From assembly GCA_902536935.1 (NCBI GenBank), contig CACAZM010000002.1, positions 62,001 through 126,000 of the forward strand: a stretch of DNA of 64,000 nt, given 5' to 3'. Positions 1 to 64,000 of this stretch are shown one piece after another (position 1 is the first letter of the stretch; the number at the start of each line of letters is the position of its first letter). Position numbers and translations under genes: made by a program. The notes under the pieces were generated by a model. The model was not told the origin of the DNA and ran no database searches. It was given only the letters and a program-made list of their open reading frames with translations. The stretch comes from an uncultured Bacteroidota bacterium (GTDB lineage Bacteria > Bacteroidota > Bacteroidia > Flavobacteriales > Flavobacteriaceae).

Positions 1-1455
<1,455 letters not shown>

Positions 1456-1480
1456 AATTTGTTATACATTTTTTTTTTAT

Positions 1481-1499
1481 TTGGCACGAATCGTGCCAA
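1481..1499 (-). promoter_or_regulatory. Perfect palindrome resembling a sigma-54 -24/-12 promoter, upstream of groES
   Basis: The sequence ttggcacgaatcgtgccaa has two 9-bp arms around one central base. On the minus strand it contains TGGCACGATTCGTGC, matching the sigma-54 consensus TGGCAC-N5-TTGC except for one T. A start about 12 nt after the GC would fall near 1472, leaving a leader of about 17 nt to the groES ATG at 1455. A direct repeat GTGACATT-GTGACATT lies just upstream at 1532-1547. The promoter reading is inference; a repressor operator is an alternative. Confidence 0.5.
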
Positions 1500-1568
1500 C
1501 GATATAAATTATAAAGATTGTCTGCCAAACCGTGACATTGTGACATTTTTTAAAATAACTACAGATGT

Positions 1569-1916
1569 TTATTCGGATGGAATATCTTCAGGAAAAACTT
1601 CTGGTAATTCTTCTGGAATTTCTTCAATAATGGTCTCTTCAGTGAACTCATCACTTAACAAGCTGGAATCTTCAATAGTACCAGGACGAGATATCATTGA
1701 GTTTGACAATAAAATGAGTACCAGCAATAAGGTAGCTAGCACCCATGTGCTTCGATCTAGTAAATCTGAGGTATTTTGTACCCCTCCAATCTGCTGTCCG
1801 CCACCACCAAAAGATGAAGAAAGGCCACCTCCTTTGGGGTTTTGAACCATGATTACGAGTACCAAAAGAAATGATACTATAATTATAAGAGTAATAAAAA
1901 TGGTAAATGAACTCAT
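1569..1916 (-). CDS. secG: Protein translocase subunit SecG
   Basis: A 115-residue protein with the SecG layout: first membrane helix at about residues 4-24, the conserved cytoplasmic loop 'VQNPKGGGLSSSFGGGGQQ', and a second helix at about 57-72. A Glu-rich tail follows ('EETIIEEIPEELPEVFPED'), an extension seen in Bacteroidota SecG proteins. SecG assists the SecYEG protein-conducting channel in the inner membrane. It starts 6 nt after the upstream TPR-like gene, so it closes the miaB-lptE operon. Confidence 0.93.
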   Translation of the reverse strand: MSSFTIFITLIIIVSFLLVLVIMVQNPKGGGLSSSFGGGGQQIGGVQNTSDLLDRSTWVLATLLLVLILLSNSMISRPGTIEDSSLLSDEFTEETIIEEIPEELPEVFPEDIPSE

Positions 1917-1922
1917 ATTAAA

Positions 1923-2540
1923 CTATTTCGACTTTTCTTGATTGATTTTATTAATATGGTCTGCAAATAAACTACTTTTTTCTGGATATTTCAAAGAGAG
2001 AATCTTGAATGCTTTCCTTGCCTCATCGTATTTTTTTTGTTTCCAATACAAATGTGCAAGCGTTTCTGTCATGATTTCATTTTTTGGCAGCTGATTCTGT
2101 TTGGATAGATCTATCTTAGAATTAGTGTTTTTTGAATAATTAATTTTTGCATTTTGCGCCAAGAAATCATCAATCCAATCAAATTTTGACGGCGTTCGAT
2201 CTGCGGTTTTGTCATCGATTAGTTCCAGCCATTGCAAGAATGAATACACATTGTTTTCATTTGGAACAGTGATTTGTTGCTTATCATTTTTAATACTCTC
2301 TGAAAGATTTTTTAGATGTTCATACAAGACATTTCTCTGAGTCGTTTGCAGTGCACAGGCACGAAGCGCATGTTTATACCCTTTTTGATTTGTTGTTTGG
2401 AGGATTTCTAGTTCAAGAATCCGTGCAGTCATAAAATACGGATATTCTTTGATGATTTTTTTAACCAGCTTAAGTGCTTTCTCAGGTTCGCTTTTTGCCA
2501 AACCATACAACTCTTCAATTGTTTGCTTTTCGTTTACCAT
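1923..2540 (-). CDS. TPR-like repeat protein, function unknown
   Basis: A 205-residue soluble protein with no signal peptide. The C-terminal stretch 'MTETLAHLYWKQKKYDEARK' followed by 'AFKILSLKYPEKSSLFADHI' is a clear tetratricopeptide-type helix pair, and the N-terminus ('EELYGLAKSEPEKALKLVKK') looks like another. Such repeats act as protein-binding scaffolds. It overlaps the end of lptE by 7 nt and ends 6 nt before secG, so it is co-transcribed with LPS-export and secretion genes. That suggests an envelope-related role, but nothing in the sequence identifies one. Confidence 0.8.
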   Translation of the reverse strand: MVNEKQTIEELYGLAKSEPEKALKLVKKIIKEYPYFMTARILELEILQTTNQKGYKHALRACALQTTQRNVLYEHLKNLSESIKNDKQQITVPNENNVYSFLQWLELIDDKTADRTPSKFDWIDDFLAQNAKINYSKNTNSKIDLSKQNQLPKNEIMTETLAHLYWKQKKYDEARKAFKILSLKYPEKSSLFADHINKINQEKSK

Positions 2541-3043
2541 TTGGCGAGTGATTGGTTAAATATATCTTGGGTAATTTGTTCAAAAATTTCTTTGTGGGCA
2601 TCTGCTTTCACACTTTGTAGTTGTGCGGTATCTTCATAATCATAAAAATGTGAAAATCTTTTTTCAAAATTGTCCTCTTCATTATTGGTGTTTATATAAC
2701 GAACGTTTATTGAGATTGTCAATCTGTTTTGTGCTGCTGTTTGTTGGGCAGTAGCTGTTGTAGGCGTTATACGATATTCTATGATTTCACCCTCGTAAAT
2801 CAAATCTCCATTGACTCCAGTCAATTCTAAATTTGTTTGGTTTAGCAAAACCTCTTGCATGGTATTCGTAAAATCTCTATCAAGTCCAGGTTCAAAGATT
2901 GAACCAATTGAATTGGCTGCGTCGTTTGTGAAAAGGTTGACTTGTACGCTTTCTGCATTTTCGGGTATAGATGCCCCAGTAAAAGAATAAAATTTACATC
3001 CAAAGGTCAATAAAAACAAACAAAACAGTATAAATTTTCTCAT
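2534..3043 (-). CDS. lptE: LPS-assembly lipoprotein LptE
   Basis: A 169-residue lipoprotein. The signal peptide ends in the lipobox 'LTFGC' with Cys16. The following 'KFYSFTGASIPENAESVQVN' and the later 'EGEIIEYRITPTTATAQQTA' are characteristic of the Bacteroidota LptE (LptE-like) family. LptE plugs the LptD barrel and helps place lipopolysaccharide in the outer leaflet of the outer membrane. It shares one base with the stop of the sigma-54 activator and overlaps the next gene by 7 nt, so translation is probably coupled. Confidence 0.88.
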   Translation of the reverse strand: MRKFILFCLFLLTFGCKFYSFTGASIPENAESVQVNLFTNDAANSIGSIFEPGLDRDFTNTMQEVLLNQTNLELTGVNGDLIYEGEIIEYRITPTTATAQQTAAQNRLTISINVRYINTNNEEDNFEKRFSHFYDYEDTAQLQSVKADAHKEIFEQITQDIFNQSLAKW

Positions 3044-4287
3044 TATAAATCTATATCAAATTGTTTAATTTTACGATAAAGTGTGCGTTCAGAAATACCA
3101 AGTTCGTGTGCAGCGGCTTTGCGTTTGCCGTTATTGCGTTCCAGTGCCTTCTTGATGAGTTCGAGTTCTTTGTCGATTAAACTCAAGGTTTCCTCTTCCT
3201 CAATTTCTTCAGCATAGTCAAAGTTATTATCTGTATTTTTTGGATAGGAATTGGTCTCGTTTGTTGAGGTTAGTAAACGTTCGGGTTGGTTTTGTTTTTC
3301 GCCATATATTTTTTGGATCAGACTTTCATTGTCTGATCGCACCTGTTCTGTATTTGTAGAATTCATCAACTCCATAGTGAGCTGCTTTAAGTCGTTTAAG
3401 TCAGATTTCATATCAAAAAGAACTTTGTATAAAATTTCACGTTCTGAACTAAAATCACTGTCACCACCAGACTGGGAGGGAACAATGGCTGGTAAGCGTG
3501 TGTTGTGGTCTGGCAGGTACAGTTCCAAGGATTCAACGCCAATAGCACGGTCTTGTTCCAAAACAGATAGCTGTTCGGCTACATTGCGAAGTTGTCGAAT
3601 ATTCCCATGCCATTGTTGTCTTTCTAAGAGTTTTTGTGCCTGTTCGTCCAAACGAACAGTTGGCATTTTATATTTCTGTGCAAAATCTGCTGCAAACTTC
3701 CGGAACAGCAAATGAATATCTCCATTTCTTTCTCGCAATGGGGGGAGAACAATTTCGACTGTACTTAAACGATAAAACAAGTCTTCTCTAAATTTCCCTT
3801 TTTGAATGGCTTTGGACATATCAAGATTAGTAGCTGCCACTATTCGCACGTTGGTTTTTTGAACTTGAGATGAACCGACTTTCAAAAACTCACCATTTTC
3901 CAAAACCCGTAATAAGCGCACTTGAGTAGTTAAGGGTAATTCACCAACTTCATCCAAAAATATGGTGCCACCATCAGCTTCTTCAAAATAACCGCTTCTT
4001 GTGGATGTAGCACCTGTAAAGGCCCCTTTTTCATGACCAAACAGTTCTGAATCGATTGTTCCTTCAGGAATAGCGCCACAGTTGACCGCGATAAACTTCC
4101 CGTGTTTTCGCAAAGAAAGTTGATGAATAATTCGAGGAATACTCTCTTTACCTACTCCACTTTCGCCAGTCACCAAAACAGAAATATCCGTTGGTGAGAC
4201 TCGAATCGCTTTCCCAATTGCTCGATTGAGATGGGGGTCATTCCCAATAATTTCAAAGCGTTGTTTAATCGATTTAATTTTGTCCAT
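3043..4287 (-). CDS. Sigma-54-interacting AAA+ transcriptional activator, no receiver domain
   Basis: A 414-residue enhancer-binding-protein type regulator. The AAA+ domain starts almost at the N-terminus: Walker A 'GESGVGKES', the sigma-54 contact loop 'GAFTGA', Walker B 'GGTIFLDEVGEL', and arginine-finger region 'FREDLFYRLSTVEIVLPPLRER'. A Fis-type helix-turn-helix closes the protein ('RKAAAHELGISERTLYRKIK'). There is no N-terminal receiver, GAF or PAS domain, so its input is not obvious; control may be by expression or a partner protein. It lies 2 nt after miaB in the conserved flavobacterial order miaB-activator-lptE-TPR-secG. A possible target is the sigma-54-like site before groES. Confidence 0.93.
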   Translation of the reverse strand: MDKIKSIKQRFEIIGNDPHLNRAIGKAIRVSPTDISVLVTGESGVGKESIPRIIHQLSLRKHGKFIAVNCGAIPEGTIDSELFGHEKGAFTGATSTRSGYFEEADGGTIFLDEVGELPLTTQVRLLRVLENGEFLKVGSSQVQKTNVRIVAATNLDMSKAIQKGKFREDLFYRLSTVEIVLPPLRERNGDIHLLFRKFAADFAQKYKMPTVRLDEQAQKLLERQQWHGNIRQLRNVAEQLSVLEQDRAIGVESLELYLPDHNTRLPAIVPSQSGGDSDFSSEREILYKVLFDMKSDLNDLKQLTMELMNSTNTEQVRSDNESLIQKIYGEKQNQPERLLTSTNETNSYPKNTDNNFDYAEEIEEEETLSLIDKELELIKKALERNNGKRKAAAHELGISERTLYRKIKQFDIDL

Positions 4288-4289
4288 AG

Positions 4290-5732
4290 CTATACGACTT
4301 TACCGATTAGTGTCGCAGATGTGCAATCTTCTATTTTTACATTTACAAAATCCCCAACTTTAAAGTTTTCCTTGGGGAAAACCACTACTGTATTTTGTTG
4401 ATTTCGTCCACTCCAGTGTTTTTTTGATTTTTTGGATTCTTTCTCAATCAAAACCTCTACGATATGACCAACAAACTGCTGAGTTCTATACAGGCCATGT
4501 TGTTGTTGTAGTGAGACAACTTCTTTTAAGCGTTGTTTTTTTACATCATCGGGGATATTGTCATCAAGCTTTTTAGCGGCTGGAGTTCCAGGGCGTTCTG
4601 AGTACATAAACATAAATCCAAAGTCATATTTGACATATTCCATCAAACTAAGGGTGGCTTGGTGGTCTTCCTCAGTTTCATTTGGAAATCCACTGATCAT
4701 ATCATGTGAAATTCCACAATCAGGTAATATTTTACGAATATGATCAATGAGTTCAATATACTCCGCTCTAGTATGTTGCCGGTTCATCGCTTCCAAAATA
4801 CGATCGCTACCAGACTGTACGGGCAAGTGGATGTAGTTGCAAATATTTTTGTGTTTCGACATCACATAAAGAACTTCTACTGTCATATCTTGCGGATTTG
4901 ATGTGGAGAATCTGATGCGCATGTCAGGATGCTCTCTTGCAACCATATCTAAAAGTTTGTCAAAGGTTATTGCCGTTTTCTTTTGGAGGTCTGATGCCTT
5001 TTGAAAATCTTTTTTGGGACCACCTCCATACCATAAATAACTGTCAACGTTCTGACCGAGTAGGGTAACTTCTTTATACCCCTTTCCGGAAAGATCTTTC
5101 ATTTCTTTTAAAATGCTTTTAGGGTCACGACTGCGTTCTCTACCTCGCGTGAATGGTACGACACAGAAAGTGCACATATTATCACAACCTCTTGTGATGG
5201 ATACAAAGGCGGTCACCCCGTTAGATTGTAGGCGAACAGGTCGAACATCTCCATAAGTTTCTTCTTTAGATAAAATCACGTTTACAGCACCTCTTCCTTC
5301 TTCTACCTCTTTAACGAGACTAGGAAGATCTTTATATGCATCTGGCCCTGCAACAAGGTCAACAATTTTTTCTTCCTCTAATAATTTTGATTTGAGTCGC
5401 TCTGCCATACAACCCAATACACCAACTTTTAAATTGGGATTGCTTTTTTTAATTCCGCTAAATTGCTCCAATCGGTTTCTTACTGTTTGTTCTGCTTTTT
5501 CACGGATAGAACAAGTGTTTAGTAGTACCAAGTTGGCTTTTTTTAGCTCGCGGGTTGTTGCGTACCCTGCTTCTCCCAGAATCGATGCTACAATCTCACT
5601 GTCTGAAAAGTTCATCTGACATCCATAACTTTCGATATACATCTTTTTGTTAAGATTTTTTAAATCTTGGACATCAAGGATTTCTCCATTGTAAAGGTTG
5701 GGATTTTTATCGTGTTTTTTTTCAGAGTTCAA
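4290..5732 (-). CDS. miaB: tRNA-2-methylthio-N6-dimethylallyladenosine synthase MiaB
   Basis: A radical-SAM methylthiotransferase that converts i6A37 to ms2i6A37 in tRNAs reading UNN codons. Visible are the N-terminal UPF0004 domain ('[17 protein letters not shown]', three Cys for the second cluster), the radical-SAM motif 'CDNMCTFC' (CxxxCxxC), and a C-terminal TRAM domain ('[17 protein letters not shown]'). The track extends to an ATG at 5873, but that extension is Tyr/Phe/Cys-rich and non-homologous, and two TATTTTTG promoter boxes lie inside it. The TTG at 5730-5732 gives about 480 residues, the usual length, so I prefer it. It leads the operon running to secG. Confidence 0.93.
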
Positions 5733-5758
5733 GCGTGCTATTTTATTGTAAATACAAG

Positions 5759-5789
5759 CAAAAATACAAAAATACCGACATTTTGTCAG
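5759..5789 (-). promoter_or_regulatory. Tandem -7 boxes and a GACA-TTT-TGTC palindrome upstream of miaB
   Basis: On the minus strand two adjacent TATTTTTG boxes (5759-5766 and 5767-5774) match the Bacteroidota -7 consensus TAnnTTTG. A near-perfect palindrome CTGACA-AAA-TGTCGG (5775-5789) sits directly upstream, where a -33 element would be expected, and no clear TTG was found at the right spacing. A start near 5753 leaves about 20 nt before the preferred TTG start codon. The palindrome may be an operator; that is inference. Confidence 0.5.
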
Positions 5790-5982
5790 TATATATTTAC
5801 TAAAGTATACATTGAAATACACATAAAGCCTTTTAAATAACTCGTAAAATAGAGTCGATAATTTATTGTTCAACAGTGCATTATCTTTTGAGAATAGTAT
5901 TATCGTTTTTAAAAATCAATTGATTTTACATAATAAATTGTAGTTGCCTAAAAGAAAATTAGTTCGACATAGAAGAAAAATT

Positions 5983-6014
5983 TTGTTTGTTCAAAAATAA
6001 TTCTACTACTTTTG
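5983..6014 (+). promoter_or_regulatory. Bacteroidota-type promoter for topA
   Basis: TACTTTTG (6007-6014) matches TAnnTTTG. TTG triplets at 5983-5985 and 5987-5989 give spacers of 21 or 17 bp, within the range known for the primary sigma factor of this phylum. The start would fall near 6020, about 16 nt before the topA ATG at 6036. Confidence 0.6.
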
Positions 6015-6035
6015 TTGCCGTTTTCGTATACACTT

Positions 6036-8504
6036 ATGGCAAAAAACTTAGTTATTGTAGAGTCACCAGCTAAAGCCAAAACCATTGAAAAGTTTCTTGG
6101 TCCAGACTTCAAGGTCGTATCTAGTTACGGACATGTTTCGGATCTTCCTGACAAAGAATTGGGTGTTGATGTTGAGCAAAACTTTACACCAAAATACACA
6201 GTTTCAAGTGATAAGAAAAAAATTGTTTCAGAGTTGAAGAGCTTAGCAAAAAAATCAAATACGGTTTGGCTCGCTAGTGATGAAGACCGTGAAGGGGAGG
6301 CCATTGCCTGGCATTTGTCCAATGTTTTGGAGTTACAAAAGGAAAATACAAAACGAATCGTTTTTAACGAGATTACCAAGACTGCAATTGACTATGCCAT
6401 TGAGCACCCGAGACAAATCGATCAAAATTTAGTCGATGCACAACAAGCAAGACGTGTTTTAGATCGGCTTGTAGGTTATGAATTATCACCCATACTGTGG
6501 CGTAAGGTTCAAGGTGGTCTGTCAGCAGGGCGAGTGCAGTCTGTTACCCTTCGATTGGTTGTTGAGCGTGAGCGCGAAGTCGAGAACTTTGTTCCCAAAG
6601 AAACATTTAAAGTACAGGGAGACTTTACGTCCGTTGAAGGTAAATCTTTCAAAGCAGAATTGGCTACAACTTTTAGTAGTGAGCAAGAAGCATTATCTTT
6701 TTTAGAACAAAATATTGATGCCGTATTTCAGATTTCTTCCGTTGAGAAAAAGCCGGCAACCAAATCACCAACAGCACCATTTACAACCTCAACATTACAA
6801 CAAGAAGCATCCCGAAAACTTGGATTTACTGTAAGCCGGACCATGCAAAATGCCCAACGTTTATATGAAGCGGGTTTGATTACCTACATGCGAACCGACA
6901 GTGTAAACCTTTCCAAACAAGCTTTAGTTCAGGCCGCATCGGTTATTGAAAGCAATTACGGAAAAGAATACGTTAAAATTCATCAATATAAAACATCAAA
7001 AAAAGGTGCACAAGAGGCGCATGAAGCCATTCGTCCTACCGACTTGAGCCGAACGAATGTGGATATAGAGTTTGATCAGAAAAGACTGTATGATTTGATA
7101 TGGAAGCGCACTTTGGCTTCGCAAATGAGTCATGCAAAACTGCAAAGAACGACTGCAAGGATTACGACAGATCAACACGGTCATGTGTTTGTTGCTCGTG
7201 GAGAGATAGTGGTTTTTGATGGGTTTTTAAAATTGTATTTGGAAGGTGTTGATGATCCTTCGAATGAGGATCGGACCTTATTACCATCGATGAATCAAGG
7301 CGAGCCTTTGCATGTAAAGCGTGTTGTTGCAACACAGCGTTTCAGTCGCCCACCTTACAGGTATTCTGAGGCATCATTGGTTAAAAAATTAGAGGAGCTT
7401 GGGATTGGTAGACCGTCGACTTATGCACCGACCATATCGACCGTTCTCAATCGAAAATATGTCGCTAAAGGAACCCATGAAGGTGAAGAGCGTTCCTACA
7501 AACAGCTTGTTTTGCAGGACAATAAGATCCTTTCAGTAAATCAGTCCGAAAAAACAGGTTCGCAAAAAGGAAAACTGGTACCAACAGATATTGGCTTTTT
7601 GGTCAACGATTTCTTGATCAATAATTTCAAGGACATTGTTGACTATGGATTTACAGCCAGTATTGAACAGGATTTTGACCGAGTTGCTGCTGGAAATTCT
7701 GAGTGGGAATCGATAATGAAGCAATTTTATGCAAATTTTCACCCTGTTGTAGAAGACGTTAAGAAAAATGCCACACGAGAAACTGGGCAGCGAATTTTGG
7801 GGACTGATCCAAAATCTGGTCGTCAACTGAGTGTTCGCCTTGGAAAATTTGGCCCAATGGCTCAATTGGGAACTGTCGAGGACGATGAAAAGCCATTATT
7901 TGCCAACATGCCAGATACTTATAGTTTGTCCAAAATAACATACGAAGAAGCCTTAGATTTATTCAAATTACCCGCAACGCTAGGGGAGTATGAGGGAATG
8001 CCTGTTCAAACAAATAATGGACGATATGGGCCTTATGTGCTGCATAATAAGGTGTTTGTTTCCTTACCAAAAGATGCAAATCCTCTCTCATTAACGCTAG
8101 AAGAAGCGATTGCCTGTATTGAACAGAAACGAAAAGACGATGCCCCAATTGCAACCTATGAGAACCATGGCGTCACTAAAGGAAAGGGTCGTTTTGGACC
8201 TTTTATCAAGTGGAACGGATGGTTTATCAATGTATCCAAACAGTATGATTTCGATAATCTCTCTGATGGAGACATCAAAGAGCTGATCGAGGCAAAGAAG
8301 AAGAAAGAAGCCGAGCGTGTCGTCCGTTTATGGGAAGAAGAGGGTATTCGCATTGAAAAAGCACGATGGGGTCGCCACAACCTCATCAAAGGGAAAACCA
8401 AAGTTGAACTCAACAAAACCATCGTAGTAGATGATTTATCTTTAAAAGAAGTACAAGCGATGTTGAGTAAAAGCAAGCGAACAAAGAAAAAAACAAAAAA
8501 ATAA
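6036..8504 (+). CDS. topA: DNA topoisomerase I (type IA)
   Basis: An 822-residue type IA topoisomerase that relaxes negative supercoils. The TOPRIM domain opens the protein ('NLVIVESPAKAKTIEKFLG') with acidic 'DEDREGEAIAWH'. The active-site tyrosine lies in 'GLITYMRTDSVNLS', and 'GIGRPSTYAPTISTVLNRKYV' is conserved. The C-terminus carries Topo_C repeat segments ('GRYGPYVLHNKVFVSLP', 'GKGRFGPFIKWNGWFINV') and a Lys-rich tail, instead of the zinc fingers of E. coli TopA. The track start at 6012 adds eight unsupported residues; ATG 6036 gives the family N-terminus MAKNLVIVESPAKAK. It is 3 nt ahead of the arginase-like gene, so it may lead the transcript into the gld genes. Confidence 0.97.
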   Translation: MAKNLVIVESPAKAKTIEKFLGPDFKVVSSYGHVSDLPDKELGVDVEQNFTPKYTVSSDKKKIVSELKSLAKKSNTVWLASDEDREGEAIAWHLSNVLELQKENTKRIVFNEITKTAIDYAIEHPRQIDQNLVDAQQARRVLDRLVGYELSPILWRKVQGGLSAGRVQSVTLRLVVEREREVENFVPKETFKVQGDFTSVEGKSFKAELATTFSSEQEALSFLEQNIDAVFQISSVEKKPATKSPTAPFTTSTLQQEASRKLGFTVSRTMQNAQRLYEAGLITYMRTDSVNLSKQALVQAASVIESNYGKEYVKIHQYKTSKKGAQEAHEAIRPTDLSRTNVDIEFDQKRLYDLIWKRTLASQMSHAKLQRTTARITTDQHGHVFVARGEIVVFDGFLKLYLEGVDDPSNEDRTLLPSMNQGEPLHVKRVVATQRFSRPPYRYSEASLVKKLEELGIGRPSTYAPTISTVLNRKYVAKGTHEGEERSYKQLVLQDNKILSVNQSEKTGSQKGKLVPTDIGFLVNDFLINNFKDIVDYGFTASIEQDFDRVAAGNSEWESIMKQFYANFHPVVEDVKKNATRETGQRILGTDPKSGRQLSVRLGKFGPMAQLGTVEDDEKPLFANMPDTYSLSKITYEEALDLFKLPATLGEYEGMPVQTNNGRYGPYVLHNKVFVSLPKDANPLSLTLEEAIACIEQKRKDDAPIATYENHGVTKGKGRFGPFIKWNGWFINVSKQYDFDNLSDGDIKELIEAKKKKEAERVVRLWEEEGIRIEKARWGRHNLIKGKTKVELNKTIVVDDLSLKEVQAMLSKSKRTKKKTKK

Positions 8505-8507
8505 GCG

Positions 8508-9653
8508 ATGGCGATTGAGCTTCTTGTCCCTGTTCCTAATGAAGTTTTGTCTTTACGGACGATATCAGACCCACAGACTTTAGGAAATAAACTTAAAATA
8601 CATTCAGAAAAGGCAGGTATTCCAAGTTTTAAAAATGTACGAATAGCCATTGTTGGCGTTCAAGAAACAAGATCAATTGGTCAACCCCACCAGCGCAAAC
8701 AAAATCTAATTGGAATTCGTAAAGCTCTTTATAATCTGTTTAATGGTAATTGGAATAATAACATCATCGACTTAGGTGACATTCCGATTGGCGAAAAAGA
8801 GAAAGACTCTCACAAGGCATTGCATGATATCGCTAAAGAAATGTATCAACGCAACATTCTGCTTATCGCCTTTGGTGGTAGTCAAGAAAATATTTTGGGC
8901 CTATGCAACGTTTTCCATGAGTTTGAGGTATATTATAACCTCACCTCTATCGATTATAAATTTGATTTTGGAGGTGATGGAAGTCTTATTTCTCCAGATT
9001 CATATATGTCAAAACTCATTGCTAATCGTCCAAACTACATGACTAATTTCTGTAATTTAGGTTATCAAAGTTATATGGTTGCTCAAGATGAAATTGATTT
9101 GATGGATCGATTGTATTTCGAGTCTATTCGCCTTGGCACACTAACTTCTAACCTGAAGGTTGTAGAGCCATTGATGCGGGACTCAGATATAGTTTCTATG
9201 GACATGACTTCGGTAAAATCTAACGACCTTCAAGGTGGTATGACACAAGTAAATGGTTTTACAGCACAACAATTTTGTGCATTAGCTCGTTATGTTGGTA
9301 TTAGTGATCGGGTACGATTCGTTGGATTGTGCAATATTCCTGAAAGTAGCGCTTCTTCGAATTTGACTGCCCAAGCAGTGTGGTATATAATTGAAGGTAT
9401 GCATTACAGAGTAAATGAATATCCATTTTCAACAAAGCAAAATAGCGTTCGTTACTTGGTATCGTGCGATGATCAAGAGTTAATTTTTTATCAAAGTTCT
9501 TTGAGCAAGCGGTGGTGGTTAGAAGTTCAGCCTGAAGACGATTCTAATCTGGAAGCAGTGCTGATTTCTTGTTCTGAAGAGGATTTTTATACTGCAGAAA
9601 AAGGTACGGTTCCTGAGCGTTGGTGGAAGGCTATTCGTAGAAGTGTTATTTAA
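8508..9653 (+). CDS. Arginase/formimidoylglutamase-fold protein with altered metal-binding signatures
   Basis: A 381-residue protein of the ureohydrolase (arginase) superfamily by overall pattern and usually annotated formimidoylglutamase. The metal-site signatures are changed. The GGDHS position reads 'GGSQE' (His to Gln), the DAHxD position reads 'SIDYKFD' (His to Lys), and the SxDxD position reads 'SMDMTSVKSND' (second Asp to Thr). Loss at all three sites argues against a working binuclear Mn centre. It lies 3 nt after topA and about 55 nt before gldK, a context I recall as conserved in flavobacteria. There is no signal peptide, so it is cytoplasmic. A structural or regulatory role linked to gliding and secretion is a guess. 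Confidence 0.85.
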   Translation: MAIELLVPVPNEVLSLRTISDPQTLGNKLKIHSEKAGIPSFKNVRIAIVGVQETRSIGQPHQRKQNLIGIRKALYNLFNGNWNNNIIDLGDIPIGEKEKDSHKALHDIAKEMYQRNILLIAFGGSQENILGLCNVFHEFEVYYNLTSIDYKFDFGGDGSLISPDSYMSKLIANRPNYMTNFCNLGYQSYMVAQDEIDLMDRLYFESIRLGTLTSNLKVVEPLMRDSDIVSMDMTSVKSNDLQGGMTQVNGFTAQQFCALARYVGISDRVRFVGLCNIPESSASSNLTAQAVWYIIEGMHYRVNEYPFSTKQNSVRYLVSCDDQELIFYQSSLSKRWWLEVQPEDDSNLEAVLISCSEEDFYTAEKGTVPERWWKAIRRSVI

Positions 9654-9708
9654 ATTACATATTTTTGTGAACAGAATTGTTAATAAATATCTTAATTTCG
9701 CGTACGTA

Positions 9709-11301
9709 ATGAGAAGCATAACTGCATTACTTGCTTTATTAATTATAGTCTTGAGTTGTGGAAAACGCGACCAAGGCGAGTTAATAGGAGTTAAGACAAA
9801 AAAGTTTATTCGAGTAAACCCACATGGGATGGTTGAAGTTCCTGGTGGGTCTTTTATTATGGGTTCTTCCGACGAGGATATCATCGATGCACAAAATGAC
9901 ATTACACGAACGATGACAGTTCGAACCTTTTACATGGATGAAACTGAAATCACCAATCGCGAGTACATGCAATTTATCGAATGGGTAAAAGATTCGATTG
10001 TACGTACAAAGCTTGCTGAAAAAGCTGTGATGGTTTTTGAAGGCATGTACGAGGACAATAATTATGAGCGTGGAACAACTAATGTTCCGTCTGATGACGT
10101 TGAACTTTTCTACTCTTTATTAAATGACCCCGATGAGCTTGAAGAAACCATGCCATCTGACGAGCAAATTGATATTGCAGAAAATCAAAGTTTAGAAGAT
10201 CTTTACAACACGTCTGGGGGTGAAATTCTTAGCTTCTATCCAGCTATGGAAGATTTTATAGGTGATCCAGAGGAGGACTTGACAAGTCTAAATGGATATC
10301 AACAACTAGTCCGATTTCGAGCTCAAAATCCAGTAAAACTTTGGTTGTCTACCAGGACTTCACCTGATAGTGTTTTTCATCATTCACTTCCATTTAAACG
10401 TGATGAGCAGATTTTTTGGGAAAGGGAAGATTATCCAGACATACACTATGCTGAAGTCATGGAAGATTCAATTTATTTACCTGAAAACGAGTGGTATAAT
10501 GGCGTTAAGTCGATTGATACTAAGAAATTGATTTATCGTTTTTCTGAATTGCAAGTCGACAACTTTGTAAATGCAATGAAAAATTCGAATGTCAACGAGC
10601 TGTCCAGAGCCGATTTCCTAATCTATGACGCGGTTCCGATCTACCCTGATACAACGGTTTGGATTCGAGATTTTAAATACAGCTACAATGAACCGATGTT
10701 TAACGAGTATTTTTGGCACCCTGCTTACGCAGATTACCCAGTTGTTGGTATTAGTTGGAAACAAGCTAAGGCGTTTGCGAATTGGAGAACAAAATATAGA
10801 AATGATTACTTAAGAGGAGAAAAAAATAAAACGACAGTTGGGGAGTTCAGATTACCTACAGAAGGGGAATGGGAATACGCTGCCCGTGGAGGAAAGCAGT
10901 CTGCAATATATCCATGGGGCGGACCATATTTGGTTGATAGCCGGGGGGATTTTCTAGCTAATTTTAAGCCTAAAAGAGGTGATTACGCTGCAGACAATAT
11001 TGTTTACACAGCCGAAGTAGACTCTTATGAGCCAAATGATTTTGGGCTTTACAATATGTCTGGAAACGTCGCTGAATGGACATCATCACCCTATTATAAC
11101 GAAAGTTATGAATTTAACACTACCTTCAATCCTGACGTATACATGCCAGGAAACGAAAGAAAAGTAGTTCGTGGTGGATCTTGGAAAGATGTCGCATACT
11201 TTTTAAAAGTAGGTAGCAGAGATTATGAGTACGCAGACAGCGCAAAAAGTTATATTGGTCTACGCTTGGTGCGGGACTATTTAGGATCAAACAGTAAATA
11301 A
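9709..11301 (+). CDS. gldK: Gliding motility / type IX secretion lipoprotein GldK
   Basis: A 530-residue lipoprotein. The signal peptide ends 'LIIVLSCGKRDQ'. The body has a formylglycine-generating-enzyme-like (FGE-sulfatase) fold: 'EVPGGSFIMGSSDED', 'YMDETEITNREYMQFIEW', 'FRLPTEGEWEYAARGG', 'GNVAEWTSSPY', 'KVVRGGSW'. GldK forms with GldN the outer-membrane-associated ring of the type IX secretion machine. The track start at 9643 is 22 codons too early; ATG 9709 begins a normal lipoprotein signal. A very acidic stretch of about 80 residues ('DDVELFYSLLNDPDELEE' onward) interrupts the domain and makes this copy longer than I remember for F. johnsoniae. It is first of gldKLMN. Confidence 0.96.
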   Translation: MRSITALLALLIIVLSCGKRDQGELIGVKTKKFIRVNPHGMVEVPGGSFIMGSSDEDIIDAQNDITRTMTVRTFYMDETEITNREYMQFIEWVKDSIVRTKLAEKAVMVFEGMYEDNNYERGTTNVPSDDVELFYSLLNDPDELEETMPSDEQIDIAENQSLEDLYNTSGGEILSFYPAMEDFIGDPEEDLTSLNGYQQLVRFRAQNPVKLWLSTRTSPDSVFHHSLPFKRDEQIFWEREDYPDIHYAEVMEDSIYLPENEWYNGVKSIDTKKLIYRFSELQVDNFVNAMKNSNVNELSRADFLIYDAVPIYPDTTVWIRDFKYSYNEPMFNEYFWHPAYADYPVVGISWKQAKAFANWRTKYRNDYLRGEKNKTTVGEFRLPTEGEWEYAARGGKQSAIYPWGGPYLVDSRGDFLANFKPKRGDYAADNIVYTAEVDSYEPNDFGLYNMSGNVAEWTSSPYYNESYEFNTTFNPDVYMPGNERKVVRGGSWKDVAYFLKVGSRDYEYADSAKSYIGLRLVRDYLGSNSK

Positions 11302-11311
11302 TTTAAGAGAA

Positions 11312-11908
11312 ATGAAGAAAAAGTTTTTTATACCTGAAAAATACCTTGAACTAGTTTTTGGACTTGGTGCGTCAGTTGTGATAATTGGAGCACTTCTAAA
11401 AATTACACACAAAGACTTTATTTTTAGTGGTAACACATGGCTTACTGCAGGATTAATTACCGAAGCTGTGATTTTTATGATTGCAGGATTGAGAGGTTAT
11501 ACCGTCACGGATGAGGATGGTGATTTAACTCCAGAAACTGCAATTTCAGATGTGTCTAAAGAGGTTGATGAACTTAAGGAGGCTTTTACAGGTGCAACCA
11601 AACAAATCCAAAATTTAACTGGTAGCCTTCAGTCTGCAACAATTGCAGCAGCCACCATCAAAATTCCAGAGAATTTTCAAGTTAATGTAGACGAACTCAA
11701 TAACCGGTTGGCTTCAGCCAGTATTAGCGTTTCGCAGGTACAAGATGTTTACAATAACATTGAGAAGAGTTTAGATGGACAACCAGAGGCTCACAGAGAT
11801 GTTGTTTCTGCAAGTGATAAACTTGTCGTTCAGTTGGAAGAAATGAACTCGCTTGTTAAGCAGCTAAATGAGAAGTATTCTGCGATAGCTAAAGCAATGG
11901 GGAATTAA
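11312..11908 (+). CDS. gldL: Gliding motility / type IX secretion motor protein GldL
   Basis: A 198-residue inner-membrane protein, starting 10 nt after gldK. Two membrane helices at about residues 12-30 ('VFGLGASVVIIGALLK') and 38-60 ('TAGLITEAVIFMIAGLRGY') precede a long cytoplasmic helical region ('VDELKEAFTGATKQIQNLTG'). GldL forms with GldM the proton-driven rotary motor that powers type IX secretion and gliding. The Glu in the second helix (ITEAVIF) is in the place expected for the essential proton-coupling residue. Length is close to the family norm. Confidence 0.96.
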   Translation: MKKKFFIPEKYLELVFGLGASVVIIGALLKITHKDFIFSGNTWLTAGLITEAVIFMIAGLRGYTVTDEDGDLTPETAISDVSKEVDELKEAFTGATKQIQNLTGSLQSATIAAATIKIPENFQVNVDELNNRLASASISVSQVQDVYNNIEKSLDGQPEAHRDVVSASDKLVVQLEEMNSLVKQLNEKYSAIAKAMGN

Positions 11909-11925
11909 ATAAACATCTTTAACCA

Positions 11926-13620
11926 ATGGCAGCAGGAAAACAAGATTCTCGGCAGAAGATGATAAACATGATGTACCTTGTGTTTATTGCTATGCTTGCT
12001 TTAAATATCAGTAAAGAAGTTTTGGCAACGCTAGGAATTTTAAACGAGGATATTGAAAATTCTATAAAATCAAAAAGCGAAAAAAGCAATGAGCTTTACA
12101 GGGTTTTCGCTCAAAATTCTGAAAACCCAAGTTATTCTTTCGCTAACGAATGGGCACCCGTAATAAAAGATGCCACTAATCAATATTTTGACTTTGTGCA
12201 ATCGCTAAAGGACACATTGCTTCTTGATGAATTTGGTAAAAATAAATACAAGAAAGTTATTGTAGTCAAGGATGGGCCAAACAGAAATGATACTCTTCTG
12301 ATTACCAACTTTCAAACAATGGACAAGTCAATCGAATTAGATGATATGTTTTTTGAGGGTAACAATTATGACAGCTTAGGGCTGGTCTATGTAGATCGAT
12401 TCAAAAATTATTCTACACTTATGAAATCGGTAATCGATTCAATTGTTTCAAAAGAAAACAGTTTAACTGTCAAGAGAACCCCTCATGATTTTTCGATCAG
12501 TAAAGATTTAATGAACAGGAGCTTTACTTTTAAGGACTCAGTTGTTAATTCTGAGGGGACAATACAACCCTATCTTGATTATAACTTTAAAGGTTTTCCA
12601 AAGATTGCTTCTCTTTCTAAACTTACTAAACTTCAATCCGATATTCGTGAATTAGAGCTCCAAATGGTTGAAGCATTCAACACCAAAATCCTCAGTGACG
12701 GTAGCGCAGTCAACATCAATACTTCAAAGTCGCTACTCAACGCAAAATCAACTTACTTTGTTGGAGAACGCATTAATGATGCAAAAATACTCATTGGTCG
12801 AATTGCGAGTGACTTTCAACCCGATTCTGTTTCTATTAAAATTGACAATCGTCAGTTGAGACAGGGAAGAGACTTTACCATTGAAGACGGGGCAATAAAT
12901 CTCAATTTGATTTTTAGCTCTGGTGGAGAAAAGAAAATTTCAGGAGATTTGTTTTTCTCTGATGCTGATGGAAACCTTGAACCAATCCCAGTTGAACAAA
13001 CTCTAGTGGTCAACAACCGTACTGATTTCTTCATTGAGATTCCACGTATGAATATCCTATACAGAGGATTACCAAACGAAATTCGTGTAATCGATCCAGA
13101 AATTTCTCAGAACAACATTAGGGTTACATCCTCTTCTGCAAACATCTCGCCCAGTGGCAGTAGCACCTTTGAGGTCAGGCCTAAAGATGGGTTTGATAAA
13201 ATCGTTGTCAATGTTGGAGATAGGACAAATTCAAGAGTAAAAAAATCAAAAACTTTTAGAGTTAAAGACCTTCCTGTGATGGAAAGCTCAATCGCATACA
13301 ATAACAGGTTTTATACAGGTTCTACAGGAATTAGTAAAACTGGACTTCAGAGAGGGAAAGTTGCTGGCAAAGTTCCCAGTGATTTTGATTATGATTTAAC
13401 AATAGAAGTTACAAGTTTTACCTTTTCTGTTGGAAATTTACCTCCAATTCAAATTAAGGGGGATGGTCTACGTGAAGCATTCACTGCAATTGAATCTCAG
13501 TCAAGTGGATCTGTTGCTTTTTTCACCAATGTCGTTTCTACAGCATATTTTGAGTCTAAAGGTCGAAGAGTGCCAATAAAAAATGTAAGAGTAGGAGATT
13601 TCAGTATTAAAATTAGATAA
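11926..13620 (+). CDS. gldM: Gliding motility / type IX secretion motor protein GldM
   Basis: A 564-residue protein with one N-terminal membrane helix ('MMYLVFIAMLALNISKEVL') and a large periplasmic part made of a helical domain followed by Ig-like beta domains. It crosses the periplasm and links the GldL motor to the GldK-GldN ring. The start MAAGKQDSRQKMINMMYLVF is the typical GldM N-terminus. It is somewhat longer than the 513 residues I recall for F. johnsoniae. It sits 17 nt after gldL and 4 nt before gldN, in the fixed order of the operon. Confidence 0.96.
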   Translation: MAAGKQDSRQKMINMMYLVFIAMLALNISKEVLATLGILNEDIENSIKSKSEKSNELYRVFAQNSENPSYSFANEWAPVIKDATNQYFDFVQSLKDTLLLDEFGKNKYKKVIVVKDGPNRNDTLLITNFQTMDKSIELDDMFFEGNNYDSLGLVYVDRFKNYSTLMKSVIDSIVSKENSLTVKRTPHDFSISKDLMNRSFTFKDSVVNSEGTIQPYLDYNFKGFPKIASLSKLTKLQSDIRELELQMVEAFNTKILSDGSAVNINTSKSLLNAKSTYFVGERINDAKILIGRIASDFQPDSVSIKIDNRQLRQGRDFTIEDGAINLNLIFSSGGEKKISGDLFFSDADGNLEPIPVEQTLVVNNRTDFFIEIPRMNILYRGLPNEIRVIDPEISQNNIRVTSSSANISPSGSSTFEVRPKDGFDKIVVNVGDRTNSRVKKSKTFRVKDLPVMESSIAYNNRFYTGSTGISKTGLQRGKVAGKVPSDFDYDLTIEVTSFTFSVGNLPPIQIKGDGLREAFTAIESQSSGSVAFFTNVVSTAYFESKGRRVPIKNVRVGDFSIKIR

Positions 13621-13624
13621 GATC

Positions 13625-14605
13625 ATGAATAAGTTCTTCATTTTTGTATTTATTTTATCGAGCTTTTACATCAATGCTCAATTCAACTTATTGAATGCTT
13701 CTTCACCAGAAGAGGTAGGCGTTAAAACTGATAAGCAAGAAGAACTAGACTTTAATGAGCCACTTGTATATCCTTATGTTGATGATAAAGACATTTTATG
13801 GAGTAAAGTTGTTTATGAATACATTGATGGGTACGAACAGTTTAATTATCCACTATTTTACCCTCTTTTGGACTCAGAATTTTCCGCTGACCGTAAATCT
13901 ATGTGGAGAATTCTTCGAGAGTACATTTTTGAGCAGACTGTTCAAAATGAGGCTGATCTTGAAATTGAGGGAAATGAAGAGAAGGAGGTTTTAATCATAT
14001 ATAACCCTGCGTACAGAAACTTTAATGTTAAGTTCGATGAAGACCTAAGATCTCCTAGACAAGAAGGGAGCGAGGGTTTTTCCTTAGTTGAAGGAATTGG
14101 TCTAGAAGATTCAAATCTAGATGGGGTTGTTGATGATAACGATATTACGTATTTAAAATCCTCAAATATTGTGGGATATAACATCAAAGGCTTGTGGTAC
14201 TTTGATAAGAAATATGGTGAATTGCGATATCGTCTAATTGGAATTCAACCTGTTGGTTATGTCGAGTTTGACTTAAATTCAGCACAAATTGACTTCGAGA
14301 GTGGTGCAACTCAAAGCGAACCAACACCAAAGGCCTTATTTTGGCTATGGTACAGAGATATCCGAGATATTTTGCACAAGCACTATGTGTTTAGTGATAA
14401 AAATAACTCAAAACGTATATCTTTCGATCAGCTTCTTCTTTCTAGAAAATTTCATACCTACCTATATCGAATTGATAACGTTATGGACGATAGAGAGTTA
14501 ATAGATACACCCTACATAAACGATGACCCTTACCTCCGTATTACCGAGTCTCAGCGTTTAAAAGAAATCATTCGAAATTTTGAGCATGACATGTGGAGCA
14601 ACTAG
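13625..14605 (+). CDS. gldN: Gliding motility / type IX secretion protein GldN
   Basis: A 326-residue exported protein with a signal peptide 'FIFVFILSSFYINAQ'. Family stretches include 'DILWSKVVYEYIDGYEQFNYP', 'SMWRILREYIF', and 'VGYNIKGLWYFDKKYGELRYR'. GldN is the periplasmic partner of GldK in the type IX secretion ring. It closes the gldKLMN operon, starting 4 nt after gldM. The terminal 'LKEIIRNFEHDMWSN' matches the normal end of the protein, so it is complete. Confidence 0.95.
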   Translation: MNKFFIFVFILSSFYINAQFNLLNASSPEEVGVKTDKQEELDFNEPLVYPYVDDKDILWSKVVYEYIDGYEQFNYPLFYPLLDSEFSADRKSMWRILREYIFEQTVQNEADLEIEGNEEKEVLIIYNPAYRNFNVKFDEDLRSPRQEGSEGFSLVEGIGLEDSNLDGVVDDNDITYLKSSNIVGYNIKGLWYFDKKYGELRYRLIGIQPVGYVEFDLNSAQIDFESGATQSEPTPKALFWLWYRDIRDILHKHYVFSDKNNSKRISFDQLLLSRKFHTYLYRIDNVMDDRELIDTPYINDDPYLRITESQRLKEIIRNFEHDMWSN

Positions 14606-15110
14606 TTGCTAACCATCTGCTAACAAACAACTCTTACGTATTTGTATTAATTTAACAAATTGATCGACTATATCATTGTCGGCTTAGGTTCTCGTGGAAA
14701 TTTTACAAGCTCCCCATTGTGCAGGATTACTCTACGATAAAATTGTGGAGAACGGTGCTCTTATTTCTGAGTAAATCAAATAAATCGATTTAAATATCAG
14801 GCTTTCTCTTCGAAAAAAAGTAAATATTTTTGCGGATGTTAATTTCTTTTTCAATTCTATCTTTGACCATCTTAAAGAATAGTCTTAACGTAATAACTAA
14901 GAATGATTCTATATCTAATTGTTTTGTAACTATCTTATTTTCAGTTATATAAATATAAATTATAAATAGATCTATAATCCATTTCAATGTAAAGTATATT
15001 ATATTTTAAAAAATGAAAACCTCTTAATAAAGGGGCATTATATTCGTTAATTTGTGAACAAAAGTGATTTTCTGCAAAAAAATGTGTATTTTTATATAAA
15101 ATTATTAATC
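14606..15110 (+). other. 505-bp gap after gldN with possible gene scraps
   Basis: No intact gene is credible here; the track ORF at 14790-14987 is low-complexity AT-rich sequence. Two short stretches look protein-like. From the TTG at 14660 the plus strand reads LIDYIIVGLG, like the first strand and glycine turn of an FAD-binding oxidoreductase. In another frame, 14688-14774 reads VLVEILQAPHC then AGLLYDKIVENGALISE and stops. 'ENGALISE' recalls DprA. Both are too short to be sure, and they may be remnants of genes once downstream of gldN. 14790-15050 is AT-rich with nothing else seen. Confidence 0.35.
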
Positions 15111-15305
15111 ATGGCCTATACATTTAAAAACAGTAAAGGAAAAACGTATTACTTACACACCAAAGATGTAACACTTAAAGGTGGTAGAAACCAGACAATT
15201 TATTACTTCGCAAAAGATCAACGCAGCAATGCTTGCGACCTACCTGCTGGTAAAAAGGTTGTAGAGAATGAAAGAACTGGACTTCCATTTGTAAAGTCAG
15301 TTTAA
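15111..15305 (+). CDS. Small conserved-looking protein, 64 residues, unknown function
   Basis: ATG 15111 is preferred to the track start at 15054, whose first 19 codons are AT-rich and not protein-like. The product MAYTFKNSKGKTYYLHTKDV is basic, soluble and rich in Lys, Tyr and Thr. It contains 'LKGGRNQTIYYFAKD' and 'DLPAGKKVVENERTGLPFVK', and one Cys. It has its own strong rho-independent terminator 20 nt after the stop, so it is a single-gene unit. I recognise it as resembling short unnamed proteins of flavobacteria but know no function. Confidence 0.75.
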   Translation: MAYTFKNSKGKTYYLHTKDVTLKGGRNQTIYYFAKDQRSNACDLPAGKKVVENERTGLPFVKSV

Positions 15306-15325
15306 ACGATACGTTTACCAAAACG

Positions 15326-15353
15326 AAAAACCCCGTATTAACGGGGTTTTTTT
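15326..15353 (+). terminator. Rho-independent terminator after the 64-aa gene
   Basis: The stem CCCCGT-ATTA-ACGGGG is extended by A5 on the left and T7 on the right (aaaaaccccgtattaacggggttttttt). It is GC-rich in the core with a long T-tract and lies 20 nt after the stop of the small gene. It isolates that gene from the mevalonate operon. Confidence 0.92.
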
Positions 15354-15375
15354 ATATAAATAAATCAGTCATTGC

Positions 15376-15383
15376 TATCTTTG
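15376..15383 (+). promoter_or_regulatory. -7 promoter element before the mevalonate operon
   Basis: TATCTTTG fits TAnnTTTG and ends 7 nt before the ATG at 15391. No convincing TTG lies 17-23 bp upstream. If used, the mRNA would have almost no leader. Confidence 0.45.
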
Positions 15384-15390
15384 TGTATCT

Positions 15391-16473
15391 ATGAATGATA
15401 AAGCGCATTTTATCCCTAAAATTGAGGGAAATGTAGTTTCCTCATTCCAAACAAAATGGTCAGCGCCTAGCAACATTGCTTTGATCAAGTATTGGGGTAA
15501 AAAAGAGCTGCAAATACCTTGTAACCCATCTGTTAGTTTTACCTTAGACCAGTGTCGAACAACTACTTCGTTAAGATTTCAAAGAATCATGGACAAACAA
15601 GACCATGTTTCGTTATCAATTCGGTATGAAGGAAATCCTGCTCCATATTTTGAGCCAAAAGTGAAAACCTTTATTGATAGAATCCTACCATACGCCCCCT
15701 ATCTTCGAGATTATAAAATCCAAATAGACACTGTAAATTCCTTTCCACATAGCAGTGGAATTGCCTCGTCTGCATCGGCAATGGCTACTCTCGCTGCAGC
15801 AATAATGGATCTTGAAAAACAAATTTATCCTTCACTAGCTGCAGAAGATCGAATAAAAAAGTGTTCTTTTCTAGCTCGGTTAGGATCAGGAAGTGCAGCT
15901 CGTAGCGTCGAAGGCCCTCTTGTGCTTTGGGGAAAGCATACAGCAAGCCCTAACAGTAGTGATTTATATGGTGTTCGCTGGACTAAAGCAGCAGATGTAT
16001 TTAAAACCTATCGTGACACCATACTTTTAGTTGATAAGGGACAAAAAGAAGTAAGTAGTACAGTTGGTCACAATCTAATGCATAACCACCCCTTTGCTGA
16101 AAACCGTTTTGCGCAAGCCAAAGCTCGCTATCGTGACCTTTTAACGATTTTAGAAATGGGCGATATGGATGGTTTTAGTGATTTAGTTGAGCTAGAAGCA
16201 TTGAGTTTGCATGCCATGATGTTGACATCCTCACCTTATTACATTTTGATGCACCCAAACACCATTCAAATTATCCAAGAGGTGAGAAGATATCGCAAGA
16301 CAACAGGGTTACACCTTACATTCACCCTTGATGCAGGAGCAAATGTACATTTGTTATATCCTGCGCATGAAGCAGAGAAAGTCGATCAATTTATCGCATC
16401 CGATTTGCGAAAATATTGCCAAGACAATGAATTGATTTACGACCGAGTTGGTACCGGACTAAAAAAAGTGTAG
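15391..16473 (+). CDS. mvaD: Diphosphomevalonate decarboxylase
   Basis: A 360-residue GHMP-superfamily enzyme. Diagnostic segments are 'APSNIALIKYWGKKE' near the N-terminus, the ATP-binding 'PHSSGIASSASAMATLAAA' and 'LARLGSGSAARSVEGPLVLW'. It makes isopentenyl diphosphate from mevalonate 5-diphosphate with ATP and release of CO2, the last step of the mevalonate pathway used by Flavobacteriia. The catalytic Asp region 'LHLTFTLDAGANVHLL' is present. It leads an operon with a mevalonate-kinase-type GHMP enzyme 9 nt downstream. It might act on a related phosphomevalonate, which sequence alone cannot exclude. Confidence 0.93.
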   Translation: MNDKAHFIPKIEGNVVSSFQTKWSAPSNIALIKYWGKKELQIPCNPSVSFTLDQCRTTTSLRFQRIMDKQDHVSLSIRYEGNPAPYFEPKVKTFIDRILPYAPYLRDYKIQIDTVNSFPHSSGIASSASAMATLAAAIMDLEKQIYPSLAAEDRIKKCSFLARLGSGSAARSVEGPLVLWGKHTASPNSSDLYGVRWTKAADVFKTYRDTILLVDKGQKEVSSTVGHNLMHNHPFAENRFAQAKARYRDLLTILEMGDMDGFSDLVELEALSLHAMMLTSSPYYILMHPNTIQIIQEVRRYRKTTGLHLTFTLDAGANVHLLYPAHEAEKVDQFIASDLRKYCQDNELIYDRVGTGLKKV

Positions 16474-16482
16474 CTTTAACAC

Positions 16483-17412
16483 GTGAAAGGACCTTTATTT
16501 TACGCTAAAGTTTTACTCTTCGGAGAATACGGTATAATTAAAGATGCAAAAGGCCTTTCTATTCCTTATAACTTTTATAAAGGAGCCCTTAAAATCTCAG
16601 ACACAAAAAACGATCAAGCACAAATATCGAATCAGAAATTGTCTGAATATGTGGACTACCTTGAAAAGATTGATCGAACTTTGGTAACCTTCAACATCAA
16701 ACAACTTCGTGAAGATCTTTCTAGGGGCTTGTACTTTGACAGTAGTATTCCACAGGGATATGGCATCGGTAGTAGTGGTGCATTGGTTGCTGCTGTCTAT
16801 GATCGTTATGCTCACAACAAAATCACGATTTTGGAAAACCTCACTCGCGTTAAGTTGCTTAAGCTAAAACAAATTTTCGGTCAGATGGAATCTTTTTTTC
16901 ATGGAAAATCATCTGGCTTAGATCCGCTAAATAGTTTTTTGAGTTTACCAATTTTGATTCACTCTAAGGATATTTTGGAGCCCACCGGAATCCCGTCTCA
17001 ACCAAAAGCTGGAAAAGGAGCAGTATTTTTATTAGACAGTGGATCGATGGGAGAAACGGCTCCGATGGTCAATATTTTTATGCAAAATATGGAGTCTCCT
17101 TCATTCAGGAAAATGATTAAAGAACAGTTTATTTCCTATTCTGATCGCTGCGTTGAGCACTTTTTATCTGGTGACATCATATCTTTATTTGGTGACTTAA
17201 AACGACTTTCCAAAACTGTACTTACCCATTTTAAACCCATGATCCCAGAACAATTTCATGCGCTTTGGAAAACAGGTATTGACACTAATGCATACTACCT
17301 CAAACTTTGCGGATCGGGCGGAGGTGGATACATACTTGGGTTCACTGAAGATATCACTAAGGCACAGTCTGTACTGAAAGACCACCGACTGGAAGTCATT
17401 TATACTTTCTAA
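16483..17412 (+). CDS. GHMP kinase, mevalonate kinase type
   Basis: A 309-residue kinase with a GTG start ('gtgaaaggacct'). It begins 'PLFYAKVLLFGEYGIIKDAKG', the usual opening of mevalonate-type kinases. The ATP loop is 'PQGYGIGSSGALVAAVYDRY' and the C-terminal glycine loop is 'KLCGSGGGGYILGF'. 'FHGKSSGLDPLNSFLSLP' carries the catalytic Asp region. It phosphorylates mevalonate or phosphomevalonate in isoprenoid supply; the exact step is not settled by the sequence. It lies between mvaD and a UbiA prenyltransferase, which fits isoprenoid metabolism. Confidence 0.88.
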   Translation: MKGPLFYAKVLLFGEYGIIKDAKGLSIPYNFYKGALKISDTKNDQAQISNQKLSEYVDYLEKIDRTLVTFNIKQLREDLSRGLYFDSSIPQGYGIGSSGALVAAVYDRYAHNKITILENLTRVKLLKLKQIFGQMESFFHGKSSGLDPLNSFLSLPILIHSKDILEPTGIPSQPKAGKGAVFLLDSGSMGETAPMVNIFMQNMESPSFRKMIKEQFISYSDRCVEHFLSGDIISLFGDLKRLSKTVLTHFKPMIPEQFHALWKTGIDTNAYYLKLCGSGGGGYILGFTEDITKAQSVLKDHRLEVIYTF

Positions 17413-17418
17413 TCATTT

Positions 17419-17450
17419 TTGTTTTGCCAAGTCAAGATGGCGTATTTTTG
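17419..17450 (+). promoter_or_regulatory. Candidate promoter for the UbiA gene
   Basis: TATTTTTG (17443-17450) fits TAnnTTTG, with TTG at 17419-17421 and a 21-bp spacer. It ends only 3 nt before the preferred ATG at 17454, so transcription would begin almost at the start codon. The track's TTG start at 17424 would lie inside this promoter. Confidence 0.45.
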
Positions 17451-17453
17451 AAG

Positions 17454-18305
17454 ATGATTAGCCTACTTTCATTAGTTCGGGGACAGAATCTTGCTGTTTT
17501 GGTTGTTGCCCAAATTCTTTCGGCATCTTTTATTTTTTCCTCAGAAACCAGCACTAATGAGACCCTTTTGGATATCAATTTGTGGTTGATTGTTTTGGCG
17601 ACTGTACTCTCCGTTGCTGCTGGCTATATCATCAATGCATTTTTTGATCAAGAGAAAGATTTAATTAATCGTCCCCAAAAAACCTTGTTGGAACGAAATA
17701 TTTCTGAACGATCCAAGCTGATCGGATATTTTACCTTCAATGGGGTTTCACTAGCGGTAGCGAGCAGCGTTTCCATGCGATCAGCTCTTTTCTTTTGTGC
17801 ATATATTGTTAGTATGGCCCTTTATTCGGGATTCCTAAAGCGATACTTATTTTTTGGAAATCTGTTTTCTGCAACACTGACTGTATTACCATTTTTTGCA
17901 ATAACTGTGTATTTTAAAAATTTTACAATGGAAATTTTTACCCTTGCATCTTATTTGTTGTTATTGATATCTATTAAAGAGCTGGTTAAAGATTTATGCA
18001 ACATTAGAGGGGATCTCTCAAACAATTATAAAACCATCCCCACAGTTTATGGTGAAGTCAAAACCAAAGGGCTTATTTCGCTATTGGTATGTTTTTGTTT
18101 TGGTGTTTTTTTACTATTGCATTTCTTCTATTCTTTACATGGAATGCTATATTATTTTATCTCCAGTTTGATTTTTTTGGTATTCTTTACCATATTAATG
18201 TGGAGGTTTTCTAAAACCAATCAATTAATTTTTCTTCTATTTGGGATAAAGTCATTGATTTTATTAGGCATAATCTGCTTGCCATTGCTGAAAATACCAA
18301 TCTAG
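17454..18305 (+). CDS. UbiA-family prenyltransferase (geranylgeranylglycerol-phosphate type)
   Basis: About 283 residues from ATG 17454 with seven to nine membrane helices. The first Asp-rich motif is 'NAFFDQEKDLINRP' (NxxxDxxxD) and the second is 'DLCNIRGDLSNNYKTIPTVYG'. UbiA enzymes transfer a polyprenyl group from its diphosphate to an acceptor in the membrane. In flavobacteria this type is usually named geranylgeranylglycerol-phosphate geranylgeranyltransferase, though menaquinone-type acceptors are possible. Its place behind mevalonate genes matches prenyl-diphosphate use. The ten residues before ATG 17454 in the track ORF are not supported because a promoter-like box overlaps them. Confidence 0.85.
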   Translation: MISLLSLVRGQNLAVLVVAQILSASFIFSSETSTNETLLDINLWLIVLATVLSVAAGYIINAFFDQEKDLINRPQKTLLERNISERSKLIGYFTFNGVSLAVASSVSMRSALFFCAYIVSMALYSGFLKRYLFFGNLFSATLTVLPFFAITVYFKNFTMEIFTLASYLLLLISIKELVKDLCNIRGDLSNNYKTIPTVYGEVKTKGLISLLVCFCFGVFLLLHFFYSLHGMLYYFISSLIFLVFFTILMWRFSKTNQLIFLLFGIKSLILLGIICLPLLKIPI

Positions 18306-18311
18306 TTGTTA

Positions 18312-18319
18312 TAACTTTG
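18312..18319 (+). promoter_or_regulatory. -7 promoter element before the pseudouridine synthase gene
   Basis: TAACTTTG fits TAnnTTTG and ends 7 nt before the ATG at 18327. The nearest upstream TTG (18285-18287) gives a 24-bp spacer, slightly long. A transcript from here would be nearly leaderless. Confidence 0.4.
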
Positions 18320-18326
18320 CAGAACT

Positions 18327-19076
18327 ATGAATCGAAGAAAATCATCTTCTAGGAGATCAACCCCTAAAAGCACAACTCGTCTGAATAAATACATTGCCCA
18401 TGCAGGGATTTGTTCTCGTAGAGAAGCGGATATGCACATTGGGCTGGGTGTGGTAAAGGTCAACAATAAAGTCGTTACAGAGCTTGGCTATCAAGTCCAG
18501 AAAGGTGACGTTGTGCATTTTGACGGGAAACTTATTACAACTGAAAAAAAGGCCTATGTCCTTCTCAACAAGCCAAAGGGATTTATCACAACGACCAAAG
18601 ACGAGCGTGGTCGAAAAACAGTGATGGATCTGGTTTCAAAGTCAACGCCCTCTCGCATTGTACCTGTGGGGCGTCTCGACCGCCCAACAACAGGACTATT
18701 GCTATTTACTAATGACGGTGATTTGGGTAAAAAACTAACCCATCCGTCGTCGATAGTCAAGAAACTTTACCACGTGGTACTTTCCAGAAGCTTAAAACCG
18801 CATGATTTGGCGCAGATTCGTAGGGGATTTACCCTCAATGATGGTGCTATTAAGGTCGATGAGGTAAGTTATGTCCAAGGAGCGAGTAAACGAGAAATTG
18901 GATTAGAAATTCATTCGGGTAGAAACAGAATCGTAAGGCGCATATTTGAACACTTGGGGTATGAGGTGATTGCTTTGGATCGAGTTGTTTTTGCAGGACT
19001 CACTAAAAAAGACCTTCCAAGAGGTAAATGGCGGCATTTGACCAAACAAGAAATCGATATTTTAAAGATGTTATAA
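18327..19076 (+). CDS. 23S/16S rRNA pseudouridine synthase, RluB/RsuA family
   Basis: A 249-residue enzyme. A basic N-terminal tail (RRKSSSRRSTPKS) leads into an S4 RNA-binding domain ('RLNKYIAHAGICSRREAD', about residues 18-75) and then the catalytic domain. The catalytic aspartate is in 'VPVGRLDRPTTGLLLFTNDG', and 'GRNRIVRRIFEHLGYEV' is the family signature. It isomerises a uridine in ribosomal RNA, most likely 23S (RluB type), but the site cannot be read from sequence. It ends beside a hairpin shared with tRNA-Phe on the other strand. Confidence 0.92.
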   Translation: MNRRKSSSRRSTPKSTTRLNKYIAHAGICSRREADMHIGLGVVKVNNKVVTELGYQVQKGDVVHFDGKLITTEKKAYVLLNKPKGFITTTKDERGRKTVMDLVSKSTPSRIVPVGRLDRPTTGLLLFTNDGDLGKKLTHPSSIVKKLYHVVLSRSLKPHDLAQIRRGFTLNDGAIKVDEVSYVQGASKREIGLEIHSGRNRIVRRIFEHLGYEVIALDRVVFAGLTKKDLPRGKWRHLTKQEIDILKML

Positions 19077-19077
19077 A

Positions 19078-19111
19078 TTAAAACTCCGAACTTATAACAA
19101 GCTCGGAGTTT
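19078..19111 (-). terminator. Terminator between the pseudouridine synthase gene and tRNA-Phe
   Basis: The stem AAACTCCGA ... TCGGAGTTT has a 13-nt loop. Read on the minus strand it follows the tRNA-Phe 3' end and is trailed by TTTTAATTT, a good terminator for the tRNA. On the plus strand it follows the stop of the pseudouridine synthase gene but has only a short T-run, so it may work in both directions. Confidence 0.75.
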
Positions 19112-19112
19112 G

Positions 19113-19185
19113 TGGTACCTCCAGGAATCGAACCAGGGACACAAGGATTTTCAGTCCTTTGCTCTACCAACTGAGCTAAGGTACC
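19113..19185 (-). tRNA. tRNA-Phe (anticodon GAA)
   Basis: The minus strand reads GGTACCTTAGCTCAGTTGG... with acceptor stem GGTACCT/AGGTACC. The D arm is AGCTCAGTTGGTAGAGC, the anticodon loop is CTGAAAA (GAA), and the T arm is CTGGTTCGATTCCAG. Length is 73 nt with discriminator A. The CCA tail is not encoded (ACA follows). A consensus promoter lies 18 nt upstream. Confidence 0.97.
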
Positions 19186-19202
19186 ATGCGCTTAGGCAGA
19201 TG

Positions 19203-19232
19203 CAAATATAAAACCCTTTATAGAACTGACAA
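19203..19232 (-). promoter_or_regulatory. Consensus promoter of tRNA-Phe
   Basis: On the minus strand TTG (19230-19232) and TATATTTG (19203-19210) are separated by exactly 19 bp, the textbook arrangement for the Bacteroidota primary sigma factor. A start near 19197 would be about 12 nt ahead of the mature tRNA. Confidence 0.8.
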
Positions 19233-19277
19233 GGGGCTAATAAAAATTCAATATTTTAGCATTTACGAATTATTGTT

Positions 19278-19997
19278 TTGAATCTTACGATCGATATCGG
19301 AAATACTCATACCAAGCTAGGCTTTTTTGATGGCTTGGAACTAAAATCAACCCAGAAATTTTCTAGTGCGGAAATCATTCCATGGCAATCGATTCTCAAT
19401 ACACATAAAATCACACATTCCATTCTTTCTCATGTTGGTAATGCTCGATTAGATTTAGAAACGCTTTACAACAACACCCACTGTGTGGAAGTACATCATA
19501 AGCTTCAACTCCCTTTCACATCAGATTATAATCCCTTTACAAATTTGGGAATTGACAGGGTGGTAGGTCTGGCAGCTGCCGCTAACTCTTTTCCTCATGA
19601 AAATGTTTTAATAATCGATGCGGGCACTTGTCTTACTTATGATTTGATCACTGCAAAAGCACACCACATAGGCGGTGTTATCAGCCCAGGTTTGATGATT
19701 AGATATCAATCTATGCATAGGTTTACCCATCAACTTCCCAACTTGGAGATACAGGAGCCATCCTCTTTTCCATCCACCAATACCGAAGGGGCTATGCATC
19801 ACGGAGTAATTTCGAGTGTTATTGCTGAGATGGAGGCATTTATCAGCCGATTTGAAACATCTATACCAATATTTAGGATAATTTTAACAGGAGGAGACGC
19901 TGGTTTCTTGTCTAAACGCTTAAAAAATGGCATCTTAGCGGACGAAAATTTTTTAGCTATTGGACTAAACCTCTTGCTTGAAACGAATAAGTCATAA
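19278..19997 (+). CDS. coaX: Type III pantothenate kinase
   Basis: A 239-residue kinase starting at TTG. The N-terminal phosphate loop is 'LTIDIGNTHTKLGFFDG'. The pantothenate-site segment is 'LGIDRVVGLAAA', and the second Asp motif is 'VLIIDAGTCLTYDLI' with 'GGVISPGLMIRYQSMH'. It catalyses the first step of coenzyme A synthesis, ATP-dependent phosphorylation of pantothenate; type III enzymes need a monovalent cation. Its stop codon is immediately followed by the ATG of the next gene, so the two are probably translated together. Confidence 0.95.
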   Translation: MNLTIDIGNTHTKLGFFDGLELKSTQKFSSAEIIPWQSILNTHKITHSILSHVGNARLDLETLYNNTHCVEVHHKLQLPFTSDYNPFTNLGIDRVVGLAAAANSFPHENVLIIDAGTCLTYDLITAKAHHIGGVISPGLMIRYQSMHRFTHQLPNLEIQEPSSFPSTNTEGAMHHGVISSVIAEMEAFISRFETSIPIFRIILTGGDAGFLSKRLKNGILADENFLAIGLNLLLETNKS

Positions 19998-21245
19998 ATG
20001 ACTCGCCTTTTTTTAATCTTTTTTCTAATTATCACTTCCCAATTGTTAGCTCAAAAAGGAACCCTTTCGCCCTATTCTTTTTACGGATTGGGTGAGTCAT
20101 TGTTTTCAGGAACAGCCGATCAAAGATCGATGGGCGGTCTTGTGGCACATGTGGATAGTATTCACTATAACGTTTTATCTCCAGCTTCTTTGGCTGAACT
20201 GAAACTTGTTAATTACAATATCGGCGCAAGTTATTCGAGGCGAGATTTTATTTCAGATGCTAATTCTTCAAAAAATGAAACGGCAGGAATCGATTATATG
20301 ACAGTGGCTATACCAACCAAGTATTTTGGATTTGGGTTTGGCCTTTTGCCAAAAACAGCAGTTGGCTATCGACTCAGTGTTTCCGATGAAATTAATGGTT
20401 TGAGTTCCAATTCTAATTATGAAGGAAATGGCGGAATCAATCAGGTTTTCTTTTCTTTGGGGTTCTCTCTTACAAAAAATTTGGGAATTGGTACTTCGGT
20501 TAACTATAATTTTGGATCGATTTATAGAGTCCACACCCGACAAGACGAAGGAATTGATTTACTATCACAGTTAAAGAGCGAATCAGAGTTTAGAGGTTTA
20601 GAGTGGAATGTTTCCTCATATTTTAAAATTGACCTTTCAAATCGGCTTCAACTACAATTGCATTATGTCTATCAGCCAAAAGCCAATTTAGATTCATACA
20701 ATTATCGCTCCATATCCACATTCACCTCACTGGGCGAACAACGCGATATACAAGAAGTAAACTTGTCTCTTGAGGGGCTTGATAAAACTACAAGTGAGTC
20801 TCCCGCAAAACAAACCATCGGTGGTGGATTTGGAGAGCCCAAAAAATGGTATATTGGTGGACAGTGGACAGAGACATACGGCTCTCTTGATAATGCATTT
20901 TACGCTGTTGGGAGTGTGCAATACGAACCAGCTTCCCAGCTATCAATCGGGGGCTATTTTATTCCAGAATACGACTCGTTTTCGAGTTACTGGAAACGCA
21001 TTGTTTACCGTGTAGGGTTTATTTCTTCGAAGACAGGAATGATTTTGAATGACAAATCGATTGCAAATACTGGCATTACTTTTGGAGTTGGTTTACCAGT
21101 TGCCGGCTTTTCTAATGTCAATATGGGCTTCGAATTTGGAAAATTGGGAGCTGGAGGAGAGTCACTTATTGAAGAAAATTATTTCAACATTCGCATTGGG
21201 TTTTCACTCAATGACCGTTGGTTTATTAAGCGTAAATACAATTAA
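19998..21245 (+). CDS. Outer-membrane beta-barrel protein, function unknown
   Basis: A 415-residue protein with a signal peptide 'LFLIFFLIITSQLLAQKG'. The mature part starts 'TLSPYSFYGLGESLFSGTAD' and consists of alternating beta-strand segments such as 'NYNIGASYSRRDFI' and 'YFGFGFGLLPKTAVGYRL'. It ends with a typical barrel strand ('NIRIGFSLNDRWFIKRKYN'). It is of the size of OmpP1/FadL-like or PorV-like barrels, but no specific signature was recognised. It touches coaX (TAA-ATG) and sits 1 nt before the next gene, inside an envelope gene run conserved in flavobacteria. Confidence 0.8.
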   Translation: MTRLFLIFFLIITSQLLAQKGTLSPYSFYGLGESLFSGTADQRSMGGLVAHVDSIHYNVLSPASLAELKLVNYNIGASYSRRDFISDANSSKNETAGIDYMTVAIPTKYFGFGFGLLPKTAVGYRLSVSDEINGLSSNSNYEGNGGINQVFFSLGFSLTKNLGIGTSVNYNFGSIYRVHTRQDEGIDLLSQLKSESEFRGLEWNVSSYFKIDLSNRLQLQLHYVYQPKANLDSYNYRSISTFTSLGEQRDIQEVNLSLEGLDKTTSESPAKQTIGGGFGEPKKWYIGGQWTETYGSLDNAFYAVGSVQYEPASQLSIGGYFIPEYDSFSSYWKRIVYRVGFISSKTGMILNDKSIANTGITFGVGLPVAGFSNVNMGFEFGKLGAGGESLIEENYFNIRIGFSLNDRWFIKRKYN

Positions 21246-21246
21246 A

Positions 21247-22626
21247 ATGAAAAATTTAACTTTTTTAACTCTACTTTTATTCTCATTTGGAGCAGTTTCT
21301 GCTCAATCCATTGCTGACTGCCCATCAAACCTCAGTATTTTTGCAGAGTTTGCAAAAGTTAAAAATTACGATTCTGCCTATTCACACTGGTTAGAAGTTA
21401 AAAATCGCTGCCCGGATCTTAATGAGGCTACTTATGTTTACGGAGAACGTATCCTTGGACACAAAATCAAAAATGAGGAAGAGAATGAGGAATATATATT
21501 GATTTTAAGTTCACTTTATGACGACTGGTTGACTTACTTCCCTAAAGATCGCAGAGGAAAATCACAACTTGGAAAAATCATATCTGCTAAGGCACAGTCA
21601 ATGCTAGAATATGAAACCGCATCTTTAGCCGAGATCTATGCAACTTTTGATCAGGCCTTTAAATCTGATATGGAAAGCTTTGCCAATCCAAAAGCGCTCT
21701 ACAATTACTTTAAAACATTGTATACCATGTACAAAAACGGGGATGAGAAAGTGACTATGGATGCTTTGTTTTCAAAGTATGAAGATGTTTCTGAAAAGTT
21801 TGTTATTGAAAATCAAAAGCTTTCAAGAACTCTTGATCGTATTCTCATGAAAGAAGAAGATGGTAAAACTTTAACTTCACGGGATAAAAGGAGCAAACGA
21901 GTTGCCGAAATCAATTCCCGTGCTAATTCAACTTATGCCAACAATTTGGATGCGATTATTTCTCAAGAAGCATCTTGTGAAAATTTGATTCCGCTCTACC
22001 GTTCAAATTTTGATCAGAAAAAATCCGATGAAAAATGGCTAAAGCGCGCAGCAAGCCGGATGGATGCCAAAGAGTGTTCAGATGATCCATTATTTGTTGA
22101 GCTTGTGGAGGCCTTACACAGTTTGAGTCCATCTGCAGATTCCGCTTACTATTTAGGGATTTTGAAAGATAAAGCAGGAAATACAAACCAAGCCATCGCT
22201 TTTTACGAGGAATCACTTTCCCTAGAATCTGACGCTTACAGAAAGGCAGAAATCTTGTATAAGATAGCGGCAAAGCTCAAAAAGAGAGGATTAAAAAGTC
22301 AAGCCCGAAAATATGCAAACGAGGCCTTGTCCAACAAGCCATCCATGGGAAAAGCTTATATCCTGATTGCGGGACTTTATGCAGATAGTGCGAACGATTG
22401 TGGTAATAATCAGTTTGATAAACAAGCTGTTTACTGGTTGGCCGCACAAACTGCACGAAGAGCAGCTATTGTAGATCCATCGCTGAAGAAGACCTCGCAA
22501 AAACTTGAAGCGAGTTATTCTGGACGTGCGCCTTCCAAGACAGATATCTTTACTCAAGGAAAAGCGGGTGAAGTGATTTCAATAGAATGTTGGATTCGAT
22601 CCTCTGTAACAGTTCCTAATTTGTAA
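21247..22626 (+). CDS. Exported TPR-containing protein, function unknown
   Basis: The right start is ATG 21247, the 67th codon of the track ORF. It opens the signal peptide MKNLTFLTLLLFSFGAVSAQ and directly follows the stop of the barrel protein. The 459-residue product contains 'KNYDSAYSHWLEVKNRCPDLN' near the N-terminus and tetratricopeptide repeats at about residues 290-390, for example 'AYYLGILKDKAGNTNQAIAF' and 'AEILYKIAAKLKKRGLKSQA'. It is likely periplasmic. TPR proteins bridge partners, and its position between an outer-membrane barrel and lptC suggests envelope assembly. No named family was identified. Confidence 0.82.
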   Translation: MKNLTFLTLLLFSFGAVSAQSIADCPSNLSIFAEFAKVKNYDSAYSHWLEVKNRCPDLNEATYVYGERILGHKIKNEEENEEYILILSSLYDDWLTYFPKDRRGKSQLGKIISAKAQSMLEYETASLAEIYATFDQAFKSDMESFANPKALYNYFKTLYTMYKNGDEKVTMDALFSKYEDVSEKFVIENQKLSRTLDRILMKEEDGKTLTSRDKRSKRVAEINSRANSTYANNLDAIISQEASCENLIPLYRSNFDQKKSDEKWLKRAASRMDAKECSDDPLFVELVEALHSLSPSADSAYYLGILKDKAGNTNQAIAFYEESLSLESDAYRKAEILYKIAAKLKKRGLKSQARKYANEALSNKPSMGKAYILIAGLYADSANDCGNNQFDKQAVYWLAAQTARRAAIVDPSLKKTSQKLEASYSGRAPSKTDIFTQGKAGEVISIECWIRSSVTVPNL

Positions 22627-22630
22627 ACAG

Positions 22631-23179
22631 ATGATTCGCAAGGGGTGTCTTGCTTTATTGTGTGCAATAATGCTCACGAATTGTACAGATCAGTTTTCTG
22701 CCGTACAGCAAATGAACAAGTTTGATGAAATCCCTGTTGGAATCACAGAAGAACTCCATTTGATCTATTCGGACTCTGCTAGAATAGAGGCCGAACTCAA
22801 TGCACCGATTAATATTGATTTTACCAATCAAAAGTTTCCATACTCCGAATTTCCGCAGGGCTTGAATGCAACTCTATATGGCAATCAAGGTGAAGTCACA
22901 TATGTTCGCTCTGATTATGGCATCTATTATCCAAAAACAGAAATTATTGATCTGAGAGGGAATGTGGTGATTTCCGACACCACAGGAACAAGATTAAACA
23001 CCGGTCAGTTGTATTGGGATGCTGGTCAGGAGTGGTTGTTCACAGAAAAAAACTTTACTTTTACCAATGAATCGTATGATATTGAGGCAGTTCGACTGGA
23101 TGCCAATCGATCCTTTCAAAAATTGATGACCGGGATGATTAGCGGAAATATTCAAGTCAAAGACGAAGACATATACTAA
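22631..23179 (+). CDS. lptC: LPS export protein LptC
   Basis: A 182-residue lipoprotein-like protein ('LALLCAIMLTNCTDQFSAV', lipobox Cys). A beta-jellyroll LptC domain follows ('GNQGEVTYVRSDYGIYYPKTE', 'IIDLRGNVVISDTTGTRLNTG', 'QLYWDAGQEWLFTEKNFTFT'). LptC links the inner-membrane LptBFG transporter to the periplasmic bridge in lipopolysaccharide export. In Bacteroidota it is often a lipoprotein rather than having a membrane helix, as here. It starts 4 nt after the TPR gene, and the next gene starts directly after its stop. Confidence 0.88.
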   Translation: MIRKGCLALLCAIMLTNCTDQFSAVQQMNKFDEIPVGITEELHLIYSDSARIEAELNAPINIDFTNQKFPYSEFPQGLNATLYGNQGEVTYVRSDYGIYYPKTEIIDLRGNVVISDTTGTRLNTGQLYWDAGQEWLFTEKNFTFTNESYDIEAVRLDANRSFQKLMTGMISGNIQVKDEDIY

Positions 23180-23377
23180 ATGAATAAGTTTCACAGATTT
23201 TCTGAAAAAATGTACCTCTTTTTTGGATTTGTATTCACTATTGAGGCCATCGCAAACATACAAAGTATGAATCAGCGATTTTATATTTCTTGCATATTGG
23301 GAGTCGCTGCTTTCGGGATGTTTTTCTTTCGTCGAAAGTATCGTAAAAAATTTGAAAGTAGAAATCAAAACCAATAA
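23180..23377 (+). CDS. Small membrane protein, 65 residues
   Basis: MNKFHRFSEKMYLFFGFVFT begins the first of two membrane helices; 'RFYISCILGVAAFGMFFFRR' is the second, followed by a basic tail (KYRKKFESRNQNQ). It starts on the base after the lptC stop and its last base overlaps the next ORF, so it is translated as part of the operon. I recognise the gene order but know no function. Confidence 0.8.
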   Translation: MNKFHRFSEKMYLFFGFVFTIEAIANIQSMNQRFYISCILGVAAFGMFFFRRKYRKKFESRNQNQ

Positions 23378-24636
23378 TGACTCCTGAACTGCTTGTCATT
23401 TTTGGGTGCTTAATGCTATCCGCTTTTTTCTCTGGAATGGAAATCGCCTTTGTGTCTTCGAATCGCGTTCGTTTGGCGTTACAAATCAAACAACCTGGTC
23501 TGGTTTCTACTGCTTTGGCCATAATCACTGAAAATCCCTCAAAATTTATTGCAACCACTCTTGTTGGTAACAATATTGCCTTGGTCATTTATGGCTTGTT
23601 TATGGGAGATTTTCTAATCGAAAAAATCTATCCAGAATCCATTGGGGTTGACGACTTAGCCCTTTCCATTGTCTTTGTGCAAACTTTGATTTCCGCAGTC
23701 GTGATTTTGATTACTGCTGAGTTTTTACCCAAAGTAGTATTTCAGATTTACGCAAATGCTTTATTGCAATTTTTCGCCATTCCAACAGTTTTGTTTTACC
23801 ATGCTTTGAGCCCGCTGACCAATGCGTTTTTATGGTTTTCCAATGTGATTCTGAAACGGGTATTTAAGACTAGTGAGGACCATATCCCAACTGCCTTTTC
23901 GCGAGTTGACTTAGAGGAGTATGTAACAGAGCAGGTGGAGTCAACTGATGATGAGGATTTGGACAGTGAGGTGCAAATCTTTCACAACGCACTCACATTT
24001 AATGATCTAAAAGCGAGAGAAGTGATGGTACCCCGCGCTGAAGTTACTGCTGTTGATCGGTATATATCTAATAAAGAGCTAATCAGTTTATTTTCCAGTA
24101 CAGGCTTTTCAAAAATACTTGTTTATAAAGAAAATCTTGACAATGTAGTTGGTTATATTCATGCTTTTGACTTGTTTAAAAAACCAAAGAACATCCGTTC
24201 CATCACGCACCCTGTTGAGTTTGTTCCAGAGTCTATGTTGATTAAAGATATTTTGAACTCTCTTATCAAAAAACGAAAAAGCATAGCGATTGTACTCGAC
24301 GAATATGGTGGTACTGCTGGAATGATAACTCTTGAAGATATTGTAGAAGAGTTGTTTGGAGAAATTGAAGACGAATATGATCAAGTTGATTTGACCGAGC
24401 TAAAGTTGGAATCGGGAGATTATGTGCTTTCTGCTCGACTTGAGGTGGATTATCTTAACGACAAATACAAGCTCGATTTGATTGAAAACGATCAGTACGA
24501 AACCCTAGGAGGTTATATTGTATATCACACAGAAAATATCCCTAGCAAGGGGGAAATTGTAAAAATTGGAGATTACGATTTTGAGATTCAAAAGGTGACA
24601 GCTAGTAAAATCGAGATTGTCAAAATCCATGCATAA
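23377..24636 (+). CDS. CNNM/CorC (HlyC) family membrane protein with CBS domains
   Basis: A 419-residue protein with the standard three-part layout. An N-terminal DUF21 membrane domain ('FFSGMEIAFVSSNRVRL', about residues 1-190) is followed by two CBS domains ('VMVPRAEVTAVDRYIS', 'SIAIVLDEYGGTAGMITLED') and a C-terminal CorC_HlyC domain ('TLGGYIVYHTENIPSKGE'). Family members are implicated in magnesium or cobalt export or homeostasis. GldE is a relative involved in gliding, but gldD is not beside it, so I do not give that name. It overlaps the preceding small gene by one base and precedes ppiD by 73 nt. Confidence 0.9.
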   Translation: MTPELLVIFGCLMLSAFFSGMEIAFVSSNRVRLALQIKQPGLVSTALAIITENPSKFIATTLVGNNIALVIYGLFMGDFLIEKIYPESIGVDDLALSIVFVQTLISAVVILITAEFLPKVVFQIYANALLQFFAIPTVLFYHALSPLTNAFLWFSNVILKRVFKTSEDHIPTAFSRVDLEEYVTEQVESTDDEDLDSEVQIFHNALTFNDLKAREVMVPRAEVTAVDRYISNKELISLFSSTGFSKILVYKENLDNVVGYIHAFDLFKKPKNIRSITHPVEFVPESMLIKDILNSLIKKRKSIAIVLDEYGGTAGMITLEDIVEELFGEIEDEYDQVDLTELKLESGDYVLSARLEVDYLNDKYKLDLIENDQYETLGGYIVYHTENIPSKGEIVKIGDYDFEIQKVTASKIEIVKIHA

Positions 24637-24709
24637 TAGCACGCTGTTTTACATCTTTTTTTTCAGCCAAAGAAGTTGTATTTTCGCCTACTATCAAAAA
24701 ACATGACTC

Positions 24710-26812
24710 ATGGCCATATTAGGTAAAATTCGAGAAAAATCTATTGTTTTAATTGTAGTCATTGGTATGGCACTTTTTGCTTTTGTCATCTCTGGGGTAT
24801 TTGATGGAGCAGGTGCGATGAGCCAAGAACCAGTTGCGATTGTTGGTGATGAAGAAGTCAATATCGAACAATTTAGTCGACGTGTAGATGCGGTAGAACG
24901 AAATACAGGAATGACCAATGTTCAGGCCGTGAATACGGTATGGGACCAAATTGTGACCGAGCACTCATTCGATCAACTACAAGAAGAACTCGGTCTTGCA
25001 GTTGGGCGCGACCATGTCGAAAATTTTATTTCCAACTCTCCAGGCTTCAGACAAGATAGTCGTTTTCAAAACGCTTTAGGCGAATTTGATATCGTTGCGT
25101 TCACCGACTTCATCAATGATAGCAAAAGAAACAACCCAGAGATATACCGTCAATGGCAATTACAAGAGGAGTCGATACAAAGTAGCATCAGCAAACAACT
25201 TTATACAACGATGATACGTGCTGGTATTTATCACACGGCATTTGACGGAAAAGCAGCCCATGCGCTTGAGAATGATAAAATCAGCATTTCTTATGTAAAA
25301 GTTCCTTATAGTTCAATTCCTGATAGTTTGGTCGGGGTAACTGGTAGGGACATCAAAAAATACATCAATACGCATACTGCCGATTTTGAGGTCGAGGAGA
25401 GTCGTTCCATCCGATACGTTGTATTTGATGAAACGGCTTCAGTTGATGATAATTTAGCCATTGAAAATGAACTTAAAAAACTATTGGAGCCACAAGTTAT
25501 CTTTAATGAAATAAGTGAATCGGAAGAGATTTTACCATCTTTTTTTCAAACCGAGAACCTCCAGGAGTTTATCGCCGAATATTCAGAAGTGCCCTATGAC
25601 GAAACCTACCAAACCAAAGCACAGTTGGGAACGTATGCGAATACGCTTTTTGAACTTAAAGAAGGCGAAGTATTTGGGCCCTACAAAGACGGTTCTCAAT
25701 TTAAGCTATCCCGTATGATAGATGTTGACCGTGGCGGCTCGGTAAAGGCACGCCATATTTTGTTTGCTTACGCGGGTTCACAAAGCGCATCAAGTGAAGT
25801 TACGCGAACAAAAGCAGAAGCACGCCGTGAGGCCTATCGTGTGTTGCGTCTGGCACGTGCTAAGGGAGCTGACTTTGCGGAGTTAGCAAGGACCTACTCT
25901 AACGGCCCATCAAAAAATCGGGGTGGTGACCTCGGATTTTTTAAACGTGGCGATATGGTTGAGGCATTTAACGATTATGCATTTGCAAGGCCAATTGGCT
26001 CTATAGGCGTTGTAGAGACCGACTTTGGCTTCCATATTATTGAGGTACAAGAAAAAGAAGATGTAGTTTTGATTGCGTCGGTGGTAAAAAAGATCGTACC
26101 GTCTGAAGCCACGAGCAACGAAGTTTTTCGCTTGGCAACCGAATTTGAGATCGATAGTAAGAAAAATGGATTTGCTTCGGCAGCAGAAACATCTGGAAAT
26201 GATCCACGAAGTGCTGCAAACTTATCGCTTATGGATGAGAGCATTCCAAGTTTGGGTGCTCAACGTACCATTGTAAAGTGGGCGTTTGAAGAGGAAACCA
26301 GATTAAATGACATCAAACGATTTGATCTTATTGGTGGTGGCTATGTGGTTGCAGAGTTGACCGATGCGACACCCGCAGGTACTTCTAGCGTAGAAGATGC
26401 CCAGAACCGGGTTCGCCCAATATTGTTGCAAGACAAAAAATATGAGCTACTCGTTTCCAAATACGGCGACAATGCAACGCTTGCCAAACTTGCAAAAGAC
26501 TATGGACAAACCATTTCGACTTCATCTGCGATTAACGCCGCTGCAGGGTCGATTGCTGGAGCAGGTATAGAACCCTTTGTCGTTGGCTCTGGATTTTCAT
26601 TAGAAATGAATGAGACCTCTGCGTTGATACAAGGCAAACAAGGGATCTTTATTTTGGAAGTGGACCTATTTGAAGAAGCGACTCCATTGCGTTCTTATGA
26701 AGGCTTTTCCAGTTTGCTAAGCGATGAAGTAATCAATCGCTTGCGCCCTTTAGTTGATGAGGTTATTCGCGATAAGTATGAGGTGGTGGACAATCGTTTT
26801 GACTATTTCTAA
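24710..26812 (+). CDS. ppiD: Periplasmic peptidyl-prolyl isomerase PpiD-like
   Basis: A 700-residue protein anchored by one N-terminal membrane helix ('IVLIVVIGMALFAFVISGVF'). A SurA_N-like chaperone region follows, then a parvulin domain at about residues 345-445 ('ARHILFAYAG', 'DFAELARTYSNGPSKNRGGD', 'GFHIIEVQEK'), and a C-terminal second chaperone part. PpiD acts at the periplasmic exit of the Sec channel on outer-membrane and secreted proteins. Its length fits Bacteroidota PpiD. A weak hairpin-plus-T-run follows within 50 nt of the stop. Confidence 0.92.
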   Translation: MAILGKIREKSIVLIVVIGMALFAFVISGVFDGAGAMSQEPVAIVGDEEVNIEQFSRRVDAVERNTGMTNVQAVNTVWDQIVTEHSFDQLQEELGLAVGRDHVENFISNSPGFRQDSRFQNALGEFDIVAFTDFINDSKRNNPEIYRQWQLQEESIQSSISKQLYTTMIRAGIYHTAFDGKAAHALENDKISISYVKVPYSSIPDSLVGVTGRDIKKYINTHTADFEVEESRSIRYVVFDETASVDDNLAIENELKKLLEPQVIFNEISESEEILPSFFQTENLQEFIAEYSEVPYDETYQTKAQLGTYANTLFELKEGEVFGPYKDGSQFKLSRMIDVDRGGSVKARHILFAYAGSQSASSEVTRTKAEARREAYRVLRLARAKGADFAELARTYSNGPSKNRGGDLGFFKRGDMVEAFNDYAFARPIGSIGVVETDFGFHIIEVQEKEDVVLIASVVKKIVPSEATSNEVFRLATEFEIDSKKNGFASAAETSGNDPRSAANLSLMDESIPSLGAQRTIVKWAFEEETRLNDIKRFDLIGGGYVVAELTDATPAGTSSVEDAQNRVRPILLQDKKYELLVSKYGDNATLAKLAKDYGQTISTSSAINAAAGSIAGAGIEPFVVGSGFSLEMNETSALIQGKQGIFILEVDLFEEATPLRSYEGFSSLLSDEVINRLRPLVDEVIRDKYEVVDNRFDYF

Positions 26813-27172
26813 GATTTAGACTATATCAAATTACGTGTTTTCTTACACGATTATTTTTTCACTTTTTACGATTCATAGCTTTTTGACCTGTTCAAATTCA
26901 ATTTTAGTTGATTTTCAAGAAAAGAAGTGATACCTCGTCAACTATATTCGGGTATTGAATTTTGTGAGAAGAAAAACACGATGGCTAACTTATAACCCTA
27001 AAAAAGTATTTGCTGATAACCTAGGTAATAGCCAAAAAATAAATGAAATATGGGCACATGAACAGCCCAAAGGCAATCTTAGATGAAAGGGAATATGCTA
27101 CCAACTTTCATAAGTACTCGTGAAGTTAAAATTATTATGATTAGATAAGAACTACCGATTGCTAAGGCTTTT
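26813..27172. other. 360-bp intergenic region after ppiD
   Basis: A weak terminator candidate for ppiD lies at 26834-26858 (CGTGT-TTTCTT-ACACG then attatttttt). A 40-codon reading frame from GTG 26964 to TGA 27086 encodes MRRKTRWLTYNPKKVFADNL and then 'GNSQKINEIWAHEQPKGNLR'. It looks more protein-like than chance but matches nothing I know. The rest is AT-rich with no recognisable feature. Confidence 0.4.
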
Positions 27173-27667
27173 TTAGAAAAAAAATTCTTTGTGTTTCCAA
27201 AAAATATTAACAAATAAAATCAAGTACACTACAGCAAGCGTAAACTTCATCATTGTTCCAGCCAAAAAACCAACCAAAGACCCAAAAGCTGCGCGGATGG
27301 CTTTTCTAACGTCTGAATCTTGTGTCATCTCTCCAGCCAGTGCGCCCACAAACGGACCTAATATCAGACCGATTGGCCCAAAGAAAAACCCGATTAGCAG
27401 ACCAATCCCCGAACCAATTGTACCCATTCGCGTACCTCCCAATTTTTTTGTTCCCCAAACGGGGAGTAAGGTGTCCAATAGGTAAATTACAATGGCAATG
27501 GCAAACGTAATTGTCAAAAAAGAAGTGTTTTGCGGAACACTTTGGGTCAGGTGAAGAACCAACAAACCCAACCAACTGCATAAAGGCCCTGGGATGATGG
27601 GTAAAAAACTACCTGCTACGCCGACCAATATGAGCAAACCACCAGAAATAAGTATGAGTATATCCAT
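27173..27667 (-). CDS. DUF456 family membrane protein
   Basis: A 164-residue membrane protein. Helix-forming stretches 'LILISGGLLILVGVAGSFLP' and 'FLTITFAIAIVIYLLDTLLP' are followed by the glycine-rich 'GSGIGLLIGFFFGPIGLILG' and 'PFVGALAGEMTQ', which define DUF456. Function is unknown; the Gly-rich segments resemble those of membrane proteins with close helix packing. It is transcribed alone on the minus strand, divergent from the TonB-C-like gene 84 nt away. Confidence 0.85.
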   Translation of the reverse strand: MDILILISGGLLILVGVAGSFLPIIPGPLCSWLGLLVLHLTQSVPQNTSFLTITFAIAIVIYLLDTLLPVWGTKKLGGTRMGTIGSGIGLLIGFFFGPIGLILGPFVGALAGEMTQDSDVRKAIRAAFGSLVGFLAGTMMKFTLAVVYLILFVNIFWKHKEFFF

Positions 27668-27751
27668 CAGAAATCTTTCGGTGTGCTAAATTAGCGAAGA
27701 CGAATCATTACTCAAATGATTCCATAAATTTTTTTGTACTTTTCAATACCA

Positions 27752-28192
27752 ATGTTTAGAGCATTTTTTATTGGGCTAATCTTGCTGGCGAATGCCTGCA
27801 ATCAAACTGACGCAGAACAAATTCGTAAGCCCAACACGTCTTGGCAGTCAACCGATCAACCCCCCGTTTACCCAGGTTGTGAAGACAGAGAATCCACAGC
27901 TGCTCAATGGGATTGCTTTCAAGCGTCGATTTCAAGATCCGTCGGGGTGTATTTTACCGACAACCCCTTTTCTCTTAACCCCAATGCACCCAGGGCAGTC
28001 GTGCTTCATGTGGTAGTTGACCAAAGAGGTAAAGTTCAATTCAAAGGGATAGAGCCAGACAATGATATTGCAATTCTCGAGGCCATGCAAATGGCGATCG
28101 AAAAGCTACCAACAATGAGCCCCGCTACCAAAACCAATCTAGGGGTAACTACCCGAGTTCAGTTTCGCATTCCCATCCAACTACAAAATTGA
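27752..28192 (+). CDS. TonB C-terminal-like lipoprotein
   Basis: From ATG 27752 (the track adds six codons) the product of about 146 residues has a lipobox 'LILLANACNQTDA' near residue 16. The mature part has 'QPPVYPGCEDRESTAAQWDC' and 'RAVVLHVVVDQRGKVQFKGI', then 'KLPTMSPATKTNLGVTTRVQ'. This is the pattern of the TonB C-terminal-like domain found in many small Bacteroidota periplasmic proteins. There is no N-terminal membrane helix or proline-rich stretch, so it is not a full TonB. Its role is unknown. It is followed 12 nt later by ruvC. Confidence 0.75.
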   Translation: MFRAFFIGLILLANACNQTDAEQIRKPNTSWQSTDQPPVYPGCEDRESTAAQWDCFQASISRSVGVYFTDNPFSLNPNAPRAVVLHVVVDQRGKVQFKGIEPDNDIAILEAMQMAIEKLPTMSPATKTNLGVTTRVQFRIPIQLQN

Positions 28193-28204
28193 TTTGACCT
28201 GACA

Positions 28205-28771
28205 ATGAAAGAAACTACTCCTTCTTCGAAGCGAATTATTTTGGGTATTGATCCAGGAACAACAGTCATGGGCTATGGCTTGATTGCAGTAGACGGAAAA
28301 CAGATGAAGCTTTTGCATATGGACGAGTTGGTGATGAACTCCAAAGAGAACCACTATTTACGTCTTCAAAAAATCTTTGAAAAGACCATTGCCATAATCG
28401 ATGAATTCCACCCCGATGAAATGGCTTTGGAAGCTCCCTTTTTTGGAAAAAATGTGCAATCCATGCTTAAATTAGGGCGTGCACAAGGGGTTGCCATGGC
28501 TGCTGGTCTTTCCAGAGAATTGGCAATTACCGAGTATTCTCCCAGAAAAATCAAAATGGCGATAACTGGCAATGGAAATGCTTCCAAAGAACAGGTTGCC
28601 AAAATGCTACAACAACTGGTCGACCTGAAAACCTTGCCAAAAAATCTTGATGCTACTGATGGCCTTGCTGCCGCCGTCTGTCATTTTTTTAATCCGGGGC
28701 AAGAATCAGGGGAAAGTTACTCGGGTTGGGGCGCCTTTATCAAACAAGAAGCACACCGTATAAAAAAATAG
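28205..28771 (+). CDS. ruvC: Holliday junction endodeoxyribonuclease RuvC
   Basis: A 188-residue RNase H-fold nuclease. The catalytic acidic residues are visible in 'ILGIDPGTTVMGYGLI' (Asp), 'EMALEAPFFGKNVQSMLKLG' (Glu), and 'LDATDGLAAAVCHFF' (Asp pair). It cuts four-way junctions after RuvAB branch migration. Its size and motifs are normal for the family. It ends 1 nt before hemW, so the two genes are co-transcribed. Confidence 0.96.
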   Translation: MKETTPSSKRIILGIDPGTTVMGYGLIAVDGKQMKLLHMDELVMNSKENHYLRLQKIFEKTIAIIDEFHPDEMALEAPFFGKNVQSMLKLGRAQGVAMAAGLSRELAITEYSPRKIKMAITGNGNASKEQVAKMLQQLVDLKTLPKNLDATDGLAAAVCHFFNPGQESGESYSGWGAFIKQEAHRIKK

Positions 28772-28772
28772 C

Positions 28773-29915
28773 ATGTCGGGAATTTATCTCCATATCCCTT
28801 TTTGTAAAAAGGCATGTCACTACTGCAACTTCCATTTTTCGACTTCGATGAACCATGCAGATAATATGGTCAATGCAATTCGTCAAGAAATACGTCTGCG
28901 AAAGCAAGACGCCAAACTCCCTGTAGAAACCATATACTTTGGCGGTGGAACGCCATCGGTGTTAATCACCCAACAGCTTCGGGTGTTGTTGGGGGAAGTG
29001 TATAATCAATTTGAAGTCATTGACAATCCCGAAATCACACTTGAAGCCAACCCCGATGACCTAAGTTCTGCATATATCCTTGCTATAAAGAACATGGGTG
29101 TCAATCGCCTCTCGATTGGAGTGCAATCATTTTTGGACGATGAACTCACGCTTATGAATCGCGCGCACAACGCCAGTCAGGCACTGTTGTCTGTAGAGCA
29201 TGCGAAAAAAGTATTTGACAATGTTTCGATTGATCTTCTATTTGGAAATCCAAACACCACCCTAGACGATTGGAAACGAAATCTTGACTATGCCCTTCAA
29301 CTCGAGGTGCCACATATCTCGTCTTATGCACTCACGTTAGAACCCAAAACAGCGCTTGAGCGTTTTGTGGATAAGGGTTTGGTTTCTATAATCGATGAAA
29401 GCGTGGTAGAGGCGCAGTTTCACCATTTGGTTGATACACTAACACAGGCGGGTTATGACCACTACGAATTATCAAGTTTTGGCAAACCGGGTTACCACTC
29501 CCAAAACAACATGGGCTATTGGCAAGGTAAGACCTATTTGGGAATTGGCCCCTCTGCCCATGGGTTTGATGGGAATCAGCGATATTGGAATGTCAGTAAC
29601 AATGCGAGCTATATGCAGCAGATCATAAAGGGGGAGTTGCCGCAAACGATTGAAAAGCTAAGTGTTGTTGATCGCTTCAACGAATCCATTATGATTGGAC
29701 TTAGGGCATCATGGGGTGTATCGCTACAAGCAATGGAAAACGACTTGGGATTGCGCTATCGCCAGCATTTGGAAGATCAAGCCAAGCGTTTTGTGGATGA
29801 GGGTCTTCTTCATATTGATAATAATGCCCTAAAAACCACACCAAAAGGTGCATTTCTAGCCGACGGAATCTCTGCTGACTTGTTTCTTATTGATTTTCTT
29901 GCTGCATCTTCGTAA
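28773..29915 (+). CDS. hemW: Radical SAM heme chaperone HemW-like protein
   Basis: A 380-residue protein. The radical-SAM motif is 'CKKACHYCNF' (CxxxCxxC), preceded by 'GIYLHIPF'. 'TIYFGGGTPSVL', 'LSIGVQSF' and 'GIGPSAHGF' are family features. HemW-type proteins bind heme and are thought to insert it into target proteins; they were long misnamed oxygen-independent coproporphyrinogen III oxidase. The last 29 nt overlap the end of the convergent dipeptidase gene. Confidence 0.92.
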   Translation: MSGIYLHIPFCKKACHYCNFHFSTSMNHADNMVNAIRQEIRLRKQDAKLPVETIYFGGGTPSVLITQQLRVLLGEVYNQFEVIDNPEITLEANPDDLSSAYILAIKNMGVNRLSIGVQSFLDDELTLMNRAHNASQALLSVEHAKKVFDNVSIDLLFGNPNTTLDDWKRNLDYALQLEVPHISSYALTLEPKTALERFVDKGLVSIIDESVVEAQFHHLVDTLTQAGYDHYELSSFGKPGYHSQNNMGYWQGKTYLGIGPSAHGFDGNQRYWNVSNNASYMQQIIKGELPQTIEKLSVVDRFNESIMIGLRASWGVSLQAMENDLGLRYRQHLEDQAKRFVDEGLLHIDNNALKTTPKGAFLADGISADLFLIDFLAASS

Positions 29916-31284
29916 AGTGCTTATAAAAGTGTGGAATGGTTTCAATCCCCTTTAAAAAGTTAAACACCCCAAAATGCTCGTTTGGAGAGTGAATAGCATC
30001 GCTATCCAGTCCAAATCCCATCAATACAGTTTTACTTTGCAGGGTTTCTTCAAATAAGGCAACGATTGGGATACTCCCTCCATCACGTACTGGGATGGGT
30101 GCTTTGCCAAATGTTTCGATATAGGCCTTTGAAGCTGCTTGAAATTCCAGACCATCGGGGTGCATGACATAGGCCTCACCGCCGTGATGTGGTGTGACTT
30201 TTACCGTTACTCCTTTGGGAGCGATAGACGTAAAATGGTCTATAAACAGTTTTGTGATTTCTTCCGAATTCTGATTTGGCACCAATCGCATAGAGATTTT
30301 GGCATAAGCTTTTGATGCAATGACTGTTTTTGCGCCTTCACCCGTGTATCCACCCCAAATCCCGTTAACATCCAGAGTAGGACGAATCGATTTGCGCTCG
30401 AGAGTCGAAAAACCTTCCTCACCATAAACGGAATCTATATCTAGGGAATTTTGATAATTTTCTAATGAAAATGGAATGTTTTTAAAATCTGCACGTTCGG
30501 CAGTACTTAAATCTTCTACTTCATTGTAAAAACCAGGGATTGTGATTCGGTTGTTCGCATCGTGGAGAGAAGCAATCATTTTTGTAAGGATATTGATTGG
30601 ATTGGCAACGGCTCCGCCATAGAGGCCTGAGTGCAGGTCGCGATTGGGACCTGTTACCTCGACTTCTACATAGCTCATACCTCGAAGACCCGTGGTGATT
30701 GAAGGAATGTCGTTGGCAAGCATACCTGTATCGGAAATCAAAATGACATCATTGACGAGCTTTTTGGTATTTGCACGAACAAAGGTTTCAAGGTTGTCGC
30801 TGCCCACTTCTTCTTCTCCTTCGATCATAAACTTGACATTGCAAGGTGTACCACCGTTATGTTCCATCACCTCGAGGGCCTTGATGTGCATAAACATCTG
30901 TCCTTTATCATCGCATGCACCACGAGCAAAAATGGCTCCTTCAGGGTGGAGGTCGGTTTTGCGGATTTCTGGCTCAAAGGGCGGGGTGTCCCATAAGTCT
31001 AGCGGGTCGGGGGGTTGTACGTCGTAATGCCCGTAAACGAGTACAGTAGGTAGGGCAGGGTCGATGATTTTTTCCCCATAGACAATCGGAAAGCCAGCGG
31101 TTGGGCAAAGTTCGGTATGGGTGCACCCTGCGTTTCTAAGTGCATCTACTACCGCTTGTGCGGCGGTTTGCATATGTGATGAATAGGCCGAATCGGCACT
31201 GATAGACGGAATGCGAATTAGAGAAAACAGTTCTTCGATGAATCGATTTTTGTTTTTTTCGATGTAGGAAGTGTGTGATGACAT
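29887..31284 (-). CDS. M20 family metallo-dipeptidase
   Basis: A 465-residue cytoplasmic M20 peptidase. Metal ligands are in 'VLVYGHYDVQPPDPLDLWD' (His, Asp), 'ARGACDDKGQMFMH' (Asp), and 'VKFMIEGEEEVGSDNLE' (catalytic Glu pair), with further ligands at 'ILISDTG' and near 'DAIHSPNEHFGVFNF'. The dimerisation domain is inserted at about residues 205-340. The pattern is the CNDP/PepV-like dipeptidase group acting on small peptides. It converges on hemW with a 29-nt overlap; transcripts of both genes are therefore complementary at their 3' ends. Confidence 0.9.
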   Translation of the reverse strand: MSSHTSYIEKNKNRFIEELFSLIRIPSISADSAYSSHMQTAAQAVVDALRNAGCTHTELCPTAGFPIVYGEKIIDPALPTVLVYGHYDVQPPDPLDLWDTPPFEPEIRKTDLHPEGAIFARGACDDKGQMFMHIKALEVMEHNGGTPCNVKFMIEGEEEVGSDNLETFVRANTKKLVNDVILISDTGMLANDIPSITTGLRGMSYVEVEVTGPNRDLHSGLYGGAVANPINILTKMIASLHDANNRITIPGFYNEVEDLSTAERADFKNIPFSLENYQNSLDIDSVYGEEGFSTLERKSIRPTLDVNGIWGGYTGEGAKTVIASKAYAKISMRLVPNQNSEEITKLFIDHFTSIAPKGVTVKVTPHHGGEAYVMHPDGLEFQAASKAYIETFGKAPIPVRDGGSIPIVALFEETLQSKTVLMGFGLDSDAIHSPNEHFGVFNFLKGIETIPHFYKHFTKMQQENQ

Positions 31285-31345
31285 AGCGTTGAATTGGATA
31301 CGAAGATATCGTATAATTTGCAGACTAAAAATCGGTAAATGTGTT

Positions 31346-31353
31346 TATATTTG
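31346..31353 (+). promoter_or_regulatory. -7 promoter element of tRNA-Leu
   Basis: TATATTTG is a perfect TAnnTTTG, 13 nt ahead of the tRNA. The nearest TTG (31318-31320) gives a 25-bp spacer, longer than usual, so the -33 part is uncertain. Confidence 0.5.
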
Positions 31354-31366
31354 CAAGCCATCACAA

Positions 31367-31448
31367 GCGGGTGTGGTGAAATTGGTAGACACGCTAGATT
31401 TAGGATCTAGTGCTTCACGGCGTGGGGGTTCGAGTCCCTTCACCCGCA
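31367..31448 (+). tRNA. tRNA-Leu (anticodon TAG)
   Basis: GCGGGTG/CACCCGC form the acceptor stem. The anticodon stem-loop is CTAGA-TTTAGGA-TCTAG, giving TAG. A long variable arm (GCTTCACGGCGT) and T arm GGGTTCGAGTCCC follow. It has 82 nt, a class II tRNA. Discriminator A is followed by CA, so CCA is not encoded. The track ORF 31271-31492 runs across it and is not a gene. Confidence 0.97.
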
Positions 31449-31450
31449 CA

Positions 31451-31481
31451 AAAAAACCTCAACATTTTGTTGAGGTTTTTT
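31451..31481 (+). terminator. Rho-independent terminator after tRNA-Leu
   Basis: CCTCAACA-TTT-TGTTGAGG, flanked by A6 and T6, starts 2 nt after the tRNA. It is symmetrical enough to end the hemD transcript coming from the other side as well. Confidence 0.9.
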
Positions 31482-31504
31482 ATTCTTTTTGATTCGTTTT
31501 AAAA

Positions 31505-32251
31505 CTATCTCTTATTCGCCTGAGCAATATACTCGTCAAGGGCTTTTGTCATCGACGGGTTGGCAGGTGTTGGTGCCAGGATATCTATGCGTAGATCGGC
31601 AGCTTCGGCAGCTTTAACGGTGCTATTTCCAAAGACTGCAATGCGCGTGTTGTTTTGCTGAAAGTCTGGAAAGTTGTGAAACAAAGACTCGATCCCAGAT
31701 GGGCTAAAAAATACAAGAATATCATAATAGACATCATGTAAATCAGACAAGTCACTGATTACAGTGTTATAAAACACACCTTTAGTCCAGTTTACTCCAA
31801 GGTTGTCGAGCGCCTCAGGAACATTTGCTTTTAGCACGTCCGAACAAGGAAGTAGATAGCTTTCATTTTTGTGTTTGTTCATCAGCTCAATCAAATCTTT
31901 GAAAGTCCGAGTGCCGACATAGACTTTTCGCTTGCGATAGACCACATATTTCTGCAAGTAGTAAGCGACTGCCTCTGACTGGCAAAAGTATTTGAGGGTA
32001 GAAGGAATGGGAAAGCGCATTTCTTCTGCAAGTCTAAAAAAATGATCGATAGCGTTACGGCTTGTTAAAATAATGGCCGAAAACTTACTAAGATCAATTT
32101 TTTGTTTACGTACCTCTCTAGCAGGCACACCCTCTACATGAATAAATGGTCTAAAATCAATCGCAACTTTTCGCTTTTCTACAAGTTGATTATAAGGCGA
32201 ATTTTCAATCGCTGGCTCGGGCTGTGAAACAAGTATCGTTTTTACTTTCAT
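31505..32251 (-). CDS. hemD: Uroporphyrinogen-III synthase
   Basis: A 248-residue protein of the HemD fold, which has low sequence identity across bacteria. Typical stretches are 'KVKTILVSQPEPAIENSPYN', 'FSAIILTSRNAIDHFF', 'YDILVFFSPSGIESLF' and 'RIAVFGNSTVKAAEAADLRI'. The enzyme closes hydroxymethylbilane with inversion of ring D in heme synthesis. It is 9 nt downstream of a DUF4271 gene, the pairing I remember from other flavobacteria. No other heme genes besides hemW are in the window. Confidence 0.85.
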   Translation of the reverse strand: MKVKTILVSQPEPAIENSPYNQLVEKRKVAIDFRPFIHVEGVPAREVRKQKIDLSKFSAIILTSRNAIDHFFRLAEEMRFPIPSTLKYFCQSEAVAYYLQKYVVYRKRKVYVGTRTFKDLIELMNKHKNESYLLPCSDVLKANVPEALDNLGVNWTKGVFYNTVISDLSDLHDVYYDILVFFSPSGIESLFHNFPDFQQNNTRIAVFGNSTVKAAEAADLRIDILAPTPANPSMTKALDEYIAQANKR

Positions 32252-32260
32252 AGAAACGTA

Positions 32261-32929
32261 TTATGCGTTGGTTTGATTGATCAGCTCGAATAAAACCCAA
32301 AGGGATCCAATTTCGAGGGTGCAAATATATAAAATAAATAGCACTATTTTTTTACGTATAAGCTGCCAATAGGGGTTCGCAAAGAACAGATAACCAACGA
32401 TATAATACAAAAGATATATCCCCCCGGAAATGGCCCAGTAAATCATATTGTTTATAGGTGGATAGTGAGATATTATGATAAAAATTAACAATAAAAATGC
32501 ACCTTTTGTTTTGAGCAGACTTCTTCGAAAGATTACTTGGAGAAGCAAGCGCCTTGAACGCCAAAGTAATCCAATCATCATTTCAAGGACAAACTTAATC
32601 AGGGTGTAGCCAAGCCATGACAAAATAACCACATAAATAGGAGTGATGGACGCATCGATCAGCTCACTTTGAACCAAAAGCATGAAGGAAAAATACCCAA
32701 ATACCAACCCACGAAATACAAAAGCAATGGCATCTTGAAAATTTATATTTTCGGGCGGTGCATCAATTTTTTTGGTCGATGGAATATCTGTGTGACTGAT
32801 TCGTGTGATTGAAAAAAATAAACTTTGGTCTATGAGTTTGATAATCAATAAAATAGACGATAGTAACAGACTATACCACATCCCAGTCGAGTCATGAAAG
32901 CTATTTCGTAATAAAGCAATTTCGTTCAC
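32261..32929 (-). CDS. DUF4271 membrane protein
   Basis: A 222-residue membrane protein with GTG start, five or six helices ('WYSLLLSSILLIIKLIDQSL', 'FVFRGLVFGYFSFMLLVQSE', 'IYVVILSWLGYTLIKFVLEM', 'FLLLIFIIISHYPPIN'). Size, topology and its place upstream of hemD indicate DUF4271; function unknown. A TACTTTTG box (32934-32941, minus) ends 4 nt before the GTG, so its mRNA is probably leaderless. It is divergent from the polyprenol mannosyltransferase gene. Confidence 0.8.
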   Translation of the reverse strand: MNEIALLRNSFHDSTGMWYSLLLSSILLIIKLIDQSLFFSITRISHTDIPSTKKIDAPPENINFQDAIAFVFRGLVFGYFSFMLLVQSELIDASITPIYVVILSWLGYTLIKFVLEMMIGLLWRSRRLLLQVIFRRSLLKTKGAFLLLIFIIISHYPPINNMIYWAISGGIYLLYYIVGYLFFANPYWQLIRKKIVLFILYICTLEIGSLWVLFELINQTNA

Positions 32930-32933
32930 AGTG

Positions 32934-32984
32934 CAAAAGTAAACAATGATAGGGGAACAAGAACGTCGAATTCCCTACTTTTGT
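32934..32984. promoter_or_regulatory. Divergent -7 elements between DUF4271 and the mannosyltransferase genes
   Basis: Minus strand: TACTTTTG at 32934-32941, 4 nt before the DUF4271 GTG. Plus strand: TACTTTTG at 32977-32984, 12 nt before the ATG at 32997. Neither has an ideal TTG at 19 bp (the minus one has a 16-bp spacing). Confidence 0.45.
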
Positions 32985-32996
32985 AAATAGAGTGTA

Positions 32997-33719
32997 ATGA
33001 AGAAAAATCTAGTTATTGTTCCTACCTACAATGAGGCCGAAAATATCGAGGAGTTAGTTTCTGCCGTCATGGGGCTAGAGTGCCCTTTCGAAATGTTGGT
33101 TGTGGATGACAATTCACCTGATGGAACGGCTGGACTAGTCGAAGCATTACAATTAAAATTTCAGGGTCGTTTACATCTCCTAAAACGACCCTTTAAGGAG
33201 GGCTTGGGCCCTGCCTATTTGGAGGCCTTCCGATGGGCGTTGGATTACGATTATGATTTCATTTTTGAAATGGACGCTGATTTTTCACATGACCCCTACG
33301 ATTTGCTCAAATTGCAGGAAACACTTCAGGATAAAGGGGAAGACGTTGTGGTGGGTTCTCGATATGTTCGTGGAATTCAAGTTGTCAACTGGCCTTTATC
33401 TCGAATTTTATTGTCCTATTTTGCGTCTTTGTATGTTCGTTTCATTACAAGAATGCCAGTAAAAGATACTACAGCTGGTTTTGTGGGTTACAAAAAAGAT
33501 GTCATACAAGCTATAATAGAAGAAAGTATTCGTTTTACAGGATATGCCTTTCAGATTGAAATGAAATTTAAAGCGTGGGTCAAGGGTTTTCGAATGACCG
33601 AGATTCCGATCGTCTTTACCGATCGTGCTCGAGGTACTTCAAAAATGAATCGTTCAATTATCAGTGAAGCCATTTTTGGTATAATTTTGATGAAAATAAA
33701 AAGTTTGTATGCCAAATAA
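32997..33719 (+). CDS. Polyprenol monophosphomannose synthase (GT2)
   Basis: A 240-residue family-2 glycosyltransferase without membrane helices. The GT-A fold is shown by 'LVIVPTYNEAENIEELV', 'MLVVDDNSPDGTAG', the DxD motif in 'FIFEMDADFSHDP', 'VVGSRYVRG' and 'DTTAGFVGYK'. It resembles Dpm1, which transfers mannose from GDP-mannose to a polyprenyl phosphate on the inner membrane; the lipid-linked sugar feeds protein or glycan mannosylation. It overlaps pyrC by 11 nt. Confidence 0.9.
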   Translation: MKKNLVIVPTYNEAENIEELVSAVMGLECPFEMLVVDDNSPDGTAGLVEALQLKFQGRLHLLKRPFKEGLGPAYLEAFRWALDYDYDFIFEMDADFSHDPYDLLKLQETLQDKGEDVVVGSRYVRGIQVVNWPLSRILLSYFASLYVRFITRMPVKDTTAGFVGYKKDVIQAIIEESIRFTGYAFQIEMKFKAWVKGFRMTEIPIVFTDRARGTSKMNRSIISEAIFGIILMKIKSLYAK

Positions 33720-35052
33720 TCAAACGCTATTAATTAGACAAGCTAAAGTGGTGAATGAGGGACAAATAAAAACCCTTGATATTTTGGTTGAAGGGTCGTT
33801 TATAGCAGAGATATCCCCTCACATCGAGTCAAGCGCAGACACTGAAATCCATGCTGAGGGGAAAATGTTGATTCCGGGGCTTATTGATGATCAGGTTCAT
33901 TTCCGTGAACCAGGACTAACCTATAAGGGATCAATAGAAACCGAAAGCCGCGCTGCGGTTGCTGGAGGGATTACAACTTTTTTTGAAATGCCTAATACCA
34001 ACCCAGAAACTACGACTCGGGCGGAATTTGAAAATAAAATCGAAATTGCCAAGCAAAGTTCTTGGGCCAACTATGGATTTAAGTTTGGAGGTACCAACGA
34101 CAACCTCAATGAAGTACTGGCTGTTGATCCTTGTCGTGTTCCAGGAATTAAACTCTTTTTGGGTTCTTCGACAGGTAATATGCTGGTGAACAACCCTGAA
34201 GTCTTGTATAGTATTTTTTCAAATACCAAGCTTCCGATTTCTGTTCATTGTGAAGATGAACAAATAATACGTAAGAACATGGCAACTTTCACGGAGAAAT
34301 ACGGGGAAGAGATTCCCATGTCTTGTCACCCACAGATTCGATCGGAGGAAGCATGTTATGAATCGTCCTCCACTGCTATAGCACTGGCCAAAGAAACAGG
34401 CGCAAGACTACATGTTTTTCACTTGTCGACAGCTAAAGAAACAGAGCTATTTGAAAGTAACCCAGCTGTAGAATCAAAAACAATCACATCAGAAGTTTGT
34501 ATTCATCATCTTTGGTTTTCCGATGAAGATTATGCCGATAAGGGTAGTTTAATTAAGTGGAATCCAGCGGTAAAAACCGCGCAAGATCGTGCAAGACTTT
34601 GGGAAGCGCTCATCGACGATCGTATCGATATTATTGCCACCGATCACGCACCCCACACCATAGATGAAAAAATGAATCCCTATAGCAAAGCACCTTCAGG
34701 TGGGCCGATGGTGCAGCATGCATTGTCTGTGCTATTGGAGTGTCATTTACAAGGAAAAATTTCAATCGAGAAAATTGTCGAAAAAATGTCTCACAACCCC
34801 GCAAAGTTATTTGACATCGACCGACGTGGGTTTTTACGAGAAGGGTATTATGCTGACTTGGTTTTAGTGGACATGCATGCCCCATACACTGTTTCTAAAG
34901 ATAATATCCTTTATAAATGTGGGTGGTCTCCGCTTGAGGGGCAAAACTTTAGATCGCAGGTGACCCATACAATTATTAATGGATCTTTGGTGTATGACCA
35001 AGGTAGGTTTTCTAATAAAAAAGTGGCAATGCCGGTAGAATTTATAAGATGA
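33709..35052 (+). CDS. pyrC: Dihydroorotase
   Basis: A 447-residue amidohydrolase of class I dihydroorotase type. The metal site opens with 'GLIDDQVHFREPGLTYKG'. Later ligands are in 'PISVHCEDE', 'LHVFHLST' and 'IIATDHAPHT'. It reversibly cyclises carbamoyl aspartate to dihydroorotate in pyrimidine synthesis. The gene starts inside the mannosyltransferase coding end and overlaps the next lipoprotein gene by 4 nt (ATGA), so the three are translationally coupled. Confidence 0.93.
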   Translation: MPNNQTLLIRQAKVVNEGQIKTLDILVEGSFIAEISPHIESSADTEIHAEGKMLIPGLIDDQVHFREPGLTYKGSIETESRAAVAGGITTFFEMPNTNPETTTRAEFENKIEIAKQSSWANYGFKFGGTNDNLNEVLAVDPCRVPGIKLFLGSSTGNMLVNNPEVLYSIFSNTKLPISVHCEDEQIIRKNMATFTEKYGEEIPMSCHPQIRSEEACYESSSTAIALAKETGARLHVFHLSTAKETELFESNPAVESKTITSEVCIHHLWFSDEDYADKGSLIKWNPAVKTAQDRARLWEALIDDRIDIIATDHAPHTIDEKMNPYSKAPSGGPMVQHALSVLLECHLQGKISIEKIVEKMSHNPAKLFDIDRRGFLREGYYADLVLVDMHAPYTVSKDNILYKCGWSPLEGQNFRSQVTHTIINGSLVYDQGRFSNKKVAMPVEFIR

Positions 35053-35450
35053 AAAAAGCAATTTTTTTCTTGTTTATGATTCTATTGTCCTGTGCCCAGG
35101 TGGTGGAGGTTCCACCCGAAAATTTGATTGGTGAAGAGAGAATGGCTAACTTAATTTTTGAGCTTGCTGTTTTGGATGCTGCTAAAGGATTTATTCCCAA
35201 AGATCAAAAAGATAGAATCGTTTTGAATGCAGACTCTTTTTATCAGTTTCACGAAATTGATAGCATACAGTTTACAATCAGTAATGCCTATTATGCTAAG
35301 CATCCGAAAGCATACTTGCGTATTGTCAGTATTGCACAGATAAAACTCCAAGAATTTGAAAAAAACATACAAGAAATAGAGACTAAGATGTTAACGATCG
35401 ACTCGATAGACATCAAATTAAAAAACCAGAAAAAAAATAGCACTAAGTAG
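35049..35450 (+). CDS. DUF4296 lipoprotein
   Basis: A 133-residue lipoprotein with signal 'FFLFMILLSCAQVVEVPPE' (lipobox Cys near 15). 'PENLIGEERMANLIFELAVLDAA' is the DUF4296 opening, followed by helical 'SIQFTISNAYYAKHPKAYLRI'. DUF4296 proteins are small Bacteroidota lipoproteins of unknown role. It overlaps pyrC by 4 nt. Confidence 0.82.
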   Translation: MKKAIFFLFMILLSCAQVVEVPPENLIGEERMANLIFELAVLDAAKGFIPKDQKDRIVLNADSFYQFHEIDSIQFTISNAYYAKHPKAYLRIVSIAQIKLQEFEKNIQEIETKMLTIDSIDIKLKNQKKNSTK

Positions 35451-35480
35451 GGGATTCTTTTTAGATCATCAATTAGATCT

Positions 35481-35488
35481 TATATTTG
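35481..35488 (+). promoter_or_regulatory. -7 promoter element of tyrS
   Basis: TATATTTG is a perfect TAnnTTTG, 15 nt before the tyrS ATG. No clear TTG stands 19 bp upstream. Confidence 0.5.
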
Positions 35489-35503
35489 TGTAACGTAAAA
35501 TAA

Positions 35504-36799
35504 ATGACAAGAAACTTTGTAGCAGAATTAGCGTGGAGAGGGCTGGTACATGATATCATGCCAGAAACGGAAAAGGTTTTAAATGAAAATCCAACTTCTG
35601 GTTACATTGGTTTTGACCCAACTTCTGACTCTTTACATATTGGAAGTTTGGTTCAGATAATGATTTTGATGCATTTTCAACGTGCAGGACACAGCCCGAT
35701 TGCATTGATTGGCGGTGCTACTGGTATGATTGGAGACCCATCTGGGAAATCACAAGAACGTAATTTGCTGGATCAAGTAATTCTTGAAAAAAACATTAAA
35801 GGGATTGAAAATCAGCTTAGTAGGTTTTTGGATTTTAATGAAAGTTCTCCAAATGCAGCGAAGTTGGTCAACAATTACGATTGGATGTCTAGTTTTTCTT
35901 TGATTGAATTCGCACGAGATATTGGTAAGCATTTGACAGTGAATTATATGATGGCCAAAGATTCGGTCAAAAAACGCTTGATTAGCGATGCTAAAGAGGG
36001 CATGTCCTTTACCGAGTTTAGTTATCAACTTATTCAGGGTTATGATTTTCTACATCTTTATGAGCATCACAACTGCTTATTACAAATGGGAGGAAGTGAC
36101 CAATGGGGAAATATCACCACAGGTACAGAGTTGGTACGTCGAAAGGCGGGAGGCAAGGCCTACGCCCTGACTTGCCCTTTGATCACAAAGGCCGACGGAA
36201 CCAAGTTTGGAAAAACTGAAAGTGGGAACGTCTGGTTGGACAAGACCAAAACCTCTCCATATAAGTTCTACCAGTACTGGCTTAACACATCTGATGAAGA
36301 TGCAGAGTCCTATATCAAAATTTTTACTTTTTTGGATCAAAAGACCATTATCGATCTGATTACACAACACAAAGAAGTACCACATTTACGCCAACTTCAA
36401 AGAACTCTTGCAGATGAAGTGACTCGTATGGTGCACTCCGAAGAAGAAAGAGTTATGGCGGTTCAGGCTTCGGAAATCCTTTTTGGAAAGGCAACTTCAT
36501 CTGCTTTAAAGCAAATTGATGAAGCAACTTTTTTGGATGTTTTTGAGGGTGTTCCGCAAGCCAGCTTGCCCAAGTCAACACTTACAGAGGGAATCACAGC
36601 GATTGATCTACTTGCGTCATCTACAGGTTTTTTGTCTTCCAACGCCGAAGCCAGACGTGCACTTAAAGAAAATTCGATTTCGGTCAATAAGGAAAAAATA
36701 AAGGAATCTTTTACTGCGCAACATACCGATTTGATTTGTGATCGTTATTTACTTCTCCAGCGAGGAAAAAAGAACTATTTTTTAGTGTTGTTTAACTAA
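35504..36799 (+). CDS. tyrS: Tyrosyl-tRNA synthetase
   Basis: A 431-residue class I synthetase. The HIGH motif is '[10 protein letters not shown]' and the KMSKS motif is '[11 protein letters not shown]'. Tyr-binding '[14 protein letters not shown]' and '[14 protein letters not shown]' are in place. A C-terminal S4-like domain ('[20 protein letters not shown]') binds the tRNA. Length and order match bacterial TyrS. Its last 8 nt overlap the convergent LuxE-like gene. Confidence 0.97.
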
Positions 36800-37757
36800 C
36801 CATTAGGTTGCATCCACGGATATCACTGGTATCTACCCTTCCCAGAACCTCAAAAGACCCATCTTCATACACTTTTGCCAAGTCATCGGTAGCGATAAAT
36901 GCACAGGAATTTTTGTTGGCAAGGTCAATGATGTTCAAGCAGCCCGTTCCATTCTCTTGTACTCCCATGGGGTTGTTTGGATGGCGAACAAAGACCTTCA
37001 TCCAAGGTGGGCAGTGAAATATACCACCCGTTTTGGCGTAGGCTTGCGATAGAAGTTCTGTCATCCCAAATTCTGATTGAATCTCTTTAACACCAAGATT
37101 ACACTTAAGTTGTGAGTGTAATTCGTCGCGTACTATCTCTTTTCGACGCCCTTTCATACCTCCAGTTTCCATGACAATCGTATGAGACAAGGAAGAGGGG
37201 AATTGCTCTGCAAAATCTAGTAAAGCAAAACTCACACCCAACAAAAAGGTTTTTTTGTGATTGTTCTCACGCTGTTTTAACAACTCATGCAACTTTTGGT
37301 GGTCATCAAGATAAAAACCACTATCTGAGCAATCTGATAGTTCTATTAATTTTCGCATCATAAAGACCAAAGATGAATTGGGTTTTTCTAAATACCCGGG
37401 CAGTAAACCAATGATTGCAAACTGCTTGGGATTTCCGTAAAACAACTCAAAGCAATGGACAAAACTTTGTTCATAGGTTTGAATATCTGCTATGTGATGT
37501 GAACTTGTCGCTCCTCTGGTTCCACTGCTTTCAAAAATATGGGAGCAGTGTGGTGTTCCTGTGAGAACTTTGTGTGTTTTAAAAAAAGAAATCGGTAAAA
37601 ATGGAATTTGAACCAGAGATTCGCAATCACTAGGATTACGATTTGTGAGGTCACAAAACGAACGGTAGATCTTATTGTGTTTAAACTGTTCCTCATAGCA
37701 ATTAATTGCCTGTACGTGAAAGCTAATGGAAGATTCGTAAAAAGATAGCTTGTTCAT
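36792..37757 (-). CDS. LuxE-like acyl-protein synthetase / acyltransferase-type protein
   Basis: A 321-residue adenylate-forming-like protein of the LuxE family. Key stretches are '[17 protein letters not shown]', the nucleotide-loop-like '[14 protein letters not shown]', '[13 protein letters not shown]', '[12 protein letters not shown]' and '[18 protein letters not shown]'. LuxE activates fatty acids with ATP in bioluminescence, but no lux genes are present here and many Bacteroidota carry such single genes. The substrate is unknown. It is transcribed towards tyrS and overlaps it by 8 nt; upstream it is divergent from the response regulator gene. Confidence 0.8.
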
Positions 37758-37827
37758 AAATCGATTTCAAAGTTACATTATTAACATTAAGCTAATATTT
37801 GACCACATTATTCAACCATAATTTTTA

Positions 37828-37835
37828 TACATTTG
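37828..37835 (+). promoter_or_regulatory. -7 promoter element of the two-component operon
   Basis: TACATTTG fits TAnnTTTG exactly and lies 14 nt before the ATG at 37850. The only nearby TTG (37799-37801) gives a long 26-bp spacer. The track start at 37799 would lie upstream of this promoter. Confidence 0.5.
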
Positions 37836-37849
37836 AGTTTTGGCAAAAC

Positions 37850-38536
37850 ATGGATAATAAAAGTATTAAGATTTTACTTGTTGATGATGAACCCGATATC
37901 TTAGAGTTCATGAGTTATAACCTTTCAAACGAAGGTTATAAAGTTTTCACAGCAACCGATGGAGTAGAGGCTGTTGAAAAAGCCAAAAGCAAATCTCCTC
38001 ACCTTGTATTGCTCGATGTAATGATGCCTAAAATGGATGGGATTGAAGCGTGTGAGAATCTGCGTAAATTACCCAAGTTGGGTGAAAAGATAATCATTGT
38101 TTTTCTGACGGCAAGAAGTGAAGACTACACACAGGTTGCTGGTCTAGAAGCAGGTGCAGATGATTATATTACTAAACCTATAAAGGTCAAAGTTCTTATC
38201 AGTAAGGTCAAGTCGCTTTTGCGTCGTATGCAGGATGGAGCTGTTAGTGACAGTCTAATCGAAGTGGGGAGTCTTGTAGTGGATCGCGAGGAATACAAAA
38301 TCACCTATAACGGTCATGAAAAAATCCTGCCCAGAAAAGAATTTGAACTCCTTTCTCTTTTGGCGAGTAAGCCAAATAAAGTTTTTAAACGCGAAGTCAT
38401 ACTCGATCGTGTTTGGGGCAATGAGGTCATTGTTGGCGGACGAACAATCGATGTGCATATCCGAAAACTAAGAGAAAAAATTGGTAACCGGCACTTTGTT
38501 ACCGTCAAGGGTGTTGGTTATAAATACGTGATTTAA
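37850..38536 (+). CDS. OmpR/PhoB-family response regulator
   Basis: About 228 residues from ATG 37850 (the track start adds 17 unsupported codons). The receiver domain has 'KILLVDDEPDILEFM' (acidic pocket), the phosphorylated Asp in 'LVLLDVMMPKMDG', Thr in 'VFLTARSED' and Lys in 'DDYITKPIK'. A winged-helix DNA-binding domain follows ('LPRKEFELLSLLASKPNKVF', 'GGRTIDVHIRKLREKIG', 'VKGVGYKY'). It works with the histidine kinase 11 nt downstream. It resembles PhoB; the signal is unknown. Confidence 0.93.
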   Translation: MDNKSIKILLVDDEPDILEFMSYNLSNEGYKVFTATDGVEAVEKAKSKSPHLVLLDVMMPKMDGIEACENLRKLPKLGEKIIIVFLTARSEDYTQVAGLEAGADDYITKPIKVKVLISKVKSLLRRMQDGAVSDSLIEVGSLVVDREEYKITYNGHEKILPRKEFELLSLLASKPNKVFKREVILDRVWGNEVIVGGRTIDVHIRKLREKIGNRHFVTVKGVGYKYVI

Positions 38537-38547
38537 ACAGATACCTT

Positions 38548-39636
38548 GTGCTTAAAAAAAGAAGGAATACACTTGCCATTGTTTATGCTATCGCATGCCT
38601 TTTCATTGTTGTATTCAACGTTTCGTTGATAGTGTATTTTTTATTTGCGCAAAATCCATTTTCAGCTAATATCTTGGTGATGTCAATCGGATTGGGTGTT
38701 TTTTTTTCCCTCACTATGTTCATCTGGCTAAACAGGCAGATTAACCAAATGTTAGATGCCTACCTCAAAAACCTTTACGCAGATTTTGCTGCAGAAAATG
38801 AAGCGCTAAATTTTAATAGTTCACTATTTGATTTGGGTGAGTTGGAGGAGAAAGTCAAAGAGATTGTAGCTAAACGTATTACAGAAATCAAAACGCTTAA
38901 AAGCCAAGATACATTTCGCAAGGAATTTTTAGGAAATGTAGCTCACGAACTCAAAACACCACTGTTTACCGTTCAAGGCTATATATCAACCCTCTTAGAT
39001 GGCGGATTGTCAGATGAAAAAGTCAATAAAAAATACCTTAACAGAGCAAACAAAGGGGTTGATCGACTTCTTTACATCGTCAAAGATCTCGATTTGCTCA
39101 CACAGCTAGAAACAGAAACGACTGCACTTGTGATGTCAGATTTTGATATTGTGGAGCACGTCCGAAATGTATTTGAATTGCTGGAAATTCGAGCATCGAA
39201 ATCCAATATATCGCTTGAGTTTGATAAAGATTATCTTTTCCCAATCGATGTAAATGCAGATCAAGAAAGAATCCAACAAGTCTTTACAAACTTGATTGTG
39301 AATTCTATAAAGTACGGAAAGAAAAAGGGTACAACCGAAATCCGATTCGAAGATATCGATGAGGATAAAATCAAAGTTCATATTGCTGACAACGGATTGG
39401 GAATCTCTGAAGAACACCTTCCACGCTTATTTGAACGCTTTTATCGTGTTGATAAAAGCGGTAGCCGTAAAGAAGGGGGGACTGGCCTAGGGCTCTCAAT
39501 TGTTAAGCACATTGTCGAAGCCCATCAACAGGAATTGCTGGTGGAAAGTCGAGTTGATATTGGTTCTCAATTTTCTTTTACTTTACATAAGGCTAACAAA
39601 AATGCCGATAGAATAGCCGAAATCGATGGGAAGTAA
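38548..39636 (+). CDS. Sensor histidine kinase, PhoR-like
   Basis: A 362-residue kinase with GTG start. Two membrane helices near the N-terminus ('IVYAIACLFIVVFNVSLIVY', 'MSIGLGVFFSLTMFIWLN') are separated by a very short loop, so there is no sizeable periplasmic sensor domain. The HisKA motif is 'LGNVAHELKTPLFTVQGY', the N box is 'TNLIVNSIKYG', G boxes 'DNGLGISEEHLPRLFERFYR' and 'GGTGLGLSIVKHIVEAH'. It phosphorylates the upstream regulator. The last 11 nt overlap trmB. Confidence 0.93.
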   Translation: MLKKRRNTLAIVYAIACLFIVVFNVSLIVYFLFAQNPFSANILVMSIGLGVFFSLTMFIWLNRQINQMLDAYLKNLYADFAAENEALNFNSSLFDLGELEEKVKEIVAKRITEIKTLKSQDTFRKEFLGNVAHELKTPLFTVQGYISTLLDGGLSDEKVNKKYLNRANKGVDRLLYIVKDLDLLTQLETETTALVMSDFDIVEHVRNVFELLEIRASKSNISLEFDKDYLFPIDVNADQERIQQVFTNLIVNSIKYGKKKGTTEIRFEDIDEDKIKVHIADNGLGISEEHLPRLFERFYRVDKSGSRKEGGTGLGLSIVKHIVEAHQQELLVESRVDIGSQFSFTLHKANKNADRIAEIDGK

Positions 39637-40309
39637 AAACAAACTGAAACGCTTTCAAGAGAATGAGACCTTACCCAATGTGATTCAACCCACTAGGGAG
39701 TCGCTTATCAAGGGATCATTTGCCCATACAGGGCATTGGAAACAATATTTTGGAAATGACAATTCAATCATTGTTGAGTTGGGTTGTGGGAAGGGTGAAT
39801 ATACTGTGGAACTAGCTCGACAAAATCCAGATTGTAACTACATCGGAATTGATATTAAAGGAGCTCGACTTTGGAGAGGAGCAAAAACAGCACATAAAGA
39901 ACAGCTCTATAATGTGGCATTTATCCGAACACAAATTGAGCTTATCGAGCAGGTTTTTGCCCATGATGAGGTATCTGAAATTTGGTTGACGTTTCCTGAC
40001 CCACAGCTGAAATTCAAACGGACAAAGCATAGGTTGACAAACCCCGATTTTTTATTGAAATACCAACGAATTCTTTACTCCAAAGGGATTGTACATCTCA
40101 AATCCGATAGCGCTTTCTTACATGGATATACTCTCGGGGTTTTGGACGGTATGGGCATCCGACCACAAATGGCACATCACGACGTCTACAATTATGTACA
40201 TGCCCCAGCGGAGGTGGTTTCCATTCAAACCTTTTATGAGCAGCAGTATTTGGCACAGCAAATCCCAATAACTTACTTAAAATTTAGTTATGAAAAATAC
40301 CTCAGATAA
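39626..40309 (+). CDS. trmB: tRNA (guanine-N7-)-methyltransferase
   Basis: A 227-residue SAM-dependent methyltransferase that makes m7G46 in tRNA. The SAM site is 'IIVELGCGKGEYTVELA' with 'YIGIDIKGARLWRGAKTA'. The conserved 'EIWLTFPDPQLKFKRTKHRL' is the TrmB signature. It overlaps the kinase gene by 11 nt and the alkyltransferase-like gene by 20 nt, so the four genes appear to be one transcription unit. Confidence 0.95.
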   Translation: MGSKNKLKRFQENETLPNVIQPTRESLIKGSFAHTGHWKQYFGNDNSIIVELGCGKGEYTVELARQNPDCNYIGIDIKGARLWRGAKTAHKEQLYNVAFIRTQIELIEQVFAHDEVSEIWLTFPDPQLKFKRTKHRLTNPDFLLKYQRILYSKGIVHLKSDSAFLHGYTLGVLDGMGIRPQMAHHDVYNYVHAPAEVVSIQTFYEQQYLAQQIPITYLKFSYEKYLR

Positions 40310-40628
40310 AACAGATTTTTTTGATCGTGTATACGATGTTGTTCGTCAAATTCCAGAAGGGAGGGTTACTAGCTATGGCGCAATCGCATGCCATTTGGGC
40401 ATGCGCCGATCGGCGCGTATGGTTGGTTGGGCAATGAATGCAGCCCATTCAAAACCCGATGTACCAGCACATCGTGTGTTGAATCGCAATGGCTTACTTA
40501 CTGGAAAACATCATTTTGGAGGGCCGAGAGTGATGCAGCAGTTGTTGGAGAATGAGGGGCATAAAATCGAAGACGATCAAATTACCCATTTTAAGCAAAT
40601 CTTTTGGGATCCGGCAAACCCTATGTAA
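40290..40628 (+). CDS. Alkyltransferase-like (ATL) protein lacking the acceptor cysteine
   Basis: A 112-residue protein with the DNA-binding domain of O6-alkylguanine-DNA alkyltransferases: 'DVVRQIPEGRVTSYGAIACH', the arginine-finger helix 'RRSARMVGWAM', and the active-site strand. The usual PCHRV motif reads 'PAHRV' here, so the acceptor Cys is replaced by Ala and no alkyl transfer is possible. ATL proteins of this kind recognise O6-alkylguanine and flag it for nucleotide excision repair. The gene starts 20 nt inside the end of trmB. Confidence 0.9.
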   Translation: MKNTSDKTDFFDRVYDVVRQIPEGRVTSYGAIACHLGMRRSARMVGWAMNAAHSKPDVPAHRVLNRNGLLTGKHHFGGPRVMQQLLENEGHKIEDDQITHFKQIFWDPANPM

Positions 40629-41809
40629 GTTGCTGTCTTTGTGCTATATTTGCAATTTTAAATCATTTTAAAAAAGAAATCCTGAAAAAGCCCGTAGTCG
40701 AATCTCTGGTCAAAGCCATCACACTCCCTGGGTCTTCCCAAACCATAGGGGATGCTAACGCGTTGACTAATGTGCAACTCATCGGAAAAGAGATTGTTAT
40801 CGACTTGGCTCTAGCAAGCCCTAGCTTACAGTCACGCAAAAAAATTGAGTCCCATGTCGGATCAGTATTACATGACAAAATTAGAGAGGATTATACCTTT
40901 CAAGTCCATGTGACCCATCAAAAATCTCCTACTGCGGTACAACCCAATATAATCAAAGGCAAAGCTTTAAAAGGCGTCCAAAATATCCTTGCGATTGCGT
41001 CTGGAAAAGGTGGGGTAGGGAAATCTACATTGACAGCTAATTTGGCAGTCACCCTTTCAAATATGGGTTTTAAAGTTGGTGTATTGGATGCAGATATTTA
41101 CGGACCATCGATGCCAATTATGTTTGATGTGGCTTTCGAACGCCCTTTATCTGTTCAGGTTGATGGTAAATCAAAGATGAAACCTGTGAGCAACTATGGC
41201 GTTCAAATCTTATCGATCGGATTTTTCACAAAGCCAGATCAAGCTGTGATATGGCGTGGACCGATGGCATCAAAAGCACTCAGCCAAATGATTTTCGACG
41301 CGCATTGGGGTGAGCTTGATTTTTTATTAATTGACTTACCGCCTGGAACAGGTGATATTCACCTGAGTATTTTACAAGCTCTTCCAGTGACTGGAGCTGT
41401 GGTGGTGAGCACACCACAAGCGGTAGCCCTTGCCGATGCCAAAAAAGGGGTTGCCATGTTCCAGCAAGATTCGATTCAGGTTCCTGTTTTGGGGATTGTA
41501 GAGAATATGTCCTACTTTACCCCAGAGGAATTACCAGAGAATAAATATTACATTTTTGGAAGAGATGGCGCCAAATATCTAGCAGAAGAGGTCGGGGTGC
41601 CTTTTTTAGGTGATTTACCACTTGTGCAAAGTCTTCGTGAAGCTGGAGACATAGGAAGACCAGCTGTGTTGCAAGGCAGTACAGCTGAAGACGCATTTAC
41701 AAGCATCACACAATCACTAATTACAGAATTGGTACAACGAAACAAAGAATTACCCCCAACCGAAATTGTGAAGATCACCACTATGGCTGGATGTTCAGCA
41801 GTTTCCTAA
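40604..41809 (+). CDS. Mrp/ApbC-type P-loop ATPase, iron-sulfur carrier
   Basis: A MIP18-like N-terminal domain precedes a ParA-type ATPase. The deviant Walker A is 'IASGKGGVGKSTLTANLAV', followed by 'VGVLDADIYGPSMPIMF', Walker B-like 'LDFLLIDLPPGTGDIHLS' and 'VENMSYFTPEELPENKYYIF'. These proteins carry or deliver Fe-S clusters. The start is uncertain. The track uses TTG 40604, but a TATATTTG promoter box (40645-40652) lies inside that extension, and the next possible codons are ATT 40655 or CTG 40682, which would give about 375-384 residues. The final CxxC of some relatives is absent ('MAGCSAVS'). It is 4 nt ahead of the NifU-like gene. Confidence 0.9.
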   Translation: MGSGKPYVSCCLCAIFAILNHFKKEILKKPVVESLVKAITLPGSSQTIGDANALTNVQLIGKEIVIDLALASPSLQSRKKIESHVGSVLHDKIREDYTFQVHVTHQKSPTAVQPNIIKGKALKGVQNILAIASGKGGVGKSTLTANLAVTLSNMGFKVGVLDADIYGPSMPIMFDVAFERPLSVQVDGKSKMKPVSNYGVQILSIGFFTKPDQAVIWRGPMASKALSQMIFDAHWGELDFLLIDLPPGTGDIHLSILQALPVTGAVVVSTPQAVALADAKKGVAMFQQDSIQVPVLGIVENMSYFTPEELPENKYYIFGRDGAKYLAEEVGVPFLGDLPLVQSLREAGDIGRPAVLQGSTAEDAFTSITQSLITELVQRNKELPPTEIVKITTMAGCSAVS

Positions 41810-41813
41810 TAAA

Positions 41814-42050
41814 ATGAATATGGTAGAAGTCAAAGAACAAGTAGAACAAGCCCTAGATGAAATACGCCCCTTTCTGATAAACGATGGCGGAAACATTTCC
41901 TTAGTCGCTATTCAGGGAGATACGGTCATTGTAGAACTTGAAGGGAACTGCATTTCCTGTTCAGTTAATCAAATGACCCTGCAACTAGGAGTAGAGACTA
42001 CCATAAAAAAGCACGCTCCGCAAATCAAAAAGGTAGTCAAGGTCAACTAA
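41814..42050 (+). CDS. NifU C-terminal domain protein (Fe-S scaffold type)
   Basis: A 78-residue protein consisting only of the NifU C-terminal domain: 'ALDEIRPFLINDGGNISLVA' and the cluster-binding 'GNCISCSVNQMTL' (CxxC). It can hold or transfer a [4Fe-4S] cluster. It follows the Mrp-type ATPase by 4 nt, so the two form a small Fe-S assembly operon. Confidence 0.92.
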   Translation: MNMVEVKEQVEQALDEIRPFLINDGGNISLVAIQGDTVIVELEGNCISCSVNQMTLQLGVETTIKKHAPQIKKVVKVN

Positions 42051-42153
42051 TTTTTTGATAATTGGTTTTTTTAAAAGCTTTTTTCATTTTTTAATGTCCA
42101 CATTCAACCAAAAAAAACCAGTTGGGACTACTATTTTATTTTAGTACAAATAA

Positions 42154-42894
42154 CTATATTGTATACACATAGACAACCCCAGCAATAAGACCTCCGACAA
42201 TTGGCGCCATAGCTGGAATCCAAGCATACGACCAATCTGGTTTTGCTTTTTTACCTCTTAGCAAGGTGTATATGATTCTAGGGCCTAGATCCCGAGCGGG
42301 ATTAATCGCATATCCTGTTGTTCCACCTAACGACATTCCCAGCCCCCAAACCAATATACCGACAGGGAGTGACTCCATAGACCCTATTCCATATTGTAAG
42401 GTTTCGATGCCTTCAATTTTTATAGTTGGCTTGGCAATAAAAAAAATCAAAAACACTAGAAAAAAACTAGCAACAAATTCACTAAAAAAGTTGTTTTTAA
42501 AGTTTCTGATTGCGGGAGTTGTTGAGAAACATTTTTTTATGGTTATTTCATTTTCTGTTGCTTTGATGTGATCGATGTAGAAAATATAAACTATAACGGA
42601 TGCAAAAATAGATCCAAGAATTTGAGTAATTATATATACGGGTACTAGAGACCAAGCAAATTTATTTGATATCGCCATACCAAGAGTTACAGCAGGGTTG
42701 AGGTGAGCACCGCTAAACTGACCAGCTACAATTACGCCAAAAAAAACTGCAAATCCCCACGCCGAAGTCAGTAGCATCCATTTGCTTCCCTCATTATTTG
42801 CATAAGTATTTTTAAGGTTGAGATTGGCAACAACACCCAATCCCAGCGACATCATAGTTAATGTACCAATAAACTCTGCAATAATTGAATTCAT
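42154..42894 (-). CDS. MIP family channel, aquaglyceroporin type
   Basis: A 246-residue channel with six membrane helices. The two pore half-helices carry 'AHLNPAVTLGMA' and 'GYAINPARDLGPRI'. The Asp after the second NPA (NPARD) is typical of glycerol facilitators rather than strict water channels. It probably passes glycerol and similar small polyols across the inner membrane. It is divergent from the MFS sugar permease, with only 75 nt between them; no glycerol kinase is nearby. Confidence 0.9.
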   Translation of the reverse strand: MNSIIAEFIGTLTMMSLGLGVVANLNLKNTYANNEGSKWMLLTSAWGFAVFFGVIVAGQFSGAHLNPAVTLGMAISNKFAWSLVPVYIITQILGSIFASVIVYIFYIDHIKATENEITIKKCFSTTPAIRNFKNNFFSEFVASFFLVFLIFFIAKPTIKIEGIETLQYGIGSMESLPVGILVWGLGMSLGGTTGYAINPARDLGPRIIYTLLRGKKAKPDWSYAWIPAMAPIVGGLIAGVVYVYTI

Positions 42895-42969
42895 TAATAA
42901 TTCAAAATTAGCTTAAATAATAGAATTGATTGTTACTTTAATATTATTTATCTTAACAAAAAAGAACAA

Positions 42970-44268
42970 ATGAAAACCAACGAAAATAATAAAACTGCGA
43001 TTGCCATTATCGCTGGACTTTTTTTTATTTTTGGATTTATCACTTGGGTCAACGGGGCTTTGATTCCATTTATGAAGACCATTAATGAGCTAACAGAGGC
43101 ACAGTCCTATCTTGTTGCTTCCGCGTCCTATATATCATTTGTAGTTATGGCACTTCCTGCCTCATACCTACTTCATAAAGTGGGTTTTAAAATGGGCATG
43201 TCTATCGGGCTCTTTATTATGGCTATCGGTGCACTTGTATTTATTCCAGCTGCTGAAGCCCGTACCTACTGGATGTTCTTGACGGGGATTTTTATACAAG
43301 GTACGGGAATGACCATATTGCAAACCGCTGCTAATCCATACATCACCATACTTGGCCCCATAGAAAGTGGTGCCCAACGCATTGCTATTATGGGGATTGC
43401 AAATAAGGTTGCGGGTGCTTTGGGATCACTTATTTTTGGAGCGATTCTTCTCAAAGGGATTGATAAAGTCAAGGCCCAACTCGACAGAGTTTCTGTTAGC
43501 GAAAAAGCAACACTTTTAGATCAAATGGCCGACAGTGTTTTCACACCTTATGTGATTATGGCTATTGTTTTATTTGTGCTTGGTCTTTTGATGCGGAAAG
43601 CACCTTTACCCAATGTAGAGGCAGCCATAGATACAAATACACAGTCAGATGAGGTATCTGAAAAAACAATATTTCAATACCCACACTTATGGGTTGGGAT
43701 ACTGACCTTATTTGTGTATGTTGGTGCTGAAGTTATTGCTGGAGATTCTATCATAGCTTACGGAATTGCTCTTGGAATTTCGGCCTCAACGGCTAAGTTT
43801 TTTACCACGTTCACACTCATGGCTATGGTAGCATCTTATGCCCTTGGTGTAGTTTTGATCCCAAAGTATATCAGCCAACAAAAAGCATTACAAATCAGTG
43901 CTCTCTTGGGTATCGTTTTTAGTGTCTTGATCTTAATTACAGATGGCTTTACATCTGTTTTGTTTGTTGCTGCTTTAGGAATTGCCAATGCTTTAGTTTG
44001 GCCTGCAGTCTGGCCACTTACTCTTGAGGGTCTTGGTAAACACACCAAAACGGCATCTGCTTTATTGATCATGGCAATCGCTGGAGGAGCAATTATTCCA
44101 CCACTTTACGGACGATTGGTAGACCTAGGCAAGGAAACACTAGTGCAGTCAGGACTTTCATCAACTGATGCCTTGGCCACCTCTGCACAAGAGAGCTATT
44201 ATATTCTGATTCCGTGCTATCTAATCATTTTTGGTTTTGCGATTTTTGCAAAACAATTACGAAACTAA
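42970..44268 (+). CDS. MFS sugar permease, FucP/GluP family
   Basis: A 432-residue transporter with twelve predicted helices. 'FFIFGFITWVNGALIPFMK' and 'ASYISFVVMALPASYLLHKV' begin the protein, and 'GAQRIAIMGIANKVAGALGS' is typical of the glucose/galactose and fucose proton symporters. It would import monosaccharides across the inner membrane. Galactose released by the downstream polysaccharide locus and galE is a plausible substrate, but glucose or fucose are equally possible from sequence. It is followed 15 nt later by the DUF4212 gene. Confidence 0.88.
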   Translation: MKTNENNKTAIAIIAGLFFIFGFITWVNGALIPFMKTINELTEAQSYLVASASYISFVVMALPASYLLHKVGFKMGMSIGLFIMAIGALVFIPAAEARTYWMFLTGIFIQGTGMTILQTAANPYITILGPIESGAQRIAIMGIANKVAGALGSLIFGAILLKGIDKVKAQLDRVSVSEKATLLDQMADSVFTPYVIMAIVLFVLGLLMRKAPLPNVEAAIDTNTQSDEVSEKTIFQYPHLWVGILTLFVYVGAEVIAGDSIIAYGIALGISASTAKFFTTFTLMAMVASYALGVVLIPKYISQQKALQISALLGIVFSVLILITDGFTSVLFVAALGIANALVWPAVWPLTLEGLGKHTKTASALLIMAIAGGAIIPPLYGRLVDLGKETLVQSGLSSTDALATSAQESYYILIPCYLIIFGFAIFAKQLRN

Positions 44269-44283
44269 TTCATCATTTCAATT

Positions 44284-44520
44284 ATGAAAAACACCTATTG
44301 GAAGAAAAACATTCGCTACATCACGATTTTGCTAAGTCTATGGTTTATCGTCTCCTTTGGCTGCGGGATATTATTTGTAGAGCAGTTAAACACGATTCAA
44401 ATTGGGGGATTTAAACTCGGCTTTTGGTTTGCCCAGCAAGGGTCTATTTTTGGCTTTGTTGCCATTATTTTCACATACATCTACCTTATGAACAAACTCG
44501 ATCAAACCCAAAACAAATAA
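44284..44520 (+). CDS. DUF4212 small subunit of a sodium/solute symporter
   Basis: A 78-residue membrane protein with two helices ('ITILLSLWFIVSFGCGILFV', 'GFWFAQQGSIFGFVAIIFTY') joined by 'EQLNTIQIGGFKLG', ending 'IYLMNKLDQTQNK'. This is the DUF4212 pattern, a small partner always found beside acetate-type SSS transporters. It lies 3 nt before that transporter gene. Confidence 0.93.
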   Translation: MKNTYWKKNIRYITILLSLWFIVSFGCGILFVEQLNTIQIGGFKLGFWFAQQGSIFGFVAIIFTYIYLMNKLDQTQNK

Positions 44521-44523
44521 GCG

Positions 44524-46185
44524 ATGGATCTTCAGTATTGGATATGGATAGCAGTTGGCCTTAGTTTTTCCTTGTATATCGGCATTGCGATTTGGTCGCG
44601 TGCTGGCTCCACAAAAGATTTTTATGTCGCAGGCGAAGGGGTTCACCCCATTGCCAATGGGATGGCAACGGCAGCTGACTGGATGTCGGCAGCATCGTTT
44701 ATATCCATGGCAGGGATTATCTCCTTTGGCGGATATGATGGTTCAGTGTATCTCATGGGTTGGACAGGAGGTTATGTACTACTGGCCTTACTCCTTGCGC
44801 CATACCTACGAAAATTTGGTAAGTTTACAGTACCTGACTTTATAGGTGACAGGTATTACTCCAACACCGCCCGATCAGTAGCTGTGTTTTGTGCACTGAT
44901 TGTTTCCTTTACTTATATCGCCGGACAGATGCGTGGGGTAGGAGTAGTGTTTTCTAGATACCTAGAAGTAGACATTATAACAGGCGTACTAATCGGTATG
45001 GGAATTGTATTGTTCTATGCAGTACTGGGCGGCATGAAAGGAATCACCTACACCCAAGTGGCGCAGTACTGCGTATTGATCTTTGCCTTTATGGTGCCAG
45101 CGATTTACATCTCATTTCTAGTAACAGGCAATGTGATTCCACAGCTGGGATTTGGATCTAGTGGCGCAGATGGCGTATATCTTTTGGACAAGCTCGATGG
45201 CTTACATAGAGAACTTGGATTTCATGAATACACCTCAGGGAGTAAATCTATGCTAGATGTGTTTTGCATCACCATGGCACTGATGGTTGGAACCGCAGGG
45301 CTACCACACGTGATTGTGCGCTTCTTCACTGTTAAGAAAGTCAGCGATGCACGAAAGTCAGCTGGCTGGGCACTGTTGTTTATTGCCATTCTCTACACCA
45401 CAGCACCTGCCATTGCAGTGTTTTCAAGAACCAACCTTATAGAGACGGTAAGCAACCAACCCTACAAGGAGATGCCAGAGTGGTTTGACAAATGGGAGAC
45501 CACGGGCCTACTTGGCTTTACAGACAAAAACGATGATGGATTGATTCAATACACGGCCGACACCACAACCAACGAACTGACAGTTGATGCAGACATCATG
45601 GTGCTTGCCAACCCAGAGATTGCACAGCTTCCCAACTGGGTGATTGCTCTTTTAGCAGCAGGGGCACTGGCAGCGGCACTGTCCACAGCAGCAGGACTCT
45701 TATTAGTAATCTCATCGGCAGTATCACATGATCTTCTCAAAAAAATGGTGATGCCCAATATCTCTGAAAAAGGAGAACTGATCGCAGCCCGAATCGCTGC
45801 AACAGGAGCGGTATGTCTGGCAGGTTACTTTGGCATCAACCCACCTGGCTTTGTAGCAGCTACGGTTGCCTTGGCATTTGGGCTGGCAGCCTCATCATTC
45901 TTCCCAGCCATTCTACTTGGAATATTCTCCAAAAGCATCAACAAAGAAGGAGCGATTAGTGGTATGCTGGTGGGGGTAACGCTAATGCTGTTCTATATGC
46001 TCAAGTTTAAGTTTGGATGGTTTGGGGGAGGCACCAAGTCCGATTGGTGGTTTGGGATATCACCAGAGGGCTTTGGAAGCATTGCGATGATTGCCAATTT
46101 TGCTGTCACCTTTATCATAAGTAGCAGAACCCCAGCACCAAGCAAAAACATACAGGAGCTGGTGGCTAATATTCGAAAGCCCTAA
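44524..46185 (+). CDS. Sodium:solute symporter, acetate-type (VC_2705 subfamily)
   Basis: A 553-residue SSS-family transporter with about 13 helices. 'FYVAGEGVHPIANGMATAAD', 'WMSAASFISMAGII', 'GQMRGVGVVFSRYLEV' and 'SAVSHDLLKKMVMPN' are conserved in ActP-like permeases. Pairing with DUF4212 defines the VC_2705 group, believed to take up acetate or other short-chain organic acids with Na+. Codon use in this gene is less AT-rich than its neighbours. Uptake of acetate set free by the SASA esterase of the nearby locus is conceivable but unproven. Confidence 0.9.
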   Translation: MDLQYWIWIAVGLSFSLYIGIAIWSRAGSTKDFYVAGEGVHPIANGMATAADWMSAASFISMAGIISFGGYDGSVYLMGWTGGYVLLALLLAPYLRKFGKFTVPDFIGDRYYSNTARSVAVFCALIVSFTYIAGQMRGVGVVFSRYLEVDIITGVLIGMGIVLFYAVLGGMKGITYTQVAQYCVLIFAFMVPAIYISFLVTGNVIPQLGFGSSGADGVYLLDKLDGLHRELGFHEYTSGSKSMLDVFCITMALMVGTAGLPHVIVRFFTVKKVSDARKSAGWALLFIAILYTTAPAIAVFSRTNLIETVSNQPYKEMPEWFDKWETTGLLGFTDKNDDGLIQYTADTTTNELTVDADIMVLANPEIAQLPNWVIALLAAGALAAALSTAAGLLLVISSAVSHDLLKKMVMPNISEKGELIAARIAATGAVCLAGYFGINPPGFVAATVALAFGLAASSFFPAILLGIFSKSINKEGAISGMLVGVTLMLFYMLKFKFGWFGGGTKSDWWFGISPEGFGSIAMIANFAVTFIISSRTPAPSKNIQELVANIRKP

Positions 46186-46350
46186 AAAAATCCGGATTTA
46201 CCAGGTCATTTAATAGTGTCCACTAATTCAAATTAGCGTATATAATTTGAATTAAAATCAGCATCAATTCGAACTATATACTAACTAGTGTTCAGGTTCA
46301 AGCTTAAGTCTAAATTTTTGGAATTAACTTTATATAATTGTTTTTAATAA

Positions 46351-46372
46351 AAGCCTGGATAATTCCAGGCTT
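46351..46372. terminator. Hairpin between the symporter and the GH97 remnant
   Basis: AAGCCTGGA-TAAT-TCCAGGCTT forms a perfect 9-bp stem. On the minus strand it is followed by TTATTAAAAA, on the plus strand by only TAT. It may stop transcripts from the YqhA-like gene on the minus strand or reduce read-through from the symporter gene. Confidence 0.5.
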
Positions 46373-46374
46373 AT

Positions 46375-46813
46375 ATGATGCAAAAAAATAAATATTATTG
46401 CTTTATTAGTTTTACTGATATCGAGCTATTGAGTCTTGCTAAATAAACCCCACGCTCAAGTTGTTCTATTTCAATTTATTAAAGATGTTGCCATTGATTG
46501 GGACGCATCGGTGTACCTAGAGGCTGAACCAGGTGAATATATTACAATTGATAGAAAAGAAAAAAATGGCGAACATTGGTTTATTGGGAATAGTAATGGG
46601 GAATTAGAGCGAAACTCTGAAATCGATCTATCTTTTTTGGATGGCTCAAAAACATATCTCGCAAGAATTTACCGAGATGCTAAGTATGCAGACTACAAAA
46701 CAAATCCACAGTCCTATACAATCGAATCAAAAGAAGTAACAAAGCAAACAACTTTACAAATCAAAACAGTAGCTGCCGGGGGATATGCAATCAGTATAGA
46801 GCCTGTTAATTAA
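46375..46813 (+). pseudogene. Remnant of a glycoside hydrolase family 97 gene (signal peptide plus C-terminal domain)
   Basis: The track ORF 46436-46813 encodes the C-terminal beta domain of GH97 enzymes: 'FQFIKDVAIDWDASVYLEAE', 'GEYITIDRKEKNGEHWFIGN', 'SFLDGSKTYLARIYRDA', 'DYKTNPQSYTIESKEV'. In the same frame upstream (46382-46429) is a signal peptide, KKINIIALLVLLISSY, stopped by TGA at 46430. ATG codons at 46375 and 46378 are out of frame by one base. The roughly 500-residue catalytic barrel is missing. The picture is an internal deletion plus small lesions in a once complete alpha-glucosidase/alpha-galactosidase-type gene. Confidence 0.85.
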
Positions 46814-46861
46814 AGGTTTATGTAATAGTTATTTGCGTTTTATTTTTTGAAATGACTAATT

Positions 46862-47356
46862 TCATTTTCTGTTGAGCAAATAATAACCTACACAAATCGA
46901 AAGGATTGACAAGCCAAAGTAGAGGATGTCAGTTGTAGATGAAAAACTCTCGGAATACTTCAGTATTTTCTCAAAAAACTTAACTATTAAAACAATAATA
47001 ATGACCTTAATTATTTTGTTTTTTAATTGATCCAAATCTCGTATAATTAAGGTTGACTCTTTGAATTTCGAGTGAGTAAAATCAATTTCACTAACAAAAA
47101 GTTCATATATACCAAAGCCAAAAATTAACAATACTATTGCAATTAAAAATAAATCAATAGAAGAAATTATTTTGAAAAGTAGTTCATTGTTTTTAGAAAT
47201 AGAGGAGTCAATAAGTGGATTGTAAAATAGAATTGCTTCAATAATTTCCCAACTACCAAGAAACATAAGATAAACGGAAGAGATAATTGAAAGTATAACG
47301 GCTAATAATGTCACGTATCGAACGTTCCATAAAATTTTTTCTAATCGTTTGTTCAT
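46862..47356 (-). CDS. YqhA (UPF0114) family membrane protein
   Basis: A 164-residue membrane protein with four helices. 'NVRYVTLLAVILSIISSVYL' begins it, the family signature 'IDLFLIAIVLLIFGFGIYEL' is in the middle, and 'VIIIVLIVKFFEKILKY' follows. UPF0114 proteins are conserved but of unknown role. The gene is more AT-rich than the operons to the left and stands alone between the GH97 remnant and galE. Confidence 0.82.
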   Translation of the reverse strand: MNKRLEKILWNVRYVTLLAVILSIISSVYLMFLGSWEIIEAILFYNPLIDSSISKNNELLFKIISSIDLFLIAIVLLIFGFGIYELFVSEIDFTHSKFKESTLIIRDLDQLKNKIIKVIIIVLIVKFFEKILKYSESFSSTTDILYFGLSILSICVGYYLLNRK

Positions 47357-47411
47357 AGTAGAAAGATAGCTATAATAATTATTGTGTTTTTCATATAATT
47401 ACAAAAATAAA

Positions 47412-47444
47412 AAAACGGTTAACTAGAGAACAGTTTAACCGTTT
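47412..47444 (-). terminator. Rho-independent terminator of galE
   Basis: On the minus strand AAAACGGTTAA ... TTAACCGTTTT with an 11-nt loop is followed by TTT ATTTTT. It lies about 100 nt after the galE stop. Confidence 0.85.
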
Positions 47445-47456
47445 TATTGTTTTATT

Positions 47457-47485
47457 AGTCCCAATTGGTCTGTTTTCGAAACAGA
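47457..47485 (+). repeat. Left copy of an imperfect direct repeat flanking galE
   Basis: agtcccaattggtctgttttcga... matches 23 of 29 positions with 48629-48657 on the same strand. The two copies enclose galE. They may be ends of a lost mobile element or a duplicated flank; see findings. Confidence 0.5.
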
Positions 47486-47543
47486 ACTTAGTTATCTTAA
47501 AAAATTCATGTGATTATGTTATTAAATATGCGTTGTAATAAAA

Positions 47544-48566
47544 TTACTTTAGAAATTTCATGGCTTTCTTTTCCCATTCCCACGCAGAAGCTACCGCTTC
47601 GTCAAGGCTCCTTTTTGTCTTCCAACCTAATATATTGTTGGCTTTAGTAGTATCTGCGTAAGCCGCTATCACGTCTCCCTCGCGACGCGCCCCTATTTTG
47701 TATGATAATTTTTTTCCTGAAATACGCTCAAAACTTTGAATCACTTCTAGGACACTACTCCCTTTCCCTGTGCCTAAATTAAACACTTCATAAGCATCAT
47801 TGCTTTTGCCTTCTAATACACGTTCAAGGGCGACCACGTGTGCTTCAGCCAAATCCATTACATGGATGTAATCACGAATATTTGTTCCATCAGCGGTAGG
47901 GTAGTCGTTACCAAAAACGGTTAGCTCAGGGAATATACCGGCTGCGGTTTGTGTAATAATGGGCACCAAATTTTGCGGTCTGCCAAGTGGTAATTCACCA
48001 ATCGCTATAGAAGAATGCGCCCCAATAGGATTAAAATACCGCAACGAAATCACACGAAATCCATCTATCGCATGTACAGTGTCCGATAAGATTTCTTCTC
48101 CTATCTGTTTGGTGTTCCCATAGGGTGACTTAGCACTTTGTATAGGTGTATTTTCGGTAATAGGTAATTCTTTGGCTTCGCCATAAACGGTACAGGACGA
48201 GCTGAAAATAAAAGGGATAGGAGAGGTGGCTTTTTCCACTTCTGCCAATAAGTTTAGCAGTGAACCTAAGTTGTTCTGGTAGTAGGCAACTGGTTTTTGT
48301 ATACTTTCACCAACTGCCTTGAATGCAGCAAAATGAATGATGCCTTTTATTTTATGTTTTTGGAATAAGGAACTTAAAGCTATGCTATTTTGAAGATTCA
48401 TTTCCTCAAAAAGCGGACGAATGCCACTTGAGGCTTCTATACCATCTATTACATCAATTGATGAGTTAGACAAATCATCCACAATGACGACGTCATACCC
48501 ATTTTCTTGTAGTGCAACTACAGTATGTGAACCAATAAATCCTAATCCTCCTGTAACTAAAATCAT
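47544..48566 (-). CDS. galE: UDP-glucose 4-epimerase
   Basis: A 340-residue short-chain dehydrogenase-type epimerase. The NAD-binding loop is 'ILVTGGLGFIGSHTVVALQ', and the catalytic elements are 'FIFSSSCTVYGEA' (Ser/Thr) and 'KSPYGNTKQIGEEI' (YxxxK). 'RYFNPIGAHSSIAIGELPLG' and 'DGTNIRDYIHVMDLAEAHV' are GalE-specific. It interconverts UDP-galactose and UDP-glucose, for galactose use through the Leloir pathway or for surface glycan synthesis. A 20-codon frame overlaps its start as ATGA. It is near a galactan-type locus, but no galK or galT is in the window. Confidence 0.96.
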   Translation of the reverse strand: MILVTGGLGFIGSHTVVALQENGYDVVIVDDLSNSSIDVIDGIEASSGIRPLFEEMNLQNSIALSSLFQKHKIKGIIHFAAFKAVGESIQKPVAYYQNNLGSLLNLLAEVEKATSPIPFIFSSSCTVYGEAKELPITENTPIQSAKSPYGNTKQIGEEILSDTVHAIDGFRVISLRYFNPIGAHSSIAIGELPLGRPQNLVPIITQTAAGIFPELTVFGNDYPTADGTNIRDYIHVMDLAEAHVVALERVLEGKSNDAYEVFNLGTGKGSSVLEVIQSFERISGKKLSYKIGARREGDVIAAYADTTKANNILGWKTKRSLDEAVASAWEWEKKAMKFLK

Positions 48567-48628
48567 AATTTAATCATTTGCCAATTGTTGGTAACAGATG
48601 CTCCATTCAATGTTAAATCTTTCATTTG

Positions 48629-48657
48629 AGTCCCAATTTATCTGTCTTCGATAGAAA
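48629..48657 (+). repeat. Right copy of the imperfect direct repeat flanking galE
   Basis: agtcccaatttatctgtcttcga... pairs with 47457-47485 (23 of 29 identical, same orientation). It lies 63 nt upstream of the galE start codon on the other strand. Confidence 0.5.
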
Positions 48658-48884
48658 TACTGGATTTTTTAATTAATTTCATTCGCTTTAATGGAAGAAT
48701 ATATCCTAAAACTATAAATCTACAGAAAAATGATTTTAGAACATTCTGTGGACATATTAAATAGAGTTTCTGCTAATTAATTTAATTTCATTTTCAATTA
48801 ATGTTCAATTATTACCGCAAGTTTTTTTACCCATAATTGAAAAATTAGTAGAAATTATTGTAATTACTACTTCAATAATTTTTT

Positions 48885-49076
48885 TTATGAAGATTCATTA
48901 AATGAAATTATACCTATATCTCTTTTAATTTTAAATTTTTTCTCTTTTACTTGCTTAATAATCGAAATAAGTGAGGAATCGTCCAATGCAATATAAACAT
49001 AGTTTTGGCGGACGCTTATATCATCTTTGGAGTATAAAATTTTAAATGGTTTTTCATATTCTTTACAATACCTTAT
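48885..49076 (-). pseudogene. Fragment of a GntR/LacI-type regulator (sensor domain end)
   Basis: Not in the ORF track. The minus strand reads without stop 'GFIRYCKEYEKPFKILYSKD', then 'NYVYIALDDSSLISIIKQVK' and 'KKFKIKRDIGIISFNESS', ending at TAA 48885-48887. This matches the C-terminal ligand-binding lobe of the GntR-family regulators of Bacteroidota that have a LacI-like sensor (pattern GFxRFCKE ... VYxxxxDxDLVxxIK ... DIGIISYNDTPLKE). The N-terminal DNA-binding part and the last 50 or so residues are absent. The fragment sits where a regulator of the susCD locus would be expected. 48660-48880 is AT-rich with nothing else recognised. Confidence 0.7.
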
Positions 49077-49101
49077 AAATCCCCACAGATTGTGGGGATT
49101 T
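49077..49101 (-). terminator. Hairpin terminator after susD
   Basis: AAATCCCCACA-ATC-TGTGGGGATTT is an 11-bp perfect stem 28 nt after the susD stop. The following T-run is short (ATTTATAA), but the stem is strong. It overlaps the edge of the regulator fragment. Confidence 0.75.
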
Positions 49102-49129
49102 GATCAAATTCGTTTTAAATGGTTAAATC

Positions 49130-50797
49130 TTATTCGTACCCTTCATTTTGTACCAATTTAGAATTTATTTGTAATTCCGAGGCAGGGATTGGCCATCTGA
49201 TCTCGTTAGGTGTATATTGCGGTTGCGGATTTCCGCTATTTGACCAAATGGGTTGAGAGGAGTTAATTGCCTCATAATAAACTCCATTTCGAACAAGATC
49301 ATTTCTTCTCCACCCTTCAAAGCACAGTTCTTTTCTGCGTTCACTCAAGATTTCATCTTTGTTGTGTTGCTGGGTTCCAACAACCAAATCTGCTGCTACT
49401 CCAGTTTTGACTTCATCAGGCCAAACTCGTGCGCGAGCCCTTAATAAGTTGATTGTCATATCTGCATCAGCCTGTGTGAGTTTATTTTGACCGTTTAAAG
49501 CCTCTGCATACATCAATAAAACATCAGCATAGCGAATATAAATTTCATCCACTGGGGTATCACTTCCCCAATCACTTGGACGAATATTATGCCATTTCCA
49601 TGGCTTCCATGCTCCTTTTCCTAATCTCCTTGCCTGACCGTAGATAGTTTGACCTCTATCTCCAAACATCCCGTCCTCTGGCCAATTGTTAATCCATTGT
49701 GATTGATTCACATTGGTTTTTGCAATGTTATTTCTGGAGCGAATGTCAAGGTCTTCGTATGGTTGTGCAAAAGCATGATTGTTTCTGGGGAGTCCACCCT
49801 TTCCATTAGATGAAGTCCAATTGCCAGTATTTCCTGGTCCAGTAGCCGGGCCTGCTAACTCCCAATTTACATACCACATATTTCCATTAGCTGAACCATT
49901 TGAAACCGATCCTAAAGGGCCATACAGCGTACCCACTGCACTTCCTTGATCCATTCCAGGTCCATCAAAGCCAAAAGAAAAAATAATTTCTTCATTTTGC
50001 TCATTGTCGACTTTGAAAATATTAGGGTAATAGTCAATTAAATCATATACTCCACTTTCGATAACATCTTTTAGCTCTGATTCGGCTTTGACAAAATAGC
50101 TAGGGTCGTTAATTGGGTGACCAGTCATTTGAAGGTACACACGACCTAGAACAGCTTGTGCTGCTCCTCTTGTAACACGTCCTCCGCCTTGTTTTGCTTC
50201 TAAATTATCTTTCACGAAAAGTAAGTCTTCTTCTATGAACTTATAAACATCCAAAGGCGTTGACTGTGGGACTTCCAGGTTTTCCAAAGAGGTTGTTTCA
50301 TTTTTTATCAGAGGAATGTTCTCCCATGAACAAACTAAAGCAAAATTGATAATTGCTCTTAAGAAACGTGCCTGAGCTACAAGCTTATTTTTATCATCAT
50401 CATCAATTTGATCTTCAGACATAGCACCTACTCTGTCAATGACGCTGTTGACTTTGTTTAGATTCACATACATATTCTCCCAAATATCCCGTATTATGAT
50501 GTCTGACGGAGATACAGTATGAAGATATATGGGTTTAAACTTACTCCATCCCGGAGATACAATTTCATCAACAGCCATAACACCCCAAATGTTTAACCAG
50601 CCTGTTTGGAAGTTTGACATTAATGCGTTCCTTGCTGCATCATATGCACCAACGGTGTAAATCTCTGCACCTGCCTTATCGGTTAGTAAAGCAGCTGGAT
50701 CTATAATACTTGTTGGATTTTCCTGTAGAAAATCTTCTTGACACCCTAAAAACAACAGTCCAAATATGAAATATCTTAATGTTTTTATATTTTTCAT
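49130..50797 (-). CDS. susD: SusD/RagB-family glycan-binding lipoprotein
   Basis: A 555-residue outer-membrane lipoprotein with lipobox 'FGLLFLGCQEDF' (Cys19) and 'LQENPTSIIDPAALLTDKAG', the usual SusD start. 'EIYIRYADVLLMYAEALNGQ' is the conserved TPR-like helix and 'EILSERRKELCFEGWRRNDL' is the C-terminal family signature. SusD sits as a lid over the SusC channel and captures oligosaccharides at the cell surface. It starts 18 nt after susC. The glycan bound cannot be read from sequence. Confidence 0.96.
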   Translation of the reverse strand: MKNIKTLRYFIFGLLFLGCQEDFLQENPTSIIDPAALLTDKAGAEIYTVGAYDAARNALMSNFQTGWLNIWGVMAVDEIVSPGWSKFKPIYLHTVSPSDIIIRDIWENMYVNLNKVNSVIDRVGAMSEDQIDDDDKNKLVAQARFLRAIINFALVCSWENIPLIKNETTSLENLEVPQSTPLDVYKFIEEDLLFVKDNLEAKQGGGRVTRGAAQAVLGRVYLQMTGHPINDPSYFVKAESELKDVIESGVYDLIDYYPNIFKVDNEQNEEIIFSFGFDGPGMDQGSAVGTLYGPLGSVSNGSANGNMWYVNWELAGPATGPGNTGNWTSSNGKGGLPRNNHAFAQPYEDLDIRSRNNIAKTNVNQSQWINNWPEDGMFGDRGQTIYGQARRLGKGAWKPWKWHNIRPSDWGSDTPVDEIYIRYADVLLMYAEALNGQNKLTQADADMTINLLRARARVWPDEVKTGVAADLVVGTQQHNKDEILSERRKELCFEGWRRNDLVRNGVYYEAINSSQPIWSNSGNPQPQYTPNEIRWPIPASELQINSKLVQNEGYE

Positions 50798-50815
50798 TTT
50801 ATTAAAATTTATAAA

Positions 50816-53800
50816 TTAAAATCGTGCTACAATTCCTGTTCTAAATGTTCTAGATCTTGGATAAGAGTCAACATCCAAACCAGGTGTTAGTTGATTGTTT
50901 CCAACACTTACATCTGGATCCCATCCACTGTATTTAGTCCAAATGTGTACATTATCCATAGATGCATATATACGCAGATTTTTAACCCCTATTTTTCTGA
51001 TTAAATCCCTAGGCAAAGTAAAACCTAAAGTAATATTTCCAATTCTAAAATATGAGCCGTCTTCAATGTAAGTATCATATGCAGCTGAATTAACATCGCC
51101 GCTACTTCCTGCGCTGAAAGCGGTGAATCTTCCCATTGGATTTTCAGGTGACCATCTGTCATTGACTATGGCAAATTTATTTCTCCAGGGAACAGAGGTT
51201 TGTATACCCTTTTTTAATGTTTTGTTATATACATCATTTCCATATGACCAAGATGTTTGAATAGATAAATCAAAATTCATGAAATTTAAATTTTGTGACA
51301 TACCTCCGAAGTGCTTAGGTAAAGTATTCCCAATAATATGTCTGTCATCATCGTTAATAACCCCATCACCATTTATATCTTTAAATTTAGTCATCCCGGG
51401 ACGGTAAGTCCCATTAGTAACAAGTGCATTAAGTGGGACTCCATCTTTTAAGGTATACTGGTTTAACGACCACCACATCGCAGTGCCGTCATCTCCAACT
51501 GCAGCTGCATCTGCATATAATTTTGATGCCGCTTCACTATCTGTCATCCCCTCAAACTCAACAAAATCATCATATGTATAAACTCCATCGAAATCTAGCC
51601 CATATATTGATCCTAATGGTTCGCCAACTTTAACTATGTAATCGTTATTTGTCAGATTATCACCAATTGCTGTTACAAAAAATTCATCAGCTCCTCCTAA
51701 ATTTAAAACTTTGTTCTCATTAAATGTGATATTAAAATTCATGTTCCAATTAAAATCACGATTTTCTACAATATTCGCATTTAAAGCTAACTCACGTCCT
51801 ACATTGCTGACCAAACCTAGATTTTTAAACGCTGTCTGGTATCCTGATGTTGATGGTAGTGGAACTTCTAAAAGTAAATTAGAAGTTTCCTTATCGTAAT
51901 AATCTGCTTCAATAGTAATTCTATTGTTAAAAAGCCCAAGACTGATACCATAATCTACTTCACGTGTAGTCTCCCATGTGAGTTCTTCATTAGCCAACTG
52001 AGTAATTGACGAACCTGTCGTAAGTGTACTACCACCAAAAATATAGCCCGAGATCCCTGCTTGAGCAATCGATTTGTAGGCAGGAATTTCAGTGTTACCT
52101 GATTGGCCGTAGCTAAATTTAAGTTTAAGGTCAGAGATATTATTTCTAAGCTTTTCTATTAAAGAACCGACAAGATTATCGCTTGATGAGTTAGCACTAT
52201 TGTAAAACCATGACTCATCGGATATTCTCCAAGCTAGACCGAGGGAAGGGAAATAATCCCAACGCTTGTCTTCTGCAAAACGGGAAGAACCGTCATAACG
52301 CAAACTTGCCGTTACCAAGTATTTGTTAAATGCATCATATTGAATACGACCAATAAATGATTCAACAGATGAATTGAATGCATAGGACTGTGTTGGTTCT
52401 GTATTTAGTGCACCTTGTAGCGCGTCTAAGTCGAGACCAGGAATATCAAAACCTGTTGAGTTTGAAGTAAGGTTCTCAGAAGTATTCTGTTGGCGCTCGT
52501 AAACCAAAGTAGCATTGATACGGTGTTTACCAATATCTTTTAAATAGCTTAAATTTTGTTCAGTAACTAAACTCCCACTATTATAAAATCTCGTTATTGC
52601 TCTACCACCAACAGCTTTTGACCAGCCAAATTTGTTTGTGTACCAAGCCTTGTTTTTTACTGCCATAGAAAATCCTCTAATTGATGATCTAAAAGTTAAA
52701 CCCTCGACTAATTCGTATGAGAGATAGGCATTTAGGCTTGTTTGTAGTGTTTTTCCAAAGTTAGCGTTTTCAGATAATATTAATTCGGGGTTGCTTACGT
52801 CTCCGTTTCGATTTGCAATTATCCGTCCAGTTTCTGGGTCATATTCATTTTGAAACCATTGCCTTGGTGATTGAACAGGAGAAAAAAGAATAGCACTTGT
52901 TACTATCCCCGATCTGCCTTGGCTGTTATCCGAAGCAGCGGTTACAACACCCGACCTAGAAATATGTCCAATATTTCCATTAAATCCTGCCTCTAGTCTA
53001 TCATTTAATTTAGAGCTTATATTGAAATTACCTGTATACCTTTCAATTCCAGATGTTCGAATTATACCTTCACGGTCTTGATACGAAAAAGCTGCATTAT
53101 AGCGCGTATTTTTATTACCGCCACTCGCGTTAACTCTGTAGTTTTTTGTAATAGCTTCACGAGTAATATTTTCTTGCCAATCATCAATTAATATGGGTGG
53201 ATCAAATTCCATTGTTGCTAAATCTATGGGGATGTAAGTACCTGTACCATCATCAACCCTCATAGATTCAGCTAAATACTTACTTTGATTCGTATCATCG
53301 TTTACTTCTGCAAATGCAGGAAACCATGTTTGATAATCGTTTCGATAATCAATAAATTCTTGTGCCGATAAAATATCAAGTTTCCTAGAAAGTGTTGAAA
53401 CCCCATAAAATGACTGAAAAGTTATTTGATTTCTTCCCGGCAACCCTTTTTTAGTTGTAATTAAAATTACTCCGTTAGCTCCTCTAGAGCCGTAAATGGC
53501 AGTAGCTGATGCATCTTTTAATATGTCAATTGATTCAATACTACTAGGATCTATTGTCGCAAGTGGACTTGTTGAACTATTTCCTTGGCCAACTGAGGTA
53601 GAAACACCGGCACCTGTAATTGGAAAACCATCAATTACATATAATGGGTCATTACTGGCATTTATTGAAGTACCCCCACGAATTCTAATTTTGAATGATG
53701 CATCAGGTCCTCCTTCAGATTGCACCACCTGCACACCAGCAGCTTTTGAAGCTATGGCACCTTCAAAACTGGTAGTTTTAATTTTTTCTATCTCATCTGA

Positions 53801-54196
53801 CTTGATTGTTGATACAGCTCCAGTCAAATCTTTACGTTTGACAGAACCATACCCTACAACTACAACTTCATCTAGCTCGGAAACATCTGCAATAAGGTTC
53901 ACATCTAGGTTGTTACGCCCCTCAAGGTCAACCTCTAAGGTTTTAAAGCCAACATAACTGAAGATAAGCACATCATCTTTGTTTGCGGAAATTTCGAAAT
54001 TCCCATCAAAGTCAGTAACTGAGCCAATTTGTTCTCCCTTTACTGCCACACTGACGCCAGGCAGTAAACTACCATCACCAGTAACTGTTCCTTTTACTTT
54101 CAACTGTTGCCCATACACAGATGTAAAAGAAAAAAACAACGCTAGCGTAGCTGTGAAAGCCTTTGTTGAAAATTTGCTAATTATTATTTTTATCAT
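50816..54196 (-). CDS. susC: SusC/RagA-family TonB-linked outer-membrane transporter
   Basis: A 1126-residue TonB-dependent transporter. After the signal peptide ('LALFFSFTSVYGQQ') come a carboxypeptidase-D-regulatory-like domain ('VKGTVTGDGSLLPGVSVAVK', 'DFDGNFEISANKDDVLIFSY'), the TonB box region 'LDEVVVVGYGSVKRKDLTGA', the plug ('AAGVQVVQSEGGPDASFKIR') and a 22-strand barrel ending 'RSRTFRTGIVARF'. It imports oligosaccharides into the periplasm using TonB energy. No sigma-regulator (SusR/anti-sigma) extension is present. It is divergent from the first GH2 gene across a 207-bp control region. Confidence 0.96.
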   Translation of the reverse strand: MIKIIISKFSTKAFTATLALFFSFTSVYGQQLKVKGTVTGDGSLLPGVSVAVKGEQIGSVTDFDGNFEISANKDDVLIFSYVGFKTLEVDLEGRNNLDVNLIADVSELDEVVVVGYGSVKRKDLTGAVSTIKSDEIEKIKTTSFEGAIASKAAGVQVVQSEGGPDASFKIRIRGGTSINASNDPLYVIDGFPITGAGVSTSVGQGNSSTSPLATIDPSSIESIDILKDASATAIYGSRGANGVILITTKKGLPGRNQITFQSFYGVSTLSRKLDILSAQEFIDYRNDYQTWFPAFAEVNDDTNQSKYLAESMRVDDGTGTYIPIDLATMEFDPPILIDDWQENITREAITKNYRVNASGGNKNTRYNAAFSYQDREGIIRTSGIERYTGNFNISSKLNDRLEAGFNGNIGHISRSGVVTAASDNSQGRSGIVTSAILFSPVQSPRQWFQNEYDPETGRIIANRNGDVSNPELILSENANFGKTLQTSLNAYLSYELVEGLTFRSSIRGFSMAVKNKAWYTNKFGWSKAVGGRAITRFYNSGSLVTEQNLSYLKDIGKHRINATLVYERQQNTSENLTSNSTGFDIPGLDLDALQGALNTEPTQSYAFNSSVESFIGRIQYDAFNKYLVTASLRYDGSSRFAEDKRWDYFPSLGLAWRISDESWFYNSANSSSDNLVGSLIEKLRNNISDLKLKFSYGQSGNTEIPAYKSIAQAGISGYIFGGSTLTTGSSITQLANEELTWETTREVDYGISLGLFNNRITIEADYYDKETSNLLLEVPLPSTSGYQTAFKNLGLVSNVGRELALNANIVENRDFNWNMNFNITFNENKVLNLGGADEFFVTAIGDNLTNNDYIVKVGEPLGSIYGLDFDGVYTYDDFVEFEGMTDSEAASKLYADAAAVGDDGTAMWWSLNQYTLKDGVPLNALVTNGTYRPGMTKFKDINGDGVINDDDRHIIGNTLPKHFGGMSQNLNFMNFDLSIQTSWSYGNDVYNKTLKKGIQTSVPWRNKFAIVNDRWSPENPMGRFTAFSAGSSGDVNSAAYDTYIEDGSYFRIGNITLGFTLPRDLIRKIGVKNLRIYASMDNVHIWTKYSGWDPDVSVGNNQLTPGLDVDSYPRSRTFRTGIVARF

Positions 54197-54274
54197 AATT
54201 TTTGGTTTTCAAAGTTTTAGTAAAATAAATATAATTTCAAAACTATCAGTAAATGTTAATTTATATTCCCAATC

Positions 54275-54314
54275 TATTAACAAAACATACTCAAAAATTA
54301 TCAATTTGTTAATA
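54275..54314. promoter_or_regulatory. Perfect 10-bp inverted repeat in the susC/GH2 control region
   Basis: TATTAACAAA (54275-54284) and TTTGTTAATA (54305-54314) are exact reverse complements separated by 20 bp. A further TGTTAAT lies at 54254-54260. The site is between divergent susC and GH2 genes, so it may be an operator serving both. The sequence is AT-rich, so chance is possible. Confidence 0.4.
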
Positions 54315-54403
54315 TAGGCCTGATAATCTGTGCCATTTAAAGGGTAATTTTTCATATTTTAAAGTCAAATTTTTTTTAGTTTTTTGATAAAAATTAATCA
54401 TCC

Positions 54404-57337
54404 ATGGTTCAGAGTTTTATTAAGATTACTTTCTGCTTTATTTTTATTCAATCAACCTTACTTTTTGCCCAAGCAGATGATATTATAGATAACATCTCAC
54501 TGAACGGAAAATGGGCTATTATTTTTGACCAAGACAATCGGGGAGGTTTTGAAAAATGGCATTTAAAGCATTTATTCGAAAATCAGAAAGAGGTCTCAGA
54601 CATTCAAGTGCCAAGTCATTGGGAAACCATGAAAAAAGACTATGAAGGCGTGGTTTTTTACAAGAAATCATTCTGGGTACCCAAGTCGTGGAATGTCGGA
54701 GTTTTTAGTCTTCATTTTGAAGCTGTAAATTACAAAACCGAAGTATGGGTAAATGACCAAGCCGTTGGTACTCATGAAGGCGGCTTTACTCCTTTTTCAT
54801 TTCAAGTCGATGAAGTTCTGAAACCCGGCGAGATGAACCATATTATTATGAGGGTTGTCGGTCCGATACTAATGACTGACCAGCGCATCGACGAAATGGG
54901 TCGTATGGAAGTGCCCCAATGGAGAGGTGCGATTACAGGGGGGATTTGGCAAGACGTTTGGATTCAGCGCAGAGGAAATGTTACCATTCATGATGTTTTT
55001 TTAAAACCCGATATTGACAAATCTCTTACGGGTATTGATCTAGAATTATACAATCACCAATCAGCACAACAAAAAACAACTCTTTTAATTAAGGTCAATG
55101 ACGCAGCCGGTAACAATGTGGGCATTTTTGAAAAAAATATGGACTTGGATCCAGGTAAAAATAGACTAAAGACATCCGTCGATATTCCAAATCAAAAGCT
55201 GTGGTCACCTCAAAGCCCACACCTATATTCGATCGACATCTCACTAACAAATGGTAAAGAAACAACGGACAACTGGACACACCGTTTTGGCATGCGAAAG
55301 TTTACAATTCAAAACAATCAGTTCTATCTAAACAACGAACCCCTGTATTTAAAAGCAACCTTTTTTGAAGGGCTTTACCCTGTAGGACTTGCTTTTCCTG
55401 ACTCTAAGGAAATGGCGATTAGAGAAATTCAACTTGCCAAAGATGCGGGATTTAATATGATTAGGCCTTGGCGGAAGCCTCCACCCAAAATGTGGCTTGA
55501 TCTGTGTGACGAAATGGGTGTGCTAACCGTGGGTAGCTTGGCAATAGAATGTATGAATAGACCTATCCAATCGGCTTATTTGCCTATGCGGGTAGAAAAT
55601 GAACTTACCCAGAGTATTCTTAGAGATCGAAACCGAACAAGTGTGGTCATTTGGGAACTTTTTAATGAGCTTTTACAGCCAGTGATGATTCAAATGCTTC
55701 AACCCATGTCGCTCAAAGCCCGTGAGCTTGACCCAACCAGGCTTATTCTAGACGAATCAGGCGGATGGGCCAAGGGTGCAAGGATGTATTTGCCTTACGA
55801 AAAAACAGGAAATCAGTTTAATGATATTCATGATTATTCAGGTTCCCAAATTACACAAGATATATATGATGGATATGCCAATATTGGTGCCTCAAAAGAC
55901 GAATTGAAAGAGAAAGGCCTTTCTGGACTAAAAATACCAGGGAAAAATGTTGTTTCTGGGCGACTCTCGTTCGTATCTGAATTGGGTTATGGCAGCTTGC
56001 CTAACCTTCCTCAAAACAATGAGGAATTTAGACAAAAAGGAAATCCCCTTACACCCACCATGCGCTATCACCAAAGACTAGAGAAAGAACTTGAGCAAAT
56101 GATGCAAAAAACAGGTTTTGATCGTTTGTTTGACAATTTTGAAGAGTTCTGTTTGGCCCAGCAAACGGCACATGGAATGGCGAACAAAAGATTGCTTGAA
56201 GCCACACGCTCCAACCCGAATGTAATCGGGTATTGTGTTCATGCGCTCACAGCAGGAGATTGGATAATGGGTGCAGGTCTGCTTGATTTGTGGCGAAATC
56301 CAAAAACAGATGTTTATGAAATGACCAAAGAGGCGAACCAAGAGCAAATTGTTACCTTACGTGTGATGCCCAGAAACAGTTATTCAGGTGTTAACCCAAA
56401 GGTAGAAGTGATTGGCGTCAACGAAAATATGGAGATGAAAGCCCAAATTCATTTTCAAGTATTTGATGCGTCGGAAAACCTTCTTATCGAAAAAGAAGTA
56501 CATAAACCTTTAGCCCAAGGGATAACATCCTATCTGAGTGAAGAAATTAACATGTCTGGCTTAACGGGAAGTTTTCAAGCGCGTGTAAAATTAAAAGACA
56601 AAAAGGGAAATCTTATTGCCAAAAATAGTTTTGATTTTGACATTTTTGACCCTGTAGTTTTTGATAGCGATGCGCCGCTGCGCGTCATAGATCCACAAGG
56701 AGACCTAAAAATATTTTTAACCAAAAAAAATATATCTTTTGTAGATTTTGACACCAATGAACATGCTGGGGGATTGATTATCAGTGGTTCGGAACCACGA
56801 TCTGAAAAAAAAGGTTTTAACGAGTTGCTCAAAAATGCCAAAACTCAAGTTGGTAAAGGAGGAAAGCTTATCATTTTAGATGTAACTGGAAAAACACCGC
56901 CTTACTTTGGAAGAAAATTTGAATCAAACAGCGTTGAAGGCCTGCCGTTTTCTGCAAATTTGTTAAACAAAGGTACCACTCTAGGACTTTGGGCTGGAAA
57001 ACCTCACATGGTCATGGAACATCCCGTGTTCCAAGGACTACCAACGGGAGTGATTATGCAAGAAGTTTACCAGAATGTACATCCAAAAACCACGATGATG
57101 ATGCAACAAGGTAAAATGATATCAGGGGTAGTTAGCTATGACCATTTTCAAAATTTAGATTTGATGCTTCGTCATTATCCTGGTCCTGGGGACATTTGGT
57201 TTGGCGCCAATCTTTTAGAAACAGCGTTTGGAGAAGGAACTATGCTGTTATCGACTTTTGATATTGTTGGAAACCTAGGAAAAGATCCGGTTGCTGAACT
57301 TATTTTAAATAATATGATAAATTACATAAATCAATAA
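54404..57337 (+). CDS. Glycoside hydrolase family 2 enzyme with an extra C-terminal domain
   Basis: A 977-residue exported enzyme (signal 'IFIQSTLLFAQADD'). Domains in order: sugar-binding jelly roll at about residues 30-200 ('VPSHWETM', 'WVNDQAVGTHEGGFTPFSF'), an Ig-like domain to about 305, and a TIM barrel to about 640. The acid/base Glu is in 'VVIWELFNEL' (Glu422) and the probable nucleophile in 'FVSELGYGSLPNL' (Glu526). The last roughly 230 residues ('GGLIISGSEPRSEKKGF', 'GGKLIILDVTGKTPPYFG', 'GTMLLSTFDIVGNLGKDP') look like an amidotransferase/flavodoxin-like fold. Likely beta-galactosidase or beta-glucuronidase-like; the specificity is unknown. It begins the plus-strand arm of the locus. 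Confidence 0.9.
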   Translation: MVQSFIKITFCFIFIQSTLLFAQADDIIDNISLNGKWAIIFDQDNRGGFEKWHLKHLFENQKEVSDIQVPSHWETMKKDYEGVVFYKKSFWVPKSWNVGVFSLHFEAVNYKTEVWVNDQAVGTHEGGFTPFSFQVDEVLKPGEMNHIIMRVVGPILMTDQRIDEMGRMEVPQWRGAITGGIWQDVWIQRRGNVTIHDVFLKPDIDKSLTGIDLELYNHQSAQQKTTLLIKVNDAAGNNVGIFEKNMDLDPGKNRLKTSVDIPNQKLWSPQSPHLYSIDISLTNGKETTDNWTHRFGMRKFTIQNNQFYLNNEPLYLKATFFEGLYPVGLAFPDSKEMAIREIQLAKDAGFNMIRPWRKPPPKMWLDLCDEMGVLTVGSLAIECMNRPIQSAYLPMRVENELTQSILRDRNRTSVVIWELFNELLQPVMIQMLQPMSLKARELDPTRLILDESGGWAKGARMYLPYEKTGNQFNDIHDYSGSQITQDIYDGYANIGASKDELKEKGLSGLKIPGKNVVSGRLSFVSELGYGSLPNLPQNNEEFRQKGNPLTPTMRYHQRLEKELEQMMQKTGFDRLFDNFEEFCLAQQTAHGMANKRLLEATRSNPNVIGYCVHALTAGDWIMGAGLLDLWRNPKTDVYEMTKEANQEQIVTLRVMPRNSYSGVNPKVEVIGVNENMEMKAQIHFQVFDASENLLIEKEVHKPLAQGITSYLSEEINMSGLTGSFQARVKLKDKKGNLIAKNSFDFDIFDPVVFDSDAPLRVIDPQGDLKIFLTKKNISFVDFDTNEHAGGLIISGSEPRSEKKGFNELLKNAKTQVGKGGKLIILDVTGKTPPYFGRKFESNSVEGLPFSANLLNKGTTLGLWAGKPHMVMEHPVFQGLPTGVIMQEVYQNVHPKTTMMMQQGKMISGVVSYDHFQNLDLMLRHYPGPGDIWFGANLLETAFGEGTMLLSTFDIVGNLGKDPVAELILNNMINYINQ

Positions 57338-57530
57338 ATAGATAAAAAAAGTAGTCAACTTTGGTGAAAACATGTTGCGCTTTTTCTGCTTCAGTAGAGA
57401 ACCTTCGGTAAAGCATATTAAGTTGGAATATGTTCTAAACTGAGCAGCAATGGAATTACTCATAACCAATATCTCATGAAATCCGAAAACAAAGTGCGTC
57501 AGGTCCCAGGTGTCATTTATAAAGAGAACA
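57338..57530. other. Intergenic region between GH2 and sulfatase genes (convergent)
   Basis: 193 bp between two convergent genes. No hairpin with a T-run was found. A short open stretch, LRFFCFSREPSVKHIKLEYV (plus strand, about 57375-57440), is present but matches nothing I recognise. Confidence 0.4.
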
Positions 57531-59051
57531 CTATTTAAGTTCTATTTTTTTAACTTTTGAATAACTCTCCCCCCTAATTTCCTTAAATCTAAGAATCATT
57601 TCGTTGAGTTTTTCCTGATTTGACTCCGCCAAATTAATTTGCTGGCTTATATCTTGCGAAAGATCGTAAAGTTGGTACTGGTTACTATTACCGATTTCAA
57701 TATTAACAGCTTTTAACTTAGCAGGTCCATTGTAAGGGGGAATCATAACCCAATCACCGCTTCTGAGAGCAGTGCGCGTTGTTGCCTCCAAAATCAACTC
57801 TTCACGCCCTATATCACTATTGCCCATGAAGGTATCTAGCAAATCTACACTATCATCAGCTCTCAGATCACTCCCAGTCAATTTGGCTAGAGAAGAAAAC
57901 AAATCCAATTGGCTCACCAAGGCATCTGATTTTTTGGGCTGAATCTTTCCTTTCCAGTGGGTGATGAATGGAACCCTTGTGCCCGCTTCAAAGAGGCTGT
58001 ATTTACCCCCTCGCAACACACCTGCTGCCGTATGAATTCCGTTTTTTTCAACCGCATCATCATAGTAACCATCATTTAGCACTGGTCCGTTATCACTTGA
58101 AAACACGATAAGCGTATTTTCCATAAGACCCTCTTCTTGTAGCGTTTTCATCAGTTCACCAACACACCAATCAGCTTCAGCAATCACATCTCCCCTTGGT
58201 CCTAAAGAAGTAGCTCCAACAAAGCGAGGATGGGGCGTGCGTGGTACGTGAGGTTGTTGCATGCCATAGTACAAAAAGAATGGTTTATCTTTTTTTGATT
58301 TGATATAATTTTTAACCTTATTCAAAAAATGATCTGCCATATCTATATCACTCCACTTGGCGGATTCCCCACCTTTCATAAAACCTATTCTAGGGACGCC
58401 GTTTACAATAGTTCCGTTATGTCCGTGGTGCCACATCATTGATAACAACTCAGGATTGTTTTTTCCTGTTGCCTGACCTTCATAATTCCTTTTATAACTG
58501 ATTTCAATGGGGTCTGATGGATCTAAACCATCCACGTAACCATTCTCAATGTAAACAGTTGGTACTCTATCCTGTGTTGCTGCCATGATGTATGCGTGAT
58601 CAAATCCTATCTCATTTGGTCCTGGACTAATATGGGTATTCCAATCTACTTGCCCTGTACCAAGGCCAAGATGCCATTTTCCAATGACTGCTGTTTGATA
58701 TCCTTGTTTTTTAAGCATTTTGGGCAATGTTATTTGGGCTGTATCAATAATTAAAGGTGCTGTTCCAGGAAGGATGCGAGCGCGTTTTTCTTTCCATGGA
58801 TAGGATCCTGTAAGTAGCGCATATCTACTCGGGGTACATGTTGCTGAAGACGAATAGCCTTGTGTGAATTGAACCCCATTATTGGCTAAAAAGTCCATGT
58901 TGGGAGTATTAATTTCTGTAGCTCCATAAGCACTTACATCTCCATAGCCCAAATCATCAGTATATATAATAATGATGTTAGGATTTTGGTGATCCTCAGA
59001 ACAGCTCGATAGTGTTACTATCAAAGTTAACGCAACAATAAATGATTTCAT
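57531..59051 (-). CDS. Sulfatase, family S1 (formylglycine type)
   Basis: A 506-residue lipoprotein-type sulfatase ('LTLIVTLSSCSEDH', Cys17). The active-site motif is 'SATCTPSRYALLTGSYPW' with Cys72, the residue oxidised to formylglycine (CxPSR). Metal ligands are in 'NIIIIYTDDLGYGDV' and 'LIVFSSDNGPVLNDG'. 'VIGKWHLGLG' is also conserved. It removes sulfate esters from sugars, probably at the surface or in the periplasm. The anaerobic or aerobic maturase is not in the window. It is on the minus strand between two plus-strand enzyme genes and divergent from the esterase gene. Confidence 0.94.
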   Translation of the reverse strand: MKSFIVALTLIVTLSSCSEDHQNPNIIIIYTDDLGYGDVSAYGATEINTPNMDFLANNGVQFTQGYSSSATCTPSRYALLTGSYPWKEKRARILPGTAPLIIDTAQITLPKMLKKQGYQTAVIGKWHLGLGTGQVDWNTHISPGPNEIGFDHAYIMAATQDRVPTVYIENGYVDGLDPSDPIEISYKRNYEGQATGKNNPELLSMMWHHGHNGTIVNGVPRIGFMKGGESAKWSDIDMADHFLNKVKNYIKSKKDKPFFLYYGMQQPHVPRTPHPRFVGATSLGPRGDVIAEADWCVGELMKTLQEEGLMENTLIVFSSDNGPVLNDGYYDDAVEKNGIHTAAGVLRGGKYSLFEAGTRVPFITHWKGKIQPKKSDALVSQLDLFSSLAKLTGSDLRADDSVDLLDTFMGNSDIGREELILEATTRTALRSGDWVMIPPYNGPAKLKAVNIEIGNSNQYQLYDLSQDISQQINLAESNQEKLNEMILRFKEIRGESYSKVKKIELK

Positions 59052-59142
59052 TAGTGTGTAATTGGAAATTCAAATGTATAAAATGATTGCTAATATGGTT
59101 TTTATAGATTACCTAAATTAAATTAGCAATTAGCATACTTTA

Positions 59143-59158
59143 GATAATATATATTATC
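59143..59158. promoter_or_regulatory. 16-bp perfect palindrome in the sulfatase/esterase control region
   Basis: GATAATATATATTATC is a perfect palindrome in the 190-bp gap between the divergent sulfatase gene and the esterase gene. It could be an operator; its AT-richness makes chance or simple DNA flexibility a serious alternative. Confidence 0.3.
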
Positions 59159-59241
59159 ATATTGGTAATAAGTAAGAACAAATTATAATGCTTTGTGATT
59201 TATTTTTGTTTAAGTTGTACATCCAGAATTATATAAAAAAT

Positions 59242-60651
59242 ATGCATCCGAGACTATTTATTTTTCTTGTAATGATTTGTAGTAATATGATTGTCAATGC
59301 ACAAACTCACGTTGCTTCATTCTTTAGTGACGGCATGATACTACAACAACAAAAAAGTATAAATATTTGGGGAATTGATTCGGCAGGAGCAAAAATACAT
59401 GTCGTAAGTTCATGGGGAGAAACCTCCCAGGCAACCACATCAACGAATGGTAAATGGAAGCTACAATTATCAACTCCAACTGCGGGTGGTCCACACGCCA
59501 TTACAATTAAGGGGTCATCAATAGTAACAATTAATGATGTATTGATTGGTGAGGTATGGGTATGTTCAGGACAGTCAAATATGCAAATATCTCTTAGCGG
59601 GGGGTTGGATGGTAATTTCATTGAAGGTGGGTTGGATGCAATTGTGAATTCAAAAAACGACAGAATCCGTTTCTTTACCGTCAAACAAAATACAAGTTTA
59701 AAACCTCTAGACAATGTAAAAGGTAGATGGGAAAAAGCAGCACCTTCAACTTCGGGATCCTTTAGCGCGGTTGGGTACTTCTTTGCCCAACAACTAGAAA
59801 AGGTACTAGATGTACCAATTGGGATAGTAGTAACGGCTTGGGGCTCTTCTACGGCTGAGGCATGGTCTGATGATAAAACACTACATGATTTAGGTATAAC
59901 AATTCCTAATGAAATTGCTCAGATGCCACAAAAAACGCCTACGGTTTTATACAATGCTATGATGCACCCACTTATTGGCTATGGCATTAAAGGAGTTTTG
60001 TGGTATCAAGGAGAAGCAAATCGTCGTAATGCCAATGAATATGAAAAAATAGTCAATACTATGGTTACTTCATGGCGAGAACAATGGAATATTGGAGATT
60101 TCCCCTTTTATTATGCTCAGATTGCACCTTTTAATTATGGAAAAAATAATTCTGCTTTTTTAAGAGAAGCACAACTCAAGAGCAGCCAAAACTTACAAAA
60201 TGCAGAGATGGTAGTTACGTTAGATGTTGGCGATTGCACCCAAATCCATCCATCAAAAAAAAGGGAAGTTGGCAAGCGTCTGTCGTATATAGCACTAGCT
60301 AAAGATTATGGCATTAGTGGATATGATTTCAAGTCACCCACATTAACAAATTACTTTATTGAAAAACAAGAGATCATTTTAACTTTTTCGAACCGTATAC
60401 AACTAAACAGGAATGTAGGTACCTCAGAAAATTTTGAAATAGCAGGAACTGATATGATTTTTTATCCAGCAAATGCAGTTATGAAGAGTCCCTATCATAA
60501 AGATCAAAAAGTCAGGGTTTTTTCTGAAAAAGTACCCCGTCCAAAAGCAGTGCGTTATGGATTCAAAAACTGCGTAATACCAACGCTTTTTGGAAGGAAT
60601 GGCCTTCCTGTTTCATCTTTTAGAACCGATAATTTAAATGCCAATGAATAG
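59242..60651 (+). CDS. Sialate O-acetylesterase-like carbohydrate esterase (SASA family)
   Basis: About 469 residues from ATG 59242, which starts the signal peptide 'RLFIFLVMICSNMIVNAQ'; the track start adds 18 AT-rich codons. The SGNH-type nucleophile is in 'VWVCSGQSNMQISL', the oxyanion 'WYQGEAN', and the Asp/His pair in 'VVTLDVGDCTQIHPSKKREV'. The SASA domain covers about residues 95-350. It removes acetyl groups from sugars; in polysaccharide loci such enzymes act on acetylated polysaccharide chains rather than on sialic acid. Its last 14 nt overlap the next GH2 gene. Confidence 0.9.
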   Translation: MHPRLFIFLVMICSNMIVNAQTHVASFFSDGMILQQQKSINIWGIDSAGAKIHVVSSWGETSQATTSTNGKWKLQLSTPTAGGPHAITIKGSSIVTINDVLIGEVWVCSGQSNMQISLSGGLDGNFIEGGLDAIVNSKNDRIRFFTVKQNTSLKPLDNVKGRWEKAAPSTSGSFSAVGYFFAQQLEKVLDVPIGIVVTAWGSSTAEAWSDDKTLHDLGITIPNEIAQMPQKTPTVLYNAMMHPLIGYGIKGVLWYQGEANRRNANEYEKIVNTMVTSWREQWNIGDFPFYYAQIAPFNYGKNNSAFLREAQLKSSQNLQNAEMVVTLDVGDCTQIHPSKKREVGKRLSYIALAKDYGISGYDFKSPTLTNYFIEKQEIILTFSNRIQLNRNVGTSENFEIAGTDMIFYPANAVMKSPYHKDQKVRVFSEKVPRPKAVRYGFKNCVIPTLFGRNGLPVSSFRTDNLNANE

Positions 60652-63328
60652 GCTATTATTGTTTTTTTTACTATTGAGTGGTTTTGGATATACTCAAAAA
60701 TATCAACCGCAGTTTTCTACTGCAGGGTTTTACCAAACAGACAAGAGTGTTCGTGAAGCTATTAATTTTAATGTAGGATGGCGCTTTATAAAGCAAGATG
60801 TTACTGGTGCGGAAAAACATGATTATGATGACAGCGCATGGAGCGTTGTAAACCTCCCTGATGGCTTGGAACTTTTGCCTTTAGCTGCCAGTGGTGGTGT
60901 AAATTACCAAGGACCAGCATGGTATCGAAAACAATTTAATTTGAATGAAACCATGCGCTCCAAAAAAGTCATACTTCATTTTGAAGGAATTATGGGTAAA
61001 TCTAAAATATGGGTAAACGGTGCTATGATAAAAGAGAACTTTAGTGGTTATTACCCCATACATATTGATGTCACTGAATACGTGGATTTTAAAAAACCAA
61101 ACACAGTTGCAGTTCGTGCCGATAATAGTAATGACCAAACCTACCCTCCAGGGAAATCACAAGAGCAATTAGATTTCACCTATTTTGGGGGTATTTACAG
61201 AGACGCTTGGCTGATAACTCATAACCATACTTACGTCACACATTCTACTGCAGCGGAAAAAGTAGCAGGTGGGGGTGTGTTTGTTCACTATGAAAACCTT
61301 TCTGAAAAATCAGTTGATGTTTTTGTTAATGTTGATGTTAATAATGAAGGAAAAAAGATGACAGTATTTGTCCAGCTAGACCTACTAGATAGCGATGGGA
61401 AAGCAGTTGCATCCTCAGTTAAAGAATATCATCTTCCAAAAAACAATGCTGTACAAACTCATGCGCAATTTACGGTTCTTAACCCCAAGCTTTGGCGCCC
61501 TGACAACCCACAACTACATGATCTTAGTGTAAGTTTAAAAAATAAACGTGGCGATGTGTTGGATACTTTTATAAAAAGGATTGGTATTCGAACTGTTGAA
61601 ATGCGAGGACAAGAAGGGTTTTATCTCAACGGCAAGCCTTACCCACAGCTTTTGATAGGAGCTAACAGGCATCAAGACTTTGCACATATTGGACACGCAC
61701 TTCCGAACAACTTACATTATCGCGATGCATTAAAACTACGTCAAACTGGAATGCGTGTAATTCGGTCGGCACATTTTGTTCAGGACCCTGCATTTATGGA
61801 TGCCTGCGATGAGTTAGGCTTATTATTTATTGCAACGATTCCAGGATGGCAATTCTGGAATAAAGACCCTATTTTCATGTATCGTATGTTGGATGATGTG
61901 CGAAAATTAATTCGTTTGGAACGTAACAGACCGTCAGTATTTATTTGGGAAATTATTCCTAATGAAACGCATTTTCCTGAGAAATTTGCTCAAGAAGCTA
62001 CAAAAGCTGCAAAAGAGGAATTTCCATTTAAAGGCTTATACACAGTAACAGATGCGCGTGAAATGAGAGGAAAAAACCAAAAATATTTTGACATGCTTTA
62101 TTCCAATGACCTAGTGGCAAAATATCCTAACAAAAGTATATTTAAGCGCGAATGGGGCGATTTTGTTGATAATTGGGTAGACCATAACTCTGTGAGCCGG
62201 GTAGCAAAACAATGGGGTGAGACAGCTCAAATCCGCCAAGCATTGCATTATTTTAAAGAAGAATGGATAGAAAATGGTGAGCTCAAAACCTGGCCTTCAC
62301 TTACAATGTCTTATGCTGCTAGCAAATCATTAGTTGGTGCAACTATGTGGCATCCATTTGATCATCAGCGGGGATATCATCCCGATCCCTTTTGGGGAGG
62401 TATCATGGACGCCTATCGCCAGCCAAAATTCTCATATTATCTAATGAAAAGTCTCCTTCCAACTAGCGGTCTTGAAAAAGTTCCCCAAGTTGATGCAAAG
62501 CCTTTTGTGTTTTTAGCGCATCTGATGACTCCCTTTTCTGCTGAAGATGTTGTAGTATTTACCAACTGCGAAGAAATAAAACTTACAATGTACGGAGAAG
62601 AAATTGGCGTAAAGAAAGCCACAGATGCTACTAACCCAGTACCAAGAGTGCCGGTTATTTTTAAAAATGTTTTTAAATACACAGATGTTAGAAATAAAAG
62701 TAAAAAAGGGTACGGAAAAATAAATCAGGAATATGTTGAGGGTGCGGTAATGAAAGCCGAAGGAATTATCAATGGAGCGGTAGTAACAGAACACAAACGT
62801 TGGCCGGTTGGAAGAAAGAGAAGGCTTGTAATAAAAGTAGATGATTCTGATATTCAGCCCATAGCGGATGGTAGCGATATTACTACGGTTGTTGCTTATT
62901 TAGTAGATGCGGGTGGAGCGATAAAACGATTAAGTGACGAATACGTACGTTTTACAGTTGAAGGGGAAGGCGAGTTAATTGGTAGTACAGCTAATGAAAT
63001 TAATCCGCAAAAGATGCTTTGGGGAGAAGCAATAGCTCTAATACGCTCAAGCACTACAGCTGGAAAAATTAAAGTTAAGGCAGCAATACTGAAAGAGGGG
63101 ATGAATATCCCAGATTTCGCTGAAATTGAGTTTAGCACTGTTGAGGCATCGCAAAATTTGTTTTACAACGAATTGCCTAATAATGACACAGCTGCTAAAA
63201 CTTCGCTTTTAAATCACCAAAACGAAGATTTAGAAAAATTACAAAATGAGTTGCGTAAAGTTCAAAAAGAGCTACAGAAGTATAAGATCAACGAGGTAGG
63301 AAAACAACAACAACAATTTATTCAGTGA
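60638..63328 (+). CDS. Glycoside hydrolase family 2 enzyme (beta-galactosidase-like)
   Basis: An 896-residue exported enzyme (signal 'LLLFFLLLSGFGYTQKY'; ATG 60644 is an equally good start). The order is sugar-binding domain ('NVGWRFIKQDVTGAEKHDYD', 'GPAWYRKQFNL', 'FGGIYRDAWLI'), Ig-like domain, TIM barrel, then two further beta domains. The acid/base Glu lies in 'VFIWEIIPNETHF' (about residue 443) and the probable nucleophile in 'FKREWGDFVDNW' (about 505). The last 35 residues ('EDLEKLQNELRKVQKELQKY') are a clear coiled coil ending in a Gln-run. It overlaps the esterase gene by 14 nt, so both are co-translated. Confidence 0.92.
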   Translation: MPMNRLLLFFLLLSGFGYTQKYQPQFSTAGFYQTDKSVREAINFNVGWRFIKQDVTGAEKHDYDDSAWSVVNLPDGLELLPLAASGGVNYQGPAWYRKQFNLNETMRSKKVILHFEGIMGKSKIWVNGAMIKENFSGYYPIHIDVTEYVDFKKPNTVAVRADNSNDQTYPPGKSQEQLDFTYFGGIYRDAWLITHNHTYVTHSTAAEKVAGGGVFVHYENLSEKSVDVFVNVDVNNEGKKMTVFVQLDLLDSDGKAVASSVKEYHLPKNNAVQTHAQFTVLNPKLWRPDNPQLHDLSVSLKNKRGDVLDTFIKRIGIRTVEMRGQEGFYLNGKPYPQLLIGANRHQDFAHIGHALPNNLHYRDALKLRQTGMRVIRSAHFVQDPAFMDACDELGLLFIATIPGWQFWNKDPIFMYRMLDDVRKLIRLERNRPSVFIWEIIPNETHFPEKFAQEATKAAKEEFPFKGLYTVTDAREMRGKNQKYFDMLYSNDLVAKYPNKSIFKREWGDFVDNWVDHNSVSRVAKQWGETAQIRQALHYFKEEWIENGELKTWPSLTMSYAASKSLVGATMWHPFDHQRGYHPDPFWGGIMDAYRQPKFSYYLMKSLLPTSGLEKVPQVDAKPFVFLAHLMTPFSAEDVVVFTNCEEIKLTMYGEEIGVKKATDATNPVPRVPVIFKNVFKYTDVRNKSKKGYGKINQEYVEGAVMKAEGIINGAVVTEHKRWPVGRKRRLVIKVDDSDIQPIADGSDITTVVAYLVDAGGAIKRLSDEYVRFTVEGEGELIGSTANEINPQKMLWGEAIALIRSSTTAGKIKVKAAILKEGMNIPDFAEIEFSTVEASQNLFYNELPNNDTAAKTSLLNHQNEDLEKLQNELRKVQKELQKYKINEVGKQQQQFIQ

Positions 63329-63335
63329 AATAATA

Positions 63336-64000
63336 ATGAAAATTATAAGCGATAAGAAGACAGTTCTGCTGATATCCCTATTATTTACGCTATATTCATG
63401 TGGTGGCGAAGATATAGTCAAAAATAACGATGATCCAGAGGAAATAATAGATGACACTTTGGAGCGTTTTGTTCCTGATGGTTATACAAAAACATGGGAA
63501 GATAATTTTGATGGCACAGAAATAAATACTGCTCATTGGACGGTAGGATCATTAAGAGATTCGGAAACAGGAGATATTGTACCAGGTGCCGATGGGGATC
63601 ATTTGCTTAAAACCAAATACAGTGGTTATGTTACTAAAGAGGATAGTTATTTAGAGGACGGTGCTTTAGTGTTACGAAATCAAAAAAGGTCCTTTAAAGG
63701 GACAAGCCCTGCGGGCAATTACAGTTACACTAGTGGTTGGGCTATGTCTATGCACAAAGTATATTTCAATAAAGGATATATTGAAATGCGAGCGCAGTTT
63801 CCATCAGGAGATAAGGTTTGGCCTGCACTTTGGTTGATAGCTGAAGATTTAGTTTGGGGACCCGAGTGGGATATGTTTGAATATTTTGGTAAAAATACTG
63901 TAGGTGAAGATGTGATGGGAATGCATTTATTAGTTGATGAATGGCCCAATCAAAAATGGGATACAGGGTATATTTATAATTTTGACGCTACATATGACTG
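63336..64000 (+). CDS. Glycoside hydrolase family 16 endo-enzyme, lipoprotein (3' end outside window)
   Basis: Not in the track because it runs off the right edge. From ATG 63336, 7 nt after the GH2 stop, it reads MKIISDKKTVLLISLLFTLY followed by 'SCGGED' (lipobox Cys22). The GH16 jelly roll begins at about residue 48 ('GYTKTWEDNFDGTEINTAHW'). The catalytic motif is 'EWDMFEYFG' (Glu177, Asp179, Glu182; ExDxxE beta-bulge type), after 'KGYIEMRAQFPSGDKVWPAL'. GH16 enzymes of this type cut beta-1,3 or beta-1,4 glucans and galactans such as laminarin, agar, porphyran or carrageenan. About 221 codons are visible. Confidence 0.92.
   Translation, partial: MKIISDKKTVLLISLLFTLYSCGGEDIVKNNDDPEEIIDDTLERFVPDGYTKTWEDNFDGTEINTAHWTVGSLRDSETGDIVPGADGDHLLKTKYSGYVTKEDSYLEDGALVLRNQKRSFKGTSPAGNYSYTSGWAMSMHKVYFNKGYIEMRAQFPSGDKVWPALWLIAEDLVWGPEWDMFEYFGKNTVGEDVMGMHLLVDEWPNQKWDTGYIYNFDATYD

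Follow-up and report, generated by a model that had tools for sequence, protein, structure and literature searches.

The enzyme closest by profile to ArgL, the subject of this analysis, is the formimidoylglutamase HutG (TIGR01227; PDB 3m1r, 2a0m, and 4mxr), which is homologous to positions ~47-305 of the ArgL profile. ArgL is encoded in the window (the whole 64,000-nucleotide stretch of Flavobacteriaceae DNA that was analyzed), and differs from HutG in lacking the Mn-B ligands of the binuclear metal site and in carrying an extra C-terminal region. Its score against the hutG model, 19.8 bits, does not reach the equivalog cut-off of 229.15. ArgL can also be compared with MetCb, the inactive subunit of metformin hydrolase, which has lost five of six ligands, binds no metal, is required by its active cognate, and acts by protein binding (PMC11271267). 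Both are arginase-fold proteins with lost metal ligands; however, MetCb has an adjacent active cognate, whereas none is found for ArgL, which occurs across an entire bacterial class. The arginase-like protein of T. brucei (Hai et al., 2015; PMC4303290) is a comparable arginase-fold pseudoenzyme, although it is eukaryotic and has no operon context. ArgL can itself be counted as a putative pseudoenzyme, in that ligands of the binuclear site are lost on a predicted arginase fold, assigned from sequence profiles only. The remaining point of reference is the core operon of the type IX secretion system (T9SS), porP-gldK/porK-gldL-gldM-gldN. ArgL stands at the head of this operon in many Bacteroidia, but across the class the two come apart in both directions.

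In the window, argL occupies 8508..9653 on the forward strand and encodes a 381-residue formimidoylglutamase-like protein whose binuclear metal site is degenerate. It begins 3 nt after the stop codon of its conserved upstream neighbor topA (6012..8504, forward strand), a DNA topoisomerase I gene named from its protein sequence and the original prediction. Downstream on the same strand, NCBIfam models match in series the gldK/porK lipoprotein gene (9709..11301; TIGR03525, 515.8 bits, above the cut-off), gldL (11312-11908; TIGR03513), gldM (11926-13620; TIGR03517), and gldN (13625-14605; TIGR03523). The GldL of the window is short, at 198 residues, and scores 67.1 bits against a TIGR03513 cut-off of 68.3. 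The argL stop codon lies 55 nt before the gldK ATG at 9709; a GTG at 9643 was rejected as the gldK start, being merely the mechanical first start of the open reading frame list, and the lipoprotein start is the ATG. No terminator-like site was found between argL and gldK. On re-reading the sequence, the coordinates, frame, and motifs of argL all agree with the original prediction, as does the spacing it gave, 3 nt after topA and about 55 nt before gldK. Neither a signal peptide nor a lipobox is seen in the ArgL sequence, whose N-terminus is MAIELLVPVPNEVL. The absence of an N-terminal signal suggests that ArgL is probably cytosolic.

Taken alone, the ArgL of the window scores 14.1 bits against Pfam PF00491, under the cut-off of 22. 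All 13 sequences of the family alignment match PF00491 (best 4.2e-26), and the family profile finds formimidoylglutamase 3m1r in the PDB at E 7.7e-14, with further matches to agmatinases, trypanosome formiminoglutamase, and metformin hydrolase subunits, including subunit B at E 1.9e-7. Because of these family and profile matches, membership of ArgL in the arginase/ureohydrolase superfamily (PF00491) is secure by homology. Homologues occur in 26 of the 31 relatives searched, with 27-39% identity outside the genus, and the recurrence of the same neighbor and similar substitutions in other flavobacteria, put forward in the original prediction, holds. In a class-wide sample of Bacteroidia, the profile matches at E < 1e-20 in 140 of 148 genomes (~95%). 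Beyond Bacteroidia, only lower-scoring matches are found, all lacking the C-terminal region, and searches of viral contigs for more diverse relatives and of plasmids for any relatives returned none. One strongly diverged homologue in family f5 (L026/L107, genome G022), with the ligand pattern NSISND, lies beside glycosyltransferase-like genes and away from gldK; it is possibly a repurposed copy.

Each of the three metal signatures of ArgL is altered. GGSQE (residues 123-127; 8874..8888, forward strand) stands at the site of the GGDHS/GG[GD]H motif and places Gln126 at the position of arginase His101. At the DAHxD site, SIDYKFD (residues 147-153; 8946..8966, forward strand) keeps Asp124 and Asp128 as Asp149 and Asp153 and replaces His126 with Lys151, and at the SxDxD site, SMDMT (residues 230-234; 9195..9209, forward strand) keeps Asp232 under the same number and has Thr234 in place of Asp234. 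The claim that all three signatures are changed is thus borne out, with the refinement that three of the six ligands are lost and three remain. Counted over 138 non-redundant ArgL homologues, the canonical ligand is retained at His101 in 17, at Asp124 in 129, at His126 in 2, at Asp128 in 126, at Asp232 in 128, and at Asp234 in a single sequence. The His101 position is mostly Gln (101, with His in 17 and Asn in 10), and the His126 position holds Lys or Arg in 89. In arginase, His126 and Asp234 are the two ligands that serve Mn-B only, and no ArgL homologue keeps both. All three aspartates are kept in 119 homologues, 118 of which also have His, Gln, or Asn at position 101. At most four of the six ligands are kept by any homologue, and a full six-ligand binuclear site, looked for as evidence against the original prediction, occurs in none of the 138. 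Some 20 members lack additional aspartates (in L081 none is left) and nonetheless keep the C-terminal motifs. The fixed pattern of substitution across the 138 homologues rules out chance change of the motifs. We infer that Lys or Arg may structurally replace Mn-B, and that catalysis has been lost.

For comparison, 20 homologues from the same phylum were taken to be enzymes; five of these are paralogues encoded in genomes of Bacteroidia. All 20 keep five or six of the six ligands, some having Asn at the His101 position, whereas ArgL homologues keep four or fewer. In the tree, the enzyme homologues form a clade of their own, split from ArgL by one branch with support of 100/100. Given this single branch and the shared loss of Mn-B ligands, the Mn-B half of the site seems to have been removed once, in an ancient event. 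The same tree has a long branch, of 1.19 changes per site, leading to the genus of the window, and ArgL therefore evolved rapidly at the root of this genus, whose genomes are small.

The degenerate site does not reflect a decaying gene. The dN/dS of argL is 0.06-0.09 between close congeners and 0.04-0.07 for more distant pairs, where dS is near saturation; the value matches that of topA and exceeds that of gldK about two- to threefold. Values of 0.04-0.09, as low as those of topA, together with the conserved length, rule out decay and indicate that the gene is maintained under strong purifying selection.

Several residues are invariant or nearly so in ArgL and not in the enzymes, namely R208, E220, P221, R224, C257, W292, F327, W336, and C355. 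ArgL also carries a C-terminal addition of ~80 residues that is absent from the enzyme homologues (L108-L127). In the window, this family-specific region spans about residues 310-381 (9436..9650, forward strand), and it is kept in Bacteroidia homologues, with the motifs FY.S...RWW.EV, C...DY, and P.RWWKA. To our knowledge, the T. brucei arginase-like protein has no such family-specific C-terminal region. Predicted alone, the region forms four strands and two helices with a mean pLDDT of 72.6, and a Foldseek search of this model against the PDB gives no match with E < 1. A full-length AlphaFold2 model built from 11 same-genus sequences is poor (pLDDT 41), and the assignment of the arginase fold accordingly relies on the sequence profiles.

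The position of argL is conserved. It lies between topA and gldK in 25 of 26 first-round loci. Outside the window's own group, several loci carry a porP/sprF-like gene of ~1 kb in the interval from argL to gldK, which points to topA-argL-porP-gldKLMN as the widespread ancestral order. In family f88, one locus (L167, genome G351) has two consecutive porP-like genes in this interval, an arrangement that would account for the argL-gldK distances of 2.1-2.7 kb in several f88 genomes. In the class sample, argL precedes gldK on the same strand by no more than 3 kb in 77 of 140 cases, and in a Bacteroidales-centred sample (the order of genome G258, 149 genomes; the Bacteroidales label is an inferred one) it is linked to gldK in 61 of 105. 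Conserved linkage to gldK, on which the original prediction depended, is present and is usual in Flavobacteriales. Among 20 Bacteroidales-centred loci without the gldK link, topA is still immediately upstream of argL in 16; among 40 unlinked loci of the class sample, topA is upstream in four. An NAD-dependent epimerase/dehydratase-like gene recurs upstream near argL in 14 of these 40 (L068, L069, L070, L083, L084, L088, L091, L105, and six others), divergent where the strand was read. At these loci, argL is apart from both topA and gldK, in a second conserved neighborhood without T9SS genes.

ArgL is probably a cytosolic, non-hydrolytic protein of the ureohydrolase fold that serves in binding or as a scaffold; its fold, inactivity, role, and location are all part of this proposal. 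To the steps read from the sequences themselves (homology, motif losses, a single clade, purifying selection, the C-terminal addition, and the ancestral order topA-argL-porP-gldKLMN), the proposal adds a course of events. ArgL would have descended from a formimidoylglutamase-like ancestor and lost the Mn-B half of the site (His126, Asp234), most often with Lys or Arg in the place of His126, while keeping the three Mn-A/bridging aspartates and gaining the C-terminal region. It would no longer carry out di-manganese hydrolysis of a guanidino or formimino substrate, and would work instead through binding a protein or small-molecule partner. The probabilities assigned to this proposal and to its rivals overlap and are not required to sum to one.

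It is possible, but doubtful, that ArgL is an accessory of the T9SS or gliding. In that case it would act in the cytosol as a regulator or scaffold, either touching the cytoplasmic portion of the GldLM motor or governing gldKLMN output. Its ancestral place directly ahead of porP-gldKLMN in Flavobacteriales and many other Bacteroidia families, the frequent linkage to gldK in both samples, and the absence of a terminator-like site between the two genes all favor such a role. There is also a strong overlap of argL and T9SS core genes in the class sample, and in the Bacteroidales-centred sample argL is found in none of the nine gldK-negative genomes. However, this co-absence has little weight, because in some lineages that lost gldK (f179, f182) the gldK-positive relatives in the family likewise lack argL. 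Of 149 Bacteroidales-centred genomes, gldK is present in 140 and argL in 105, and argL is missing from 35 of the 140 gldK-positive genomes; it is also missing from families f21 and f103 and from genomes G026, G027, and G029. In five loci (L129, L130, L136, L143, and L144), topA runs straight into porP/gldK or gldK, argL being cleanly deleted and the T9SS kept, and where argL and gldK have separated, argL remains with topA rather than gldK. Conversely, genome G637 (99% complete, 30 contigs) has an intact 397-residue argL (417 bits) and only a weak 4.5e-27 match to gldK, while its congener G779 has both genes. The absence of gldK in G637 could be a rare assembly gap, gldK being the only T9SS gene looked for. 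Three other genomes with argL and no full gldK match (G636, G369, and G435) were left out of the exceptions owing to contig ends or possible fragments, and G678, G725, and G793, once taken as gldK-negative, proved gldK-positive when all candidates were scored. The argL-less T9SS genomes, the clean deletions, and G637 indicate that argL is separable from the T9SS in both directions: it appears to be an ancestral neighbor that the T9SS does not require and, as far as the single genome G637 shows, the data suggest that it is not strictly dependent on the T9SS. The relation is best read as one of ancestral neighborhood, in which ArgL would be an accessory at most rather than an obligate component. 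Thus, the original prediction of a conserved, broken-site fold protein usually beside the gld operon in Flavobacteriales stands, but its further claim of a dedicated gliding/T9SS part is not supported in that form, in view of the 35 of 140 genomes, the five deletions, the retention of topA in 16 of 20 loci, and G637. Open-licence papers yielded nothing relevant on formimidoylglutamase or arginase with gldK or the T9SS, and no report of an argL mutant with a secretion or gliding defect.

Less likely than a T9SS accessory role, and in our view improbable, is that ArgL remains an enzyme that uses one metal, held at the Mn-A half-site, perhaps acting on a different substrate. The three aspartates together with Gln, His, or Asn, the combination seen in 118 of 138 homologues, could hold one metal and support residual or different catalysis, and Asn at the His101 position is tolerated by some enzyme homologues. 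Against this, 89 of the 138 homologues have Lys or Arg where His126 would be and 137 have lost Asp234, the ~20 members with further aspartates lost keep their C-terminal motifs, and the family-invariant residues are located elsewhere. Also less likely than the accessory role, and very improbable, is that ArgL pairs with an active ureohydrolase as its inactive partner, in the way that MetCb does with MetCa. The precedent of MetCb (PMC11271267) and the presence of metformin hydrolase subunit B among the PDB profile matches speak for such a partnership. However, the window's own genome (78% complete) has no PF00491 match at E < 0.001, about half of the family-f1 genomes lack a second arginase-family match at the same threshold, and a non-systematic look noticed no second ureohydrolase gene beside argL in any locus examined.

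A reading that we consider unlikely is that ArgL is an ancestral cytosolic regulator of Bacteroidia, coupling the operon of the T9SS motor/hub to a metabolite or metal that is sensed in the half-emptied site; if true, ArgL would be a new class of regulatory pseudoenzyme. The closest characterized relative of ArgL is formimidoylglutamase, and naming ArgL after that enzyme would mislead. Because argL precedes porP-gldKLMN in many genomes, polar effects and co-expression have to be weighed in T9SS genetics there. Ultimately, near-universal retention, strong selection, new invariant residues, and the C-terminal region make the function of ArgL directly testable.
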